Positions 1-64,000 of a DNA stretch of 64,000 nucleotides are shown here, piece after piece (positions within the stretch are counted from its first letter, which is position 1; each line of letters opens with the position of its first letter). The stretch spans positions 248,001 through 312,000 of the forward strand of contig NZ_SAXA01000001.1 in assembly GCF_004122035.1 (NCBI RefSeq), given 5' to 3'. Under the pieces are notes generated by a model. It was given only the letters and a program-made list of their open reading frames with translations. It had not been told where the DNA came from and searched no databases. The stretch comes from Ancylomarina salipaludis (GTDB lineage: Bacteria; Bacteroidota; Bacteroidia; Bacteroidales; Marinifilaceae). The position numbers and the translations under genes are program-made.

Positions 1-60
1 TCGATTACAAGCCCAATAAATCAACTACAACCTACTGAATTACAAGTTGTAATTCCCTAA
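1..60 (+). CDS. Possible C-terminal end of a gene cut by the window edge
   Basis: Frame 1 is open from the first base to a TAA at 58-60 and gives 19 residues ending in Leu-Gln-Val-Val-Ile-Pro. The other two plus-strand frames meet stops within the first 40 bases. This is compatible with the tail of an upstream gene, but the stretch is too short to identify a family or exclude chance. Confidence 0.3.
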   Translation, partial: SITSPINQLQPTELQVVIP

Positions 61-397
61 AAAGAAGGTCGATTCCTACCCGTATTCATTTTTCCAAAAA
101 TAGACATTTAGCCCTATTAAAAAAACATTTGAGACCTTTTTTACAATAGCTTTTAAAGATTGTTTTAAATCCCTAATAAACAGAAGTCTAAAACAATTTA
201 ACATGAACAAGCATTCCTCCGGTTATAAAATAAATCAGTTTTAATAAAAATTATTGTAACCATTTCACTATTCACAATACTAATAATAACATCAAGCTTA
301 TTTTTATGTATGGAATTGCAGTCTTTTTAGTACATTTATTATCAATTTCAAATGAAAAAGAATTCCGAAATATTATCACAAACCAAAAATCTATGAT
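61..397. other. Non-coding AT-rich stretch
   Basis: Very AT-rich, with frequent stops in all frames. I see no RNA gene, terminator with a clear T-run or confident TAnnTTTG promoter element. It presumably carries the leader of the small membrane protein gene at 398. Confidence 0.5.
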
Positions 398-880
398 ATG
401 GAAACAATTTCTGTTCATCCAAATCCTCGTCCAACCCTACTCACTGTACTTTGCATATTGACATTTATAGGTAGTGGTATAGGTGTTTTAGGTAATCTGG
501 TAGCCATGTTTTTTGCTCCTTTTATAGATCTGTTTCAACCCTGTATGCTGGATGATGCATATAATCATTTAGGCAACGATGCCGGTGCATTAATCGTTAA
601 ACAAGCTCTTGACATGGCACAAATAGTCTTTGATAACTTTTTAGCCATCACACTTTCCAAATTCATATTATTTGCTTTAAGTTTAACAGGTGCAATTATG
701 ATGTTTAAAATGAAAAGAATCGGTTTTTACCTCTACACTGCTGCTCAGGTAGGATTTCTGTTTGTAGCCCCTGTTTTTATTGGATGGAATCTGTTTGTCA
801 GCATGGCCCTTTTATTTTCAGGCTTTTTCTCGGCTTTATTCATTGCACTATATGCTATCAATTTAAAACACATGTCCTAA
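398..880 (+). CDS. Small multi-pass membrane protein, unknown function (paralogue 1)
   Basis: A 160-residue protein that I do not recognise. It has a short polar N-terminus followed by about four hydrophobic segments, at roughly residues 12-42, 78-102, 108-128 and 132-155. The first helix begins with the pattern RPTLLTVLCIL.FIGSG, and a short Met-Phe-Lys-Met-Lys loop plus GFYLY follows the second. The next gene repeats the same pattern in the same places, so the two are tandem paralogues. ATG at 398 is in frame; another ATG 5 bases upstream is out of frame. The role is unknown; inner-membrane location is inferred from hydrophobicity only. Confidence 0.75.
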   Translation: METISVHPNPRPTLLTVLCILTFIGSGIGVLGNLVAMFFAPFIDLFQPCMLDDAYNHLGNDAGALIVKQALDMAQIVFDNFLAITLSKFILFALSLTGAIMMFKMKRIGFYLYTAAQVGFLFVAPVFIGWNLFVSMALLFSGFFSALFIALYAINLKHMS

Positions 881-943
881 TAAAATTTTATTCTCACATA
901 TAATACTATTTTAAATCTATACTAACACATAATTAAAAAAACA

Positions 944-1450
944 ATGGAAGACAATGTTTCTCAGGTAGTATTACCTAAAAAAAGACCTACATTTATAACT
1001 GTACTATGTATATTATCATTAATTGGTAGCGGTGGATTTGGAATACTTCAACCTCTTTACCAATACGTTACTTTTGACAAAACATACCCTGAAAAGGTAG
1101 CTCAAATTGAAGAAGGGATTCAAAAACTTGAAGATGCAGGAATGGACTCTGGTTTTTTCTATGAAACAGCTCAAAATGGCCTTTTAGTTCTTGAAAAAAC
1201 GGCAGAGAATTTAGGTCCTATGACTGCAACTAACGTTCTATTTGCCTTGTTAAGCTTATTAGGCGTTTTCTTAATGTTCAAACTTAAAAAGAATGGGTTT
1301 TATCTATACGCTGTTGCAAACTTATTTTGGATGCTGGTTCCCATCTATTTTATTGGTATGGAAGTTGGTATGATGACACTTGCAATGGGAGGAGTTATAA
1401 CAATTCTGTTCATCATTCTTTATGCAGTCAACCTCAAACATATGGAATAA
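944..1450 (+). CDS. Small multi-pass membrane protein, unknown function (paralogue 2)
   Basis: A 168-residue paralogue of the preceding gene. It shares RPTFITVLCILSLIGSG at residues 15-31, a central charged amphipathic region (about 45-85), then the MFKLKKNGFYLY segment and a final helix ending in YAVNLKH, where the partner has YAINLKH. About four membrane segments are visible. It lies 63 bp downstream on the same strand and is followed by a strong terminator, so the pair probably forms one transcription unit. No family or function recognised. Confidence 0.75.
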   Translation: MEDNVSQVVLPKKRPTFITVLCILSLIGSGGFGILQPLYQYVTFDKTYPEKVAQIEEGIQKLEDAGMDSGFFYETAQNGLLVLEKTAENLGPMTATNVLFALLSLLGVFLMFKLKKNGFYLYAVANLFWMLVPIYFIGMEVGMMTLAMGGVITILFIILYAVNLKHME

Positions 1451-1470
1451 TACAAACTCAAAAAACAAAA

Positions 1471-1500
1471 GAGGCTGTCCAGCAAGGCAGCCTCATTTTT
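1471..1500 (+). terminator. Rho-independent terminator
   Basis: Stem GAGGCTG (1471-1477) pairs with CAGCCTC (1488-1494) across a 10-nt loop and is followed by ATTTTT. It ends the two-gene membrane protein unit and, with A-residues upstream of the stem, may also serve the convergent aldehyde dehydrogenase gene. Confidence 0.85.
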
Positions 1501-1507
1501 GTATCAT

Positions 1508-2902
1508 CTAAATCGATTTTGACCGGATGACCATTAATTTATCACGCGTCATTTCTTTCATTGAATAGGGAATACCTCCTACACCGATTCCTGATGCATC
1601 CCTGCCACCAAACGGCATCCAATCCACACGAAAAGCGGTATGATCGTTCACCATAACTGCCGAAGCATTCAGTTGATTAACGACATCCAAAGCCTTATCC
1701 ATATCCCTGGTAAATATCGAAGCTTGAAAGGCCAAATCCAATGAATTACTGCGATCAATAGCTTCCTGCAACTTACTGTAGGTATATAAACAGACAATAG
1801 GCCCAAACACTTCAAATTTTGAAACTTTTGACTCCTCAGAAGGATTTAACAAGACAGTTGGCAGGTAACAAGTTTCCATACACTTATGCCCCCCGCACAA
1901 TAATTCAGCACCTTCTTCTACAGCTTCGGTCACCCATTTATGAACTCGCTCCTGTTCATAAGAATCAATTAACGGTCCCACTTCGGTAAACGGATCCAAA
2001 GGATCGCCAACCTTTACCGCTTTAGCATAAGCAACTAGTTTCTCACTAAACTCATCCACAATAGACTTGTGTACATATATTCTTTGAACAGATACACATA
2101 CCTGACCTGCATGATAAAATGCTCCCTTACCCAACAAAGACACAGCTTCATCAATATCCGTATCGGCTTGAACAATTACCGGAGCGGAACCACCGTGTTC
2201 CATGGCACAATGTGTTCCCGGTGCCAACTTCGATCGTAATGACCAGCCCACTTCTGCCGAACCAATAAAAGAGAAATAGTTCACACGCTTGTCCTTTACC
2301 ATCAATTCCGCATTTTCACGATTACAAATCACCACCTCTACCCAATCTGCAGGCAAACCCGCTTCTTTCATCATTTTAACCAACTCGATAGCAGACAAAG
2401 GCGTGCTGCTTGCAGGCTTTATAATAACAGGACATCCAACTGCAAAAGCCGGAATAATCTGATGAACAGCAAGATTTAAGGGATGATTAAAGGCCGATAT
2501 GCTTAGCACAACTCCAATGGGTTCGGGCATCGTAAAGGCTAATCGGTTAAGCGACGCTGCTGTCATTCCCATAGGAATTTGCTCGCCTCTTATCTGACCA
2601 ATATATTCTATAGCTAATTGAACCCCATTAATTGCACGGAGCACTTCTACCTTACTATCCTGATATGGTTTTCCACCCTCTAATGCCGCAATTTTAGTCA
2701 GGTCTTCAACTCTGGCTTCCATCATTTTTTTTGTTCTTTCCAGAATTTCAATTCGCTCATAGGGTTTCAGCCATCGCGAACGATCCTGAAACAACGCATA
2801 AGCATTAGCCATTTTTTCTTCAACCTGTTGACTATCCATTAGGGGAATTTCCTGTAGCAATCGACCATTGAAAGGTGATCTAACTTGTATACTTGTCATC
2901 AT
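1508..2902 (-). CDS. NAD(P)-dependent aldehyde dehydrogenase
   Basis: Oxidises an aldehyde to the acid with NAD(P)+; cytoplasmic. The 464 residues cover a full ALDH fold. Visible are the oxyanion Asn in AFNHP (about 139), cofactor Lys in IIKPAS (about 162), a GSAEVG nucleotide loop, the general base Glu in MEHGG (about 235; usually ELGG) and the catalytic Cys in GQVCVSVQR (about 269). The GQVC.SVQR signature resembles the lactaldehyde/phosphonoacetaldehyde/GapN-like subgroups, but the substrate cannot be read from sequence. The frame extends upstream to a TTG at 2938; I prefer the ATG pair at 2902/2899. It is transcribed divergently from an XRE/S24 regulator, which could control it. Confidence 0.9.
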   Translation of the reverse strand: MMTSIQVRSPFNGRLLQEIPLMDSQQVEEKMANAYALFQDRSRWLKPYERIEILERTKKMMEARVEDLTKIAALEGGKPYQDSKVEVLRAINGVQLAIEYIGQIRGEQIPMGMTAASLNRLAFTMPEPIGVVLSISAFNHPLNLAVHQIIPAFAVGCPVIIKPASSTPLSAIELVKMMKEAGLPADWVEVVICNRENAELMVKDKRVNYFSFIGSAEVGWSLRSKLAPGTHCAMEHGGSAPVIVQADTDIDEAVSLLGKGAFYHAGQVCVSVQRIYVHKSIVDEFSEKLVAYAKAVKVGDPLDPFTEVGPLIDSYEQERVHKWVTEAVEEGAELLCGGHKCMETCYLPTVLLNPSEESKVSKFEVFGPIVCLYTYSKLQEAIDRSNSLDLAFQASIFTRDMDKALDVVNQLNASAVMVNDHTAFRVDWMPFGGRDASGIGVGGIPYSMKEMTRDKLMVIRSKSI

Positions 2903-2969
2903 AAGTGTTTTTTTTATTTTGTAATCACCAAAATACAAGAATTCAAAGCCAATATCAACAAGTATTCTT

Positions 2970-2978
2970 TACTTTTGC
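2970..2978 (+). promoter_or_regulatory. Bacteroidota -7 element upstream of the XRE/S24 regulator
   Basis: TACTTTTGC matches TAnnTTTG. It lies about 41 nt before the ATG at 3019, so transcription would start near 2985. This supports that ATG over the upstream in-frame start at 2905. No clear -33 TTTG/TTG is seen at the usual spacing. Confidence 0.5.
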
Positions 2979-3018
2979 ACGAATTTTTAGTTTATCATCC
3001 CTATCAGAACGAATTAAT

Positions 3019-3732
3019 ATGCAATATCTCGCACAGAATTTAAAATACCTCCGCTTAAGAAAACGATTATCACAAACAAAACTTTCTTTTAAAATAGGTA
3101 TTGGTGCTTCATCCATATCCGCTTACGAGAAAAAGAGATCGACACCAAAACTCGACACACTTCTTAAATTCACGAACTTCTTCAATCGAGGTTTGGATGA
3201 ACTTGTTCTAACCGATATTAGCGCTCAGGATAAAGAAAAACTGCAGGATACCAAAGGTGATAAATTAAGAATTCTCCCTATTGTTGTGGATGATCAAAAT
3301 GAAGAGATGATTACCCTTGTTCCTGTTAAGGCAGCAGCGGGTTATTTAAATGGCTATTCAGATACCGAATTTATCAGTGAACTTCCAAATTTCAGAATGC
3401 CTTTTGCTGAACTGTCAGAAAACAAAAGCTACCGTGCTTTCCAAATTGAAGGTGAAAGTATGTTACCCATTCCTGGCGGAGCCTATATCATCTGCGAATA
3501 CGTACAAGATTGGGAACTGATCCGTAATGGTTCCTGTCATGTTGTTGTTAGCACTGAAGATGGAATTGTATATAAGCGTATTCAGAAGGATTTGGATAAC
3601 AATCAGTTTATCCTTCACTCAGACAATCCGGAATATTCTACATTTGAAATCGGATTAAATCAGGTTTTGGAAGTTTGGAAAGCCTTAGGTTATGTTTGTT
3701 TCGACTTACCATCCGTTCAAAACAAAGATTAA
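3019..3732 (+). CDS. XRE-type helix-turn-helix regulator with S24/LexA-like peptidase domain
   Basis: A 237-residue cytoplasmic transcription regulator. Residues about 5-60 form an XRE helix-turn-helix (YLRLRKRLSQTKLSFKIG followed by ISAYEKKRSTP). Residues about 100-235 form an S24 peptidase-like domain with the Ser of IEGESM (about 147) and the Lys of VYKRI (about 186), the LexA/UmuD dyad. An Ala-Ala-Gly just upstream (about 105-108) sits where LexA-type repressors self-cleave. Such XRE-S24 proteins are phage-repressor-like regulators; in Bacteroidota they are common as chromosomal regulators too. It faces the aldehyde dehydrogenase gene across a shared intergenic region. Whether it self-cleaves or senses DNA damage is unknown. 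Confidence 0.85.
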   Translation: MQYLAQNLKYLRLRKRLSQTKLSFKIGIGASSISAYEKKRSTPKLDTLLKFTNFFNRGLDELVLTDISAQDKEKLQDTKGDKLRILPIVVDDQNEEMITLVPVKAAAGYLNGYSDTEFISELPNFRMPFAELSENKSYRAFQIEGESMLPIPGGAYIICEYVQDWELIRNGSCHVVVSTEDGIVYKRIQKDLDNNQFILHSDNPEYSTFEIGLNQVLEVWKALGYVCFDLPSVQNKD

Positions 3733-3827
3733 AAATCTCACAATCAGAACCTAAGACAAAGAGATATTTTATTGAAAACAAGATTAAAATCATATCCCCA
3801 TGCATCTATTATTCTAAAAAAATAGTT

Positions 3828-3835
3828 TACTTTCG
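3828..3835 (+). promoter_or_regulatory. Probable -7 element for the EamA transporter gene
   Basis: TACTTTCG is one base from TAnnTTTG and lies about 40 nt before the ATG at 3876. Confidence 0.4.
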
Positions 3836-3875
3836 TCCTGCTTAAACTCATTCTAAATAATTTAATCCAACCAAA

Positions 3876-4808
3876 ATGGGAAACTCAGGAATATCAACAA
3901 ATCTTAAAGGGGTTTTATTTGCTTGCCTAACGGCTTTTCTTTGGGGCTTTTTGCCTATTTTCCTGAAAGTCTCACTGAAATATCTTGAACCAAGTTCTAT
4001 TGTTTGGTTTCGATTTACTTTTGCAGCTTCTATTCTATTTATTTACTTCTTAATAATGGATAGAAAACAGCTTCAGATATTTAAGCGTCCTCCGGTTCTA
4101 CTTGTGATTGCTGCATTAGGATTGGGATTAAACTATATGGGTTTCCTCCAAGGGGTTAACTATACGAGTCCCAGTAATGCGCAAATCATTATCCAAACAG
4201 GACCCATCCTATTAGCTTTAGTTGGTTTCGTCGTTTATAAAGAAAGACTAAACAACAAACAGATTGGTGGATTTGCTATTGCCGGCATTGGTCTAATTCT
4301 ATTTTATCAGAATCAGTTACAAGGATTTCTTAACGATCCTGAAGCCTTTAATAAAGGTTTTTTGTGGATTGAAATTGGTGCTGTTGCCTGGGTTTTGTAC
4401 GCTGCACTTCAAAAGAAATTGGTGCAAAAACATCCTGCCCAAACGCTGAATATGTTCCTTTATGGCTTACCTGCTTTGCTTTACACCCCTACAGTTGATT
4501 TTCCAGCTTTTGCAAATTTAAGCTTCCCCATTTGGTTGATTGTCATTTTCCTTGGCCTAAATACCCTTATTGCCTATGGTGCTCTAGCTTTCGCTTTTAA
4601 ATATACTGAGGCCTATAAGGTAAGTATCATCGTCACTTTAAATCCAATTATAACGCTCATTACCATGGCAGTCCTTTCCGGTCTTCAAGTGGATTGGATC
4701 AAGACTGAAAATCTAGATCCAATTTCTATGATTGGTGCCGTATGCGTTATTGGAGGTGCAATAATTGCCGTTTTCTTTGCCCGGGAAAATAAAGTCGCTA
4801 AAGCTTAA
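3876..4808 (+). CDS. DMT-superfamily transporter (EamA repeats)
   Basis: Inner-membrane exporter of the drug/metabolite transporter superfamily; substrate unknown. The 310 residues contain two EamA repeats with about ten membrane helices in all, starting LKGVLFACLTAFLWGFLPIF. The characteristic end of the first repeat (SPSNAQIIIQTGPILLAL, then YKERLNNKQIGGFAIAGIG) and of the second (KVSIIVTLNPIITLI) are present. Length is normal for the family. Its stop overlaps the stop of the convergent CDF gene within the palindrome TTAA (4805-4808). Confidence 0.88.
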   Translation: MGNSGISTNLKGVLFACLTAFLWGFLPIFLKVSLKYLEPSSIVWFRFTFAASILFIYFLIMDRKQLQIFKRPPVLLVIAALGLGLNYMGFLQGVNYTSPSNAQIIIQTGPILLALVGFVVYKERLNNKQIGGFAIAGIGLILFYQNQLQGFLNDPEAFNKGFLWIEIGAVAWVLYAALQKKLVQKHPAQTLNMFLYGLPALLYTPTVDFPAFANLSFPIWLIVIFLGLNTLIAYGALAFAFKYTEAYKVSIIVTLNPIITLITMAVLSGLQVDWIKTENLDPISMIGAVCVIGGAIIAVFFARENKVAKA

Positions 4809-5722
4809 ACAATTTCATTACTATCAAAACCTTCAATTTCCACTTCATCAAGAGGATCAATATGAAGCGTTACTGAATAAGCATATTCCTCAGTGATTTG
4901 ATTTTCGATATAATCGACAATTTCATGTGCCTCTCGAATTGACATTTCAGGAGGCAAACAAATATGGAATGTGATCTCATTATGATCGCCATAAGAATGG
5001 ACATGGAAATGATGCGGATGTAAATTTTCAGGATAACAACGCTCACAGGTTCGTTTCAATTTTTCGATGATTTCAGCTGAGGGGCTCTCACCTAAGAGCG
5101 TGTAAATTGAATCGCGAATAATTTCGTAGGCTGCATAACCAATCAACAAAGCAACTACAAGTCCTAAAGCACCATCGAGCCACCAAAAATACTTCCCTAA
5201 AAAGATACCGATCAAAATAATTAATGAAGAAATCGCATCACTCCTATGATGCCAGGCATCAGCCTTTAAAACTTTTGATTCAGCTTTTCTGGCTCCCCAA
5301 AAAGCAAACTGAGCCAGCAATTCTTTTAAAATCACTGAGGCAATCATCACATAGATTGCCAAAGGCCCAAACATGGAACCTTCACCATTTTTAAGCGTAT
5401 CGTAGGATTGCAAAACAAAATCGAAAGCCACAAGTAGCAGCATAATTCCAATGACAAAAGCTGCTATTAAATCAGCACGACCATGACCAAATGGATGCTC
5501 TTTATCAGCAGGTTTTTTTGAAAATTTGGCACCCAGTAATACAATAACCGAGCTCAAACTGTCTGACAAAGTATGCCAGGCATCAGCCATAATAGCTATA
5601 GATCCCGTAACAATTCCTGCCCAATATTTAAGTGCAAACAATAAAATATTAGCAATAATTGAAAGCATACCTTCCACATAAGGTAAATTGGACTTATCAA
5701 GCTTCTTAAAAAGGTTCTTCAT
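4805..5722 (-). CDS. Cation diffusion facilitator (Zn2+-type) efflux transporter
   Basis: Exports divalent cations from the cytoplasm by cation/proton antiport. The 305-residue protein has about six membrane helices. Each of the two metal-binding helices carries an HxxxD motif (ADAWHTLSD and ADAWHHRSD), the His/Asp combination of zinc/cadmium transporters. The cytoplasmic C-terminal domain has HPHHFHVHSYGDHNEITFH, a metal-sensing ferredoxin-like fold. I place the start at the ATG at 5722; the frame runs 13 codons further upstream. Convergent with the EamA gene. No metalloregulator is adjacent. Confidence 0.88.
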   Translation of the reverse strand: MKNLFKKLDKSNLPYVEGMLSIIANILLFALKYWAGIVTGSIAIMADAWHTLSDSLSSVIVLLGAKFSKKPADKEHPFGHGRADLIAAFVIGIMLLLVAFDFVLQSYDTLKNGEGSMFGPLAIYVMIASVILKELLAQFAFWGARKAESKVLKADAWHHRSDAISSLIILIGIFLGKYFWWLDGALGLVVALLIGYAAYEIIRDSIYTLLGESPSAEIIEKLKRTCERCYPENLHPHHFHVHSYGDHNEITFHICLPPEMSIREAHEIVDYIENQITEEYAYSVTLHIDPLDEVEIEGFDSNEIV

Positions 5723-5764
5723 ATTCTTTAAATTTTGATTCAGAATCAGAATCACATACAAATA

Positions 5765-6700
5765 TTAAGCTTCCAATCTTTTATCAATGGAATGCAAACT
5801 TGAACTCGCAAGCTTAATTCCCTCATTTTTATCTATATAAAAATCAATTCGGCCAAGAGCAATACCGGCCCATCCAACCTGATTGATAACTACCTCTTTG
5901 TCATCCAAATTCCGAACACGAGTCGCTGTTTCCAATAAGGTGTGCGAATGTCCTCCTAAAATGACATCAATACCAGAAGTACTTTTGGCCAACTTTATAT
6001 CGCACATGTCATCAGTATCGCTACTGTACCCCAAGTGAGACAAACAAATAACAAGATCACACTTCTCATCATCCTTTAAAAGGGCAACCATTTTTTCTGC
6101 CACATAAATTGGGTCATTATATTCAACCCCCTCACAATTTTTACTTGCAACAAGTCCTTCCAGCTCTACACCTAAGCCAAAAATACCAATCTTGATATTG
6201 TCTTTGAAGAAAATTTTATACGGATTTATCTTGCCTTCTAAGACTGTCCCCGTAAAATCGTAATTTGAGTTTATAAATGGGAAGTTCATATGTTTCATCT
6301 GAGATGAAATTCCAAGCAGACCATTATCAAATTCATGATTTCCGATTGTTCCCGCATCATAGCCCATCTTAGACATCAGTTTCAACTCAGCTTCACCTTT
6401 AAAGAAATTGAAATAAGGTGTCCCCTGATAAATATCCCCACAATCAAGCAATAGAGTATATTCTTCTTCCCTTCTTATTTTTTTAACCAGCGCATTTATT
6501 CGAGCAAAACCACCTAAACCGGGATATTTGGGATCTGATTCCGGAAAAGGATCGATATGAGAATGCATATCATTGGTATGTAACAATGTTATTTTTGTCA
6601 ACTTGTTCTTTGCTGCTTTCGAGCTGAATGAATAGCCACCTAAACCTAAGAAAAGGCTTCCCATCCCCAACTTTTTAAAAAAATCTCTTCTATTGCTCAT
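5765..6700 (-). CDS. Exported metallophosphatase, catalytic half of a split 5'-nucleotidase
   Basis: Calcineurin-like phosphoesterase of the UshA/5'-nucleotidase class, probably hydrolysing nucleotides in the periplasm. The 311 residues begin with a twin-arginine signal (NRRDFFKKLGMG then a hydrophobic stretch). Then come the dinuclear metal motifs: HTNDMHSH, DCGDIYQG, GNHEFD and, late, GGHSHTLLE. There is no 5'-nucleotidase C-terminal domain; that domain is the preceding gene, whose last 11 bases overlap this start. The ATG at 6700 is chosen because GGAGG lies 8-12 nt upstream. Together the pair equals one UshA-type enzyme, with the halves encoded in reverse order. Confidence 0.88.
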   Translation of the reverse strand: MSNRRDFFKKLGMGSLFLGLGGYSFSSKAAKNKLTKITLLHTNDMHSHIDPFPESDPKYPGLGGFARINALVKKIRREEEYTLLLDCGDIYQGTPYFNFFKGEAELKLMSKMGYDAGTIGNHEFDNGLLGISSQMKHMNFPFINSNYDFTGTVLEGKINPYKIFFKDNIKIGIFGLGVELEGLVASKNCEGVEYNDPIYVAEKMVALLKDDEKCDLVICLSHLGYSSDTDDMCDIKLAKSTSGIDVILGGHSHTLLETATRVRNLDDKEVVINQVGWAGIALGRIDFYIDKNEGIKLASSSLHSIDKRLEA

Positions 6701-7469
6701 AGTAAATCCTCCCATCTAACTCAGACTTAATTCCAATTCCTGACTGATACAAAGTTTTGGCATGTGCTATAATCGCTTCACGCAATTTCATGTGCATGTG
6801 ACGAAAATTCTCCCGCTTTTCAAAAGAATTCATCCCATCTCCTCCATTTACCAAATAATCGATACTTATGATATGGTAGACCTTATTTATATCCAGTTTT
6901 TCACCGCCAATTTTAACATCAACAGCTTTCCCGTCTTTTATTCCCATCTTAATTCCAGAAACCCCTTCACCTTTTTTAGCAGCCAAATATCTCAAAACAT
7001 TTTTCAAATCTGCTCCCTTCATCCCAATGATTACAAGTTTGTTTTCAAAAGGTAAAAGTTCAAACAATTTCCCAGTGGTGATGGCACCTTTCGGAAGGCT
7101 GGTTCGCAAACCGCCATTATTAATAATCGATAAATCAACACCATGAGCAAGATGATTCTCAAGACAATACTGATTGCCAATTTCGAGCATTGCATCAGCA
7201 ATATAATTGCTCAACAAGGACTCTGGTTTACCCGACATTAAGGCTTCAGAACTTACCGATACGATTTGGTTCATCTGAGAATCAATCCCGGTTTTGTACA
7301 AACTGATCATATTAATGAAAGCCGTATCCTTTAAAGCTTGCTGATCCAAACAAGAATCAATACTAAAATTAGAATCAAAAACCCCAGCTTCATGCTGAGA
7401 TTGAGGCGCACAGGCAACTACAAAAATTAAGCAAGTCGCCCACAACAAATAACTTAGGTGTTTTAACAT
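6690..7469 (-). CDS. Lipoprotein with 5'-nucleotidase C-terminal domain
   Basis: A 259-residue protein with a lipoprotein signal (hydrophobic helix ending FVVACAPQ, Cys about 20). Residues about 65-250 form the 5'-nucleotidase C-terminal domain that binds the nucleotide base: SLLSNYIADAM, INNGGLRTSLPKG, ITTGKLFELLPFENKLV and YLVNGGDGM are typical. It lacks the metal-binding catalytic domain, which is supplied by the downstream overlapping gene. The two products probably meet in the periplasm, this one membrane-anchored. A -7 element is present upstream. Confidence 0.88.
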   Translation of the reverse strand: MLKHLSYLLWATCLIFVVACAPQSQHEAGVFDSNFSIDSCLDQQALKDTAFINMISLYKTGIDSQMNQIVSVSSEALMSGKPESLLSNYIADAMLEIGNQYCLENHLAHGVDLSIINNGGLRTSLPKGAITTGKLFELLPFENKLVIIGMKGADLKNVLRYLAAKKGEGVSGIKMGIKDGKAVDVKIGGEKLDINKVYHIISIDYLVNGGDGMNSFEKRENFRHMHMKLREAIIAHAKTLYQSGIGIKSELDGRIYYEQ

Positions 7470-7490
7470 CCTTAAATCTTTTAATGAGAT

Positions 7491-7499
7491 GCAAAAATA
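7491..7499 (-). promoter_or_regulatory. Bacteroidota -7 element for the split 5'-nucleotidase operon
   Basis: On the minus strand the sequence reads TATTTTTGC, a match to TAnnTTTG(C), 21 nt before the ATG at 7469. It implies a short leader. Confidence 0.55.
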
Positions 7500-7545
7500 G
7501 AAAAATCATTCTGAATGAATGACTATGAATACATAATTCATTAAA

Positions 7546-8616
7546 CTAAAAATCAAAGGTCAATTGAATCACTTCGTTGGATTTCATTTGATTTGAAATC
7601 CCAATTCCAAGCAAGCGGACACTATCAGTCAATTCAAGCTGATCAAGCAACTTATTTGATAAATCTAAAATCTCACGATAATCGGTTATTTCATGCAAAA
7701 CTGTTCGAGAACGGGTTATCTGATCGAAATTACTATACTTAATTTTCAAACTAATGGTTCGCCCCTTAAACTTGGTCCTTTTCAAACGTTTATGAAGATC
7801 CAAACTGGCCTCTTCCAACCTTTTTTTAAGTTCCTCTTTACTTTTAATATCATCGAGAAAGGTATTTTCAGTACTCACCGATTTCCTAACCCGATTCGGA
7901 TTCACTTCTCTATCGTCAATTCCACGGGCAATATTATAGTAGTAAGCTCCATTCTTTCCAAACAAACGAGTCAGTTCCAATAATGAACGTTTCTTTAAAT
8001 CTTTCCCATGAAAAATGCCAATCTGATGCATTTTTTCCGTTGTCACCTTCCCGACTCCATAAAACTTCTCAATGCTCAATTTCTCAATAAACGACGCTAC
8101 CATTTTAGGTTTAATCACAAATAAACCATCTGGTTTTTGATAATCAGATGCAATTTTAGCCAAAAACTTATTTACCGAAATACCTGCCGAAGCCGTCAAA
8201 CCCGTTTCCTCTTTTATTCTTCGCTTGATTTCTTCAGCTATGGCTGTAGCAGAAGGTAAACCTTTCTTATTCTGACTCACATCGAGAAAAGCCTCATCTA
8301 TCGAAAGAGGTTCAACCAAATCAGTGAATTCATGAAAAATAGACATAATCTGATTCGATACCTGCTTATATCGCGAATGGCGAGGTTTTACAAAAATAAG
8401 ATGCGGGCAGCGTTTCAATGCTGTTTTAGATGGCATAGCCGATCGCACCCCAAACTTTCTGGCTTCATAACTAGCCGCTGCAACAACACCTCTGTCTCCT
8501 CCTCCGCCAACAGCCACTGCTTTACCTTTAAGCTCAGGATTATCTTTCTGCTCAACCGAAGCAAAAAAAGCATCCATATCAATATGAATTATTTTCCTGA
8601 TTATTTCTTCACTCAT
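7546..8616 (-). CDS. dinB: DNA polymerase IV (Y-family translesion polymerase)
   Basis: Low-fidelity polymerase that copies past lesions. The 356 residues show the Y-family palm motifs IHIDMDAFFASVEQ (about 10-23) and SIDEAFLDVS (about 103-112), the helix-hairpin-helix region (FYGVGKVTTEKM) and the little-finger domain. The C-terminus ends QLTFDF, which matches the beta-clamp binding peptide QLxLF. Length is normal. It is encoded alone, with 76 bp to the next gene; no LexA box was recognised. Confidence 0.93.
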   Translation of the reverse strand: MSEEIIRKIIHIDMDAFFASVEQKDNPELKGKAVAVGGGGDRGVVAAASYEARKFGVRSAMPSKTALKRCPHLIFVKPRHSRYKQVSNQIMSIFHEFTDLVEPLSIDEAFLDVSQNKKGLPSATAIAEEIKRRIKEETGLTASAGISVNKFLAKIASDYQKPDGLFVIKPKMVASFIEKLSIEKFYGVGKVTTEKMHQIGIFHGKDLKKRSLLELTRLFGKNGAYYYNIARGIDDREVNPNRVRKSVSTENTFLDDIKSKEELKKRLEEASLDLHKRLKRTKFKGRTISLKIKYSNFDQITRSRTVLHEITDYREILDLSNKLLDQLELTDSVRLLGIGISNQMKSNEVIQLTFDF

Positions 8617-8673
8617 AATGGCTACAAGATCTGAATTAATCGAGCTATTTTCAATATTATTACTTGTATTTCT

Positions 8674-8682
8674 TAATTTTGC
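8674..8682 (+). promoter_or_regulatory. Bacteroidota -7 element upstream of the MATE transporter
   Basis: TAATTTTGC matches TAnnTTTGC. It lies downstream of the longest possible start (TTG at 8664), so that start could not be on the transcript. This favours GTG at 8766. Confidence 0.5.
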
Positions 8683-8765
8683 ATGACATTATTTTTACAA
8701 GCTTTTATACAAAGGCAAGCGTCATAAGTTTACATTTATATTTCAATCAGTTTAAAGTCAAATCT

Positions 8766-10280
8766 GTGTCACATATAAAAGATCTTACTTCAGGAAATAT
8801 ATTCTCTCAGATACTCAAACTTGCTATTCCTATTATAGCCACTTCTTTCGTACAAATGGCCTACAATATGATCGATATGGCCTGGTTGGGAAATGTGGGT
8901 AGCGAAACTGTTGGAGCTGTGGGGATGGCTAGTTATCTCGTATGGCTGGGATCTTCGCTAATGTATATTCCTAAAATTGGTGCCGAAGTTTGCATTTCAC
9001 AATCTATCGGGCGTAAAAATATGAATGAAGCCACAGCCTTCACCCGAAATGCTTTGGGTCTTTCATTTATACTTTCCATTGGTTTTGCAATACTCGTATG
9101 GCTATTTACAGGAACAATTATAAGTCTGTTTCAGATTGAGAGTGATTTTGTAAACCAAACCGCATTTATATATTTAAGAATTGTAGCTATTGGTATGCCT
9201 TTCACATATTCCAATATTACATTATCTGGTATTTATAATGGAACAGGTAAAACCAAAACTCCTTTCTTCGTAAATGCAATTGGTCTTATTGTTAATATAA
9301 TTATCGATCCAATTCTGATTTTCGGATGGGGGGCGATTCCCGCTATGGGTGCTGAAGGAGCGGCAATTGCGACTGTTAGTTCTCAGCTTTTGGTATTCGG
9401 GATATTTATCTTCCTATTAAAAGGGAAATATCAGCCACTTTCAACCAAACACTATTTGGGCAAATTACAAAAACAATTCTTAAAACCAATCGTTAAAATT
9501 GGTGGACCGGTTACTTTACAATCCGCATGTTTTGCCTTATTAGCCATCGTTCTTGCCCGAGTCATGAACGATATTGCACAAGGAAACAGCATGCCCTTAT
9601 CCGTACAATCCATAGGCTCGCAAGTTGAAGCTCTTTCCTGGATGACAGCCTTAGGTTTTTCGTCAGCACTGGGAACATTTACAGGACAAAATTATGGCGC
9701 CAAACGTTGGGACAGAATCCAGAAAGGGTTCTTTGTCACTTTAGGTATCGCTTCAGTTTTGGGCTTAATCAGTACTGCTTTATTTTATTTCTTTGGAGCC
9801 GAAGTCTTCAGCCTTTTTATAAAACAAAACGAACCTGCTGTTCTGAAAATGGGTATTGTTTATTTAATCATTCTCAGCTATTCACAGGTTTTTATGTGTG
9901 TTGAAATTACTGCAACGGGTGCTTTTAATGGTATTGGCAAAGCCATGCCACCAAGCATTATTGGAATAATTGGAAATCTATTACGTATCCCATTTGCATT
10001 TATTTTTGCTTACAGCCTTGTTGATATTTTACCTCTTTTTCAGGAATATCTTAGCCATGACTCCGTACCAGTCACTGCAGTATGGTGGGGACTAACCCTA
10101 TCAAGCATACTCAAAGGCAGTTTCTTGTTCTTAGGATTTATTATCATGCTGCTGCGTCATCCGGAGAATGATCATGAATTACCCTTTCAGAAAAAATGGA
10201 TTAGCCTTTTACCTAACAGACTCCGTCAACAAGCCGTAATCGTTTCACAAATTAATACTGAAGAAGAATCTGAACAATAA
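8766..10280 (+). CDS. MATE-family multidrug/metabolite efflux transporter
   Basis: Inner-membrane antiporter that expels cationic compounds using Na+ or H+. The chosen 504-residue form starts at GTG 8766 and has about twelve helices in two similar halves: AIPIIATSFVQMAYNMIDMAWLG opens half one, and KIGGPVTLQSACFALLAIVLAR opens half two. NGTGKTKTPFF and FNGIGKAMPPS are the family's matching loop motifs. The frame extends to a TTG at 8664, but the putative promoter lies inside that extension. The substrate cannot be inferred. Confidence 0.88.
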   Translation: MSHIKDLTSGNIFSQILKLAIPIIATSFVQMAYNMIDMAWLGNVGSETVGAVGMASYLVWLGSSLMYIPKIGAEVCISQSIGRKNMNEATAFTRNALGLSFILSIGFAILVWLFTGTIISLFQIESDFVNQTAFIYLRIVAIGMPFTYSNITLSGIYNGTGKTKTPFFVNAIGLIVNIIIDPILIFGWGAIPAMGAEGAAIATVSSQLLVFGIFIFLLKGKYQPLSTKHYLGKLQKQFLKPIVKIGGPVTLQSACFALLAIVLARVMNDIAQGNSMPLSVQSIGSQVEALSWMTALGFSSALGTFTGQNYGAKRWDRIQKGFFVTLGIASVLGLISTALFYFFGAEVFSLFIKQNEPAVLKMGIVYLIILSYSQVFMCVEITATGAFNGIGKAMPPSIIGIIGNLLRIPFAFIFAYSLVDILPLFQEYLSHDSVPVTAVWWGLTLSSILKGSFLFLGFIIMLLRHPENDHELPFQKKWISLLPNRLRQQAVIVSQINTEEESEQ

Positions 10281-10311
10281 AATTGAATCTGATCTATTTT
10301 TAATTATCACC

Positions 10312-11010
10312 ATGCTAAAAAGAGAAATAAAATTAACCGAAGATGGGTCTCACACCATATTTATTCCGGAACTCAACGAACATTATCATTCGACACATGG
10401 TGCTATTCAAGAAGCCATACATGTATACATAAATACAGGTTTGCGATTTACTGATAAAAACCCAATACGTATTTTAGAAATTGGTTTTGGAACCGGACTA
10501 AATGCCTACCTAAGTCTTGTTGAAGCTGAGACTAATAAAAGATTGATTGAATATCACAGCATCGAACGATATCCCGTAGAGGAAGATCAACTCAAAGTGC
10601 TGAATTATCCCCAGCAAATTGATTTTAAAAACACCGGATTATTTAACAAATTACATGAGGTTAAATGGAATCAAATGTGTAAAGTATCTGACAACTTCAG
10701 TCTAAAAAAAATAGAGGGCGATTTAAAAAAGATCAACTTCAAGGACAAATATGATCTCATTTATTTTGATGCCTTTGCTCCCGATATTCAACCCGAATTA
10801 TGGAGCGAAGAAATCTTCAGAAAATTATATGCTTGTTCGAATACTGGCGCTATTCTAGTTACTTATTGCTCAAAAGGAAGTGTAAAGAGAGCCCTACGTT
10901 CGTCTGGGTTTGAGGTTAAAAGACTAGCAGGTCCTCCAGGCAAACATCACATTCTTAGAGCGACGAAAATTGAGGATTTCAATTTCGACGATCAAAGTGA
11001 AGAAATTTAA
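10312..11010 (+). CDS. mnmD: tRNA 5-aminomethyl-2-thiouridine methyltransferase (MnmD-type)
   Basis: SAM-dependent enzyme of the MnmC N-terminal class that methylates nm5(s2)U at the tRNA wobble position. The 232 residues include the family's N-terminus (PELNEHYHSTHGAIQEA, about 19-35), the SAM motif ILEIGFGTGLNAYL (about 57-70), the catalytic-site segment DLIYFDAFAPDIQPELW (about 146-162) and a final GPPGKHHILRA. There is no FAD-dependent C-terminal half, so this is the stand-alone MnmD form. It follows the MATE gene by 31 bp and may be co-transcribed. Confidence 0.88.
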   Translation: MLKREIKLTEDGSHTIFIPELNEHYHSTHGAIQEAIHVYINTGLRFTDKNPIRILEIGFGTGLNAYLSLVEAETNKRLIEYHSIERYPVEEDQLKVLNYPQQIDFKNTGLFNKLHEVKWNQMCKVSDNFSLKKIEGDLKKINFKDKYDLIYFDAFAPDIQPELWSEEIFRKLYACSNTGAILVTYCSKGSVKRALRSSGFEVKRLAGPPGKHHILRATKIEDFNFDDQSEEI

Positions 11011-11227
11011 AAAAATCTTAAAAAGTAATCCCTTTCCTAGCATTCTTATAGAAAACTATTAACTTAGGGCTTTATTTTTTCAAAAGAACATAATTCACTG
11101 AAAAACAATAAAATAACTGATTACTGATATATCTCAGTTTAAATGAAGATCAATTTCAATTGCAAGTGTTTTAGAATCTGCATCTTGAAATTTCAAACTC
11201 ATTTTTGGGATAAATAATTTGAAATAA

Positions 11228-11830
11228 ATGAAATATACAGAAGAACAAGATAAGGTAAGTTATTGCCTTGGTTTAAGTATTGCAAGCAATTTAATTACAT
11301 CAGGCGTTAAAACCTTAAGCACAGAACCATTTCTAGAAGCTCTTGATGCAGCATTTAACGGTAAGATGCCTGAAGTTTCTCCAGAAGAAGCTAACGGAAT
11401 TTTACAGGAATTTTTCACTAAAATGCAAGAAGAGCAAGCAAGTCAGGCCATTGGTGAAGGACAAAAATTTCTTGAAGAGAATAAGAAAAATCAAGGTGTG
11501 ATTGAACTTGAAAGCGGTCTTCAATACCAAATCATAACCGAAGGTAATGGTGAAATTCCAAAAGCAACAGATAGCGTTAAATGTCACTACCATGGTACAT
11601 TGATTAACGGAACTGTTTTTGACAGCTCTGTAAATCGTGGTGAACCTGCTGTATTCCCTGTAAACGGTGTAATCGCGGGATGGGTGGAAGCGCTTCAATT
11701 AATGCCTATGGGATCAAAATGGAAACTGTTTGTTCCATCGAATCTGGCATATGGTGCACAAGGAGCTGGTAACTTAATCGGTCCTCACACGACTTTAATA
11801 TTTGACGTAGAGTTATTAGAAATTGTATAA
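11228..11830 (+). CDS. FKBP-type peptidyl-prolyl cis-trans isomerase (cytoplasmic)
   Basis: Folding catalyst. Of 200 residues, about 1-95 form the FKBP N-terminal dimerisation domain (VSYCLGLSIASNL, EEANGILQEFF). About 105-200 form the FKBP domain, with V.CHYHGTLINGTVFDSS, GWVEALQLMPMGSKW and PSNLAYG..GAGNLIGPHTTLIFDVELL. No signal peptide is present, so it should be cytoplasmic. The next gene, 31 bp downstream, is a lipoprotein version of the same domain pair, so the two are co-transcribed paralogues placed in different compartments. Confidence 0.92.
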   Translation: MKYTEEQDKVSYCLGLSIASNLITSGVKTLSTEPFLEALDAAFNGKMPEVSPEEANGILQEFFTKMQEEQASQAIGEGQKFLEENKKNQGVIELESGLQYQIITEGNGEIPKATDSVKCHYHGTLINGTVFDSSVNRGEPAVFPVNGVIAGWVEALQLMPMGSKWKLFVPSNLAYGAQGAGNLIGPHTTLIFDVELLEIV

Positions 11831-11861
11831 TTAATTACAAATAAACTTAATAATCAGAACA

Positions 11862-12569
11862 ATGAAATTAAAAGCATTAACACTAGCATTAGGACTAGGC
11901 GTGTTCGCATTTAGCTCATGCGATAAGAAAGTAGACACTAAAATGGCATTGAACTCAACTATTGATTCTGTAAGCTATAGCATCGGTGCTAGTTTCGGTG
12001 GAAACTTATTGCAAAACAGCCTAAACGAAATTAATCAGGATGCTCTTTTGGCAGGTTTAAATGCTGCTTTGGCTCAAGAAGATTTAAGAATCGAACCTCG
12101 TGCAGGTGGTGCCATTATCAACAAATTCATCAAAGAACTTAAAACCAAAGCTGCTGAAGAAAACAAAGCTGTTGGAGAGAAATTTCTTGAAGAAAACAAA
12201 GCTAAAGAAGGTGTTGTAACAACTGAAAGCGGACTTCAATACAAAGTTCTTACTGAAGGTAAAGGTGAAATCCCAACTAAAGATCAACAAGTAAAAGTTC
12301 ACTACCGTGGAACAACTATTGATGGTAAAGAATTTGATTCATCATACAAGCGTAACGAGCCTGCTACATTCTTACCAACTCGTGTTATTAAAGGATGGAC
12401 TGAAGCATTACAATTGATGCCTGTTGGGTCTAAATGGGAACTTTATATTCCTTCTGATTTAGCTTATGGTGCTCGTGGTGCCGGTGCTAATATCGGACCA
12501 AACTCAACTTTAATTTTCGAAGTTGAACTTCTTGATATTGTTAAAGAAGAAGCTCCTGCAAAAAAATAA
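11862..12569 (+). CDS. FKBP-type peptidyl-prolyl isomerase, lipoprotein
   Basis: A 235-residue isomerase with a lipoprotein signal (hydrophobic helix, then FAFSSCDKK, lipid Cys about 20), so it is probably anchored on the periplasmic side of an envelope membrane. Residues about 35-125 are the FKBP N-terminal helical domain and about 135-230 the catalytic domain (V.VHYRGTTIDGKEFDSSY, GWTEALQLMPVGSKWELYIP, GANIGPNSTLIFEVELLDI). The tail is charged, ending in PAKK. It is co-transcribed with the cytoplasmic paralogue upstream and followed by a strong terminator. Confidence 0.92.
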   Translation: MKLKALTLALGLGVFAFSSCDKKVDTKMALNSTIDSVSYSIGASFGGNLLQNSLNEINQDALLAGLNAALAQEDLRIEPRAGGAIINKFIKELKTKAAEENKAVGEKFLEENKAKEGVVTTESGLQYKVLTEGKGEIPTKDQQVKVHYRGTTIDGKEFDSSYKRNEPATFLPTRVIKGWTEALQLMPVGSKWELYIPSDLAYGARGAGANIGPNSTLIFEVELLDIVKEEAPAKK

Positions 12570-12627
12570 TCTTTAAGAAAGATTAGACCATAAAGAATCC
12601 GTCTCAACGGATCTTTACAAAAATATT

Positions 12628-12662
12628 CCCTTTTCGATTTATATCGGAAAGGGATTTTTTTT
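12628..12662 (+). terminator. Rho-independent terminator after the FKBP pair
   Basis: CCCTTTTCGA (12628-12637) pairs with TCGGAAAGGG (12644-12653), including one T-G pair, and is followed by ATTTTTTTTT. Confidence 0.9.
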
Positions 12663-12901
12663 CCTTTTGCGGGAACAATTCTTTTCTTAGCTTTGTAGGC
12701 TTATAGAAAGTACGTATTGGGATTAACTTCAATAGCTAATCAAGACAACAAGTGTTTATTTGTCAAGAATTTACATTCACAACTAAGACATATAGAACAG
12801 TCTCTATTGGAATTATTTTTCATCATACAAAGACTATTTGAAAGAAAATGAGTACTTTCAGTCTTCAGTTTTAAAAATAGAAATCAATAAAAATCAAAGA
12901 T
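12663..12901. other. Non-coding spacer before the cyclophilin gene
   Basis: With the terminator it makes a gene-free stretch of about 330 bp. Apart from a weak TACTTTC near 12853 I see no promoter, RNA gene or repeat. Confidence 0.5.
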
Positions 12902-13339
12902 ATGTTACAAGCAGAAATTCATACCGAGAAAGGTTTAATGAAGGTGGAATTCTTCGAAAAAGATGCACCAACTACAGTTCAAAATTTTGTTAATCTTTCT
13001 GAACAAGGATTTTACGATGGATTAACTTTTCACCGTGTGATTCCTAACTTTGTAATTCAAGGCGGATGTCCTGATGGAACAGGTGCAGGTGGACCAGGTC
13101 ATACAATCAAATGTGAATTAACCGGTGATAACCAATACCACGACAGAGGTGTTCTTTCAATGGCACACGCAGGTAGAAACACTGGTGGATCTCAATTTTT
13201 CATTTGTCACAGCCGAGAGAATACATCTCACTTAGACCGTCAGCACACTTGTTTCGGAAAAGTTTTCGAAGGTCTTGAAGTAATCGATCAGATTAGAATG
13301 GGTGATGTTATCGAGAAAATCGTAATCATCAGAGAGTAA
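12902..13339 (+). CDS. Cyclophilin-type peptidyl-prolyl cis-trans isomerase
   Basis: A 145-residue single-domain cyclophilin without a signal peptide, hence cytoplasmic. The active-site motifs [13 protein letters not shown] (about 48-60) and [13 protein letters not shown] (about 89-101) are intact, including the catalytic Arg and the Gln/Phe cluster. [12 protein letters not shown] is the usual following segment. It is the third proline isomerase in about 2 kb but a different fold from the two FKBPs upstream and separated from them by a terminator. 63 bp separate it from the DUF3127 gene, so the two may be co-transcribed. Confidence 0.93.
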
Positions 13340-13402
13340 TTCTTTTTTTAGAAATTTACAGTCACCAACCTTAGTAAATCCTTACTAAGTAAAAGATATT
13401 AT

Positions 13403-13771
13403 ATGAACTTCGAAATTAACGGTAAAATCATCCTTAAAGAGGATACACAACAAATAAGCGATCGTTTTAAGAAAAGAGAATTTGTTATTGAAGTTGAAAA
13501 TGAAAGAAATTCGGAATGGAATGATTTCATCAAATTTCAATTGACTCAAGATCGTTGTGATTTATTAGAAACAGTTTCTGTTAACGAAAACATTAAAGTT
13601 TCTTTCAATATCAAAGGTAGAAAATGGGAAAAAGATGGAAAAGTAAACTACTTTTCAAATCTTGAAGCCTGGAGAATTGAAAAAATGCAAGCTTCAGCTA
13701 CTGCTGAAATGCCTGAATTCAATGCTGCTGATATGCCTCCTGCTCCAGAAGAAGATGATCTTCCATTCTAG
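13403..13771 (+). CDS. DUF3127 protein with SSB-like acidic C-terminal tail
   Basis: A 122-residue protein of the Bacteroidota family DUF3127. Residues 1-95 look like a compact all-beta, OB-like fold (KGRKWEKDGKVNYFSNLEAWRIEK closes it). Residues about 96-122 are an Ala/Pro-rich disordered tail ending EEDDLPF. That ending strongly resembles the DDDIPF tip of single-stranded DNA-binding protein, the docking site for replication and repair enzymes. A nucleic-acid role is therefore inferred, not shown. It follows the cyclophilin gene and ends at a strong bidirectional terminator. Confidence 0.82.
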   Translation: MNFEINGKIILKEDTQQISDRFKKREFVIEVENERNSEWNDFIKFQLTQDRCDLLETVSVNENIKVSFNIKGRKWEKDGKVNYFSNLEAWRIEKMQASATAEMPEFNAADMPPAPEEDDLPF

Positions 13772-13795
13772 GATATAGATATAGTACATAAAAAA

Positions 13796-13827
13796 ATGCT
13801 GTCGAATAAACCGACAGCATTTTTTTT
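13796..13827 (+). terminator. Terminator shared by convergent genes
   Basis: ATGCTGTCG (13796-13804) pairs perfectly with CGACAGCAT (13812-13820), with A-rich sequence on the left and a T-run on the right. It can serve both the DUF3127 gene and the minus-strand membrane protein gene ending at 13846. Confidence 0.9.
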
Positions 13828-13845
13828 GAACACCTAACTAAAGCA

Positions 13846-14268
13846 TCAAGATTGGTGTAACATCTTTTTCACAAGATTATCGAAGACAATCAGTGATAAT
13901 CCTGCAATCATGATAATATAAACAATAGCAGGCAAACTGGCTAGACGATCAACAGTCCCGATTAATAAATCGTGTATGGGCTGAATTAAAATCGCATTCA
14001 CCTGCTGAATCAAAGGATGATCCCATGAAGCAACAATACTATGAACATCCGTTCCTAAAAGTATCAAAACAATCAACACAAGCAAGGCTATTAGCATCAA
14101 CAAGCGTTTGATTGGCATTCGCTTTTTCACACTCACCGAATTGGTCAGCCAATCTTGCATCACATCATCCATCACATGCTTTGTGAAATCTGCCGATGGT
14201 TCTTCAAGCTCAACTCCGTTCAGTAATTTCTTTATAAATTCGTCTCTATAACTATCTTCCTTTTGCAT
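13846..14268 (-). CDS. Membrane protein encoded directly after an ECF sigma factor
   Basis: A 140-residue protein with a cytoplasmic N-terminal stretch of about 55 residues, a membrane helix (about 62-82, rich in Leu/Ile), an amphipathic middle and a second helix near 112-130. It lies 66 bp after the ECF sigma gene on the same strand, the usual place for an anti-sigma factor. The zinc-binding HxxxCxxC motif of common anti-sigmas is absent. The N-terminal segment with ELEEPSADFTKHVM could be a small sigma-binding helix region. I prefer ATG at 14268; the frame extends 7 codons to a TTG. Function is inferred from position only. Confidence 0.7.
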   Translation of the reverse strand: MQKEDSYRDEFIKKLLNGVELEEPSADFTKHVMDDVMQDWLTNSVSVKKRMPIKRLLMLIALLVLIVLILLGTDVHSIVASWDHPLIQQVNAILIQPIHDLLIGTVDRLASLPAIVYIIMIAGLSLIVFDNLVKKMLHQS

Positions 14269-14334
14269 CTGTTCCAAATTTTGTCTCAATTAGAAAAGCA
14301 AGCTTCTTCTATCCTGTTATTAAATTCATTTGAC

Positions 14335-14910
14335 TTAAAGTATCGTTTTTAACTCACTCTGTAAAAACTGCTCTAAGATATCGTATAATTTCTTACGGGA
14401 TCGATGTAATTTAACCTTTACATTTGCTACACTCAATCCGGTAACTTCGCTAACCTCATCAATTGAATTCTCTTCCAAATAAAAGAGAGTAATTATTACC
14501 TTTTCATCACCAGTCATTTTATTAAGAGCTCTGCCTATATAGAGTTTTTGCTCCTCATTTGTTAGAGCTTGTAGCGATGATTGTGTCGATTTCACATTTA
14601 CCGATGCCTTATAATCATCATCAATGGAGATCTGATCTAATTTTTTTTTTCGCATCTTCGATATAGATGCATTGTAAATAATTCGATAGAGCCAGGTTGA
14701 GAATTTAGATTCGCCTTTGTAGCTATCTAAAGCCTGATAAGCTTTTAAAAATGAATCCTGAGTGATTTCTTCAGCATCCTCCCTATTCCCAATAATTTGC
14801 ATCGCAATATTAAAGGCCATCTTTTTATGACGATCAACCAAGTAGGCATATGCCCCTACATCACCGTTTTTAATTTTCTGTATGTAATAGCTATCCTTGT
14901 TCGATTTCAT
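14335..14910 (-). CDS. ECF-family RNA polymerase sigma factor
   Basis: Directs RNA polymerase to a stress or envelope regulon. Of 191 residues, about 15-85 are sigma region 2 (YAYLVDRHKKMAFNIAMQIIGN, then EITQDSFLKAYQALDSYKGESKFSTWLYRI). About 125-180 are region 4, with the helix-turn-helix in SIDEVSEVTGLSVANVKVKLHRSRKKL. It is the first gene of a two-gene unit with a membrane protein. No autoregulated promoter was recognised upstream. Confidence 0.92.
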   Translation of the reverse strand: MKSNKDSYYIQKIKNGDVGAYAYLVDRHKKMAFNIAMQIIGNREDAEEITQDSFLKAYQALDSYKGESKFSTWLYRIIYNASISKMRKKKLDQISIDDDYKASVNVKSTQSSLQALTNEEQKLYIGRALNKMTGDEKVIITLFYLEENSIDEVSEVTGLSVANVKVKLHRSRKKLYDILEQFLQSELKTIL

Positions 14911-15250
14911 GTTTAAATGTTAAAAAAACTGGATTACAAGCCCGTTCAAAAACGTTTTACTTCCCACATTCCCTTCACAATATAAAAGACTATATGAAGC
15001 CCCTAAATGTTGCATCTGTTTCGAACTACTAATAATTAGACGCATCAAACTTATATAGGTTACAGACAAAATGAAATAAATACAATAAACAAAATACAAG
15101 ATAATGATTTACAAGGATATATTATCTCAAAATAAAAAACTTCATTTTAATTGTAACCCTTTTTTTAAACATAGCGTCATAAAGTTGAAAGCAAAAAACA
15201 CAAGGCTTTCATTACAACAAAAAATATTATTAAAATTTAAAACTTATATT
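14911..15250. other. Divergent intergenic region between sigma factor and DUF6249 genes
   Basis: About 340 bp, AT-rich. A plus-strand frame is open from 15104, but its first 49 codons are Lys/Asn-rich low complexity, and the protein proper starts at the ATG at 15251. No RNA gene or repeat seen. Confidence 0.5.
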
Positions 15251-15580
15251 ATGGATATCACTGGAGTAGTTGCAATCATTTCTGTATTTGGAATTATACC
15301 ATTATGTATTTTTCTTGTACATCGTCATCGTGAAAGAAAAGCCTTAATTGAAAAAGGACTTAGCGCTGAACTGTTGGTAAGTGCAACCAAAGATAGAACC
15401 CAGGAAAGTTTAAAATACGGAATTCTATTAATTGGTTTAGCCATTGGAATCTTAGTTGGAAACATTCTTGATGAATATACCAGAATGAGTGAAGAAGTTT
15501 CCTATTTCTCTATGATCTTCTTATTTGGAGGCTTGGCTTTACTAACCTTCTATAGCCTAGCTAAAAAGAATAAAGAATAG
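15251..15580 (+). CDS. DUF6249-like small membrane protein
   Basis: 109 residues with an N-terminal helix (about 5-25: VVAIISVFGIIPLCIFLV), then a charged segment HRHRERKALIEKGLSAELL, then two more membrane helices (about 57-75 and 86-103). The helix / RERKALIEKG / two-helix layout is that of the Bacteroidota DUF6249 family, often found next to ECF sigma/anti-sigma genes, as here. Function unknown. I chose ATG 15251 because the upstream extension is low complexity. Confidence 0.78.
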   Translation: MDITGVVAIISVFGIIPLCIFLVHRHRERKALIEKGLSAELLVSATKDRTQESLKYGILLIGLAIGILVGNILDEYTRMSEEVSYFSMIFLFGGLALLTFYSLAKKNKE

Positions 15581-15605
15581 GCTATCTGAATTCTTTTTTA
15601 AAAAA

Positions 15606-15633
15606 ATGCACCCTATTTAGAGTGCATTTTTTT
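15606..15633 (+). terminator. Terminator between convergent genes
   Basis: ATGCAC (15606-15611) pairs with GTGCAT (15622-15627); an inner CTA/TAG pairing extends the stem, and T-rich tails follow on both strands. It can serve the DUF6249 gene and the M64 peptidase gene. Confidence 0.8.
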
Positions 15634-15650
15634 ATATCTGTAAAACCGGG

Positions 15651-16937
15651 CTATTCTCCAATTGTAAAGTAAATCATTCTTTCGCATGCCTTTTTACAAA
15701 CAGGGCAAAATTCGTCCTTATTATTCGTTTTCATTTTACAATCCATAACAGGGGAATACATACCTTTACTCATATAACCTCCGCCTTCGAAAAGTCCCAC
15801 TTTGCCGTCATATTTTTCTATTCTGGGAGTAGGTGTCACAATTCCCTCTTCAAGCATCGATTTCCATTTACTATCAAAATCGACAAGTGTGGTAATATTA
15901 GGTTCCCAAGGCTCAACCTTCAGGTTATAAAAATCTTCAACCGATACACTGTCGTTATAATACTCATCAGCTAAACCAACAAAGCCATGTCCAAATTCAT
16001 GGCTGGCAACTTCTCTCGACAGTTTATGATCTGAAGCACAAGATGTGTAATAATTATAGATTCCTGCCCCTCCGTATTTATCTGTATTAATTAAGACAAA
16101 AATGTGGTCGTAAGGAACATTAGCTGCAATATCATGCATTGTTTTTAAATCTGAAGTCGTTAGATATCGCTCGGAATCAAAAGTGTAAAACGTTGAATTG
16201 AGAACGGTATTCTTATAAATATGTTGCCCTGGTATGTCAGGGCCCGAATCAGCAGAAACAGATTCCAAGGCATAAATATTAAAGCGATCGGCATAAGATT
16301 TAAATGGTTCCACATTCAATACATAGCCCGCAATTCGTTTTACATCATCTCTAAATTTACCCATTTCTTCCTGAGTATAGCCCTCGGCAATAAAAGCAAC
16401 ATCAATACTTACACTTGCATCGCCTTCGCCCATTAACTGACTGTACTTGACATCCATCGCCTTCTCTTCGAGAATAAAATAGTTAGACGGATCAATTTCA
16501 TATTCAAATAGTTTCACAAAAACACCTTCTCTGTTTCTGTAATCAATAACAAATTGAGCTTTATGTTTTGGGAAAGGCATCACGTTTACCTGATAATAAG
16601 ATCGGTTCAATGTTTTAGCTTCAGGAGTCGCCTGCCACTCCTGAAACAGGGAGCCAAATCCCCTGGAATAAATTAAGGTTTCTGACGCTTTATCAATCAA
16701 TTTAAAACGAAAATTGCCATAATTAAAGCTATCGACAAGGTTCTTTGTTGTACCACCCCAGTATGCTTCTTTCTTTATTTCCTGCAAAAAAACCGTTTGT
16801 TCATTGGCATTACCTCCCAGCAAATAATCAATCCTCAGGGTTTTATTTTCAAAGTAGGTATCAAAATCAACTGAGGCAAAGCTCAGTTTTGTCGCAAAAA
16901 CTAGCAACAAGCATGTTAATTTTAGTAATCGTATCAT
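15651..16937 (-). CDS. Secreted peptidase M64 family metalloprotease
   Basis: Zinc protease related to the IgA-cleaving M64 peptidases. The 428-residue product starts at ATG 16937 with a cleavable signal peptide (LLKLTCLLLVFATKLSFAS). Residues about 20-150 are a beta-rich N-terminal M64 domain. The catalytic domain follows, with DVAFIAEGYTQEEM (about 179-192), the zinc motif HEFGH (about 313-317) and the downstream GLADEYY. A Cys-rich end (CKMKTNNKDEFCPVCKKAC) is typical. There is no T9SS C-terminal sorting domain, so a periplasmic or outer-membrane-associated location is more likely than full secretion. The target is unknown. Confidence 0.88.
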   Translation of the reverse strand: MIRLLKLTCLLLVFATKLSFASVDFDTYFENKTLRIDYLLGGNANEQTVFLQEIKKEAYWGGTTKNLVDSFNYGNFRFKLIDKASETLIYSRGFGSLFQEWQATPEAKTLNRSYYQVNVMPFPKHKAQFVIDYRNREGVFVKLFEYEIDPSNYFILEEKAMDVKYSQLMGEGDASVSIDVAFIAEGYTQEEMGKFRDDVKRIAGYVLNVEPFKSYADRFNIYALESVSADSGPDIPGQHIYKNTVLNSTFYTFDSERYLTTSDLKTMHDIAANVPYDHIFVLINTDKYGGAGIYNYYTSCASDHKLSREVASHEFGHGFVGLADEYYNDSVSVEDFYNLKVEPWEPNITTLVDFDSKWKSMLEEGIVTPTPRIEKYDGKVGLFEGGGYMSKGMYSPVMDCKMKTNNKDEFCPVCKKACERMIYFTIGE

Positions 16938-17086
16938 AGTTGTATATTTAAGGTTGGTATAAAGATAGGTCAAACATTGGGCTAAATAAATGATCTTTTT
17001 CAGCTCCTTAAAAATTATTTATTCAAACAAATTTATCAAGCTTCGAACTAATTTCTTATATGTTTCATTATAATAAGCTGATTGGA

Positions 17087-17094
17087 TATCTTTG
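17087..17094 (+). promoter_or_regulatory. -7 element upstream of the mechanosensitive channel gene
   Basis: TATCTTTG matches TAnnTTTG, about 71 nt before the ATG at 17165. A TTTC 20-21 nt upstream may be a degenerate -33 box. Confidence 0.5.
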
Positions 17095-17164
17095 TTTTTA
17101 TATTACAAATAAATCCGTTTTATCATTGATCTGATTAAATCAACTTGTTTTTAGACCGATAAAC

Positions 17165-18406
17165 ATGAAAGAATTACTAGGAATCCACCTAAAAGATTGG
17201 TTAATCAACCACGGTATTGCAGAAAATTATGCTGTTTTACTTCAATCCGCCATTGCTGTTGTTGTAGTTTTAATTCTGGCTTGGCTCTCAGATGTCATTT
17301 CAAGAAAAGTTTTGGTTACAATTATCACAAAACTGGTACGCAAAACAAAGACCCATTGGGATGATATCCTATTGGAAAGAAAAGTTTTTAATAAACTATC
17401 ACACTTTGCTCCGGCAATCATTATCAACTTGAGTGCAGGCCTGATTTATCATGAGCCCACAGGCCTATTTATCCAGCATGCCACCCAAATTTATATGATT
17501 GTTTTATCCTTAATGCTAATAGATTCCTTTTTAAGTGCAACTAACGATATCTACAACACGCTTCCTGTAAGCAAAACCCGTCCCATAAAAGGCTATATCC
17601 AAATTATTAAGATATTTTTCTATGTCATGGGATGTATTTCAATAATTGGCATTTTGATAGGTAAAACACCAACTTTTATTCTCGGAACCATGGGCGCCTT
17701 TGCAGCAGTCCTTATCTTGGTATTTAAGGATACCATATTAGGATTCGTAGCTTCCATTCAACTCTCGGCAAATAAAATGGTAAGCATTGGTGATTGGATT
17801 AGTATGCCTTCGAAAAATGCAGATGGAACGGTTATCGATATCAGCCTGAATACAGTAAAAGTCCAGAATTGGGATAAAACCATTAGTACAATTCCAACTT
17901 ACGCACTGGTTTCTGAATCATTCAACAACTGGAAAGGGATGGAGGAATCCGGAGGAAGAAGAATCAAACGTCATCTGAACATTGATGTAAAATCGATTCA
18001 CTTTCTATCTGATGAAGAAATTGAGATGGCTGAAAAGATAAAACTGATTTCTGACTATATCGCAGAGAAGAAAGAAGAAATTAAACAAGCCAATCCCGAG
18101 AATGAAATTCCAATCAATCAAAAACGCATAACCAATATTGGAACCTTCAGAAAATACGTCGAAGCTTATCTTGAAAATCATCCGAAAATTCACAACGACA
18201 TGACTTTTTTGGTTCGACAACTTCAACCTTCCGAAAAAGGACTTCCAATCGAGATTTATGTCTTCTCAAACGATCAGGAGTGGGCTAATTACGAAGCCAT
18301 TCAGTCCGATCTATTCGATCACATATTAGCCATTGTTCCAGAATTTAACCTCAGAGTTTTTCAGAATCCTACAGGTGATGATTTTAGAAATTTGAATAAA
18401 ATTTAA
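17165..18406 (+). CDS. MscS-family mechanosensitive channel, YbdG-like
   Basis: Opens under membrane tension to release osmolytes. The 413 residues are close to E. coli YbdG in length and layout. There are about five membrane helices, then the pore-lining helix and beta domain (GTMGAFAAVLILVFKDTILG, about 175-195, then MVSIGDWISMPSKNADGTV). The YbdG-specific segments follow: VQNWDKTISTIPTYALVSES and GGRRIKRHLNID. The soluble C-terminal domain is cytoplasmic. Encoded as a single gene. Confidence 0.9.
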   Translation: MKELLGIHLKDWLINHGIAENYAVLLQSAIAVVVVLILAWLSDVISRKVLVTIITKLVRKTKTHWDDILLERKVFNKLSHFAPAIIINLSAGLIYHEPTGLFIQHATQIYMIVLSLMLIDSFLSATNDIYNTLPVSKTRPIKGYIQIIKIFFYVMGCISIIGILIGKTPTFILGTMGAFAAVLILVFKDTILGFVASIQLSANKMVSIGDWISMPSKNADGTVIDISLNTVKVQNWDKTISTIPTYALVSESFNNWKGMEESGGRRIKRHLNIDVKSIHFLSDEEIEMAEKIKLISDYIAEKKEEIKQANPENEIPINQKRITNIGTFRKYVEAYLENHPKIHNDMTFLVRQLQPSEKGLPIEIYVFSNDQEWANYEAIQSDLFDHILAIVPEFNLRVFQNPTGDDFRNLNKI

Positions 18407-18415
18407 TAAGCATAA

Positions 18416-18445
18416 TTGTTAAATACTTTTTTTTACTTAAATTTG
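18416..18445 (+). promoter_or_regulatory. Complete Bacteroidota promoter for the TM2-domain gene
   Basis: TTG at 18416-18418, a 19-nt spacer and TAAATTTG at 18438-18445 match the -33/-7 pattern of the primary Bacteroidota sigma factor. Transcription should start near 18451, giving a leader of about 18 nt before ATG 18469. Confidence 0.7.
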
Positions 18446-18468
18446 ATTTAAACATTAAAATTACACAC

Positions 18469-18882
18469 ATGAAAAAAATTTTATTCGTATTTGCATTTGT
18501 ATGCACAATGCTGACATTCTCGAATGTGAAAGCTGCTAACTATCATGTAAATGATGCAAAGATTGATGTTTTGTTTGAACAAGCATCTTCAACAATCATG
18601 ATGAATTTAAACGACATGTCTTCAGATATGATGGCAACAACAACTTTAAATTCAACTGTAAAAGCTAAAGATCCAATTGTAGCTATCATTCTTGACTTCT
18701 TTTTAGGAGGTCTTGGTGTTCACCGTTTCTACCTTGGAACTAAAGTGATGACTGGTGTTGGTTATATCCTTACTTGTGGTGGATTCTTTGGTCTGATGCC
18801 TCTTGTCGACTTAATTGTTCTTGCAATTAACTATGATGATATCAGTCAGTTTGTTGACAATCCAAAATTCTTTATGTGGTAA
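18469..18882 (+). CDS. TM2 domain-containing protein with signal peptide
   Basis: 137 residues. About 1-22 are a signal peptide (FVFAFVCTMLTFSNVKAA), followed by about 40 polar residues. The TM2 domain starts near 65: ILDFFLGGLGVHRFYLG, then a second helix VGYILTCGGFFGLMPLVDLIVL. TM2 is a two-helix hairpin of unknown biochemical role. It has its own promoter and a 15-bp-stem terminator and so is a single-gene unit, just upstream of an operon carrying two more glycine-rich hairpin proteins. Confidence 0.85.
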   Translation: MKKILFVFAFVCTMLTFSNVKAANYHVNDAKIDVLFEQASSTIMMNLNDMSSDMMATTTLNSTVKAKDPIVAIILDFFLGGLGVHRFYLGTKVMTGVGYILTCGGFFGLMPLVDLIVLAINYDDISQFVDNPKFFMW

Positions 18883-18904
18883 TACCATATAATCGTATTA
18901 ATAA

Positions 18905-18957
18905 GTTGCTGTTATAAATCCAATCAATCATTGTGATTTATAACAGCAATTTTATTT
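18905..18957 (+). terminator. Terminator after the TM2 gene
   Basis: A perfect 15-bp stem, TTGCTGTTATAAATC (18906-18920) with GATTTATAACAGCAA (18935-18949), followed by TTTTATTTT. It overlaps the upstream extension (18933) of the next frame, which supports a start at 18978 for that gene. Confidence 0.88.
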
Positions 18958-18977
18958 TAAAAATCAAACACCATATT

Positions 18978-19691
18978 ATGTTGCTTTTCCGCTTAACACT
19001 CTTATTGGTTATTCTTTTCCCTTCAATTTCATTTTCTCAAAAAAGCTCAAACTTCATAAGTTATAGCATGGATAATCAATCCTATAAAAAGGGCTTATTG
19101 ACTAAAGCGCATGCTGAGTTCTTTTACGATAATGAACAAGGCATCCTGGTCTCAGCCTATAGTGCTCCTAATGAATTTATAAAAATCAGTAACCGAAAAG
19201 GGGAACTAAAACTATATATTCCCAAAAGCAACACAGTCACTTATACACAAGATTACACTCTATCTACAGAGAATGAGTTAATTTATTATTTTGCCAACAA
19301 CCGCCAACAAGATTTAGGACTCGAGAAAGAAGGGTTCACTATGATGGACACAAGACTTGACGGGGAGTATTTAATATTTGTTTGGGAAGCTCCGGAAACA
19401 ATGAAAACGGTAAAAAAAGTTGAAGTTGTATACGAAAATGAAAACCCAATATATGCAGCTTACTTCGATATAGATGAGATTATAGTTAAGAAAATATACT
19501 ACTACGATTATTTTAAGACAACTTATTTTCAGATGCCTACCAAGCTTACCGAAATAAGTTATACACCTGAAAGAGATTCTATTGTTCAGAGAACAATTTT
19601 CTCCAACATCAAGGTTAGCAGCAGCCCGAGCTCACCCTATTTTAACTTTAAAATTCCCGACAATGCGAAAGTTAATCCATCCAAGTTGTAA
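18978..19691 (+). CDS. Exported LolA-like protein of unknown function
   Basis: 237 residues starting at ATG 18978 with a signal peptide (LFRLTLLLVILFPSISFSQ). The mature protein is beta-rich. Its layout resembles the LolA/LolB outer-membrane lipoprotein carrier fold: early strands FFYDNEQGILVSAY and IKISNRKGELKLYIP, then a long hydrophobic-face sheet ending NIKVSSSPSSPYFNFKIPDNAKV. Clear family motifs are lacking, so LolA-like is a structural guess. The last 29 bases overlap the start of the exported YidD-like gene. It is the first gene of a four-gene overlapping operon. Confidence 0.7.
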   Translation: MLLFRLTLLLVILFPSISFSQKSSNFISYSMDNQSYKKGLLTKAHAEFFYDNEQGILVSAYSAPNEFIKISNRKGELKLYIPKSNTVTYTQDYTLSTENELIYYFANNRQQDLGLEKEGFTMMDTRLDGEYLIFVWEAPETMKTVKKVEVVYENENPIYAAYFDIDEIIVKKIYYYDYFKTTYFQMPTKLTEISYTPERDSIVQRTIFSNIKVSSSPSSPYFNFKIPDNAKVNPSKL

Positions 19692-20157
19692 AATTATTAT
19701 CACGCTTATATTGATTTGGGGATTTTGTTTGCAACCCAAAGCACAATCAGTCGAAAAAAACAATCTTCAACTCATTTTGAAGACCAAAACCAACACCCTT
19801 GACACCCATAAACACAAGAGAGATTACATCTATAAAAATGAACGTAACTGGTTGAAAAAATACAATCCTGTCAGCTTAGGCTTTGGCTCTTTGCTCTATC
19901 TCTATCAGAATGTGATATCCCAGCAATTTTCGGCCGACTGCCTATATCATCCTACTTGCTCTGATTTTAGCAAAGATGCCATCAGAGAATACGGCTTAAT
20001 AAAAGGAATCTTTTTAAGCTCCGACAGAATTTGCAGATGCAATCGAATTGCAGGCACAAGCATTAACTATTTTAAGTTTGATCAGAAAACTTATCATGCT
20101 CATGATAGTGTTAATCTTTACCGTATTAAACCTTTGACAAAAACAGAATACAAGTGA
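19663..20157 (+). CDS. YidD-like protein with an N-terminal signal peptide
   Basis: 164 residues. YidD is a small factor that helps YidC insert inner-membrane proteins and is normally cytoplasmic and membrane-associated. The YidD core is plain at about 80-128: YLYQNVISQQFS, CLYHPTCSDFSKDAI, YGLIKGIF and DRICRCNR, with Cys 93, 99, 124 and 126. Unlike standard YidD it has an apparent signal peptide (residues 1-28, ending KAQS), a 45-residue linker, and lacks the usual GG-DPVP tail. The start ATG 19663 lies inside the preceding gene. Its stop overlaps the next start as GTGA. An envelope role distinct from YidC assistance is possible. Confidence 0.78.
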   Translation: MRKLIHPSCKIIITLILIWGFCLQPKAQSVEKNNLQLILKTKTNTLDTHKHKRDYIYKNERNWLKKYNPVSLGFGSLLYLYQNVISQQFSADCLYHPTCSDFSKDAIREYGLIKGIFLSSDRICRCNRIAGTSINYFKFDQKTYHAHDSVNLYRIKPLTKTEYK

Positions 20158-20999
20158 AAAAAATAATTATAGCCTCCCTCTTCTGCTTGCTGTCATTAAA
20201 CCTGTTGGCTCAATACTCGCAAAAACAACGATTCGAATTCATTTATCATCTGATTAAATCAAACGATTTTGATGAAGCCCTTATCGAACTAGATTTTTTG
20301 AATGGTAAAACGCAAAGCGATAGTTTATATTATATGAAAGGTTGGGCCTTGTACTCGTTAAAGCAATTAAGCAGTTCAGCCGAAAGCTTTCAAAATGTAA
20401 GGAAAGAATCAATATTTTATCATAAAAGCCAGTTCTTTGCAGCTTACAACTACGCACATACAAAAAACTACACATCTGCCAAACAAGTCTTACAACAAAT
20501 TGAACTTGATAACAAATTAGACCAATTAAGACAATTTGAATACTCTGGGATAGCCTTGCTCGAACGCGATTTTGACGGCTATGAAAATAAACGTATTAAA
20601 TCGGATGCTATTCTTCCTGCTCTACAAACCGAAGTTGCCAATTTAGACAAACTGCATTCAACAATTGTGAACCGAAAACCAAAAAAAATGTGGCTGGCTG
20701 GTTTGATGTCGGCCATTGTTCCAGGCTCGGGTAAAATATATGCAGGCAAAACAGGCGAAGGAATTGCTTCTATGCTTATGGTGACTTCAACAGGTCTGGT
20801 TACATGGGAAAACCACAGGAAATTGGGACTCAAAAATTTTAAAACAATTCTATTTGGCTCAATCTTCACCGTGTTTTATGTCGGTAATATTTATGGCTCA
20901 GTATTTTCAGTAAAAATATCAAACGAGGAGTTCAATCATGAAATGGATCAAAAAATCTTATTTAATATTCATATTCCTCTTCGGAATATATTCAACTAG
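20154..20999 (+). CDS. Exported TPR protein with C-terminal PGSG membrane-hairpin domain (1)
   Basis: 281 residues, GTG start overlapping the YidD-like stop by 4 bp. A signal peptide (IASLFCLLSLNLLAQ) precedes TPR-like helical pairs at about 20-130 (FEFIYHLIKSNDFDEALIELDF, MKGWALYSLKQLSSSAESF). The C-terminal region from about 180 begins MWLAGLMSAIVPGSGKIYAG, then EGIASMLMVTSTGLVTW and a further hydrophobic helix. This Pro-Gly-Ser-Gly-x-x-Tyr pattern is that of DUF5683-like glycine-rich hairpins. The next gene repeats the architecture. Function unknown. Confidence 0.78.
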   Translation: MKKIIIASLFCLLSLNLLAQYSQKQRFEFIYHLIKSNDFDEALIELDFLNGKTQSDSLYYMKGWALYSLKQLSSSAESFQNVRKESIFYHKSQFFAAYNYAHTKNYTSAKQVLQQIELDNKLDQLRQFEYSGIALLERDFDGYENKRIKSDAILPALQTEVANLDKLHSTIVNRKPKKMWLAGLMSAIVPGSGKIYAGKTGEGIASMLMVTSTGLVTWENHRKLGLKNFKTILFGSIFTVFYVGNIYGSVFSVKISNEEFNHEMDQKILFNIHIPLRNIFN

Positions 21000-21804
21000 C
21001 CAGGGACAAAACCAAACGGCTTTATTAAAAGCTGACAGCTTGTTCTCACAAGAGAACTATCAGTTGGCTGCTATAGAATACGAGCGTTTCTTATATTTCG
21101 CGTCTGACCAGGCTCAAATGCCGGAAATTCTGTATAAAAAAGCGCAGTGTTACAAACAACTCTCTGAATTTAATAAAGCCTGTAAAGCCCTTGAAAGAAT
21201 TCGTCTTTACGATGTTGACCAGAATCGTTACATCCAAATCAAAAAAGAACTGAGCCTTTGTTATTATCTCGATAATCAAATACAAAAAGCTCAGATACAA
21301 ATCAGTCAACTCAGACATAAACTCAAAAACCAAATCTTACCCAAGGAAACCCTACTGGTAGAAATTTTCATTTTAAATGAACTGAAAAAATGGGACGAGG
21401 CCGAGGATTTAGCTAGAGAATACATCAACACGAATGAAGTCGGTAACAAAATACTTGCTCTTCAAAAAATTGATTCCTTGTATTCGAAAAAGAATTTACC
21501 CAAATTAAAATCTATTGAGAAAGCCGAGAATTTATCTCGTTTCATTCCCGGATCGGGACAAATGTATTGTGGCAAAGTACTCGAAGGTTCATTTACCTTC
21601 CTTTTTAATGGGGCTTTTCTGGCTTTAGGTATTCAACAAATACTCACAAAGTTCTATTTCACAGGCTACGCAGCAGGATTTGGCGTATTACACAAAACCT
21701 ATACAGGCAATATGGCAAGAACCAAACATCTGGCAATCAAAGTCAACCATCAAAGACACACGCGCTTTAACGAATCAATAATTAACTACCTGCTTAGTTT
21801 ATAA
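20938..21804 (+). CDS. Exported TPR protein with C-terminal PGSG membrane-hairpin domain (2)
   Basis: 288 residues; the start lies 62 bp inside the preceding gene, in another frame. A signal peptide (YLIFIFLFGIYSTSQGQ) is followed by TPR-like repeats (about 25-190: ADSLFSQENYQLAAIEYERFLYF, ILYKKAQCYKQLSEFNKA). The C-terminal hairpin domain starts near 200 with FIPGSGQMYCGKVLEGSFTF and two hydrophobic helices. It has the same design as the upstream gene, so the two are paralogues that may form a hetero-oligomer. The PGSG motif is intact in both. Confidence 0.8.
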   Translation: MKWIKKSYLIFIFLFGIYSTSQGQNQTALLKADSLFSQENYQLAAIEYERFLYFASDQAQMPEILYKKAQCYKQLSEFNKACKALERIRLYDVDQNRYIQIKKELSLCYYLDNQIQKAQIQISQLRHKLKNQILPKETLLVEIFILNELKKWDEAEDLAREYINTNEVGNKILALQKIDSLYSKKNLPKLKSIEKAENLSRFIPGSGQMYCGKVLEGSFTFLFNGAFLALGIQQILTKFYFTGYAAGFGVLHKTYTGNMARTKHLAIKVNHQRHTRFNESIINYLLSL

Positions 21805-21854
21805 TGAGAATATTCGTAATATTGTTTTTACTTATTAAAAATTGAAAAGCAATT

Positions 21855-22148
21855 ATGCAGAAATTACTCAAAAAAATCAGCTTCTTTAAATCACTGGGCT
21901 GGTTTGGAAATATCATACTCAGTATAGGTGTCATTCCTCAGGTTGTACAAACCTGGGAAACAAAAGATGTGAGCAGTTTCAACTGGTCTTTTCTTTTAAT
22001 GTGGGCTTTTGGTGTTCTTTTTACATTCATCTACATACTCGAAGGAGACTTAAAATCCGGGAAACGCCAATACCCGCTTTGGCTAAATTATCTGGTCAAT
22101 ATTGTCGCCACATTTTATTTGTGCTACGCCAAAATCTTCTACAGTTAA
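21855..22148 (+). CDS. SemiSWEET/PQ-loop small membrane protein
   Basis: 97 residues with three membrane helices (about 15-32, 45-63, 73-92) and a PQ-loop near residue 30 (IGVIPQVVQTWETKDVSSFNW). This is the layout of bacterial SemiSWEETs, half-transporters that dimerise to carry sugars, and of the related LAB_N-type proteins. Substrate unknown. It lies 50 bp after the TPR/PGSG operon and 60 bp before the chalcone-isomerase-like gene, so it may be the link in a longer transcript. Confidence 0.82.
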   Translation: MQKLLKKISFFKSLGWFGNIILSIGVIPQVVQTWETKDVSSFNWSFLLMWAFGVLFTFIYILEGDLKSGKRQYPLWLNYLVNIVATFYLCYAKIFYS

Positions 22149-22208
22149 AAACAGATTTTTCAACCCCAATCATCCACTTGATATTGTGGATTTTAAAATT
22201 AAAACCAT

Positions 22209-22763
22209 ATGAAAAAGATCATCATACCCATCGTTTTGGCTTTATTTAGCCTCAATTCAATTTCGCAAAACAAAGCTGAAATTTTTCCTAAGAAATTAAG
22301 CATCAATAATCAGGAACTTCTTTTAAAAGGAACCGGAACTCGTGTCAAATTGTGGATGGATATGTACACCTTGGGCCTTTTTATTTCCGACACAAAACAA
22401 GATGCGAGCCATACTGTTTCCAGTGACGAAACAGCTGTTGTTCGTCTAAGCATTATTTCAGGTTTAATCACAGCTGAAAAGATGGACAAAGCCATTCGAG
22501 AAGGATTTGAAAAATCGACACAAGGTAAACCAGAAGCCATTCAATCAGAAATCAATGCCTTTTTAGATGTATTTAAGCAAGGTGTTGAAAAAAAGGATTT
22601 ATTCCAATTTTCTTACATTCCTGAATCGGGCACAACAATTTCGAAAAATGGGAAAGAGCTAACAAAAATTAATGGACTTGCTTTCAAACAAGCACTTTGG
22701 GGCATCTGGTTAGGCAAAAACCCGGTCGATAAAAGACTAAAAGATGAACTATTAAAAAAATAA
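22209..22763 (+). CDS. Exported chalcone isomerase-like protein
   Basis: 184 residues with a signal peptide (IIPIVLALFSLNSISQN). The mature part fits the bacterial chalcone-isomerase-like family: LLLKGTGTRVKLWMDMYTLGLFI (about 40-62), VVRLSIISGLITAEKM, then a C-terminal NGLAFKQALWGIWLGKNPVDKRLK. In bacteria such proteins act in the periplasm and may bind fatty acids; enzymatic isomerase activity should not be assumed. It ends a possible operon at a strong terminator. Confidence 0.87.
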   Translation: MKKIIIPIVLALFSLNSISQNKAEIFPKKLSINNQELLLKGTGTRVKLWMDMYTLGLFISDTKQDASHTVSSDETAVVRLSIISGLITAEKMDKAIREGFEKSTQGKPEAIQSEINAFLDVFKQGVEKKDLFQFSYIPESGTTISKNGKELTKINGLAFKQALWGIWLGKNPVDKRLKDELLKK

Positions 22764-22785
22764 AATTAAGTTTAAAAACTAATAG

Positions 22786-22816
22786 AACGCAATCAGGATT
22801 TGATTGCGTTTTTTTG
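22786..22816 (+). terminator. Rho-independent terminator
   Basis: AACGCAATCA (22786-22795) pairs perfectly with TGATTGCGTT (22801-22810) across a 5-nt loop, followed by TTTTTT. Confidence 0.92.
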
Positions 22817-22980
22817 TCTAAAAAAATCAATTTTCTAATTATTTATCTATCTTAGCCGCAACTACTCTAACAAAAGGCTCTTTTTTTAAGAGATATTTCA
22901 TACTCGTATTCAACTGACTTTAAGGCATTCCCTTAAAGTTTTTTCGTGTACCCTACTCAGTCTAACAAATAAAAATAAAG

Positions 22981-24060
22981 ATGAGCAGATATTCGAAAAT
23001 TATAGGATCAGGTCGATGTATTCCTGAAGTTGAAATAAAAAATGAAGTTTTCCTGCAAAACACATTCTACGATGTAAACGGTGAGTCTACCGGGAAAACA
23101 ACACACGAAACACTCGACAAATTCTACAACATTACCGGTATTGCAGAGCGACGCTATGCTCGCGAAGATCAAAAAGCTTCGGATCTGGCTTATATCGCGG
23201 CAAGCAGAGCGATTGAATCATCAGGAATTGATAAAGAAAGCCTCGACTACATTTTGGTCGCTCATAATTTTGGTGACGTATCGGCCAATACGGTTGCACC
23301 ACAGTTAATGCCAAGTCTGGCCGCACGTGTGAAACACTTACTCAAAATCGAAAATCCAAAAACTGTAGCCTATGATATCCTTTTTGGATGCCCGGGTTGG
23401 GTCCAAGCCATGATTCAAGCCAACTATTATATCAAATCAGGCGACGCCCAAAGAATTTTGGTGATTGGTGCTGAAACCCTTTCCAGAGTATGCGATCCGC
23501 ATGACAGAGATAGTATGATATATGCCGATGGTGCTGGAGCAACCCTACTCGAGGCGGTTGAAAGTAAAAATGAAACCGGGATTTTATCTCATTCTGTAAG
23601 AACAGATACCTTAAATGAAGCTTATCTGTTATGGTCAGGAGCCTCACACAATCCCGATTTTCAAAACCGAGATCGTGATTTCTATATCAAGATGCATGGG
23701 CATAAAATTTATGAATACGTTATTTCGAACGTTCCACAATTGGTAAAAGAATGTATTGAAAAAGCAGGACTGGAATTAAAGGATATTAAGAAGATATTGA
23801 TTCATCAAGCTAACGAAAAAATGGATGAAGCCATTGCAAAACGTCTGTTCCGATTATATGGCGAACGCCAGATTCCCGATGATATCATGCCAATGATCAT
23901 TAAAAAAATGGGAAATAATTCTGTTGCAACAGTCCCTATTCTATACGATATGATTGCCAAAGGAGAACTTGAAGGGCATCAGTTTACAAAAGGTGACCAT
24001 ATGGTATTTGCTTCGGTAGGTGCCGGCATGAGTATAAATGCTTTCGTCTATCAATTTTAA
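22981..24060 (+). CDS. Ketoacyl-ACP synthase III family protein (FabH-like)
   Basis: Thiolase-fold condensing enzyme. The 359 residues carry the KAS III catalytic triad: Cys 137 in FGCPGW, His in HQANEKM (about 276) and Asn in GNNSVATVP (about 311). It is longer than housekeeping FabH (about 320-335) and has an insert near residues 30-55. It could therefore make a special branched or long acyl product rather than start normal fatty-acid synthesis. No ACP, ketoreductase or other fatty-acid gene is adjacent. It is a single-gene unit with its own terminator and a leader of about 160 bp after the previous one. Confidence 0.88.
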   Translation: MSRYSKIIGSGRCIPEVEIKNEVFLQNTFYDVNGESTGKTTHETLDKFYNITGIAERRYAREDQKASDLAYIAASRAIESSGIDKESLDYILVAHNFGDVSANTVAPQLMPSLAARVKHLLKIENPKTVAYDILFGCPGWVQAMIQANYYIKSGDAQRILVIGAETLSRVCDPHDRDSMIYADGAGATLLEAVESKNETGILSHSVRTDTLNEAYLLWSGASHNPDFQNRDRDFYIKMHGHKIYEYVISNVPQLVKECIEKAGLELKDIKKILIHQANEKMDEAIAKRLFRLYGERQIPDDIMPMIIKKMGNNSVATVPILYDMIAKGELEGHQFTKGDHMVFASVGAGMSINAFVYQF

Positions 24061-24098
24061 AATTCAATTAGCATACTAACCCCAAATCCCAATATTCC

Positions 24099-24132
24099 GA
24101 GAGTCTCATTCAAACTGAGACTCTCTCCTTTT
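24099..24132 (+). terminator. Rho-independent terminator after the KAS III gene
   Basis: GAGAGTCTCA (24099-24108) pairs perfectly with TGAGACTCTC (24116-24125), followed by CTTTT. Confidence 0.85.
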
Positions 24133-24299
24133 AGGTAAATTCCTAAACCCTAAAGGATCATTTTCCAGCGATATCGATAAACCCAAACCTATTTTGTAAT
24201 CAATCTAAACTCAGTATTCTAAAGGAGTAGATAAAGAAATTAGCCTATCTTAACGCACGTATTTTTTATGAGAACCCAAATCTTAAATACCTGTTATCC

Positions 24300-25652
24300 A
24301 TGAATTTTCTTTTCGATCTTTCGACACTTTTCTGTCTGGTTAGTTCAATCGCCTTTGCTATAATCCTCCTATACAGCACCCTCGTTTTTTATTTCGAAAA
24401 CGAAAAGAAAGCCGCAATCAGAGCACTTTTAATTGGCTTGCTGCTTCCCATCCCCTATTTCGTTGCCTGGTATTACAATTACAACATTTTGGCCCTGATT
24501 CTATTAATCGATTTAATTCTAACAGGACTCTTGTTTATCTATCCTTTTAAAACACCTCAAAATATTTGTGACGAAACGCCCTTAAATAAAATTGATGAGA
24601 GAAATATCATGTTTTCGCGCAATGAATTGATAGTTGGTAGTGAAAACTATAAAAATTACTACCTCAAATATCCTGAAAAAGAAGAACTCGATAATGCTTT
24701 CAGAAAAGAGGCTGGCTTATGTTCTGAAAAATCTTTATTCAATCATTCTTTTGCATTTGCTGCAACACATGCCAGCTTCTTTGCCATTGAGCAATTCAAA
24801 AAAGCAGTTGATGGTGCAGTCAACCCATCACGAACAAAAACAGATTCTGAAAAGATGAGTTCTTTCCTAAAAGCATGGGGTAAGAAACTCGGTGCCTTAG
24901 ATATCGATTTCTGTGAGCTTAAAGACTACCATTTTTATTCACACAAGGGACGTGGAGACGAATATGGAAATGAGATTCACAACTCACACAGCCATGCAAT
25001 AGCCTTCACCGTTGAGATGAATGAAGAAATGGTTCAATCTGCTCCACAGGCATCCATTGTGATGGAGTCAGCACAACAATATCTCGATTCAGGACGTATT
25101 GCCATTCAAATTGCTGAATTTTTAAGACATCTGGGCTACTCAGCACGAGCACATATCGATGGCAATTATCAGCTTGTTTGTCCACTGGTTGCCCGCGATG
25201 CCGGTTTGGGTGAAATTGGTCGTATGGGATTATTAATGACTCCAAAACAGGGGCCCAGAATTAGACTTGGAGTGGTTACAACAGAATTCCCCTTAAAAAC
25301 CAAAGATCGAAAAAAACTGAACCACATGCTTGACTTCTGCTTAAACTGCAAGAAATGTGCTGATGTTTGCCCCAGCAAATCCATTTCGTCAGACGCTCCA
25401 AAGATGGTTGATGGTGTAAAGAGATGGCAAATCAATTCCGAATCCTGTTTTACCTATTGGTGTAAAGCGGGTACCGATTGCGGTCGCTGTATGGCAACAT
25501 GTCCCTACTCGCATCCTGACAATTTGTTGCATAATGCAATCCGATTTGGAATTAAACATTCGCCACTCTTCAGACGTATTGCTGCACCTTTGGACGACTT
25601 CTTTTACGGGCGTAAACCCAAATCAAAAAAACTACCTGGGTGGATGAATTGA
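24300..25652 (+). CDS. Membrane-anchored reductive-dehalogenase-like corrinoid/iron-sulfur protein
   Basis: 450 residues. About 1-85 are three membrane helices, with no twin-arginine signal. The rest matches the RdhA/QueG-type fold. RDAGLGEIGRMGLLMTPKQG and a following VVTTEFPL are RdhA-like. Two 4Fe-4S motifs follow: C347-x2-C350-x2-C353-x3-C357-P and C383-x10-C394-x2-C397-x3-C401-P. The end (LFRRIAAPLDDFFYGRKPK) also resembles dehalogenases. Known RdhA enzymes remove halogens from organohalides with a corrinoid; respiratory ones use a Tat signal plus a separate RdhB anchor. Here the anchor is fused at the N-terminus, and no RdhB or maturation gene is nearby. Substrate unknown; epoxyqueuosine reductase is unlikely given the membrane part. 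Confidence 0.78.
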   Translation: MNFLFDLSTLFCLVSSIAFAIILLYSTLVFYFENEKKAAIRALLIGLLLPIPYFVAWYYNYNILALILLIDLILTGLLFIYPFKTPQNICDETPLNKIDERNIMFSRNELIVGSENYKNYYLKYPEKEELDNAFRKEAGLCSEKSLFNHSFAFAATHASFFAIEQFKKAVDGAVNPSRTKTDSEKMSSFLKAWGKKLGALDIDFCELKDYHFYSHKGRGDEYGNEIHNSHSHAIAFTVEMNEEMVQSAPQASIVMESAQQYLDSGRIAIQIAEFLRHLGYSARAHIDGNYQLVCPLVARDAGLGEIGRMGLLMTPKQGPRIRLGVVTTEFPLKTKDRKKLNHMLDFCLNCKKCADVCPSKSISSDAPKMVDGVKRWQINSESCFTYWCKAGTDCGRCMATCPYSHPDNLLHNAIRFGIKHSPLFRRIAAPLDDFFYGRKPKSKKLPGWMN

Positions 25653-25677
25653 GGTGATAAAAAAGCAATATCCACCT

Positions 25678-27126
25678 TTAACCTTTAACCGTCTTTCTCC
25701 TGATGATCAGTAAGCCAATAAAGGTGAGAAATCCATTCAACATCAGTAATTCAAAACCCAGATTAAATCCAAACCAATCCATCGAATTCTGTGAGAATAC
25801 GTAACACAAAATTGGAGCAATCAGGGTCACTAATGGCACCCACTTATCCATAACCTGAACAGAAGTAAATAGGCCAAAAGCATACAAACCAAGCAAAGGA
25901 CCATAAGTATAGCCGGCAACAGTAAAAATGGCTGAAATAACCGATTCATCATTAATTGCTCTAAATATTAGAATAACAAGCAATAGAATGAACGAAAACA
26001 GAAGATGAGAACGCCCCCGTAGCTTCTTCGTTTTAACTTCATCATGTTCGTCAGCACCCAAAATATCAACCGTAAAAGAAGTGGTTAGGGATGTGAGAGC
26101 CGAATCTGCACTGGAATAAGCCGCCGCCATTAAACCAACCAAAAAGAAAAGGCCAACTACCGGACCAAGATGTTGGGTTGCCAACATTGGAAACAGGTCG
26201 TCTCCTCGCTCAGGAATTGCGATTCCCTGATGTTGTGCAAACAATAAAAGTAAAGCACCAAGCATCAGAAACAGAAGATTGGCCGGTATAAAAGCAAAAC
26301 CATACCAATACATATTCTTTTTAGCCTCGCCCAAATTCTTACAACTCAAATTCTTTTGCATCATATCCTGATCGAGCCCCGTCATCACAATAGTGATAAA
26401 AGCCCCCGTAAAAAATTGCTTCAGAAAATGCTGTTTACTTGCCCAATCCTTAAATTCAAAAACTTTTCCATAATCACTATCAGATATGGCACTTAAAGCA
26501 CCTGACAGATTCAAATCGAGCTTATCCATAATCAGATAAATACTAATTCCGACAGAAAACAGCATAAACAAAGTTTGTAAACTGTCCGTCCAGATAATCG
26601 TTTTTATCCCTCCTCTAAACGTATACAACCAGATGAGTAAGATCGTGATTACAACCGTTAGTGCAAAAGGCACATGCCAGGCATCAAACACTGTAATCTG
26701 AAGGACATTGGCCATTAAAAACAAACGAAACGAGGCGCCAATGGTTCGTGAAAGAAGAAAGAAAGAGGCTCCTGTTTTGTATGATACCCGGCCAAATCTT
26801 TGATTTAAATAGGTATATATCGACGTTAAATTCAATCGATAGTATAAGGGTAAAAGGATATTAGCCACAACAATATAGCCCAGCATATAACCCAAAACCA
26901 TTTGCATGTATGAAAACTCTGTCGATTTGACCCATCCAGGAACCGAAATAAAAGTAACCCCCGAAAGTGAAGCTCCAATCATACCAAAAGCAACCACATA
27001 CCAGGGAGATTGTTTATTTCCCAGAAAAAAAGCCTGGTTATCAGCTTTTCGGCCAGTAAAATAAGAAATGCATAGTAAAAGTGAAAAATAGCCAACAACT
27101 ACAAAGATGATATTTAACGGAGACAT
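25678..27126 (-). CDS. Sodium:solute symporter (SSS family)
   Basis: Na+-coupled uptake of a small solute across the inner membrane. The 482 residues form about 13 helices. Visible family features are the first helix YFSLLLCISYFTGRKADNQAF, GASLSGVTFISVPG in helix 2, TGLDQDMMQKNLSCKN in the centre and AAAYSSADSALTSLTTSF with the Na+-site Ser pair. The substrate (sugar, amino acid, sialic acid and others) cannot be read. It converges on the dehalogenase-like gene with 25 bp between. Confidence 0.88.
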   Translation of the reverse strand: MSPLNIIFVVVGYFSLLLCISYFTGRKADNQAFFLGNKQSPWYVVAFGMIGASLSGVTFISVPGWVKSTEFSYMQMVLGYMLGYIVVANILLPLYYRLNLTSIYTYLNQRFGRVSYKTGASFFLLSRTIGASFRLFLMANVLQITVFDAWHVPFALTVVITILLIWLYTFRGGIKTIIWTDSLQTLFMLFSVGISIYLIMDKLDLNLSGALSAISDSDYGKVFEFKDWASKQHFLKQFFTGAFITIVMTGLDQDMMQKNLSCKNLGEAKKNMYWYGFAFIPANLLFLMLGALLLLFAQHQGIAIPERGDDLFPMLATQHLGPVVGLFFLVGLMAAAYSSADSALTSLTTSFTVDILGADEHDEVKTKKLRGRSHLLFSFILLLVILIFRAINDESVISAIFTVAGYTYGPLLGLYAFGLFTSVQVMDKWVPLVTLIAPILCYVFSQNSMDWFGFNLGFELLMLNGFLTFIGLLIIRRKTVKG

Positions 27127-27234
27127 AAAGGGAGTTTAAAAGTACCTGCCAAAAATAGAAATTATTATCATCATAACGATAAGGCTTTAGCCTGGAATTA
27201 GAAATCAAGTGAATAAATACTGCTGAGAATTCCT

Positions 27235-27242
27235 TACATTTG
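27235..27242 (+). promoter_or_regulatory. -7 element upstream of recR
   Basis: TACATTTG matches TAnnTTTG and lies about 61 nt before the ATG at 27304. Confidence 0.5.
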
Positions 27243-27303
27243 AACTAATAAATTTTAAAGACATGCATCACAAAATCGCCATGTCCGGATTCTAAACACA
27301 AAT

Positions 27304-27924
27304 ATGAACTACGATAACTTTCCATCAAAACTCTTAGAAAACGCCGTTTCTGAATTCTCTAAACTCCCTGGGATTGGACGTAAAACAGCGTTAAGACTCG
27401 TCTTACATTTGTTGAATCAAAGTAAAGATGAGGTTAGAAAATTTGGAAACACAATCATCCAGCTCCGCGAAGAAGTAAAACATTGCAAATCATGTTTTAA
27501 TATTTCTGATACAGATATTTGTGACATTTGTGCAAACCCCAAACGAGATAAATCAACCATTTGTGTGGTGGAGAGTATCCGTGATGTGATGTCGATAGAA
27601 CGCACGCAACAATACAACGGAATCTACCATGTTTTAGGAGGTATTATTTCGCCTATGGATGGCATTGGCCCCAGCGATTTACGCATACAACCTCTGATTG
27701 AAAAAGCCGAGCATGAAGATTTAGCAGAAATTATTTTAGCCCTAAGTACAACTATGGAAGGCGACACAACCAACTTCTACCTCTACAAAAAACTGAAACC
27801 TCATGACGTTCCGATAACAACCATTGCACGAGGCATATCCATTGGCGATGAGCTCGAATACACCGATGAAATCACTTTAGGCCGTTCGCTTCTAAACAGA
27901 ATGCCCTTTGATAAAAGTTTATAA
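27304..27924 (+). CDS. recR: Recombination mediator RecR
   Basis: Helps load RecA at gaps as part of RecFOR. Of 206 residues: N-terminal helix-hairpin-helix ([12 protein letters not shown], about 20-31), a zinc finger with Cys pairs in [16 protein letters not shown] (about 62-77) and a Toprim domain ([14 protein letters not shown], then [16 protein letters not shown]). The C-terminus ([21 protein letters not shown]) is the usual RecR end. Length is normal. No dnaX or YbaB gene is adjacent. Confidence 0.95.
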
Positions 27925-28081
27925 AGCTCCGATTCTCAAAACTCCACTTTTATAAGTTTGTGAACAAGACTCTTTATTTCAATTAGAAAGTTTATCTTCA
28001 AGAAAGAATCAAATTTTTATGATATAGAAAAAATCAATTGTGAATTAAGAAAAGTAGATACAGATTACTAATCAGACATAC

Positions 28082-28112
28082 TTGTCTTTTACTCTTTTTT
28101 AATTAAATTTGC
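28082..28112 (+). promoter_or_regulatory. Complete Bacteroidota promoter for the E2 acyltransferase gene
   Basis: TTG at 28082-28084, a 19-nt spacer and TAAATTTGC at 28104-28112. The predicted start near 28118 leaves a leader of about 37 nt. Confidence 0.72.
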
Positions 28113-28154
28113 ATTCTATTTAGACTAAATAAACAAACACTAAACAAAATCAAT

Positions 28155-29465
28155 ATGGCTAAATTCGAAATCTTCCTTCCTGCAATGGGCGAAGGTATCA
28201 TCGAAGCAACAATTACTAAACTTCTAAAAAAAGAAGGTGATTCTGTTGAAGAAGAAGACTCAATCATGGAGATTGCAACCGATAAGGTAGACTCGGAAAT
28301 TCCGGCTCCAGCCAGTGGAATTATTGCAAAAATATTATTTGAAGAAGGTGATGTTCCAAAAGTTGGTGATTTGATTGCTATAATTACCTCTGAGGGCGAA
28401 AGCATTGAAGATACACCTACAACGACTTCTGAAGAGGCAACTCAAATCGAAGAAAAAGATATTAACATCTCGCTGGCAAAAGAACCTGAAGTGAGCAATG
28501 AACCCATGAAAGCCAAAACCGAAAATGGCAATTTCATTTCTCCTCTTGTTCGTACAATTGCCAAAGCTGAAAATATTTCGAACGAGGAACTCAACACGAT
28601 AATCGGTTCCGGAGAGGCTAAACGCATTACAAAAAAAGATATTCTACACTATATTGAAGATCGTAAAGTTGCAATACCTAAGCCAATCGTTCCAGAGCAA
28701 AAAATGACAACACCTCAAACGAGTGCTCCTGCTGAACATGTTTCTTACACAGGACAAAACGTTGAAATAATTGAGATGGATCGCATGAGAAAGCTAATTT
28801 CTCAGCACATGACAAACTCTCTGCAAATATCAGCTCATGTCACTTCATTTATCGATGTTGATGTAACTCCAATTGTTCAATGGAGAGATAAGGTAAAAGA
28901 TAATTTTGTAAAGAAACACAATCAAAAACTGACATATACCCCAATTTTTGTTGAGGCTGTGTGCAAGGCTATTCAGGACTATCCTTTAATCAACGTTTCA
29001 GTTGACGGTGATAAAATCATTCGTAAAAACTTTGTAAATATTGGTATGGCTACTGCCCTTCCCAACGGTAACCTTATAGTTCCTGTTATTAAGGATGCGA
29101 ATGAAAAGAATTTGATTGGCTTAACCAAGTCGGTTAATGATCTGGCAAATCGAGGCAGAACGAATCAATTAAAACCAGATGATATTCAGGGAAGTACTTT
29201 TACAATTACCAATCTGGGGGCTTTTGGTAGCACTACCGGCACACCTATTATTAATCAGCCGGAAGTTGCAATTTTAGCTGTAGGTGCCATCAAGAAAAAA
29301 CCAGCTGTTATTGAGACCCCTCAGGGTGACACCATCGGTATCAGACACATTATGGTTCTTTCATTATCCTATGATCATCGAGTTGTTGATGGTGGTCTTG
29401 GGGGATTATTCTTAAAAAGAATTGCAGAAAATCTTGAAAATTTTGACACAACTCAAGTTTTTTAA
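28155..29465 (+). CDS. 2-oxo acid dehydrogenase E2 (dihydrolipoamide acyltransferase)
   Basis: Core acyltransferase of a 2-oxo acid dehydrogenase complex. 436 residues: one lipoyl domain (about 1-78; lipoyl Lys 44 in EIATDKVDSEI), a flexible linker (80-125), the E3/E1-binding domain (about 126-165: ISPLVRTIAKAENIS, GSGEAKRITKKDILHYIE), a second linker and the catalytic domain (about 200-436) with active-site His 408 and Asp 412 in SYDHRVVDGG. The sequence style is that of the branched-chain 2-oxo acid type, but pyruvate or 2-oxoglutarate cannot be excluded. No E1 or E3 gene is in the window, so its partners are elsewhere. Confidence 0.9.
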   Translation: MAKFEIFLPAMGEGIIEATITKLLKKEGDSVEEEDSIMEIATDKVDSEIPAPASGIIAKILFEEGDVPKVGDLIAIITSEGESIEDTPTTTSEEATQIEEKDINISLAKEPEVSNEPMKAKTENGNFISPLVRTIAKAENISNEELNTIIGSGEAKRITKKDILHYIEDRKVAIPKPIVPEQKMTTPQTSAPAEHVSYTGQNVEIIEMDRMRKLISQHMTNSLQISAHVTSFIDVDVTPIVQWRDKVKDNFVKKHNQKLTYTPIFVEAVCKAIQDYPLINVSVDGDKIIRKNFVNIGMATALPNGNLIVPVIKDANEKNLIGLTKSVNDLANRGRTNQLKPDDIQGSTFTITNLGAFGSTTGTPIINQPEVAILAVGAIKKKPAVIETPQGDTIGIRHIMVLSLSYDHRVVDGGLGGLFLKRIAENLENFDTTQVF

Positions 29466-29519
29466 AACTAAATTGATGATCATTTTTTTAAGATTACAAG
29501 ATAAAATAGTTATCAAAAG

Positions 29520-29551
29520 AAAACGCGGATTATGATTTCTGCGTTTTTTTT
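29520..29551 (+). terminator. Rho-independent terminator after the E2 gene
   Basis: AAACGCGGA pairs with TTCTGCGTTT (one G-T pair), followed by a T-run to about 29551. Confidence 0.85.
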
Positions 29552-29788
29552 ATGCAAAAAAATCAAAGTTTTTTATATCTTGCATTGTTCAGTGCCTACA
29601 AGGCTTGTCACAACATTTAGAAGTGTTTTATTTAATAAAATTTGCCTATACCTATTCTGAAAATTTTAAAGGGATGATTCAATATGAATCTACCAAATTC
29701 TCATAATAGATTTCGGCTTTAAAATTTAAAAATCAAACACGATTCTCTCATTTTATATGATAATTAATTGTCTATAATATTTAAAAAT
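29552..29788. other. Non-coding leader of the PD40/SPOR gene
   Basis: AT-rich spacer. TATATCTTGC near 29575 resembles but does not match the -7 consensus. No RNA gene or repeat seen. Confidence 0.45.
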
Positions 29789-32491
29789 ATGATGAAGTTG
29801 AATTCTGGAATTCACAAACAAACATCCACTCAACTTTTAAGAACTTTTTTGTTCTTTATAATTATAGCAATTGGTGTCAATAACAGTTACGCTAGCTATT
29901 CCCTCTCAACCTCAGACAAAACAAGCAAACGTAAAAAAACAAAAATGGCAGAAATGTATTTTGCCAACAAAAATTACGGCGATGCAGCACCACTTTTATA
30001 TGAGTTACTACTTCTCGACCAAAAAAATGCTGAACTTAACAATATGCTGGGAGTCTGCTATTTTAACCTCGAGTCAGAAAAGGAAAAATCGACCGAATAC
30101 CTTGAAAAAGCGATTCGATATACAAAATCGAAAAACAATATCCCTCTGGATTATTACTACAATCTGGGAAAATCGTATCATATCAATTATCAGTTTAGCA
30201 AAGCCATACGAACCTTTAACAATCTGCTAAATTTGATCCCTCGTGAAGATGAAGTATATGTTGCTGAAATTGAACATGAAATTGAGATTTGCAGAAATGC
30301 AATTCAATTTACTGAACATCCGGTTAATATTAAAGTTGAAAATCTTGGACATTTAATAAATACCGAATATTCTGAACATAGTCCTGGTGTTACGGCAGAT
30401 GAAACAACCATGGTTTTCACATCACGACGTAACGGAACGGGAAGTAAGGTTGATAAAGACGGACAATTTTTCGAAGATATCTATATCTCGCATCAAGTGG
30501 ATGGTGTTTGGTCAGAGCCTAAAGGCATCAGTGTTCTAAATACTAAAGATCACGATGCATCGATCTCAATATCAGCTGATGGTCAGGAAATTTACGTCTA
30601 CAAAGCCGGCTATTACAACAATAATGAATCCAACGGCGGTGATATTTATGTGAGTAAACTAAACGGTGAAAACTGGTCCAGACCACAAAAATTAAATTCT
30701 GAGATCAACTCTCCAAGCAAAGAAAGTCATATTTCCATATCAGCAGATGGAGAAACCATTTACTTTTCGAGTAATCGTCCCGGAGGTTATGGAAAAATGG
30801 ATATCTACAGTGTAAAAAAATTACCCAACGGACAATGGGGACCTGCACAAAATCTGGGACCTATCATCAACACGATTTACGACGACGAAGCGCCTTTTAT
30901 CCACCACGATGGTAAAACCCTCTATTTTAGCTCAAAAGGGCATAAAACAATGGGTGGATTTGACATCTTTAAATCAAGCTTTGAAAATGGACGTTGGAAC
31001 GAACCTGTAAATATTGGTTTCCCCATTAATTCAACAAAAGAAGATATCTATTTCACCCCCACCCCGGATGGGAAAAGAGCGTACATGGCTTCTTACCGAA
31101 AAGGGTCCTATGGTCGAACTGATATTTTCAGAATTCTAACACCCGAAGCTGAGAACACAGGTTTATTCGTTCTTAAAGGGAAACTTGTCAACACTAAAGG
31201 CAAGCCTGTTGGACACGCAAGAATCAAATTAAGCCATGGTAATAAAACGATCGGCTTGTACCGTCCCAACACCGCATCAGGAAAATTTCTTTTCATTATA
31301 AATGCTGGGAAACAATACAACTTAGAAGTACGAGCTGAAGGCTATAGACCCTTAAGTACGGTTATGAACGTACCTGCTGAATACGCAAATACAGAGAATC
31401 ATAGTGTTATTACCCTCTTACCTCTCTCTCTTCGTCTCGAAGACGAAGATGATTATCCTAAGGATATGGGACTTATCGATTATAAAGAAAGTAAGATTAG
31501 TGTTGAGAAAAAGTCGGCTACTCCTGAAATTGATAATAAATTAGAACAACCTAAACTTAAAAAAACTCAGCCTATAGCGCTCCCAATTGAAAAAACTCAA
31601 ACCAAAGAAATGCGTGAAGTAACGCCGGATAAGAAAGAAGCTGTTAAAAAGAAAGCCCCTGAACAAGTAAAACCAGTAAAACTTATCAAAAAGGAAGTAA
31701 CTCGTACAGATCCGGTTGTTGAAATTCCTGAAGCTTCACCAAAAGTAAGTAAAAAAGAAACTTATTATACCATCCAGATTCTGGCTCTCCAAATCCCAAT
31801 GGACCCGGAAATGTTTAGCTACCTTGATAATGTTAAAATTTTTCAAACAAGCGATGGGTTAAGTCGATATACCTATAAGAAATTTAGATCTTTTGCTGCT
31901 GCCACACAGGAATTAAACCGTCTCATTCGTATGGGATATTGGGATTCGTTTATTCGTACAGTTATTAATGGTCAGCTGATTCATCCTAAAATGAATTTCT
32001 CAACTAGTACGGCATATACCATTCAGTTGATGTCACTCAAGGAAGTCAGACCGGTATCTTACTTTAAGAATTTGGACGGCGTTAATGTTTACAGGGATTC
32101 TGAAAACATTTACAGATATAGCTACAAGATTTTCCCAAATAAATCAGAAGCGCAACTCGCTTTGGGCGAAGTTTTGAAAAAGAGCTACTGGGATGCATTT
32201 GTTCGTAAAGCCTACTGGGGTGAGGAAGTTCTTTTCTCTAATTTAAAATCAGGAAAACCGAACAAATACACCATTCAAATTATGGCATTAAATCATCCAA
32301 AGTCGCTCAATTATTTCAATAATTTACCAATTGACAGGCTCAATATGAATCAGGGAAAAGATGGCTTATCACGATATACCTATGAGGCCTTTGAGAATAA
32401 AAAAGATGAAAAAACTTTTCTGGATATCGCGTTCAAAAAAGGCTATTACGATGCTTTTACACGAACTATAAAATGGTATAACAAGAACTAA
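29789..32491 (+). CDS. TPR/PD40 envelope protein with three C-terminal SPOR-like repeats
   Basis: 900 residues from ATG 29789, with a signal peptide near 14-36. About 45-165: TPR-like helices (EMYFANKNYGDAAPLLYEL). About 180-440: WD40-like PD40 beta-propeller blades with repeated ISADG..IY and SSNRPGGYGKMDIY / SSKGHKTMGGFDIF motifs. About 450-535: a regulatory-like beta domain (LKGKLVNTKGKPVGHARI). About 550-655: a Lys/Pro-rich linker. About 657-900: three similar units of about 75-85 residues, each starting YTIQ(I/L)MAL-like and ending YWDAFVR-like, resembling SPOR peptidoglycan-binding domains. The usual OmpA-like end of TPR-PD40 proteins is replaced by SPOR-like units. Probably periplasmic or outer-membrane; the role is unknown. 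Confidence 0.82.
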   Translation: MMKLNSGIHKQTSTQLLRTFLFFIIIAIGVNNSYASYSLSTSDKTSKRKKTKMAEMYFANKNYGDAAPLLYELLLLDQKNAELNNMLGVCYFNLESEKEKSTEYLEKAIRYTKSKNNIPLDYYYNLGKSYHINYQFSKAIRTFNNLLNLIPREDEVYVAEIEHEIEICRNAIQFTEHPVNIKVENLGHLINTEYSEHSPGVTADETTMVFTSRRNGTGSKVDKDGQFFEDIYISHQVDGVWSEPKGISVLNTKDHDASISISADGQEIYVYKAGYYNNNESNGGDIYVSKLNGENWSRPQKLNSEINSPSKESHISISADGETIYFSSNRPGGYGKMDIYSVKKLPNGQWGPAQNLGPIINTIYDDEAPFIHHDGKTLYFSSKGHKTMGGFDIFKSSFENGRWNEPVNIGFPINSTKEDIYFTPTPDGKRAYMASYRKGSYGRTDIFRILTPEAENTGLFVLKGKLVNTKGKPVGHARIKLSHGNKTIGLYRPNTASGKFLFIINAGKQYNLEVRAEGYRPLSTVMNVPAEYANTENHSVITLLPLSLRLEDEDDYPKDMGLIDYKESKISVEKKSATPEIDNKLEQPKLKKTQPIALPIEKTQTKEMREVTPDKKEAVKKKAPEQVKPVKLIKKEVTRTDPVVEIPEASPKVSKKETYYTIQILALQIPMDPEMFSYLDNVKIFQTSDGLSRYTYKKFRSFAAATQELNRLIRMGYWDSFIRTVINGQLIHPKMNFSTSTAYTIQLMSLKEVRPVSYFKNLDGVNVYRDSENIYRYSYKIFPNKSEAQLALGEVLKKSYWDAFVRKAYWGEEVLFSNLKSGKPNKYTIQIMALNHPKSLNYFNNLPIDRLNMNQGKDGLSRYTYEAFENKKDEKTFLDIAFKKGYYDAFTRTIKWYNKN

Positions 32492-32527
32492 AGACTTGAA
32501 TTATTCCTATTCTTTTGAATCGATCTT

Positions 32528-33061
32528 ATGCAAATTCTAGAAAATACATCTATCCAACTAAGGGCCTTGGAACCACAGGATTTAAAACTCCTTTATAAAT
32601 GGGAAAATAATTCAGAAATATGGGAGGTGAGCCATTGCCAAAAGCCATTCTCACTATTTGTATTGAAACAATATCTTGAAAATTCACATTTGGATATTTA
32701 TGAAAGCAAACAATTACGATTGGTTATTGAGATAAAAGAAAACGAAGAACCAATTGGTTTAATAGATCTTTTCGACTTTGATCCATTTCATAACAGAGCT
32801 GGCATTGGTGTTCTGCTTCATGATAAAATTCATCGACAAAAGGGCTATGCCAGTGAAGCGCTTGAAACCCTTATAAACTATTGCTTTAAGAGCTTACAAT
32901 TGCATCAACTCTACTGCAATATCACCACAAATAATCAGGCAAGTATTGATTTGTTTTGTAAAAAAGGCTTCGAAATAACCGGAACAAAAAAACAATGGAT
33001 TAAAGGTCAGGAAGGCTGGAAAGATGAGCATTTTTTACAACTCCTTAACCCCAATCACTAA
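32528..33061 (+). CDS. GNAT-family N-acetyltransferase (RimJ/RimL/SpeG-like)
   Basis: Transfers an acetyl group from acetyl-CoA to an amine. The 177 residues show the GNAT core: IQLRALEPQDLKLLYKWENN at the start, IGLIDLFDFDPFHNRAGIGVLL, the CoA-binding RQKGYASEAL (about 98-107) and NQASIDLFCKKGFE (about 138-151). It is closest in style to the RimJ/RimL and spermidine acetyltransferase subgroup. The acceptor is unknown. 36 bp after the PD40/SPOR gene, so probably on its transcript. Confidence 0.88.
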   Translation: MQILENTSIQLRALEPQDLKLLYKWENNSEIWEVSHCQKPFSLFVLKQYLENSHLDIYESKQLRLVIEIKENEEPIGLIDLFDFDPFHNRAGIGVLLHDKIHRQKGYASEALETLINYCFKSLQLHQLYCNITTNNQASIDLFCKKGFEITGTKKQWIKGQEGWKDEHFLQLLNPNH

Positions 33062-33082
33062 AACATTCGCTATAATTACAAC

Positions 33083-33110
33083 AAAAGTCCAGACTTGCTG
33101 GACTTTTTTT
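33083..33110 (+). terminator. Terminator between convergent genes
   Basis: AAAAGTCCAG (33083-33092) pairs perfectly with CTGGACTTTT (33098-33107), with a T-run after it and A-run before it. It ends the GNAT gene unit and may serve the minus-strand S4 gene. Confidence 0.92.
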
Positions 33111-33142
33111 ATACTTTGTTTCAATTAAGAATTTATTGCAAA

Positions 33143-33349
33143 TTATTCAACAATAATCACTTCGTCAAAAATCTCAATCTTATCTCCCGGACGAATCTTT
33201 GCACGCTTACGGTATTCAATTTCACCATTGCGAATAACCTGGCCATCTTCAACAAAAATCTTTGCCTGAGCGCCACTTTCACTAATATTCAGTGCTTTTA
33301 TCAGTTTTATAAGTTCAATATATTCCGTATCAATCTTGAAATTAATCAT
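33143..33349 (-). CDS. Small S4-domain RNA-binding protein (YbcJ-like)
   Basis: 68 residues consisting of one S4 RNA-binding fold: YIELIKLIKALNISESGAQAK, FVEDGQVIRNGEIEYRKR and KIRPGDKIEIFDEVI, typical of YbcJ/RlbA-type proteins that bind structured RNA. It is the last gene of a minus-strand run after the SpmAB fusion (59 bp gap). The precise RNA target is unknown. Confidence 0.88.
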   Translation of the reverse strand: MINFKIDTEYIELIKLIKALNISESGAQAKIFVEDGQVIRNGEIEYRKRAKIRPGDKIEIFDEVIIVE

Positions 33350-33408
33350 AGCTTAATGGTAAATTGGGTTATTAAAATTTCGAGACAAAGGTATTCTTTT
33401 TTCAAAGA

Positions 33409-34641
33409 TTAATGAAAGAATAAATAAGCAATACCAATAGCAGCTACAATCCCTGCAAAATCAGCAATTAAACCACATGTAATAGCGTAACGGGTATTCT
33501 TAATACCAACGGCACCAAAATAAACCGCTATAATATAAAATGTGGTATCAGTCGCCCCTTGCAAAACTGAAGTCATACGTCCGATAAAGCTATCTGCACC
33601 ATATTGAGTCATGGCATCCACCATCATACCACGTGCTCCTGAACCGCTTAAAGGTTTCATTAATGCTGTAGGTAAAGCAGGAATAAAATCGCCATTAATC
33701 CCTAACAGGCCGCAAAACCTTTCAACAGCCTGAATGAACATATCAAGAGCTCCTGATGCTCTAAAAACACCAATTGCAACCAAAATAGCAATCAGATAAG
33801 GAATAATTTTCACGGCAATAGCAAAACCATCCTTTGCCCCTTCGATAAAACTCTCATAAACATTCACTTTTCGAATAAATGCCAAAAATATAAAAGCAAC
33901 AATTACCGAAAAAAGAAAGACATTACTCACTAATCTTGAAATTAATGCAATTTGCTCCTTTTCGATACTTGAGAAGTAAAAGATCACAGCAATAATAAAA
34001 GCAGTCATCCCACCTAAATAGAGCAAAATCACCTTATCCCACAGTTTGATTTTCTGCATAACCGATACGGCTATTAATCCGGTTATGGTTGAAAAATAGG
34101 TTGCTAACAATATTGGAATAAAAATATCGGCAGGATTTACAGCGCCAAGTTGAGCACGATAAACCATAATTGAAATCGGGATAATGGTCAGTCCGGAAGT
34201 ATTCAGTACAAGAAACATGATCTGAGCATTTGAAGCACGATCTTTAACAGGATTCGCATCTTGCATTTGAGTCATGGCTTTTAAACCCATTGGTGTCGCA
34301 GCATTATCCAAACCCAACATATTTGCTGCCAAATTCATCATGATAGAACCATGAGCAGGATGATCTTTGGGTAAATCGGGAAACAAACGATTAAAGAAAG
34401 GACCTATCAACCGGGAAAAAATCTTAATAATACCTCCTTTTTCTCCAATTTTCATAATACCTAACCAAAGGGTTAAGACTCCGGTTAAACCCAGAGAAAT
34501 ATCAAAACCCGTTTTTGCCATATCGAAAGTTGAATTGATCATGTCTGGAAAGACTTCCATATCTCCAAAAAAAATCAACTTTATAAATGCCACAACAAAG
34601 GCTATAAGAAAAAAGAAAACCCAGATATAATTTAGTGCCAT
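33409..34641 (-). CDS. SpmA-SpmB fusion (nucleoside-recognition membrane protein)
   Basis: 410 residues, about ten membrane helices, containing two nucleoside-recognition (Gate) domains. The N-terminal half is SpmA-like (GLTGVLTLWLGIMKIGEKGG, LAANMLGLDNAATPMGLKAM). The C-terminal half is SpmB-like (PYLIAILVAIGVFRASGALDM, ALMKPLSGSGARGMMVDAM). In Bacillus these are two spore-maturation genes; non-sporulating Bacteroidota carry the fused form, whose substrate is unknown. Starts 10 bp after the stop of the giant repeat protein, so the two are co-transcribed. Confidence 0.9.
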   Translation of the reverse strand: MALNYIWVFFFLIAFVVAFIKLIFFGDMEVFPDMINSTFDMAKTGFDISLGLTGVLTLWLGIMKIGEKGGIIKIFSRLIGPFFNRLFPDLPKDHPAHGSIMMNLAANMLGLDNAATPMGLKAMTQMQDANPVKDRASNAQIMFLVLNTSGLTIIPISIMVYRAQLGAVNPADIFIPILLATYFSTITGLIAVSVMQKIKLWDKVILLYLGGMTAFIIAVIFYFSSIEKEQIALISRLVSNVFLFSVIVAFIFLAFIRKVNVYESFIEGAKDGFAIAVKIIPYLIAILVAIGVFRASGALDMFIQAVERFCGLLGINGDFIPALPTALMKPLSGSGARGMMVDAMTQYGADSFIGRMTSVLQGATDTTFYIIAVYFGAVGIKNTRYAITCGLIADFAGIVAAIGIAYLFFH

Positions 34642-34651
34642 ATGTTTTATT

Positions 34652-37600
34652 TTACTTCAATGTCTTTTTAATAGTCTCCAAATTCTCCTTTAATTCTTTA
34701 TCCATAGGCTTAATTTCTAAAGCCTTTTGATAATAGAATCGAGCAATAGACAAATTGCCATCTTTAAAAGCAGCATTCCCTTTTTTCGTTAACAGATTGA
34801 ATTCTTCATCAATCGCTTCCTGCTTTTGTATCTCAATTGCCTGTTCAATTTCTTCCAATTTATCATCGATAAGACTTTTATCTGTTGCTATAGGCATCGC
34901 CTTATGATAATAGTGGCGAGCTACAGAAAAATTCTTTTTAGCAAATTCGTCATCCCCTGATTTTAGCAATCGCTCAAATTCTTCACGCTCTTTTTCAGAT
35001 CTGAAAGCCGATTTCAATTTTTCAATTTCAACAAGCTTCTCTTTCGGATAATCACGTTCAAAAATATCAAGGGCCTTTTTATAATAAGCCTTTGCTTTCC
35101 CCAAGTATTTGCCTTTTATTGCTTCATCCCCCTTATCAACAAAAGCTTTATAATCCTGCTCCTTTTTCTTCAATAGGTTATCTCCAAATGCATTTGAATT
35201 TTCAACAAACAGTTTATCTTCATCTGATTGCATGCTAGCTTTTAATCTCATCTCAATCTCTTCAAGCTGAGATTTTATGTAAGCATCGTCAGGTTTTATT
35301 TTCTGTGCCAATTTATAATGATGTCTGGCTAAACTGTATAATTCCTTTTTAAAGTGAGAATCAGCAATTGCCAGTGTCTCCTTAAATTCTTTTTCAATTT
35401 GACTGTTTTTTCGATCCAATTTTATCTGCTTAGCCAATGATGCATCAATTATTGCAATCTGATTTTTTGGATAAACTTCTCTCGATTTCAACTTAAGTGC
35501 TGATAAATAGGCCTCTTTTGCAGATTTCAAATCCTTGTCTGCAAATAATTTATCAGCTCTGCTTAGGATAGTCTCATATTGTTTTGAAAGCTCCAATTGC
35601 TCCTTCGCTGCTACTTTCTCTTCAGCTAATTTTTCATTAACAAGAGTAATCTGTTTCAATGTGTACTCATCATTCCTATAAATTTGAATCGCAGCTTCAT
35701 ACTTTCCTAAAGCATCTGAATACTTTTCGTTCCTAAAGAATTTATCCCCTTCACTGATGAAGGAGCGAAATTTTTTCTCCAAAATAGCTTTCTTCTTGGA
35801 TAACAATTCATCTGCTTTAGCTTGACTTTCTTTTTCAGCAATTAAAGTCTGTATTTTTAACAGTTGAGCTGTGGCATACTGATCCCCACTCTTATATTCT
35901 AATGCTTGTTTGTAATTCGTTGTTGCCTGCTTAAAATCATCCTTATTCAAAGCATCATCAGCCAGAGAAATTGCCTTTAAATAGTTCTCTTCGAGTACTT
36001 TCTTTTGATTTTCCTCTTTGAGCTTTTTATCGGCCAAACGGGACATTTCGTCCAAAGCTAATTTTGCACTTGCAATTTGTTCTTTAGGATAATTCTCATT
36101 AGGCTTTAAATCTATAGCTGACTGGTAATCTAAAATTGCCTTTTCATAATCCTTAGCTTTAAATTTCTGATCAGCCTGATTAATGAATGCACCATATTTC
36201 TCATCAAGCATTTTCTCTTCAGCCTTAATTCGACTGGCTTCAGCAATTAAACCTTCCATTTTTTTCAATTGCAATATTGGGTACGATTCTTCAGGTTTCA
36301 TTACAGAAGCACTCTTATAACTTTTCCGGGCTGACACATAGTCTTTAGCTTGTAATTGTGAATCTCCAGTCGTTATAAGCACCTCATATTTAGCCTCAAA
36401 TTCTTTCCGGGCTGTTTCCTGATGCAGCTCCTTAGCCAGCAGTTCTTCAATCTTGTTAAGTTGCTCTTTCGGATATTTTTCGTTGGGTTTTATCTCCAAA
36501 GCGTTTCTGAAATTATCACGTGAATCAAAATACTTTTTCGCAACCAAATTTTTATCCCCTTTTGCAATCAGATCATTATACTTTTGAGATAATAATTTTA
36601 GTTCGCGTTCTTGTTTTTGCTTTTCTTCCTCTTCGTGTTTTTTATCTATCTGAGCTTGCTTAGCTTTTATCACTTGTTCCTTTAAATATTCAGCTTTAGG
36701 TTTAAAACCTAAGGCCTGCTCATAATTCCCAAGGGCCTTATCAAAATCTCCTGAATTCATTTGAGAATCGGCTAAGGCAATCAGATCTGCATATCTTTTT
36801 TCACGAGCATTTTTCTCTGCCAAAATTTTTGCCTGATGCGCCATCAAACTCTCAATCTTTACCAACTGCGCTTTTGGATGAGTCTCATTGGGTTTTAACA
36901 CCAATGCCTGCGTATAATTTGTTTTTGCTAAAACATATTCGCCCTCTTTCAACTGTGTATCACCTAGATCAATAAATTTCGCATATTTTTCATCTAATTC
37001 TTTTTGTTGTAGCAAGTTTGCAGCCAGTTCTTTTTCCTGAGCAATCGCCTCATTAATTTTTTGGATCTGTGATTGAGGATAAGCTTCTTCAACATTCAAT
37101 TCAAGAGCCTTAGTATAAGAACCCAAAGCCTCGTTGTAATCTTTCTTTTTAAACTGACTATCAGCCAACTTAATGATTCTATCATACTCAGCCCTTAATG
37201 CCTTTTTCTCAGCCATCAGTTTTTCATTTGCGGCTTTCATTTGTTTCAGATAATCTAGTTTATTATCAATCTCCTGAATCTGATTTTGTGGATAAACTTC
37301 ATCTGATTTTAATTTAAGAGCGGCTGTATAATGCGATTTTGCAGTCTCATATTGTTTCAAATCAAAGGCTTCGTCTGCCGATTCTATAAGTTTTGCATAT
37401 TGTTCATTTAGAACTTTCTCTGCAGCCAATCGCCTTGCTTCATTTTCAGCATTTTGTTTCTGTTCTAATTCAAGAGCTTTTATCTTAGCTAATTGCTCCT
37501 GAGGATATGCTTCTACCTTCTTAACTTCTAGAGCCGATTGATAATTTATTTTAGCTTGTTCATAATTATTCTCTGCAAAAAACTTATCTGCGAGATCAAT

Positions 37601-38359
37601 CAAAGCCTTATATTTCTCATCAACAAGGCGCTGTGCCTCAAGCTGCCCTTTTTGTTTCAAAAGAATATCGTCAATTTTTAAAATCTGAGTTTTCGGGTAT
37701 TCTTCATTGGGCTTTAATTGACTTGCTTCAGTATAAAGCGATTTAGATTCAATATAATTTTTCTTTTGAAATTCACTATCCGCATTTTTAATGGCCAAGT
37801 TGAATGCCGTATTTACACGTGCCAACTCAGCCATATAAGCTTCCTGCTTCAATCTGGTTTCTTTCTCAATGCGTTTAAGCTCTGCTTCAATCTCTGTCTG
37901 AAACGATAAATCCGTTTCTATCAAATCTGTTTCTCTATTGTACATGATCATACCTATGGGCTGATCAAAAACAGATAAATCGATGCCTGGAAAAAAACGA
38001 AACAATTCTATTGAAAACTTACAGGGAGGAAAACGACTATCTCTTTCCAAAACCTCCTGAGGTACATATGTTGAAACACTCACTCGCTTTGTTACAAAAT
38101 CAGTTTTTGAGAACTCAAAAATATAATCATATCCAAAATCCAATTCATATGAGAACTTACCATTTTTCGAAATATCTCTCACTCCCACCTGTTGAGAATC
38201 TTTATATAAAGTCACTTTTACATTACTAAGATCTCCTTCATTAACAGTTACATTACCTTTTACAGTACATTTTTCCTGGGTAAATCCAGAAATTGAAAAA
38301 AAACTGAGTATGACAATCAGAAAAGCAATATGCTTATATTTTAAAATAATAGTCCTCAT
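34652..38359 (-). CDS. Giant exported protein with 16 TPR-like/coiled-coil repeats
   Basis: 1235 residues. A signal peptide (about 10-27) precedes a regulatory-like beta domain (about 30-105: CTVKGNVTVNEGDLSNVKVTL). From about 185 to the end come 16 repeats of roughly 45-80 residues. Each has a TPR-like helix pair of the form Y..LI..AD..F..K.Y..AK..Y..AL.LKP.E.YP..Q..KI; in the longer ones a Lys/Glu/Ala-rich coiled-coil linker follows. The motif is remarkably uniform, so the repeats probably spread by duplication. A periplasmic or outer-membrane scaffold is inferred. No catalytic motif is visible. It heads a unit with the SpmAB fusion and has its own -7 element. Confidence 0.85.
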   Translation of the reverse strand: MRTIILKYKHIAFLIVILSFFSISGFTQEKCTVKGNVTVNEGDLSNVKVTLYKDSQQVGVRDISKNGKFSYELDFGYDYIFEFSKTDFVTKRVSVSTYVPQEVLERDSRFPPCKFSIELFRFFPGIDLSVFDQPIGMIMYNRETDLIETDLSFQTEIEAELKRIEKETRLKQEAYMAELARVNTAFNLAIKNADSEFQKKNYIESKSLYTEASQLKPNEEYPKTQILKIDDILLKQKGQLEAQRLVDEKYKALIDLADKFFAENNYEQAKINYQSALEVKKVEAYPQEQLAKIKALELEQKQNAENEARRLAAEKVLNEQYAKLIESADEAFDLKQYETAKSHYTAALKLKSDEVYPQNQIQEIDNKLDYLKQMKAANEKLMAEKKALRAEYDRIIKLADSQFKKKDYNEALGSYTKALELNVEEAYPQSQIQKINEAIAQEKELAANLLQQKELDEKYAKFIDLGDTQLKEGEYVLAKTNYTQALVLKPNETHPKAQLVKIESLMAHQAKILAEKNAREKRYADLIALADSQMNSGDFDKALGNYEQALGFKPKAEYLKEQVIKAKQAQIDKKHEEEEKQKQERELKLLSQKYNDLIAKGDKNLVAKKYFDSRDNFRNALEIKPNEKYPKEQLNKIEELLAKELHQETARKEFEAKYEVLITTGDSQLQAKDYVSARKSYKSASVMKPEESYPILQLKKMEGLIAEASRIKAEEKMLDEKYGAFINQADQKFKAKDYEKAILDYQSAIDLKPNENYPKEQIASAKLALDEMSRLADKKLKEENQKKVLEENYLKAISLADDALNKDDFKQATTNYKQALEYKSGDQYATAQLLKIQTLIAEKESQAKADELLSKKKAILEKKFRSFISEGDKFFRNEKYSDALGKYEAAIQIYRNDEYTLKQITLVNEKLAEEKVAAKEQLELSKQYETILSRADKLFADKDLKSAKEAYLSALKLKSREVYPKNQIAIIDASLAKQIKLDRKNSQIEKEFKETLAIADSHFKKELYSLARHHYKLAQKIKPDDAYIKSQLEEIEMRLKASMQSDEDKLFVENSNAFGDNLLKKKEQDYKAFVDKGDEAIKGKYLGKAKAYYKKALDIFERDYPKEKLVEIEKLKSAFRSEKEREEFERLLKSGDDEFAKKNFSVARHYYHKAMPIATDKSLIDDKLEEIEQAIEIQKQEAIDEEFNLLTKKGNAAFKDGNLSIARFYYQKALEIKPMDKELKENLETIKKTLK

Positions 38360-38410
38360 TAATTGAATCTGATATTATTGCGATATTTCTTTGAAACCGT
38401 AGTTTAGAAA

Positions 38411-38418
38411 CAAAAGTA
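38411..38418 (-). promoter_or_regulatory. -7 element for the 16-repeat protein/SpmAB operon
   Basis: The minus strand reads TACTTTTG, matching TAnnTTTG, about 51 nt before the ATG at 38359. Confidence 0.55.
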
Positions 38419-38553
38419 AAGAAATATAGCTAGTATTTATAGAGCGTCCAAAATTCGAATAGAGACTTTGATACGAAACTGTAATAATCAACGTCTATTT
38501 CAAGATAAAAGTATGTATTCTGAATTCAATACATCATAATTTCGCCAACCAGA

Positions 38554-38592
38554 TAAAAAAATCCTGAGATTCAATATGGAATCTCAGGATTT
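38554..38592 (-). terminator. Terminator after the NACHT gene
   Basis: A perfect 14-bp stem (AAATCCTGAGATTC at 38559-38572 with its complement at 38579-38592) around a 6-nt loop. On the minus strand it ends in a T-run (38554-38560). It lies about 50 bp after the stop of the NACHT gene. Confidence 0.9.
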
Positions 38593-38641
38593 ATTCAAAC
38601 AATTAATTAGTCCCTGATTTAAATATTATCTTATATCGTTA

Positions 38642-41191
38642 TTAATCATTCAGGATTTTTACAAGAGATTCTGCTTTTTTTGCTTGCAAAATCTGATCGC
38701 GTTCTTTCAAACATAAATTTTCTTTAGTCGTTTCGCCCCAAGCATTATAATACTTAGCCATTTTGGTCAATAAGCTAACCTTACAGAAATCATATCGTGC
38801 GAATTCACTTATTGCAAATGCTCTGTTCGAATGTCTTTCCTGAAAGTCTCTATTCCCATCTTCGAAATAAATTCCGGCTAAAAAACTTTTGAAGAAAATC
38901 TGAACAGGGTAAGCCTTTGAACTAATTAAGCTATCATTGCAAAACTCTAATTCTTGTACCTGACTGGCAGACAATTTCATTCCCAGTTTACTCTGAGCTA
39001 CCAATTTATAGGCTCTTAATAATTTATGATTCGAGAAATGAGCCTTTATTGGTAACTGATCGTAAAACAATTCAGCATCATCAATCAATTGAATAACTTT
39101 ATGATACGATTGCATGTAGAATAAAGCATTGCAAACCAACACCTCAAATTCACCACTCCAACTCTCGTATCTATCCCCAACCTGACAATAGGCCATCTGA
39201 CGGTAATAAAACACTTTTAATAATTCAATATCGTTGCTCTTACCCGAGATGTGATTGTAGAATAATATGCTGGTAAAACGCAAAGCAATTGAATAAGCTG
39301 AACAACCTGAATTGGGTTTTGTTTCAACTAATAAATTATAATACTTATCTGATAATTCTTGTTCCAATGACATTAAAGATGTCATCAATAACAAGCTTAA
39401 AGATTTAATTCTAACAGACTCATCGGCGTTGGTCTCTGATATAATTTCAACAACTTTAGAAAAATCACCACACAAACGATTCAAATTACCCGAAAGCGCA
39501 AGCATAAACTCAACAGAACGCGTTCCGGATGCATATGTTTTAATTAAATCAATTTTACTGTCATCCATGTTTGTGATTACAGTGGTCAAAATGTCGGTAA
39601 CTGCACTGCTGGTTAAAGTCCCTTCATTTAATTCAAAAAAACGAGACAAAGATTCATAATTATCAGATTCGACTGCAATGCTAAACAGTTGTGCAATTAA
39701 TCTATCTTTTAGTTCAAATTCCTGATACTCCTCTTCAATTTGTTTAAACAGATCAAAGCTAATACCCCCATTGTTCTCAATCAGTTCTTTAACCAATAAA
39801 ACTTCAAAAAGTTGCTCATTGTATATCTTTACAAATTTGCAATAACCATTGTATTCATTAACCGAAACATACTCTGATATTAAACCATAGCTCAACATCT
39901 CTTCGTAAGCATAGTAATAATTACCCGCTGTTTTAAGATGAATAGGTAAGATTGATTTCAATTCCATTTTTTTTACGGAATGTGAATCTTTACCATACTT
40001 CAGAATCTTTAAAATTGCTTTTAGAATATCAATTTTTTCCTCAGAATAGCGTGAATAATAAATCTTGTTCTTTAAAAATTCATTAATAAGCTTATATCCG
40101 TCGTTAATATCACTCTTTTTATTGGGAGAATATGTTTTAATAAACAGTTCTAAGAAAAAGGGATTTGATATCGTATTTCGCTGATAGTAATCAAGATTTT
40201 CAACCTTCAATTCATAGAAAAACTGCTGATTGATCGTCTCATCAAAAACATGCTGAATTTCAAAACCATTTAGGGGTGGAAAGTTTCTTTTATCTTCCTG
40301 ATCAAGATCTAAATCAATTTCATACCAGGCATCATACAGGCTATTTTCACGCTGTATAAATGGGAGTACAAATTTTTCCCAGGTTGAAGTTCTTGAGGTT
40401 AAGATCAACTTCATGTTTTTTGAATCCTTACGATTGGCTACAAACTGGTTCAACTGTAAAAACAATCGCTCCAATTTTGTATTGTCATAACTAACCTCAT
40501 CTAAGGCATCCAGTATTAAAATAATTTTTCCTTCGCAAGTTTTGGGCTTATCCAAAAAGTGCTTCAGGTATGTTTTCGATGTAGAATTCAATTGCTCTTC
40601 TAACCAACGCTCAAGCATAAAATCGCTATTTAAACAATTGATCATGAAAGTCGCATTAAAAAATAAGATCACATCCTTATTTTGAGAATCCTGACTCACT
40701 CTTTCATACCATTTAGCAAGCATTGTTGATTTTCCAGCTCCGCCAGGTGCAACAAAGCTCAATGCCATTTTATCTGACTGAAGGAAATTATGAATTCGGT
40801 CTTCACCAATCTTTCTTGTTGCTACAGATTTGAAGGGAATACCTGATTGGCCTTTTATTAAATTATAAGCATCACTACTCAATTCAAAAGCGCGTTTCTG
40901 AAAGGCTTCCCAAGTGGTTGGAATATTACCTTCCCCCTTTTCTTCAGGAATATAATTCGATTGAAAATCATTCCACGACTTGTAACTAACATAGTTTGCC
41001 AGTAAGTCTAAAGTAAATTTTGAAGGTGCTGAAGGCGATTTTAATAAACCAAAAAGTCGGCGTATAGTTGTCGCACTAATTCGTCCGCCTGTAGCGTCAC
41101 AAACAATTTCAGCTAAAGCTTCACAGTCCTTATTATAAGCAAGCTCTTGACCAAACTTTTTTAGGATTTCTTTCTTTAGATGTTCTAACAT
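38642..41191 (-). CDS. NACHT-type STAND NTPase with N-terminal helical module and helical C-terminus
   Basis: 849 residues. About 1-80 form a Bacteroidota helical module (RISATTIRRLFGLLK, then TLDLLANYVSYKSWNDF), probably a helix-turn-helix-like or oligomerisation unit. The NTPase domain has Walker A GGAGKST (150-156), Walker B IILILDALDE (223-232, NACHT-style D-A-L-D-E) and sensor Arg in LTSRTS (about 267). From about 380 to the end the protein is all-helical, TPR-like. There is no signal or membrane segment. STAND/NACHT proteins are ligand-triggered switches, and several bacterial NACHT proteins defend against phage; no separate effector is seen here, so the N-terminal module or oligomerisation may be the output. 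A regulatory role is the alternative. Confidence 0.8.
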   Translation of the reverse strand: MLEHLKKEILKKFGQELAYNKDCEALAEIVCDATGGRISATTIRRLFGLLKSPSAPSKFTLDLLANYVSYKSWNDFQSNYIPEEKGEGNIPTTWEAFQKRAFELSSDAYNLIKGQSGIPFKSVATRKIGEDRIHNFLQSDKMALSFVAPGGAGKSTMLAKWYERVSQDSQNKDVILFFNATFMINCLNSDFMLERWLEEQLNSTSKTYLKHFLDKPKTCEGKIILILDALDEVSYDNTKLERLFLQLNQFVANRKDSKNMKLILTSRTSTWEKFVLPFIQRENSLYDAWYEIDLDLDQEDKRNFPPLNGFEIQHVFDETINQQFFYELKVENLDYYQRNTISNPFFLELFIKTYSPNKKSDINDGYKLINEFLKNKIYYSRYSEEKIDILKAILKILKYGKDSHSVKKMELKSILPIHLKTAGNYYYAYEEMLSYGLISEYVSVNEYNGYCKFVKIYNEQLFEVLLVKELIENNGGISFDLFKQIEEEYQEFELKDRLIAQLFSIAVESDNYESLSRFFELNEGTLTSSAVTDILTTVITNMDDSKIDLIKTYASGTRSVEFMLALSGNLNRLCGDFSKVVEIISETNADESVRIKSLSLLLMTSLMSLEQELSDKYYNLLVETKPNSGCSAYSIALRFTSILFYNHISGKSNDIELLKVFYYRQMAYCQVGDRYESWSGEFEVLVCNALFYMQSYHKVIQLIDDAELFYDQLPIKAHFSNHKLLRAYKLVAQSKLGMKLSASQVQELEFCNDSLISSKAYPVQIFFKSFLAGIYFEDGNRDFQERHSNRAFAISEFARYDFCKVSLLTKMAKYYNAWGETTKENLCLKERDQILQAKKAESLVKILND

Positions 41192-41489
41192 AGCTCAACG
41201 TTATTGGTTTTCGGAAGATAAAAGTATACTTCCTCTATGCTTAAAACAATCTAAAATTAATGACTTGGGGTTTTGATTTTATAACTACGTCATATGAGTT
41301 TCCGATCGCGTATTGGGGAATATTCAAAAAAGAATAACATTGGTCTAACATCCATATAAGACTATAAAAACCAATTCATTCAGACACAAACATATTGTTT
41401 AACCTATCTGAACTACAACTGTTAAATAAAGGAATGGATTATATGTAAATGCCATGAATTTAAGGAAGAGATTTCAAAAATAAATTGAT
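41192..41489. other. Spacer between LytTR regulator and NACHT genes
   Basis: About 298 bp. On the minus strand, TTG then 20 nt then TACTTTTA lies some 25-55 nt before the NACHT ATG, one base from a full Bacteroidota promoter. The NACHT gene therefore probably has its own transcript. No other structure seen. Confidence 0.45.
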
Positions 41490-42254
41490 CTATTTTTTAT
41501 CTGGTAATGAATGAGCCAGTTGTTTCAATCGGTCTAAGAATTCCTTTTTCTTACCTTCCGAAACTTCAATTTCCTTCCCATCTTTAAGGATAATCCGACC
41601 TCCCCGACCTTTTATATATTGATCGACAAAATTCAAATTCACCAGATGTTTACTGTGCACCCTGCAAAACAAATGTTCAGGAAGAATGTCCATAAAATTT
41701 GATAAAGCTTTTGATACCATTAAATCCTCTTTCTCTTCGAGAAAAAAATCAGTATAGCTCCCATTCGCTTCACATCGGACAATATCATTGAGCTCGACCA
41801 TTCGAAGACCATTAGCCGTCGGCAAAATAATTTTTTTATACTCATTTTTCAAGGAGTCATACAAAACCTGGAATTTCTCATCCAAATTAATATCCCTTTT
41901 TGAATTTTGAAATCGTAAAACAGCATCCTTTAATTCAGAATAATTAATCGGTTTCAATAAATAATGCAAAGCAGAGAACCTTATAGCTTTCAAGGCATAT
42001 TCATTATAAGCGGTTGTAAAAATCACTTCAAAATTACGGGAGTTTACCTTCTCCAACACCTCGAAGCCATCACCATCAGGCATGGAAATATCCAGGAAAA
42101 CAAGTTCCGGATTTTCTTGATTAATAAGTTCAACAGCTGTTTGTACATTACAAGCAAAGCCAACAACCTCAACTTCCGGGCAAAATCTTTCTAATAATTT
42201 AAATAGAGAAGATTGGCTCTTCATCTCATCGTCAACAATTATGGCTTTTATCAT
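41490..42254 (-). CDS. LytTR-family response regulator
   Basis: 254 residues from ATG 42254. About 1-120 are a receiver domain with acidic pair VDDE (8-10), phospho-acceptor Asp 55 in LVFLDISMP and a conserved Lys in LLKPI. About 150-250 are a LytTR DNA-binding domain (VRCEANGSYTDFFL, LSNFMDILPEHLFCRVHSKHLVNL). LytTR regulators normally work with a 5TM or LytS-type histidine kinase; none is adjacent, so its partner is elsewhere. The upstream start at 42302 is rejected because the putative promoter lies there. Confidence 0.9.
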   Translation of the reverse strand: MIKAIIVDDEMKSQSSLFKLLERFCPEVEVVGFACNVQTAVELINQENPELVFLDISMPDGDGFEVLEKVNSRNFEVIFTTAYNEYALKAIRFSALHYLLKPINYSELKDAVLRFQNSKRDINLDEKFQVLYDSLKNEYKKIILPTANGLRMVELNDIVRCEANGSYTDFFLEEKEDLMVSKALSNFMDILPEHLFCRVHSKHLVNLNFVDQYIKGRGGRIILKDGKEIEVSEGKKKEFLDRLKQLAHSLPDKK

Positions 42255-42299
42255 AGTCCTGTTTTTTTTGTATCGAAATATAAAAAAAAGAGTTCTGAA

Positions 42300-42307
42300 C
42301 AAATGTA
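42300..42307 (-). promoter_or_regulatory. -7 element for the LytTR regulator gene
   Basis: The minus strand reads TACATTTG, matching TAnnTTTG, about 45 nt before ATG 42254. Confidence 0.5.
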
Positions 42308-42370
42308 TTTTTCCGAATTATTTTATGATTTATAATAACAGCAAATCAAAACACATAAATATCGATACAT

Positions 42371-44485
42371 TTACGCCTCAGCAAACATCTTTAAATATGA
42401 AGTAGCCAATCTAATTTTGTAATAGGCTATTCCCTCATTCATATGAAGATATAAAGCTTTTGTATTTAAATGCCCCAATTGCCGAACAGCACTCTCGATA
42501 CGCTCCAATTCACTGGTATGTAAGAAAGATAAAATATCGATATCGGCACCTTTTTCGTACAATGAAGCCAAGTGAGAATAAATGGTTACCGGGTTGATGC
42601 GACGAATTTGTGCAATTTCATCAACTGAATACCCTTGTTTATAATACTCATAAGTTTCATAAAAGGATTGACTGCTCTTTTTGGCTTCCTGGTTCTTCTT
42701 CTGTTCAAATTCCAGTATTTCGTTAATAAACAACTCTCCATAAAGTTGGTATTTACGCTCACCAACGCCCGAAATCATTTTCATTGCAAACTCACTCGTC
42801 GGCTTTTCTTCAACCATCTCGTTTAAAGTCGCATCAGAGAATACCAAATATGGTGCAATACGGGATGATCGTGAAATTTTCAAACGCAATTTGCGCAGAG
42901 ACTCAAACAAGTCTTCCCTGTATATCTGTTTCGCAGGTTTGGCAATCACAGGAGCTTTTTGAGCTTCAGCTTTCATTGTTGCCAAATGCACCAAATTAAC
43001 CTTTCTCCCACTAAACAAGACTTCCTTACTCTGCTCTGTCAATTTAAGCGCATTGCCTTCATCATAGGCTACTGAAATATAACCTAAATTCAACAATTGA
43101 AGCATATATTGTTGCCAATCCTGATGCGGCACATCCTTACCTGCACCATAAGTTTTTATCTTATTGTAGCCTCTCGAAAGAATTTCCTGCCTTGATGAGC
43201 CTCTAAGAACATCAATTACGGTTCCTGCAGCCACTTGCTCTTTTAAACGAAAAACCGCAGAAAGCGCTTTTTGTGCAATCAAAGTTCCATCAAATTGTTG
43301 AGGAGGATCTTTACACACATCACAATTGCCACAATCCTCTTCCAAATGTTCACCAAAGTAGCTTAATAGAATCTTTCTACGGCAAATCTGAGCATCACAA
43401 AACTGCTGAATACGTTCAAGCTTAGCATGTGAAACCTCTTTCAAAGCCGATTCTTCGATAAATTTACGATGAACAATGACATCAGAGAAACTATAAAACA
43501 AAAGCGTATCAGCCTTCAAGCCATCACGTCCGGCACGACCAATTTCCTGATAATAAGACTCAATATTTCGTGGCAAATTATAATGAATCACCCAACGAAC
43601 ATTTGACTTATCAATCCCCATTCCAAAAGCAATGGTTGCACAAACTATAGGCACTGTGTCATTAATAAAATCTTCCTGACGCTTAGCTCTGTCATCAGGT
43701 GATAAACCTGCATGATAATAACTCGCATTAACACCCGAATTTCTCAATTTTTCAGACAAACCTTCACAAGCCTTTCGACTCAAACAATAGATAATACCGG
43801 ATTGATGAGGGCGCTGACGAAGAAATCCCAGGATACTTTTAAATTTATCCTTTCCCGGAGCCACTTTCAAACTCAAATTAGGACGATCGAAAGACGAAAG
43901 AAAAAGTTTCGGGGCATCCAAGCCCAATTGTCGGATAATATCTTTTTGAGTCAGGCTATCAGCCGTTGCCGTCAGTGCAACAACCGGGACCAATGGGAAA
44001 TGCTTTTTCAGATAGGCCATTTTAGAATATTCCGGACGAAAATCGTGCCCCCACACCGAAATACAGTGCGCCTCATCTACCGCAAATAAATTAACCTTCA
44101 ATTGCAATAACAGATAATAAAAATCCTGACTCACCAACTTCTCGGGTGAAACATACAACAATTTTATTTTCCCCTCGTGAACATCTTCGATGATCTCATT
44201 TTGCACTTGAGCAGACTGAGAGCTATTCAGGAAACCAGCTTGCACACCATTGGCTTGCAAGCCTTCAACCTGATCCTTCATTAAAGCAATCAATGGGGAA
44301 ACCACAATGGCCACACCTTCCATCATAAGAGCCGGAATTTGATAGCACAACGATTTTCCACCCCCCGTAGGCATGATAACTACAGTATCATTCCCATTTA
44401 GAATCGATTGAATAACCTCACCCTGTAAAGGTCGAAATTTATCGTATCCAAAGTATTTTTTTAATATGCGGTTAGCCAATTTCAT
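42371..44485 (-). CDS. recQ: ATP-dependent DNA helicase RecQ
   Basis: 3'-5' helicase of recombination and repair. 704 residues: Walker A TGGGKSLCYQIP (about 40-51), DEAHCIS (137-143), the aromatic loop WGHDFRPEY, helicase C-terminal IGRAGRDG, then zinc-binding Cys in CRRKILLSYFGEHLEEDCGNCDVC spread over about 372-395. The RQC winged-helix follows, then an HRDC-like domain (about 520-600) and a C-terminal helix-turn-helix (YSVDEIAQIRRINPVTIYSHL). Full length for Bacteroidota RecQ. A -7 element lies 78 nt upstream. Confidence 0.95.
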   Translation of the reverse strand: MKLANRILKKYFGYDKFRPLQGEVIQSILNGNDTVVIMPTGGGKSLCYQIPALMMEGVAIVVSPLIALMKDQVEGLQANGVQAGFLNSSQSAQVQNEIIEDVHEGKIKLLYVSPEKLVSQDFYYLLLQLKVNLFAVDEAHCISVWGHDFRPEYSKMAYLKKHFPLVPVVALTATADSLTQKDIIRQLGLDAPKLFLSSFDRPNLSLKVAPGKDKFKSILGFLRQRPHQSGIIYCLSRKACEGLSEKLRNSGVNASYYHAGLSPDDRAKRQEDFINDTVPIVCATIAFGMGIDKSNVRWVIHYNLPRNIESYYQEIGRAGRDGLKADTLLFYSFSDVIVHRKFIEESALKEVSHAKLERIQQFCDAQICRRKILLSYFGEHLEEDCGNCDVCKDPPQQFDGTLIAQKALSAVFRLKEQVAAGTVIDVLRGSSRQEILSRGYNKIKTYGAGKDVPHQDWQQYMLQLLNLGYISVAYDEGNALKLTEQSKEVLFSGRKVNLVHLATMKAEAQKAPVIAKPAKQIYREDLFESLRKLRLKISRSSRIAPYLVFSDATLNEMVEEKPTSEFAMKMISGVGERKYQLYGELFINEILEFEQKKNQEAKKSSQSFYETYEYYKQGYSVDEIAQIRRINPVTIYSHLASLYEKGADIDILSFLHTSELERIESAVRQLGHLNTKALYLHMNEGIAYYKIRLATSYLKMFAEA

Positions 44486-44562
44486 TTATCGACAAAAAGT
44501 TTAGGTGGATACGTGTAATCGTCAAAGACGAATCTGAAAAAACAAAAATCTATTTTGAGATA

Positions 44563-44571
44563 GCAAAAGTA
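44563..44571 (-). promoter_or_regulatory. -7 element for recQ
   Basis: The minus strand reads TACTTTTGC, matching TAnnTTTGC, about 78 nt before the recQ ATG. Confidence 0.55.
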
Positions 44572-44814
44572 ATGTCATGCCTAAAAGTATACTAGTATTT
44601 CTGCGTTTAGTTATCAACAAAGTCCAACACTTGGTCAAAAGTAAATTTCCCACCTTACATTTCAGTGTTTATTTCACAATTTTCTCGCTCTGTATTATTA
44701 TCCATTATTACACCATGCAATCGGTTGTCTGTGTATATACTTTAAAACATATACAATTCACAAAAACATGATAAATGTCATAATAAAAAGGCTAGTGATA
44801 CTAAAGTAAAAAAT

Positions 44815-44823
44815 TATTTTTGC
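44815..44823 (+). promoter_or_regulatory. -7 element for the gate-domain membrane protein
   Basis: TATTTTTGC matches TAnnTTTGC, 36 nt before the ATG at 44859. Confidence 0.55.
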
Positions 44824-44858
44824 CCCGAAATTTAACAACCTTAATCTAACAACACAGA

Positions 44859-46037
44859 ATGAACGCAATTAAGTCGATTAAAGAGACTAATTTCCTTAAA
44901 CAAAGAAGATATGAGGCCGTGATGTTCCTTATCACATTCTTTGGAATTTTCGGGTATGTAGGTCACTCAATGGGAGTATCAAACATGCTCAATACCATTA
45001 TGAATACAGCCTGGGATCTTCTTATGAACACCGTATTCTACATTATGGGTATTACTGTTTTATCCGGAGCGCTGGGTAAATTACTTATCGAATTTGGTGT
45101 TGTACGCTTATTGGAAAAAATCCTGGCTCCCTTAATGAAACCTCTTTTCAACCTTCCAGGTGTAGGTGCATTAGCCGGAGTCTTAACTTTTCTTTCTGAC
45201 AATCCTGCTATTATCAGTTTGGCCAACGACAAGAACTTCAGCAAATATTTTAAGAACTACCAATTGGTTTCATTAACCAACTTTGGAACAGCATTTGGGA
45301 TGGGCCTTATCGTAATCACCTTTATGTCCACTCTTAAAATTCCAGGAAATGAGTCAAACTTATTTTTCCCTGCTTTAATTGGTTTGGTTGGAGCTTTGGT
45401 AGGTGCTATAGTTTCAACACGTTTGATGCAACATTTAATCAAAGGTGTTATTAAACCTCGTATAGATCAGGATTTCGAAGGTGCGTCTGAGAAAATTTCT
45501 TTCAAATCAGAAGGAGGTCTTTTTATCCGTTTCCTTAACTCAATTTTGGATGGGGGAAAATCTGGTGTTGACTTAGGTTTAGCTATTATTCCAGGGGTAT
45601 TGATTATCTCAACCATGGTAATGATGCTAACATTTGGACCTAAAGACCCTGCAATTGGATACCAGGGCTTAGCTTACGAAGGGGTAACTTTATTGCCGGA
45701 TCTTGCCGGTCATATTTGGTGGTTATTCGAAGGTTTATTTGGGTTCAAAAATCCTGAATTGATTGCCTTCCCTGTAACCTCATTGGGTGCTGTAGGTGCT
45801 GCCTTATCTCTGGTTAAAGCATTTATCGCAAAAGGAATTATTGATGGTAATGTAATCGCAGTATTTACTGCAATGGGTATGTGTTGGAGTGGCTATTTAA
45901 GCACACACACTGCCATGCTTGATACTTTAAACTATCGTGAACTGACTTCAAAAGCCCTTCTTTCACACACTGTTGGTGGAATTATAGCTGGTTGTTTTGC
46001 TCATTACCTTTATGTTCTGGTATCCATGTTTATATAG
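44859..46037 (+). CDS. Nucleoside-recognition (Gate) domain membrane protein, CD0519-like
   Basis: 392 residues, about ten membrane helices with Gate-domain signatures: NTAWDLLMNTVFYIMGITVL, FLSDNPAIISLANDK (about 109-123), TNFGTAFGMGLIVITFM and late CWSGYLSTHTAMLDTL. It is a distant relative of the SpmAB fusion at 33409-34641 but belongs to a different subfamily (full-length single protein resembling the clostridial CD0519/CD1768 group). The transported substrate is unknown; nucleoside binding is by family name only. Confidence 0.82.
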   Translation: MNAIKSIKETNFLKQRRYEAVMFLITFFGIFGYVGHSMGVSNMLNTIMNTAWDLLMNTVFYIMGITVLSGALGKLLIEFGVVRLLEKILAPLMKPLFNLPGVGALAGVLTFLSDNPAIISLANDKNFSKYFKNYQLVSLTNFGTAFGMGLIVITFMSTLKIPGNESNLFFPALIGLVGALVGAIVSTRLMQHLIKGVIKPRIDQDFEGASEKISFKSEGGLFIRFLNSILDGGKSGVDLGLAIIPGVLIISTMVMMLTFGPKDPAIGYQGLAYEGVTLLPDLAGHIWWLFEGLFGFKNPELIAFPVTSLGAVGAALSLVKAFIAKGIIDGNVIAVFTAMGMCWSGYLSTHTAMLDTLNYRELTSKALLSHTVGGIIAGCFAHYLYVLVSMFI

Positions 46038-46055
46038 ATAAAAACAAAATCTCTT

Positions 46056-46101
46056 AAATATATAAGGCTTGCTAATATCGATTAGCAAGCCTTATATATT
46101 T
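46056..46101 (+). terminator. Perfect 21-bp hairpin between convergent genes
   Basis: The left arm 46056-46076 is an exact reverse complement of 46081-46101, with a 4-nt loop ATCG. It lies between the stops of the gate-domain gene and mutS2 and has AT-rich flanks but no long pure T-run. A bidirectional terminator or a transcript-protecting hairpin is likely. Confidence 0.85.
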
Positions 46102-46141
46102 ATAGATGATAAGATTCTATTTTCACTCAGATCAACACCCT

Positions 46142-48646
46142 CTATTCCAAATGAACAACAGTAATACCTGAACCTCCCATTTGGATTTTCTCATCCGTAC
46201 AAGATCGAACCAACTGTACCGTTTTCAGATAGTCACGTATTAGCTTTCTTAGAATACCATGCCCTGTTCCATGTAAAATTCTAAATTCACTAATATCAAG
46301 CATTATGGCCTCATCAAGGTGGTCCATCACAATTTGAAGGGCTTCTTCTGCTCGCATACCTCGCACATCAATATCCCTTCTGAAACTTAATTTACGCTTC
46401 GAAATACGTTCCTGCACCAATGCTGAAGTCTGATTGTATGTGGTATTTTCCTTTTTTGCCTGAGTCTTACTAAGCTTGGTTAAACGATTCAAGCTTACTG
46501 ATGTTAATAATGAGCCAAAGGCAACCACTGCAGTCTTATCATTTACCTCAATCACTTCGCCAATTGTGCGTTGAGAATCAAGTTTTACACTATCTCCCTT
46601 TTCAATAACAGATGGATCGAATTGCTTCTTTTTTTGAGGGACTACTTTTTCAGAACGACTCTCCTGAGGACTTGTCTCACCTCTAAATTTCTTAGCCTTA
46701 TTCTCCCGATCTTTCAGTTTTTGAATTTTCTTATTTATACGCTCCTCTTCCTGTAAATCGGATTGGGTCAAAGCTTCTTTTTGCTCTTCAAAAGCTTTTC
46801 TAACCAAGCGGGTTTTTTCTTTCTCTGCCTTACTCTCCTTAATCTCGCGTATGGTTTTTTCTATAGATTTATTGGCCTGATTTAAGAGCTGCCTGGCCTC
46901 TTCCTGAGCTTTGGAAATAATTTCCTTTCTCAAACTAGACGTTTCTTTCAAATCATGTTCGTAACTTTCAACCAACTGAGCTAGCTTTTTTTCATTTACA
47001 CGTATTTTCTCACGCTTAGTTTCCCAATAACGTTTATCACGAACAATATCACGTAAGTGTTTATCAAAATTGATGTGATCTCCTCCAATCTTATCTGTAG
47101 CCGATTTAAGAATTTCTTCCGGCAAACCGATTTTTCGTGCAATTTCGAATGCAAAAGAAGAACCTGGTTTACCTACATGCAACTGAAATAATGGCTGCAT
47201 TTTATGAGAATCATAAAGCATTGCTCCATTCTCTACCCCTTCTGCTTCCGAAGCATAGTGTTTCAAGCCTGTATAGTGAGTTGTAATCACACCTCTCACC
47301 TGTTTCCTGTTGAGCTTGTCAAGAATCGATTCAGCAATGGCACCTCCCAGGGCTGGTTCAGTTCCTGTTCCAAACTCATCAATCATTATTAATGTTTCAG
47401 CATTCGAATACTTTAGGAAGTGCTTCATATTCATCAAATGGGAACTGTAAGTACTCAAATCGTTCTCCATAGACTGTTCATCACCAATATCAATGAAAAT
47501 ATTATCAAAAATTCCCATCTTGGATTTCTCACCCATTGGCACCAATAAGCCACATTGAAACATATATTGCAACAAGCCCATAGTTTGTAAACAAACCGAT
47601 TTACCACCGGCATTAGGTCCTGATATCAGCACGATACGTTGCTTATCATTAATTTCAATATTCAACGGAACTACCTTTCGGCCTTCTGCTTGCAAAGTCA
47701 AATACAACAATGGATGAACAGCATTTTCCCAAAGAACTGTCGGCGTTTCCCTCATTTGTGGAAGAAGACCATTCACCTGAAGTGCAAACTTGGCTTTTGC
47801 ACGAATAAAATCAATTTGTGCCAAAAAAGCATAAGCCAGAAACAGATCGTCAATATAAGGGCGGACTTGCTCCGTAAATTCACGAAGCACCTTAATCATT
47901 TCTCGACGCTCAGCATATTCCAATTCCCGAATCTCATTATTGGTCTCAACAATCTCTGCTGGCTCTATATACGAAGTTTTACCCGTTGCCGATTCATCAT
48001 GAACAATACCTTTGATTTTACGTTTATAAGCTGATGCGACCGGAATAACCGTACGTCCGTCACGTACAGAAAGCGACACATCCTGATCAACCCATCCGTC
48101 TTTTTGAGCAGCACGCAACAGAGCTTGCATGCGTCTTGAAATTGTAGCCTGTTTCTGAGTCAGACTGCTGCGAATTTGCAATAATTCAGGCGAAGCATTG
48201 TCCTTCATCCGCCCGTGTTTTGTCAATATCGCATTTATCCTTTCAAAAATATAGGGATACATTTTCACATTCCCCGTCAGTTTCATCAAATGAGGATAGC
48301 TTCCTTCTTCCTTGTTCTTAAAAAATCGTAGAATAGCCGAGATGGACTCCAAAGAACGTTTCAAATTAAACAATTCCTCCAACTCCAAATAAGTCCCTTC
48401 AATTCTTATTTTCTCTAAACTGGAACGTACATCAATAAAATGCCCTAAAGGAAAATTCTCCTCTTCAAGACAAATCGTTTTAAACTCATTGGTTTCATTT
48501 ACACGGCGAGACACACGTTTAAAAGATTCCGAAAACTTAAGTTCGTCTACCAAGTCGCGCCCAAGGGCACTTAAACATTGTTTCTTTAACAGTTCTCGAA
48601 CTTTATCGAATCGGATTTTAGTTTCAAAATTATCAGGATATATCAC
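46142..48646 (-). CDS. mutS2: MutS2 ATPase/nuclease
   Basis: MutS-family protein that suppresses homologous recombination and acts in ribosome quality control. 834 residues from GTG 48646, which gives the family start (M/V)IYPDNFETKIRFDKVRELL. There is no N-terminal mismatch domain. Clamp/lever helices are at about 80-330, Walker A GPNAGGKS near 340, then the ABC ATPase (MIDEFGTGTEP, TTHYTGLKHYA). A long coiled coil is at about 490-630 and a C-terminal Smr nuclease domain at about 755-834 (DVRGMRAEEAL, LHGTGHGILR). The frame extends upstream 27 codons to a TTG, but without family-like sequence. Confidence 0.93.
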   Translation of the reverse strand: MIYPDNFETKIRFDKVRELLKKQCLSALGRDLVDELKFSESFKRVSRRVNETNEFKTICLEEENFPLGHFIDVRSSLEKIRIEGTYLELEELFNLKRSLESISAILRFFKNKEEGSYPHLMKLTGNVKMYPYIFERINAILTKHGRMKDNASPELLQIRSSLTQKQATISRRMQALLRAAQKDGWVDQDVSLSVRDGRTVIPVASAYKRKIKGIVHDESATGKTSYIEPAEIVETNNEIRELEYAERREMIKVLREFTEQVRPYIDDLFLAYAFLAQIDFIRAKAKFALQVNGLLPQMRETPTVLWENAVHPLLYLTLQAEGRKVVPLNIEINDKQRIVLISGPNAGGKSVCLQTMGLLQYMFQCGLLVPMGEKSKMGIFDNIFIDIGDEQSMENDLSTYSSHLMNMKHFLKYSNAETLIMIDEFGTGTEPALGGAIAESILDKLNRKQVRGVITTHYTGLKHYASEAEGVENGAMLYDSHKMQPLFQLHVGKPGSSFAFEIARKIGLPEEILKSATDKIGGDHINFDKHLRDIVRDKRYWETKREKIRVNEKKLAQLVESYEHDLKETSSLRKEIISKAQEEARQLLNQANKSIEKTIREIKESKAEKEKTRLVRKAFEEQKEALTQSDLQEEERINKKIQKLKDRENKAKKFRGETSPQESRSEKVVPQKKKQFDPSVIEKGDSVKLDSQRTIGEVIEVNDKTAVVAFGSLLTSVSLNRLTKLSKTQAKKENTTYNQTSALVQERISKRKLSFRRDIDVRGMRAEEALQIVMDHLDEAIMLDISEFRILHGTGHGILRKLIRDYLKTVQLVRSCTDEKIQMGGSGITVVHLE

Positions 48647-48738
48647 GTGCTTCTTTACATTCTTAGTTATTTCTTCTGCAAAATTAACAAAAGAGCTTGA
48701 AGAGGCAAAAAGAAAGGAATAACACAAATAGGCTATTC

Positions 48739-49569
48739 TTAATTTAGTTTAGATGTTTCTGTATTACAATTTTTCGTTACGTATTCTTCCGCCTGACTTA
48801 TTCCCAATATAACTGCCTGTTTCCAATCTTTGCATGCAGATTCTGTCTCTCCCATCTTGTAAAAGCAAATGCCTCTATTTGCATATGCGGCACCATAATC
48901 CGGTTTTAAATTTAGTGCGTAGGTATAATCTAAAACTGCTGTCCCAATCATATTCTTTCCCAGACAGATATTAGCTCTATTAAAATAATAACGATGTACC
49001 AAATGAAAATCCTCTCCATTGATTTTACTAAAGGCAATTGCCATACTATACTCTGCCATAGCTCTTTTCACTTCTCCTTTCAAATTGTATAATTCCCCTA
49101 GATAATAACAGATTTCATCATCCTGCTGGAATATCATCTTTGATTTTTGCAAAATAAAAATTGCCGTATCAACTCTTAAAGAATCATTCTGACTAACGTC
49201 AAATTTTGTTGCTTTTATCTTGCATCCCTTTATTAATAGATAATACGGCAATCTCAATGCCAATAAATTCTATAAAAAACCTAAAATTTCCACGTTAGCA
49301 ATAGTAATTAATTGGTTACGCTGATGTGGGGAATGCATGGCAACGGTATATAACTGTAAATATGAATTCCGATACGTAGAATCAACAGAAACTGCCTCAA
49401 CCAAAAGATGAAATGCATCATCAATCATATCAATATTAATTTGTTTTATAGCCTTATTAGTTAAGGCTATTGCTTTATTGGTATCTGAAAGTGATACCTT
49501 ATACTCTTGTGAAAAAGCTCCAAGATTCCCCATAAGAAGGGAAAAAACAATAACTAAATTTAGTCTCAT
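48739..49569 (-). pseudogene. Exported TPR protein gene interrupted by an in-frame TAG
   Basis: Two open segments in the same frame, 49270-49569 (99 residues) and 48739-49263 (174 residues), are separated only by TAG at 49270-49272 and two sense codons. The first has a signal peptide (LNLVIVFSLLMGNLGAFSQ) and a helical pair (NKAIKQINIDMIDDAFHLL). The second holds TPR repeats (ICYYLGELYNLKGEVKRAMAEY, YGAAYANRGICFYKMGETESA) ending in CKDWKQAVILG. Together they would make a normal exported TPR protein of about 275 residues. Either the gene is inactivated, the stop is read through, or the second part starts separately at TTG 49263. The other reading is two small adjacent genes. Confidence 0.6.
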
Positions 49570-49789
49570 TCTTTTCTTTTTTTAGAATCAAATGTAACAC
49601 AATCCATTTTTATGTTTGCTATTCATTAACAGGATTATGATTATACAGAACCATTCTAAGCTCCAATAAACAAAAAGGCATATTCACCCTAAGATTAACT
49701 TTAGTAATCAACTTTTAAAAATTATCCTTTATATTAGACTGATTTTCTTAAAAAAGAAATCTAAACTAACCTAAAACCCTACTATTTTT

Positions 49790-51457
49790 ATGCACAGTAT
49801 CAACGAATTTCTAGCCGGAATAGAACAATACCTTGGAGGCAGCCAATGGTTCACTCTAGTATTACTTGGAACAGGCCTCTTTTTTACCATTTACCTCAAA
49901 TTTCCCCAAATACGATTTTTCGGACATGCCTTAAAGGTTGTTCGAGGCAAATATGACAAAGCCGATGAAACAGGTGATACTTCCCACTTTCAGGCACTAA
50001 CCACAGCTCTTTCCGGAACCGTTGGAACCGGTAATATTGCCGGGGTTGCCTTCGCCATTTATCTGGGAGGGCCGGCTGCTCTTTTTTGGATGCTAATGAC
50101 TGCACTTGTAGGTATGACAACCAAATTTGTAGAGGTCAGTTTATCCCATAAATATCGCGAAAAGGACGAACAAGGCTTTATTTCCGGTGGACCAATGTAT
50201 TATATGAAGAATAAATTAAAAATGCCTTGGCTAGCAGCTTTTTTCGCAGCTATGACCATTGTGTCTTCATTTGGAACAGGAAGTCTACCCCAAATTAATT
50301 CCATCTCCAGCTCATTACATTCAACCTTCGGAATAGAAAAAATGCTGAGTGGTGGTATACTTGCAATCCTGCTTGCCATTGTTATTTTAGGTGGAATCAA
50401 ACGTATTGCAAAAGTGACTGAAAAATTAGTCCCTGCAATGGCAATCATCTATTTTGTGGGAGCCATTGCCGTAATCTTTTACAATTATCAAAACATTATT
50501 CCGGCAATTGAATCAATCTTTTCCAGTGTTTTTACAGGAACAGCAGCTACCGGAGGATTTCTGGGTGCAGGATTTGCTTATGCCTTCAACCGGGGTGTTA
50601 ATCGTGGTCTGTTTAGTAACGAAGCCGGACAGGGATCGGCTCCAATTGCCCACGCTGCAGCACGTACTGAAGAACCCGTCTCTGAAGGAATGGTTGCTAT
50701 TTTAGAGCCTTTTATCGATACCATCATCATTTGTTCGCTTACCGGATTGGTTATTCTGTCATCCGGTGTTTGGAATGAAAAATTTTCCAACCAGTTTCAA
50801 TCCACTGATATGAGTATTATGGCGGACGTTTATGACGATGCGAATAAAGACGATCAGAGCAAACTTTTTAATTTTCTGAATGGCAGAAAAGAGTTACCCC
50901 TTTTCACTGGTGAATTACTGGTAGAAAACGGAAAAATTCAAAATAAACTTTCTATTATTCATGCGCGTTCTATCGCCGAAAATATATTAGTGTACAATAC
51001 ACAAGATTCACTTTTCACAGGAAACATAAATGTTAATAATGGGGTTTACTATGAAAATAGTGAGGCTTATTTTAAAGGAGAATCCTTAATTCATTCAGCA
51101 CCTTTAACTGCTGAAGCTTTTACACGCAGTTATCTGGGAGACTGGGGACGTTGGATTGTTTCTATTGGTCTGCTGCTTTTTGCCTTTTCAACTGCAATTG
51201 CTTGGGCCTATTATGGCGGCCGATCAGTCACCTATCTGTTTGGTGCAAAAGGCGTGTTCCCCTATCGCATTATTTATTGCATCGGTTTCTTTATCGCCTC
51301 ATTTGCCGATACCACTATTATATGGACCTTATCGGGCATTACAATTGCTTTAATGGCTTTACCCAATCTTTTAGGTATTCTTTTACTTCGAAAAGATATG
51401 AAGAATACCCTTAATACTTACTGGACAAAATTTAAATCAGAATACCCCAACGGGTAA
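49790..51457 (+). CDS. Sodium:alanine/glycine symporter family protein (AGCS) with large insert
   Basis: Na+-coupled amino acid uptake. The 555 residues are longer than typical AlsT/YaaJ proteins (about 450-490). Family motifs: [22 protein letters not shown] (about 69-90), [33 protein letters not shown] (about 265-285), and at the end [17 protein letters not shown]. About residues 329-439 are an extra polar, beta-rich segment between two membrane helices. It contains two LFTG motifs 37 residues apart (371-374, 408-411), each followed by an ENGK-like turn, somewhat like MORN-type repeats. Substrate alanine or glycine is inferred from family. Confidence 0.9.
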
Positions 51458-51649
51458 ATAATATTTCAGTCAATCTAAAACGCCATTGCAATAAATGGAT
51501 GGTTATTTTCTATATTCATCAAATAAAAAACAAGCCTTATAATACAAGGATCTGAATAATCCGACTTGATTGTTTATCAAATGCCTTTTGTTATATTGCA
51601 TATTAATATCTTTATGTATCTTAATCCAAAAATTAAAAATTTATAACCT

Positions 51650-52396
51650 ATGAGATTAATATTTGCACTGCTTGCTTGCAGCCTATTTATCAGTTCTTGT
51701 CAGGAGAGCGCTAAAAAAGTACAATCGTTTAGCACAGGTCAACAAACAGACCAAAGTATTAACGATAAGACCACTGATTCTACACCTAATTATCATCATG
51801 TTAAAGTCAAAGAACTCTTACAAACAAGTTCTTACACCTATTTATTTGTAAATGAAAACGATAAGGATTTTTGGATTGCCGTTCGTAAACTGGATGCCAA
51901 AGTTGGTGACGATGTGTATTACCAAAATGCACTTGTGATGAAAGATTTTAAGAGTAAAGAACTTGATCGCGTATTCGAATCCATATTATTTGTACAAGGC
52001 AATACAAGCACCCCACCAACAAGCCATCCAACGGCTAAAATGCCTGCTAAAAAAATGCCACCCAAAGTGGATAAAAAAATAGAAGGCATCCATGTTAATC
52101 CTGTTGATGGTGGAATCAGCATCGCTGATCTTTTCAAAAATAAGGAGCAATATGCAGGTAAAAAAGTAATTGTTAGTGGAAAAGTTGTAAAAGTTAATAA
52201 TGGTATCATGAAAAAGAATTGGATACATATCCAGGATGGAACCAGTGACTCAGACAACTTTGACCTGACATTTACAACTCAAAATCAAGCTAATATGGGT
52301 GATATTATCACAATTGAAGGTACTGTATATTTGAACAAAGATTTTGGTGCCGGATATTCTTACGATTTAATTATCGAAGAAGCCATCATCAAATAA
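51650..52396 (+). CDS. Lipoprotein with C-terminal OB-fold domain
   Basis: 248 residues. Lipoprotein signal with Cys 17 in FISSCQES. About 45-115 resemble a small beta domain (SYTYLFVNENDKDFWIAVRKLDA, DDVYYQNALVMKDF), followed by a Pro/Lys-rich linker (about 118-145). Residues about 150-248 form an OB-fold (ADLFKNKEQYAGKKVIVSGKVV, KKNWIHIQDGT, GDIITIEGTVYLNKDFGAGY). Such exported OB-fold lipoproteins occur near respiratory and redox genes in other Bacteroidota. No partner is obvious here, and the function is unknown. Confidence 0.8.
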   Translation: MRLIFALLACSLFISSCQESAKKVQSFSTGQQTDQSINDKTTDSTPNYHHVKVKELLQTSSYTYLFVNENDKDFWIAVRKLDAKVGDDVYYQNALVMKDFKSKELDRVFESILFVQGNTSTPPTSHPTAKMPAKKMPPKVDKKIEGIHVNPVDGGISIADLFKNKEQYAGKKVIVSGKVVKVNNGIMKKNWIHIQDGTSDSDNFDLTFTTQNQANMGDIITIEGTVYLNKDFGAGYSYDLIIEEAIIK

Positions 52397-52417
52397 TTAT
52401 CTATAACTCAAAATCAG

Positions 52418-52448
52418 ATCCCAGCATTCAAATGTTGGGATTTTTTTA
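52418..52448 (+). terminator. Rho-independent terminator after the OB-fold lipoprotein
   Basis: ATCCCAGCATT pairs with AATGTTGGGAT (one G-T pair), followed by TTTTTT. Confidence 0.88.
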
Positions 52449-52528
52449 TACATCCGCTAATCATCTCAACATAAAACACTAAATTAGAGTGTCATGAGAT
52501 TGGATATTTTTCAAAACACAAGCTTTAT

Positions 52529-54937
52529 ATGAAATTAAACAAGTTCCTTTTACTTCCCCTTTTTATACTTTCTGCCCTAAACGCCTGGGGCCAATCCGGA
52601 CATATTAAAGGACGTGTTTTCAATAGTATCAACAATGAAGCCGTTCCATTTGCCAATATTGCAATTGCGAATACCAATAAAGGAACTACAGCTGATATTA
52701 ATGGTAATTTTCTCCTTGATAATCTGGCTCCTGGTAGCTATAACCTGATTTGTAGCAGTGTCGGATTCGAAACTTACTTCCTTTACGAGGTCACTGTAAG
52801 CTCTTCAAAACCAATCAGAATAAACATTCCATTACAAAAAAACATTCAACAGCTTGAAGAGGTGAAAATAAAAGCTACTCCCTTTAATAAAACTCAGGAA
52901 AGCCCACTGAGTATGCGTAGCATCAATTCGACTGAAATATACCGAAGTCCGGGGGGAAATCGAGATATTTCCAAGGTGATTCAGATTCTTCCGGGGGTGG
53001 CTTCAACCCTCGCTTTCCGAAACGATATTATTGTGCGTGGTGGCAGTCCAAACGAAAATCGCTTTTATCTGGACGGTATTGAAGTTTCCAATATCAATCA
53101 CTTTGCCACTCAGGGTGCATCAGGCGGACCGGTTGGCATGATCAATCTGAACTTTATTCAAAATCTGGATTTCTATGCTGGAGCTTTTCCGTCCAATAAA
53201 GGGAATGCGTTAAGCTCGGTTCTTGACTTTAAACAACGTAATGGTAATGACGAAAGATTATCAGGAAACTTAACGGTAGGTTCAAGCGATTTTGGTATGA
53301 GTCTCGAGGGGCCAATTGGTGAAAAATCAAGCTTCATTTTTTCGGTGCGGCGCTCCTATCTGCAGCTCCTTTTCAAGGCATTAAAACTGCCCTTTTTACC
53401 AACCTACAACGATATGCAATTCAAGCACAATATAAAATTGAACGCTAAAAACACACTCACACTAATTGGTTTGGGTGCCATCGACGATTTAAAACTAAAT
53501 ACATCGGTCAACAAAGGACTAACTGACACCAAAGAAATAGACCGAAACACTTACATTTTAGGCAACCTCCCCGTAAATAGTCAATGGAACTATACTCTGG
53601 GGGCAAAATGGCTGCACTATTCAAAAAATAGTTATCAGAGTTTTATTGTGAGTCGCAACCACCTGAATAACGAAGCCATAAAGTATAAGGACAATATTGA
53701 ACAAGCAAATTTATTACTGCTGAATTACAAATCGCAGGAAATCGAAAACAAATTTAAATTTGAGAGTACCAAGAGAAAAGGTGCCTGGAAATGGAACCTG
53801 GGAGTCTCAAGCGACTTTGTGAAATACACCAATTCGACTTTCCGCAAAAAAGAACAAAATGGAGAAGCTGTCACAATCAATTTCAATTCAGAATTAACAT
53901 TCGGGAAATACGCTCTTTTCACGCAAGTCAGCCGTAAATTTATAGATGACAGGTTAAGCCTTTCATTAGGAGTAAGAAGTGATTTCTCAGATTATTCAAA
54001 GGAGATGGTCAATCCTTTGGATCAATTATCACCTCGTTTTTCAGCATCCTATTCGCTCAGTCCTAAATTCAATGTCAACTTCAATACAGGACGCTATTTT
54101 CAATTGCCTGCCTATACAGTTATGGGATACAGAGACGGTAACAACACGCTGATAAACAAAAAAAACAAAATTACCTTCATCCAATCAAAGCATTGGGTTG
54201 CTGGTATAGATTATAATCCGACACAGTACTCAAAAATTAGCATTGAGGGTTTCTATAAAAAATACAAAAACTACCCCTTTCTTTTAGCTGATAGCATTTC
54301 ATTAGCCAATCTGGGAGGCGACTATGGCGTGATAGGCAACGAGGCTGCCAAATCGATATCAAAGGGCAAATCATATGGCCTTGAAATTCTCATGCAACAA
54401 AAGTTGAGTCATAGGATTTACGGCATCCTATCCTACACCTGGGTTAGAAGTAAATTTAAAGACAAACATGGCTTATACGTCCCTTCTTCCTGGGACAATA
54501 AACACATCCTGAATATCACAGCAGGAAAGAAATTTAATAACAACTGGGAGTTTGGTATGAAATTCAGACTCCTTGGCCCTGCCCCTTACACACCATATGA
54601 TGTTGAGTTATCAGCTCGTAAGGAAATCTGGGACATTGCACAGTCCGGACAATTTGATTGGGATCGTCTAAATAAAAAACGCAACCCCACATCTCACAGC
54701 CTGGACATTAGACTCGATAAAAAATGGTTTTTAAAAAACTGGGCGATAAATGCTTACCTTGATATACAAAACATCTATAATTTTCAAGCTAAAACTGAGC
54801 CATACTTAAGTGTAGAACGTGATGCTTCGGGAAATCCGATTGAAGATCCAAACAACCCGCTTGCATACAAAACTTACCAAATTGAAAACAAATCAGGATC
54901 AATCCTTCCATCTATTGGATTAATGATCGAATTTTAA
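52529..54937 (+). CDS. TonB-dependent outer-membrane receptor
   Basis: 802 residues. A signal peptide (about 1-22) precedes a carboxypeptidase-regulatory-like domain (about 24-110: GRVFNSINNEAVPFANIAI). The plug domain is at about 115-230 (RDISKVIQILPGV, NDIIVRGGSPNENRFYLDGI, SSVLDFKQRNG). The 22-strand barrel ends in a C-terminal aromatic-rich strand with a final Phe. It imports a large or scarce ligand with TonB energy. No SusD partner is adjacent, and no TonB box was identified with confidence, so ligand class cannot be assigned. Followed 72 bp later by aquaporin Z. Confidence 0.9.
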   Translation: MKLNKFLLLPLFILSALNAWGQSGHIKGRVFNSINNEAVPFANIAIANTNKGTTADINGNFLLDNLAPGSYNLICSSVGFETYFLYEVTVSSSKPIRINIPLQKNIQQLEEVKIKATPFNKTQESPLSMRSINSTEIYRSPGGNRDISKVIQILPGVASTLAFRNDIIVRGGSPNENRFYLDGIEVSNINHFATQGASGGPVGMINLNFIQNLDFYAGAFPSNKGNALSSVLDFKQRNGNDERLSGNLTVGSSDFGMSLEGPIGEKSSFIFSVRRSYLQLLFKALKLPFLPTYNDMQFKHNIKLNAKNTLTLIGLGAIDDLKLNTSVNKGLTDTKEIDRNTYILGNLPVNSQWNYTLGAKWLHYSKNSYQSFIVSRNHLNNEAIKYKDNIEQANLLLLNYKSQEIENKFKFESTKRKGAWKWNLGVSSDFVKYTNSTFRKKEQNGEAVTINFNSELTFGKYALFTQVSRKFIDDRLSLSLGVRSDFSDYSKEMVNPLDQLSPRFSASYSLSPKFNVNFNTGRYFQLPAYTVMGYRDGNNTLINKKNKITFIQSKHWVAGIDYNPTQYSKISIEGFYKKYKNYPFLLADSISLANLGGDYGVIGNEAAKSISKGKSYGLEILMQQKLSHRIYGILSYTWVRSKFKDKHGLYVPSSWDNKHILNITAGKKFNNNWEFGMKFRLLGPAPYTPYDVELSARKEIWDIAQSGQFDWDRLNKKRNPTSHSLDIRLDKKWFLKNWAINAYLDIQNIYNFQAKTEPYLSVERDASGNPIEDPNNPLAYKTYQIENKSGSILPSIGLMIEF

Positions 54938-55009
54938 ACTAAATGAGCATATCGAAACCAAAAATATTTCAAATTAAAGTCAATTATTAACCCTAATTTA
55001 AAACAAGTT

Positions 55010-55699
55010 ATGAAAAAATTAGTTGCTGAATTTATCGGAACACTTTGGTTAGTATTAGGAGGGTGTGGAAGTGCTGTATTAGCTGCTGCCTACCCTGAAT
55101 TAGGAATTGGTTTTCTAGGTGTTGCTCTTGCTTTTGGGCTAACAGTTCTCACCATGGTCTACGCCATTGGACATATTTCCGGCTGCCACCTGAACCCCGC
55201 TGTATCGATTGGTTTATTTGTCGGTGGACGTTTTAACAAAAATGAATTATTACCTTATATCGCAGCCCAAGTATTAGGTGGCATAGCAGGAGCAGGCATT
55301 CTTTATTTAATTGCCAGTGGAAAACCAGGATTCGAAATGGGAGGTTTTGCTGCAAATGGTTATGCCGAACATTCACCAGGAGGTTACAGCATGCTTGCAG
55401 CACTGGTCTCTGAAATTGTGATGACCTTCATGTTTCTGATTATTATACTTGGAGCAACCCACTCTAAAGCACCGAAAGGATTGGCAGGATTGGCAATCGG
55501 ATTGGGATTAACCCTCATCCATCTAATCAGCATTCCGGTGACCAATACTTCGGTTAATCCTGCAAGAAGTACAAGTCAGGCTTTTTTTGTTGGTGATTGG
55601 GCAATAGATCAGCTTTGGCTGTTTTGGTTAGCGCCCATTGTTGGAGCTATTCTTGCTGGTTTAGTCTATAAATATATTTCTCCTGAAACGGAAGAATAG
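55010..55699 (+). CDS. aqpZ: Aquaporin Z
   Basis: Water channel of the inner membrane. 229 residues, six membrane helices and two half-helices with HLNPAVSIG (about 61-69) and SVNPARS (about 184-190), both NPA motifs intact. The selectivity-filter residues typical of AqpZ are visible: a Phe in helix 2, His in [11 protein letters not shown], Thr just before SVNPAR and the Arg of that motif. This is the water-selective type rather than glycerol facilitator. Length matches E. coli AqpZ (231). Confidence 0.93.
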
Positions 55700-55737
55700 A
55701 TGGCAACAAACAGAAATAACGAATTCAATAAAAAACG

Positions 55738-55765
55738 AAAAAGGCTGGTCCCCACCAGCCTTTTT
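55738..55765 (+). terminator. Rho-independent terminator after aqpZ
   Basis: AAAGGCTGGT pairs with ACCAGCCTTT across CCCC, then TTTTC follows. Confidence 0.92.
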
Positions 55766-56017
55766 CTTCTAACCCAAAATTAATTTTCAATACGAATTTA
55801 ACCCTAAATCCTTATATAATCATATTGAAACAATCGATTCTATCATTGTGTTTAACTAACCACTAATTACACTCCTGAATCGGTCGGCAAAGGTAGAAAC
55901 AATTTATAAATGGCCAAACACTTTTTGTTTTTTCTCTAAAAATTTCAAAATATCCCTAAAAATGGGTGTTACAAAGCAGAAATTAGATAAAATAGAATTT
56001 AGGCGATTGGTATTCAA
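55766..56017. other. Non-coding spacer between convergent units
   Basis: No gene, RNA or repeat seen. Together with flanking terminators it forms a 370-bp gene-free stretch between aqpZ and the M16 operon. Confidence 0.5.
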
Positions 56018-56049
56018 ACAAAAAAAATGGCTACCTAAGGCAGCCATTT
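56018..56049 (-). terminator. Terminator of the M16 peptidase operon
   Basis: On the minus strand AAATGGCT pairs with AGCCATTT, with one internal mismatch then CC/GG, and is followed by a T-run (56021-56027 on the plus strand read as A). Confidence 0.85.
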
Positions 56050-56071
56050 AAAATTATTCATTCAATATTTT

Positions 56072-58135
56072 TTAATTGAAGAGTTCATCTTTAACCTCTT
56101 TATTAAGCTCTAAGCTTGTAATTGTTAAAGGCATTTCCTGAGGTCCCATTTGAGTGATTGTTGTAAACGGAAATTTTATACCATCTACATCCTGATAATC
56201 TTTGTAAATCATCGTCACAGACATACCGTTTTGTTGAGCCACTGTTTTCAATTTCAGACCAGTAGTTGCACAAAAATAATCAACCTTTTTTGTTCCATCT
56301 GTTCCCACAATTTCCAACTTATAAACTTTCTTAGAATCAACTTTATCGGTGCCTACTAGCTTTGATGTGAAACCTAAAGCTTCAAGATTTAGTTCGGCAC
56401 ACATTTGAGCTTGCATTTTAAATCCATTAAGTTGTTCTGCATTTGCTTCATTCGTTTGTCCTCTGGCAGTAAGCTTTGCAGTTGCTCCATTATATTTAAT
56501 TGCTTGCATAACCTGCCCGTTCATCATCATACTCATGGCAAATTTCTCGTTGCCTTTGTAATACTGCTCCACATTAATGCTCATTGGCCCCATTTTCATT
56601 TCGCCTTTCAAACTCATATCCTTAATGCTTTCCAGTTTCTCTCTTCCACCGATAGCTTTGATATAATTTTCAACAACAACATTTGCAGTCAAGCCTTCAG
56701 GAATCGCATTAGGATCTTCCTTTACAACATTTCCGTCACCATCGTACTCTTCAACAGTATTTGTAGAACTTAACTTTGCTAGCTTATTTTTCAAGCCTCT
56801 ATCTCCTACTACCAAATAGATTGCATTATCAGGATCAACATATTTTTTAGCCATAGCCTGAACATCTTCAAGCGTTACTTTATCTAATTTCTCCAGATAA
56901 GTTGCATAATAATCTGATGGCAAGTTGTAACGTTCAATTGCTAATGCAAAACTTGCAATAGTTGATGGCGATTCAAGAGCACGAGCAAAATCACCTGCAA
57001 GTGTCGCCTTGGTCATATCAAAATGATCCTGAGTCATCTTCTCATTTCTGATATGATTCATTTCACGAGCGATCTCAATAAAGGCACTATCCGTAACTGC
57101 AGCTTTCACTTCGGCACCGGCATAAAAGTCACCTACCAATTTATCAGCTGAAACACTTGAATAAGCCCCATAGGTATAACCCTTATCTTCGCGAAGATTT
57201 TTCATTAATAAACCTGAAAATCCACGTCCTAACATGGCATTCATAACACTTACAGGAATGACATCAGCAGAACCCTTTTTTAAATCGATAGGGTAAACAA
57301 TCTGAATCGTAGACTGTGGTGCAGCATCTTTGTTAGACAAAACTACTCGCTTACCTTCAATCTTTGCCGGAGTATCATAAACATGACTAGGTACAATACC
57401 AGATTCCCAATTACCAAAATACTTCTTTACTAATTTTTTAGCTTCTTTGGTTGTGATATCTCCAACAATAGCCATTACCGCAACATTAGGCTTAAAATAA
57501 TTAGCGTAATACGTTTTACAATCATCTAAAGTCACATTAGCCAATGTTCCTTCAGTCATAACATCAGAATAAGGATGATCACTACCATATAAAACTTTAC
57601 TTGCTACATTTTGTGCAATTTGTTTAGGTGATGTTTTATCTGCCTGAATACCTGAAATATTTTGCTTGATCAATTTGTCAAACTCTTCAACAGGAAAAGC
57701 AGGGTTCATAACAACATCAGACATTAAAGCTAAAATCTGATCCTTATACTTAGATAAACCTGCAGCAGATGCGCCTTTTGAACTAGTACCTAATCTTGCA
57801 CCAATAAAGTCGACCTCTTCAGCAATTTCCTGTGATGTTTTTGTTTTGGTTCCTGCATCAAGTAAACTTCCTGCAATAGAAATATATCCCGCTTTATCTC
57901 CTTCAACAATCGGATCGATAAGCAATTCAAGATTAAAAGCAACCTTAGGCAGGTTGTGATTCTCAACAACCAAAACTTTCAATCCATTCTTCAGAGTGAA
58001 AGTATCGTAATCGCCCAATTGCACCTTTGGTGCAGGACCAGCAGCTGGAGCCTTGGTTCTGTCAACTTGTGCATGAACCGTTGTTACTAAACAGATAGCA
58101 ACAAGTATGAATAAGAATTTATTTATTTTTTTCAT
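56072..58135 (-). CDS. Non-catalytic M16 peptidase subunit with extra C-terminal domain
   Basis: 687 residues. A signal peptide (LVAICLVTTVHAQ) precedes two M16 domains (about 40-250 and 260-445). The zinc motif HxxEH, expected near residue 86, is replaced by AGSLLDAGTK, so the subunit should not be catalytic; the substrate-binding style segment EDKGYTYGAYSS is present. From about 480 an additional beta-rich domain (NYIKAIGGREKLESIKDMSLKG and on) resembles a LolA-like or outer-membrane lipoprotein-sorting fold. Its partner, the zinc-bearing subunit, is the gene just upstream (87 bp gap). Probably forms a periplasmic heterodimer like mitochondrial processing peptidase. Confidence 0.87.
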   Translation of the reverse strand: MKKINKFLFILVAICLVTTVHAQVDRTKAPAAGPAPKVQLGDYDTFTLKNGLKVLVVENHNLPKVAFNLELLIDPIVEGDKAGYISIAGSLLDAGTKTKTSQEIAEEVDFIGARLGTSSKGASAAGLSKYKDQILALMSDVVMNPAFPVEEFDKLIKQNISGIQADKTSPKQIAQNVASKVLYGSDHPYSDVMTEGTLANVTLDDCKTYYANYFKPNVAVMAIVGDITTKEAKKLVKKYFGNWESGIVPSHVYDTPAKIEGKRVVLSNKDAAPQSTIQIVYPIDLKKGSADVIPVSVMNAMLGRGFSGLLMKNLREDKGYTYGAYSSVSADKLVGDFYAGAEVKAAVTDSAFIEIAREMNHIRNEKMTQDHFDMTKATLAGDFARALESPSTIASFALAIERYNLPSDYYATYLEKLDKVTLEDVQAMAKKYVDPDNAIYLVVGDRGLKNKLAKLSSTNTVEEYDGDGNVVKEDPNAIPEGLTANVVVENYIKAIGGREKLESIKDMSLKGEMKMGPMSINVEQYYKGNEKFAMSMMMNGQVMQAIKYNGATAKLTARGQTNEANAEQLNGFKMQAQMCAELNLEALGFTSKLVGTDKVDSKKVYKLEIVGTDGTKKVDYFCATTGLKLKTVAQQNGMSVTMIYKDYQDVDGIKFPFTTITQMGPQEMPLTITSLELNKEVKDELFN

Positions 58136-58222
58136 CTTTTATAATTTACATGTTAAGGCAAAAAGCCTATCCCAATAAATTTGAGCCTTCACTAAACGAC
58201 TCAATAAAAATTAAGTTACCCC

Positions 58223-59545
58223 CTATTTTGCTTTAGGCAGGTAATAAAGAACAACTCGGTTTTCAGGAATAAAATATTTATTTGCAACACGCTTAATATC
58301 TTCACGCGATACAGACAAATAATTATCTAACTCCTGGTTAGCTCTTTCAGTTGACTTATAATAAGTATAAGCTGTCGCAAGATTTTCAGCTCGTCTTTCA
58401 ATAGTAGCATTAGAACTTACAAGGTCATTCTCAACCTTATTTTGAAGCTTCTGAAACTCTCTTTCAGAAATTAAATCCTTACGAACCAAATTGATTTGTT
58501 CATCCATTGCTTTCTCAAGATCCATCGGATCAACACCCATATTTGGAATACCGAAAGCTAATGTCAAACCCGGATCCTCGTTAGGCATTGGGAAAGCCAT
58601 CATCTGCAAAGCCAATTGCTTTTCTTCTACCAAAGTTTTATTCAAACGAGAACTTTTGCCATCTGTTAACAGTTTCCCTAACATGCTTACAGCATAAAAA
58701 TCCGGTGTTCCGATTGCAGGAATATGATAAGCCTGAATAACTGCTGGCAATTGAATATTGTCAAAAACCGTATCGCGTACTTCTTTTGTTTTAACCGGCT
58801 CGACAATTGATGGGCGATAAATCTCTTTTGTTCCCTTTGGAATTGAAGCGAAATAATCATTCACTAATTTCTTAGCCTCTTCTGTTTTAAAATCACCACA
58901 AATAGTTAGAACTGCATTATTAGGCACATAAAACTCTTTATAGAAATTCAGGAAGTCTTCATCTTTGGCATTACGAATGTGCTCTTCGTTTCCGATTGGA
59001 GTCCATTGGTATGGATGTTTTTCATAAGCATGCGACAAAGTCTGTGGCAAGATAGTTCCATAAGGTTGATTGTCGTAACGCTGCTTTTTTTCCTGAATCA
59101 CAACATTTTTCTGAGTTTCGATACCAATGGCTTCTACTTTAGCATGCATCATTCTTTCAGACTCTAACCATACACCTAAAGCCAATTGATTCGATGGCAA
59201 TAGCTCATAATAATAAGTACGGTCAGTTGACGTATTCGCATTCAACTCACCACCCGCTCTTGACACATATTTATCGTACTGATGACGTGGAATATTATCC
59301 GTTCCTTCGAACATCAGGTGTTCAAAAAAGTGGGCAAATCCGGTTAATTCAGGTTTTTCATTTTTAGACCCAACATGATACATCACCGAAATAACAATAT
59401 TAGGCGTTGTATGATCCTGCTGAAGAATGACGTGTAAGCCATTATCAAGATCGTATTCCTCAAACTTAATTTTTCCAGTTTGGGCAAAACTTCCAAGTGT
59501 AAAAACACCTACAAACAGAAGTGATAGAAATAATTTTCTAATCAT
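58223..59545 (-). CDS. Catalytic M16 family zinc metallopeptidase
   Basis: 440 residues with signal peptide (LFLSLLFVGVFTLGSFAQ). The zinc motif HFFEH is at about 68-72 (FAHFFEHLMFEGT), with the downstream catalytic Glu in a normally spaced helix. The C-terminal half has the M16 C-domain pattern (LGKLLTDGKSSRLNKTLVEE). Export signal and pairing with the non-catalytic subunit downstream suggest a periplasmic insulinase-type dimer degrading peptides. The 434-bp region upstream holds the promoter. Confidence 0.92.
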   Translation of the reverse strand: MIRKLFLSLLFVGVFTLGSFAQTGKIKFEEYDLDNGLHVILQQDHTTPNIVISVMYHVGSKNEKPELTGFAHFFEHLMFEGTDNIPRHQYDKYVSRAGGELNANTSTDRTYYYELLPSNQLALGVWLESERMMHAKVEAIGIETQKNVVIQEKKQRYDNQPYGTILPQTLSHAYEKHPYQWTPIGNEEHIRNAKDEDFLNFYKEFYVPNNAVLTICGDFKTEEAKKLVNDYFASIPKGTKEIYRPSIVEPVKTKEVRDTVFDNIQLPAVIQAYHIPAIGTPDFYAVSMLGKLLTDGKSSRLNKTLVEEKQLALQMMAFPMPNEDPGLTLAFGIPNMGVDPMDLEKAMDEQINLVRKDLISEREFQKLQNKVENDLVSSNATIERRAENLATAYTYYKSTERANQELDNYLSVSREDIKRVANKYFIPENRVVLYYLPKAK

Positions 59546-59979
59546 TTTTTTTTAATTTAGGATTGATTATTTAAACACAACGCACTTTAATAAAAACAAG
59601 TAAAACTAAAAACAACTCCTTTTTTCGTATCATAAAGTGCACAATAGTTATAATATTTATGTTTGCTAAAATTAATTCAAATATTGAAATTTAAATCCAA
59701 TTTTAGGTGAATTAATCAATCACATCAAATTTATTGGATGAAACAATATATAGCACGATAAAGCCTGTCAACAACACGGTTAAAATCATTATTTATATGA
59801 TACCAAAACCTAAATATCAAAGATCTCTCAAAAGAAATCAACGAGTAAAAGTCAGTTTTCCTGACTCAAATCTGTACGAATTCAGCATTTTGTAAGGATA
59901 ATAACTATTTTTACAGTCGTTTTAAAACTAAAAAGCTATAACAAACAACTGTTTTTGTTAGCCATATACTATTTCAATT
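59546..59979. other. Divergent intergenic region, M16 operon and PAP2 unit
   Basis: 434 bp, AT-rich. TATTTTTAC at 59905-59913 is one base from the -7 consensus for the PAP2 gene. No RNA gene or repeat seen; short open frames have no features. Confidence 0.45.
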
Positions 59980-60636
59980 ATGCTTGAAACCCTTAACCAA
60001 TTAGATCAGGAATTATTACTCTTTCTCAACAGTCTGCATTCTCCTTTTTTCGATTCATTAATGTATCTGATTTCAGGAAAACTTGTGTGGGGATTATTTT
60101 ATTTATCTATCATTGTTCACATATACAAAACTTATGGATGGCGTAATTGCATCTATCTGGTGATTGCCATTGCACTTGTGATTACTTGCTGTGACCAAAT
60201 GGCATCAGGTATTTTAAAACCGACTTTTCAGCGATTTCGACCCAGTCGTTCACCTGAATTGGCCGACTTGGTGCATATTGTAAACGGTTACCGTGGTGGG
60301 AAATACGGTTTTGCCTCATCGCACGCAGCCAATGTATTTGGACTGGCAACTTTCTGCAGCCTTTTGTTCCGCAAAAGATATATAAGCATCTTCTTATTTT
60401 CGTGGGCAGTTGTGGTTTCTTACTCGAGAATCTATTTGGGCGTTCATTATCCGGGAGATATTATTGTTGGGACGATAATTGGCCTTTTATTTGGCTATGC
60501 CATTTACAAATCTCTACCTCTATTCAAATTTCTAAAACTAGATAAACCCTCATTACAACGAAATTGGAAATGGGATCTTACAACCTGGGGAAGCCTCTCT
60601 ATTTTAGGAATGATTCTCATTGCAATTTTCAAATAA
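59980..60636 (+). CDS. PAP2-family membrane phosphatase
   Basis: Lipid phosphatase of the phosphatidic acid/undecaprenyl-pyrophosphate type. 218 residues, about six membrane helices. The three PAP2 signature motifs are intact: KPTFQRFRP, ASSHAAN (usual PSGH-type motif as SSHA) and SRIYLGVHYPGD. Active site faces the periplasm. It lies 25 bp before an LTA-synthase-like gene, so the two may dephosphorylate and transfer head groups on envelope lipids in sequence. Confidence 0.88.
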   Translation: MLETLNQLDQELLLFLNSLHSPFFDSLMYLISGKLVWGLFYLSIIVHIYKTYGWRNCIYLVIAIALVITCCDQMASGILKPTFQRFRPSRSPELADLVHIVNGYRGGKYGFASSHAANVFGLATFCSLLFRKRYISIFLFSWAVVVSYSRIYLGVHYPGDIIVGTIIGLLFGYAIYKSLPLFKFLKLDKPSLQRNWKWDLTTWGSLSILGMILIAIFK

Positions 60637-60661
60637 TATCAGCTCTTCGACTCTAAAAATT

Positions 60662-62479
60662 ATGAAACAAAGATTATCTTTTTTCCTTGCATCAGCCCTT
60701 GGCTGGATCGCATTTATGATATTCATCCGCTTTGCATTTTCAATCTATCAATACTCTCAAACCAGCTTATTAGGACTTGGAGAAATTCTGTTGTCATTTA
60801 TTTATGGCCTATATCACGACATTTCGATAACGGGCTATATCCTTATGCTTACCGGCTTAATCCTAAGTCTGAGTATTACACTACCAGGAAAGAAATTGAA
60901 GCTTCTCTTTCAAGTTTTATTCGGAATTCTCATTCTGATCAGCTTATCCATTGCTGTGCCCAACTTCGAATTATTTCGCAACTGGGGTTTTCATATCGAT
61001 GGTACTGTTTTAAGCTATCTAAAAACACCTAAAGAAGCTGCGGCTTCAACAGCTACCTCAACTTACATTCTCCTATTCGGTTTATTCGTGGCTATCTTTA
61101 CAATCACTTATAAACTATTTAATCGATTTTTAATTAGTAAGATCGATGCGATTAAGCCTACTAAATTGAAATTCCTACCTGTTTTGTTGTTGATAACTGC
61201 CAGCATGATTATCCCAATCAGAGGTGGTTTAGGCATTGCTCCCATGAATGTTGGCTATGTTTACCATTCAGCAAACACCTATGCAAACCTTTTGTCAGTC
61301 AATCCTATTTGGAACTTCTCATATTCTCTAAAAAAACTAAAGAAAAACAAAAGAATAAAGCTTCTTTCTGACGAAGAAGTACAAACCAGATACGCTGAAA
61401 TGATTGAATCTAAAATCATCGATCAAGACAGCATCCTGAAAAGCAAATCTCCAAACATTGTTTTAATCGTTTTGGAGAGTTTTACCTCTGCAATCATTGA
61501 GGAACTAGGAGGCAAAAAAGGTGTGACACCCAATTTCCACTCCCTTTCTGACGAAGGCATCATGTTCACAAATTTTTATGGCATTGGAGACCGAACAAAA
61601 ATTGGGACAGTTGGTATTTTCAGTGGGTTCCCTTCTCTTCCAAAGAAACCCGTTATTGAATATCACAAAAAGGTTCAGAATCTACCCAGCCTGTGCAAGA
61701 CATTTAAACAACAGGGATACAACAGCAAATTCTATTATGGCGGCGACCTCCATTTTGCCAGTATGAACTCCTTTTTATCGAATATTGGTTTCAACAACAC
61801 CATCACAATGGAGGATTTTCCAAGTGAGTTGAATACGTCGAAATGGGGCGTACACGACGAATACTTGTTTGACAGACTCTATCATGATATCACACTTGAA
61901 AAAGAACCTTTCTTTAAAGCTTGCCTGACTTTAAGCAGCCATGAACCCTTTGAAGTGCCAATGGAGACGGTTATAAAAGGCAAAGATGAAAACAGCTTAT
62001 TTATGAATTCAGCTTACTACACCGACAAGTGTTTGGGTGAGTTTATAGCCAGATTAAAGAAACTTCCAAGTTGGGACAATACTTTGGTGATTTTATTGGC
62101 TGATCATGGCTCTCGTTACGTAGGTAACTTTGTGCCCAGCGATCCTGTTAAATACAAGATTCCGATGCTTTGGCTTGGTGGCTGCCTAAAACAAAAAGGG
62201 CTTAAAGTTCCTAAATATGGATGCCAGCCGGATTTGGCCAACACCCTTTTATCTCAAATGGGGATAGATGATTCGGAATTCAAAATCGGTAAAAACCTCT
62301 TTAATAAATCTCAGCGGGGATATGCCTACTTTACCTATAACAATGGGTTTGGCTTTGTGGATTCAACTCAGAGTTTAGTTTTTGATCTGAATTCAAACAA
62401 ATGGAAATCTGAAATTGATAAACACGAGGATGCTAAAACTGTCCTTCAATATTTAGACTACAGCTTCTTTAAGCTTTAG
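60662..62479 (+). CDS. LTA-synthase-like (sulfatase fold) phosphotransferase
   Basis: 605 residues from ATG 60662, chosen over an in-frame upstream start at 60620 that overlaps the PAP2 stop. Five N-terminal membrane helices (about 5-180) precede a periplasmic alkaline-phosphatase-superfamily domain (about 262-600). Metal and catalytic residues: Glu 272 in VLESFTS, the nucleophile Thr about 312 in DRTKIGT, Asp in GGDLHFASM and the DH of LLADHGSRY (about 480). LtaS makes lipoteichoic acid from phosphatidylglycerol in Gram-positives; in Gram-negatives relatives transfer phosphoglycerol or phosphoethanolamine to glycans or lipids. The acceptor is unknown here. Confidence 0.85.
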   Translation: MKQRLSFFLASALGWIAFMIFIRFAFSIYQYSQTSLLGLGEILLSFIYGLYHDISITGYILMLTGLILSLSITLPGKKLKLLFQVLFGILILISLSIAVPNFELFRNWGFHIDGTVLSYLKTPKEAAASTATSTYILLFGLFVAIFTITYKLFNRFLISKIDAIKPTKLKFLPVLLLITASMIIPIRGGLGIAPMNVGYVYHSANTYANLLSVNPIWNFSYSLKKLKKNKRIKLLSDEEVQTRYAEMIESKIIDQDSILKSKSPNIVLIVLESFTSAIIEELGGKKGVTPNFHSLSDEGIMFTNFYGIGDRTKIGTVGIFSGFPSLPKKPVIEYHKKVQNLPSLCKTFKQQGYNSKFYYGGDLHFASMNSFLSNIGFNNTITMEDFPSELNTSKWGVHDEYLFDRLYHDITLEKEPFFKACLTLSSHEPFEVPMETVIKGKDENSLFMNSAYYTDKCLGEFIARLKKLPSWDNTLVILLADHGSRYVGNFVPSDPVKYKIPMLWLGGCLKQKGLKVPKYGCQPDLANTLLSQMGIDDSEFKIGKNLFNKSQRGYAYFTYNNGFGFVDSTQSLVFDLNSNKWKSEIDKHEDAKTVLQYLDYSFFKL

Positions 62480-62499
62480 TGTATAGAACGAATAAAATG

Positions 62500-62537
62500 A
62501 ATGGCTAGCTCTTAATGTAAAGGGCTAGCCATTTTTA
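62500..62537 (+). terminator. Rho-independent terminator after the LTA-synthase-like gene
   Basis: AATGGCTAG plus CTCTT pairs with AAGGG plus CTAGCCATT (14 pairs including one T-G), followed by TTTTTAT. Confidence 0.9.
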
Positions 62538-62607
62538 TATCATTACTACCACACATTTAGTTTAGCTTCGCCGAGCACATCTTTGTTTCGGTTTTATTGT
62601 GTGGTCT

Positions 62608-62808
62608 ATTATTCAAACTCTCATTTTTTGCTTTACCTATTTAGTTATTGGGCAAAAAACCATTTTTTCAGGCTTTGTACTTTTAACATTGAGCAAAAAA
62701 CCATTTTTTTTGGCTTTGTCCTTTTGACATTGAGCAAAAAAATCATTTTTCAGGCTTTGTTCTTTTGACATTGAGCAAAAAATCATTTTTTCAAGCTTTA
62801 CCCATTCG
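62608..62808. repeat. 41-bp tandem repeat array, about five units
   Basis: Four well-aligned units begin with ATTG(A/G)GCAAAAAA at 62647, 62688, 62729 and 62770, a constant period of 41 bp. Each continues (C/T)CATTTTTT..GGCTTTGT and CTTTTGAC. A degenerate unit precedes them from about 62608, and the last unit is cut short near 62808. Period 41 is not a multiple of three, so the array is not coding in one frame, and there are no spacers as in CRISPR. It lies in the gene-free region after the LTA-synthase-like unit. Confidence 0.88.
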
Positions 62809-62923
62809 GATATAGAATAAAAAATCTCTATCGTAAACGAAAATTCGTAATTAACTGTTGCAAAAGAATGCTAAAACTGTTCAGCAATACCCCGACTATC
62901 AATTTTATAAAATTAATCTGTAA

Positions 62924-63301
62924 CTAAGATTCTGATAGACCTAACCATGTACGAGCAGCATGAACAGTCGTAAAAATTTCCATTGAGTAATTTCTCTGCA
63001 AACTAAGCTGCTTATAATAATATGCCATTGCTGTATCTAAGGGTTTATCTAATACAACTGCGTGCTTAATAGAAAGATATCGATCCAATAATCTATTATT
63101 CGCATCGGCAATTTTCTGAAGTTGATTAAACTCAAATGCAACCTCACATTCAAGCATATTAATAATCATATTCAGATCTGCCAGCAAAAAGTCATCCTTT
63201 ATGATAGATTCAATAAAAACGACCACTTCGTCTACTGTAACCGTACCTTTCATTGTACAATTTAACACCTGGCGTCTTTTATCAAAGTCATAATGTATCA
63301 T
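62924..63301 (-). CDS. Small STAS-like cytoplasmic protein
   Basis: 125 residues from ATG 63301. The beta-alpha pattern (MIHYDFDKRRQVLNCTMKGTV, then alpha segments and VVLDKPLDTAMAYYYKQL) resembles the SpoIIAA-like/STAS fold proteins of Bacteroidota, which bind small molecules or partner proteins. The phospho-acceptor Ser/Thr typical of anti-sigma antagonists is not evident. No membrane or signal segment. The neighbours give no hint. Start chosen because the extra upstream 12 codons are hydrophobic and not conserved-looking. Confidence 0.7.
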   Translation of the reverse strand: MIHYDFDKRRQVLNCTMKGTVTVDEVVVFIESIIKDDFLLADLNMIINMLECEVAFEFNQLQKIADANNRLLDRYLSIKHAVVLDKPLDTAMAYYYKQLSLQRNYSMEIFTTVHAARTWLGLSES

Positions 63302-63346
63302 AGCTAGTAACTTTATGACAATCAAGTTACAAAACATATTATATAA

Positions 63347-63382
63347 AAAAAAGAAGAATCTTAGTATAAGATTCTTCTTTTT
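63347..63382 (-). terminator. Hairpin terminator between minus-strand genes
   Basis: AAGAAGAATCTTA (63351-63363) pairs perfectly with TAAGATTCTTCTT (63367-63379), flanked by A- and T-runs. It ends the oxidoreductase operon (minus strand) and separates it from the STAS-like gene. Confidence 0.88.
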
Positions 63383-63411
63383 AATTGGATAGTATTTGTT
63401 GTTGTTTTGTT

Positions 63412-63963
63412 CTATAGCGCTAGTACAGTTTCAACATTTTCAATTCCTTTTTGAATGGCTTCAATATTTAAAGGAATCAATTTATGATGACGCTCTGGCA
63501 ATGATTTCTCAAGACCTCTCTGAACATTCTCAAGTTTTACGATAGGCTTCACTTTAAGGAAACCACCCATAATAATCATGTTGAAAGTCTTAGGATTACC
63601 CATTTCAGTAGCTAAGGCTGCACCTGGAATTCTAAAGATATTGATATCTGTTCTTTCCGGATGACGTGTGATACCGTTTGGATCATATAATAAAGTTCCA
63701 CCTGGCTTAACATCAGCTTCGAACTTATCCATTGATTGCTGGTTAAGAATGATAGCTGTATCGAATTTCTTCAACACTGGTGAACTAATACGATTGTCGC
63801 TAAGGATTACAGTTACGTTAGCTGTACCTCCACGCATTTCAGGACCATATGATGGCATCCATGATACTTCCTGATCCTGCATAATACCTGAGTAAGCAAG
63901 AATTTTACCCATTGAAAGTACACCCTGACCACCAAATCCTGCAATTATAATTTCTTCAGTCAT
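63412..63963 (-). CDS. 2-oxoacid:ferredoxin oxidoreductase gamma subunit
   Basis: 183 residues. Gamma subunits of KorC/VorC/PorC type form part of ferredoxin-linked oxidative decarboxylases of 2-oxoglutarate, branched-chain 2-oxo acids or pyruvate. The N-terminal IIIAGFGGQGVLSMGKILAYSG is the family hallmark, followed by PSYGPEMRGGTANVTV and PKTFNMIIMGGFLK. In KOR-type operons it is the last gene, which fits the following terminator; alpha and beta subunits would lie beyond the window edge at 64000. It signals an anaerobic or fermentative part of metabolism. Confidence 0.9.
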   Translation of the reverse strand: MTEEIIIAGFGGQGVLSMGKILAYSGIMQDQEVSWMPSYGPEMRGGTANVTVILSDNRISSPVLKKFDTAIILNQQSMDKFEADVKPGGTLLYDPNGITRHPERTDINIFRIPGAALATEMGNPKTFNMIIMGGFLKVKPIVKLENVQRGLEKSLPERHHKLIPLNIEAIQKGIENVETVLAL

Positions 63964-64000
63964 TTTTTTACAGTTTTAATCGATTATGGGATAGATCACT
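63964..64000 (-). other. Possible end of the upstream oxidoreductase subunit gene
   Basis: Two minus-strand frames are open from the window edge until a stop close to the ATG at 63963, so this may be the tail of a beta subunit. At most 12 residues are visible and neither can be identified. Confidence 0.25.

Follow-up and report, generated by a model that had tools for sequence, protein, structure and literature searches.

The gene and its neighborhood

The gene at 24300-25652, on the forward strand of the window (the whole 64,000-nucleotide stretch of Ancylomarina salipaludis DNA analyzed here, whose numbering is used throughout), starts with ATG and encodes a 450-residue hybrid, that is membrane-fused, reductive dehalogenase homolog. 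Nine other genomes of the family keep the full-length single frame at 65-89% identity, and it is intact in more distant genomes as well, which marks it as a genuine gene rather than a chance open frame. A preliminary description of this DNA had proposed an open reading frame with three N-terminal membrane helices and two 4Fe-4S motifs, lacking a Tat signal, an adjacent rdhB and a maturation gene, and all of this was borne out. The helices fall at residues 2-32, 36-58 and 62-80 according to both the AlphaFold model and hydropathy, and the cysteine spacings are exactly those described. The N-terminal tail has no Lys or Arg, and so no Tat motif. None of rdhB, rdhC and rdhT was found among the genes around the hybrid, which looks like a stand-alone gene that needs no partner.

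Proteins of this kind are not new. "Hybrid putative reductive dehalogenases" with three N-terminal transmembrane (TM) helices and an ExE motif, lacking a Tat motif and rdhB, were described from Marinilabiliales and other phyla (Atashgahi 2019, PMC6797604), and the published list includes a 450-residue protein from Ancylomarina sp. M1P (WP_125029802). The window protein is such a hybrid, of a kind already reported from the same genus; the A. euxinus M1P gene is 87% identical to it. The earlier proposal of a self-anchored RdhA variant is supported, but the variant is not a new one.

Directly upstream of the hybrid gene is a KAS-III-like gene (22981-24060), and downstream are genes for a Na+/solute symporter and recR. 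A block of PQ-loop, chalcone-isomerase-like, KAS-III and hybrid genes is kept in all 15 Marinifilaceae loci compared (two of them from the same genome), with a gap of 137-387 bp ahead of the hybrid gene in these loci. Since the neighbors differ outside the family and the gaps are of this size, the arrangement is taken as shared synteny and not as an operon. A functional link between the hybrid and its KAS-III neighbor was considered and rejected, both because of the different neighbors outside Marinifilaceae and because the KAS-III matches in two hybrid-bearing genomes (G030 and G037) are only FabH-level. In G004, G036 and G438 the best KAS-III match reaches only 51-56% identity; in G004, a genome with no hybrid, it is a 54% paralog in another context, which leaves no clean empty site. 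Elsewhere in the window, on the reverse strand (34652-41191), a gene for a 1235-residue TPR-repeat protein adjoins one for an 849-residue protein with an NPHP3_N-type NTPase match.

Family and fold of the catalytic domain

The corrinoid/Fe-S catalytic domain comprises residues 91-450 (24570-25649, forward strand, as are all features of the gene). Among profiles, the window protein matches TIGR02486 best (E 4.7e-43), with 148.2 bits against a curated cut-off of 160.35 that two other hybrids exceed (169.0 and 165.8 bits). The QueG profile TIGR00276 gives 31.7 bits, below its cut-off of 200. The search against RdhA and QueG profiles that had been suggested therefore favors RdhA, and no non-corrinoid 4Fe-4S family came out on top. 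A search of PDB sequences returned NpRdhA, SmPceA and DhPceA first, with QueG far behind (phmmer E-values of 6e-39 for 4ras and 7e-29 for 8q4h), and a PHROGs search gave no match.

An AlphaFold2 model built from 85 aligned homologs, leaving aside two reference rows of the plasmid collection, has a mean pLDDT of 96.0 and a pTM of 0.92, and supersedes a run with 12 close homologs only (pLDDT 59.5). The best fold matches of the model are corrinoid RdhAs, with VIA-align Z scores of 37.4 for NpRdhA (4ras_B), 35.9 for DhPceA (8q4h_A, 347 residues) and 32.8 for SmPceA, against about 15 for QueG. Foldseek agrees, its top fold matches being the solved corrinoid RdhAs. VIA-align also paired residues 1-64 with helices of seryl-tRNA synthetase, and these pairings were dismissed as ordinary helix matches. 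The window protein is a member of the RdhA family with an RdhA fold, and in all probability it holds a corrinoid cofactor. The first 4Fe-4S motif, C347-x2-C350-x2-C353-x3-C357-P, lies at 25338-25373 and the second, C383-x10-C394-x2-C397-x3-C401-P, at 25446-25505; the eight cysteines are all invariant among the 85 aligned homologs.

Catalytic and menaquinone-site residues

Residues were counted in an alignment of 79 catalytic domains, including 53 hybrids, 11 Tat-type RdhAs, three catabolic RdhAs and six QueG proteins. Y261 (25080-25082) is the catalytic tyrosine, aligned by HMMER to SmPceA Y246 and NpRdhA Y426, and is present in 53/53 hybrids, 11/11 Tat-type RdhAs and every other group. R322 (25263-25265), aligned to SmPceA R305 and NpRdhA K488, is likewise found in all hybrids and all Tat-type enzymes; the position is Lys in catabolic RdhAs and Phe in QueG.

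The C-terminal helices (25512-25607) carry a set of residues that resembles the menaquinone site of a respiratory enzyme. In the cryo-EM structure of the Desulfitobacterium hafniense PceA2B2 complex, menaquinone lies near K489, H495, R499, D515 and Y520 of the PceA C-terminal helices (PMC10624902). H411, R415 and D432 of the window protein align with H495, R499 and D515, the K489 position is occupied by H405, and the counterpart of Y520 is most plausibly Y436, judging from the alignment. All five residues are invariant in the 53 hybrids, which come from several phyla, and H411 and Y436 also occur in all 11 Tat-type RdhAs, but in none of the three catabolic RdhAs or six QueG proteins. Because the hybrids all keep these residues, menaquinol is a likely electron donor, although some residues of the pocket are also conserved in quinone-independent bacteria and hence are not exclusive to quinone users (PMC10624902). 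The window genome encodes tatC, menA and cbiB.

Three further residues set the hybrids apart. H211, D287 and C294 occur in 53/53 hybrids and in 0/26 of the other sequences; D287 and C294 are in the active-site loop A284-HIDGNYQLVC-P295 (25149-25184). D287 lies within the loop that holds SmPceA Asn272, a position equivalent to QueG Asp130 (PMC4646009), and both MAFFT and HMMER set D287 opposite Asn272. By ungapped spacing to the AGLG motif it is N289, not D287, that is equidistant with Asn272, leaving the register ambiguous. The "DYH" at residues 209-211 was also considered as the D100-Y101-H102 motif of QueG, and was judged a coincidence because D209 is present in only 36 of the 53 hybrids and the true Tyr equivalent is Y261.

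Membrane anchor and its kinship to RdhB

TM1 (residues 2-32, a helix in the model, 24303-24395) is followed by the ExE..A motif E33-N-E35-K-K-A38 (24396-24413) in the TM1-TM2 loop, which is predicted to be cytoplasmic. TM2 (residues 36-58, 24405-24473) and TM3 (residues 62-80, 24483-24539) complete the anchor, and TM3 brings the chain back to the ExE side. E33, E35 and A38 are invariant in 40 hybrids, and 76 of 80 non-redundant hybrids have E.E..A; among the other four are N-terminally truncated ORFs.

Profile comparison indicates that the membrane region of the hybrid is homologous to RdhB. A profile built from 12 RdhBs finds PceB of 8q4h (E 7.5e-8), which verifies the RdhB set. When 40 hybrid N-termini were aligned with these RdhBs by hhalign, they matched over 43 columns with a probability of 95.4 and an E-value of 1.8e-8, pairing TM1 and the ExE motif of the hybrid with TM2 and the ExE motif of RdhB. 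In addition, the sole match of the hybrid-anchor profile among all PDB sequences, up to an E-value of 10, is PceB (8q4h_C), at the ExE motif; its E-value of 0.49 is weak when taken alone. Single sequences were less informative: the first 90 residues by themselves had no match among PDB sequences, and no single RdhB sequence reached the cut-off of a Pfam or NCBIfam family.

The register is one helix off, such that TM1-TM2 of the hybrid correspond to TM2-TM3 of RdhB, the start of TM2 aligns with the start of RdhB TM3, and RdhB TM1 has no counterpart. The hybrid has an additional helix behind the RdhB-like pair, which returns the chain to the ExE side. Because of this helix, the ExE loop and the catalytic domain share one side of the membrane in the hybrid, as they do in PceAB.

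Predicted orientation in the membrane

Orientation was predicted from the positive-inside rule, which is statistical. In 12/12 RdhBs the ExE loop contains 0-1 Lys plus Arg and the opposite face 6-8, so the rule places the ExE loop of RdhB outside, as in the PceAB cryo-EM structure, and can be regarded as calibrated. It was applied to 73 hybrids with three clear helices, after removal of near-duplicates at 90% identity. These are the hybrids nearest to the window protein and come mostly from Bacteroidota; Desulfobacterota, the starting point of the 2019 set, are not represented. Their Lys plus Arg content averages 3.03 for the ExE loop and 2.93 for the 15 residues that follow TM3, compared with 0.40 for the TM2-TM3 loop and 0.34 for the N-terminal tail. 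The ExE/catalytic side is the richer one in 73/73 hybrids; when this side is represented by the ExE loop only, it has more in 69, the same number in one and fewer in three. No Arg-Arg pair precedes TM1 or TM3 (N-terminal tail and TM2-TM3 loop) in any of the 73.

The hybrid ExE loop is thus not predicted on the P-side, where RdhB has it, the charge bias being the reverse of that in all 12 RdhBs. From this bias, the catalytic domain of the hybrids is very probably cytoplasmic. The possibility of cytoplasmic facing had been raised in the preliminary description, and as a prediction it is now supported.

About half of the hybrids listed in 2019 were called "exoplasmic" by TMHMM (PMC6797604). The table gives "exoplasmic" for M. 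fragile and "cytoplasmic" for M. breve (PMC6797604), although the two hybrids are 91% identical and have the same charge pattern. The contrast suggests that the published mixture of orientations is likely to be noise of single-sequence prediction.

Distribution and relatives

The hybrids form one branch of the tree (SH-aLRT 99), apart from the Tat-type, catabolic and QueG groups, with the order among groups unresolved. The tree had been proposed earlier as a check, and it does separate the hybrids, although their monophyly is partly by design because they were gathered by similarity to the window protein. Hybrids from Chloroflexota, Gemmatimonadota, Acidobacteriota, Fibrobacterota, Calditrichota, Ignavibacteriota and Chlorobiota show 58-62% identity to the catalytic domain of the window protein. 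Two Tat-type RdhAs inside one genome, by contrast, are 27-31% identical. Together with the invariance of H211, D287 and C294, this uniform constraint across phyla hints that the hybrids may all act on one conserved physiological substrate.

Six genomes of the genus group were compared: three (G001, G002 and G003) have both the hybrid and a Tat-type RdhA with RdhB, two (G000 and G005) have the hybrid alone, and G004 has neither. In the window genome, and by the same search in A. euxinus M1P (G005), no RdhA-type gene turned up other than the hybrid and a QueG-like one. Corrinoid reductive dehalogenases have been reported in five of six Ancylomarina genomes (PMC12908670); the number agrees with the 5/6 found here to have a hybrid, though the genome set may differ.

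Several other RdhA-like genes were seen in the relatives. Complete Tat-type rdhA followed by rdhB occurs at loci from the same genus or family (L014 to L023), and the Tat-type RdhAs of the window's relatives make up two distinct sets, both absent from the window genome. The Tat-type paralogs in sister genomes carry RR.F motifs. One genome, G016, encodes a 418-residue RdhA homolog (L013:5561-6817) that has no Tat signal or membrane helices and branches with the catabolic RdhAs (SH-aLRT 99), but lacks the NAD(P)H-reductase part. The same genome encodes a very divergent RdhA-like protein of 324 residues (L024:4960-5934), with an end branch of 3.4 changes per site. A compact RdhA-like clade of about 316-345 residues is found in other Bacteroidota families (L027 to L032; the L031 ORF is longer and its start uncertain). 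Its members have no Tat signal or membrane helices, keep the RdhA Tyr and Arg, and branch outside the catabolic, Tat-type and hybrid groups. Prolixibacteraceae JC049 (G438) has two over-cut-off RdhA matches (L161 and L165) about 1.4 kb apart on one contig, and carries a hybrid besides these.

Proposed function and alternatives

The reading that we favor, with some confidence, is that the hybrid is an inward-facing, menaquinol-fed corrinoid reductase anchored by an RdhB-like module and unable to conserve energy as PceAB does. In this reading, a two-[4Fe-4S] corrinoid reductase of the RdhA type is fused to an anchor related to TM2-ExE-TM3 of RdhB plus one extra helix. This anchor module would be inserted opposite to that of PceAB, with its N-terminus outside and both the ExE loop and the catalytic domain on the cytoplasmic side, in which case the enzyme would need neither Tat export, an export chaperone nor RdhB. 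Menaquinol bound between the anchor helices and the C-terminal helices (H405/H411/R415/D432/Y436) would be the likeliest electron source, with electrons passing through the two clusters to cob(I)alamin, and Y261 and R322 may support protonation of the substrate. The hybrid would generate no proton motive force, because quinol oxidation and substrate reduction would share the inner face. A role as an electron sink, or in detoxification or salvage, would then be more likely than that of a respiratory terminal reductase. An organohalide is a reasonably probable substrate, and another substrate is possible.

The residues that suggest menaquinol are common to PceAB, as are the ExE motif and the anchor homology, and these would also fit an outward-facing, energy-conserving enzyme of organohalide respiration in which RdhA and RdhB are fused and the catalytic domain is on the P-side. 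The "exoplasmic" half of the 2019 table (PMC6797604) points the same way. That arrangement is nevertheless improbable, as the ExE/catalytic side is the positive one in every hybrid tested, there is no Tat signal and no Arg-Arg pair in the N-terminal tail or TM2-TM3 loop, and the published calls differ between the 91% identical M. fragile and M. breve proteins. Moreover, we know of no export route other than Tat for a pre-folded two-cluster corrinoid domain.

The predicted cytoplasmic orientation would also suit a membrane-tethered catabolic or detoxifying dehalogenase that is fed by ferredoxin or another soluble donor and retains the quinol residues as structural leftovers. Catabolic RdhAs are cytoplasmic, and the lifestyle of Marinilabiliales is fermentative (PMC6797604). 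However, leftovers would not be expected to be invariant, and H411, R415, D432 and Y436 are present in 53/53 hybrids across several phyla; in addition, Arg replaces the Lys of catabolic enzymes in the hybrids, which make up a clade of their own. A soluble donor is thus unlikely. By analogy with QueG, the hybrid may instead be a corrinoid reductase devoted to one conserved substrate that carries no halogen, such as an epoxide or another activated C-O bond. The high identity across seven other phyla, relative to that between Tat-type enzymes of one genome, and the hybrid-specific H211, D287 and C294 favor this, as does the place of D287 in the loop with SmPceA Asn272 and QueG Asp130. Yet the register of D287 is ambiguous, since N289 shares the distance of Asn272 to AGLG, and the hybrids retain in full the Tyr-Arg pair linked to dehalogenation, of which QueG lacks the Arg; a dedicated enzyme of this kind also seems unlikely.

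A broader view, which we put forward tentatively, is that the inward-facing, menaquinol-fed hybrid is an inside-out version of PceAB, in which one chain facing the cytoplasm acts as a menaquinol:acceptor oxidoreductase with a corrinoid, occurs in several phyla and is dedicated to one conserved, possibly non-halogenated substrate. If so, genomes with the hybrid alone would not be organohalide respirers in the PceAB sense. Ancylomarina and Marinifilum have been listed as candidate organohalide respirers in genome surveys (PMC12908670), and the reading of such surveys would change for hybrid-only genomes, where an inward-facing enzyme would not conserve energy like PceAB. The cataloguing of hybrids since 2019 has raised the questions of their function and of how "exoplasmic" members could leave the cytoplasm without Tat. 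To the second question the charge analysis suggests an answer, as export is predicted for none of the hybrids examined. With the residues named here, both the quinol dependence and the orientation become directly testable.

Comparison with known systems

The window protein shares with the published hybrids (PMC6797604) its length of 450 residues, three N-terminal TM helices, ExE motif, two Fe-S motifs and lack of Tat and rdhB, and the genus is the same. The 2019 paper reports a mixed C-terminal orientation, whereas all members tested here are predicted to be cytoplasmic. It also drew the kinship to RdhB from the ExE motif (PMC6797604), a kinship supported here by a profile alignment with a shifted register. 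Beyond that paper, the present analysis adds RdhB homology by profile, a uniform predicted orientation, the conserved Tyr-Arg and quinol residues, and a model like PceA and NpRdhA (Z 33-37).

Respiratory RdhAs have a Tat signal and a separate, adjoining rdhB, as in the rdhAB pairs of the relatives (L014-L023), and both are absent from the hybrid. With D. hafniense PceA2B2 (8q4h, PMC10624902) the hybrid has in common the fold (Z 35.9), the Tyr-Arg pair, both clusters, the menaquinone-site residues and the ExE anchor, but it is one chain rather than two, lacks the Tat signal, shows a reversed charge bias and has H405 in place of K489. Catabolic RdhAs are soluble and have Lys at the K488 position, while the hybrid has three TM helices and Arg322 and belongs to a separate clade. 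The catabolic NpRdhA (4ras) resembles it in catalytic fold (Z 37.4), the Tyr and the absence of Tat; unlike NpRdhA, the hybrid is membrane-anchored, has Arg for Lys488 and no NAD(P)H-reductase domain, and keeps H411 and Y436. QueG shares the class III corrinoid core, the conserved Tyr and the 4Fe-4S ligands, but differs in its profile (TIGR00276, 31.7 bits) and in having no equivalent of Arg322, and the window genome has a separate QueG-like gene.
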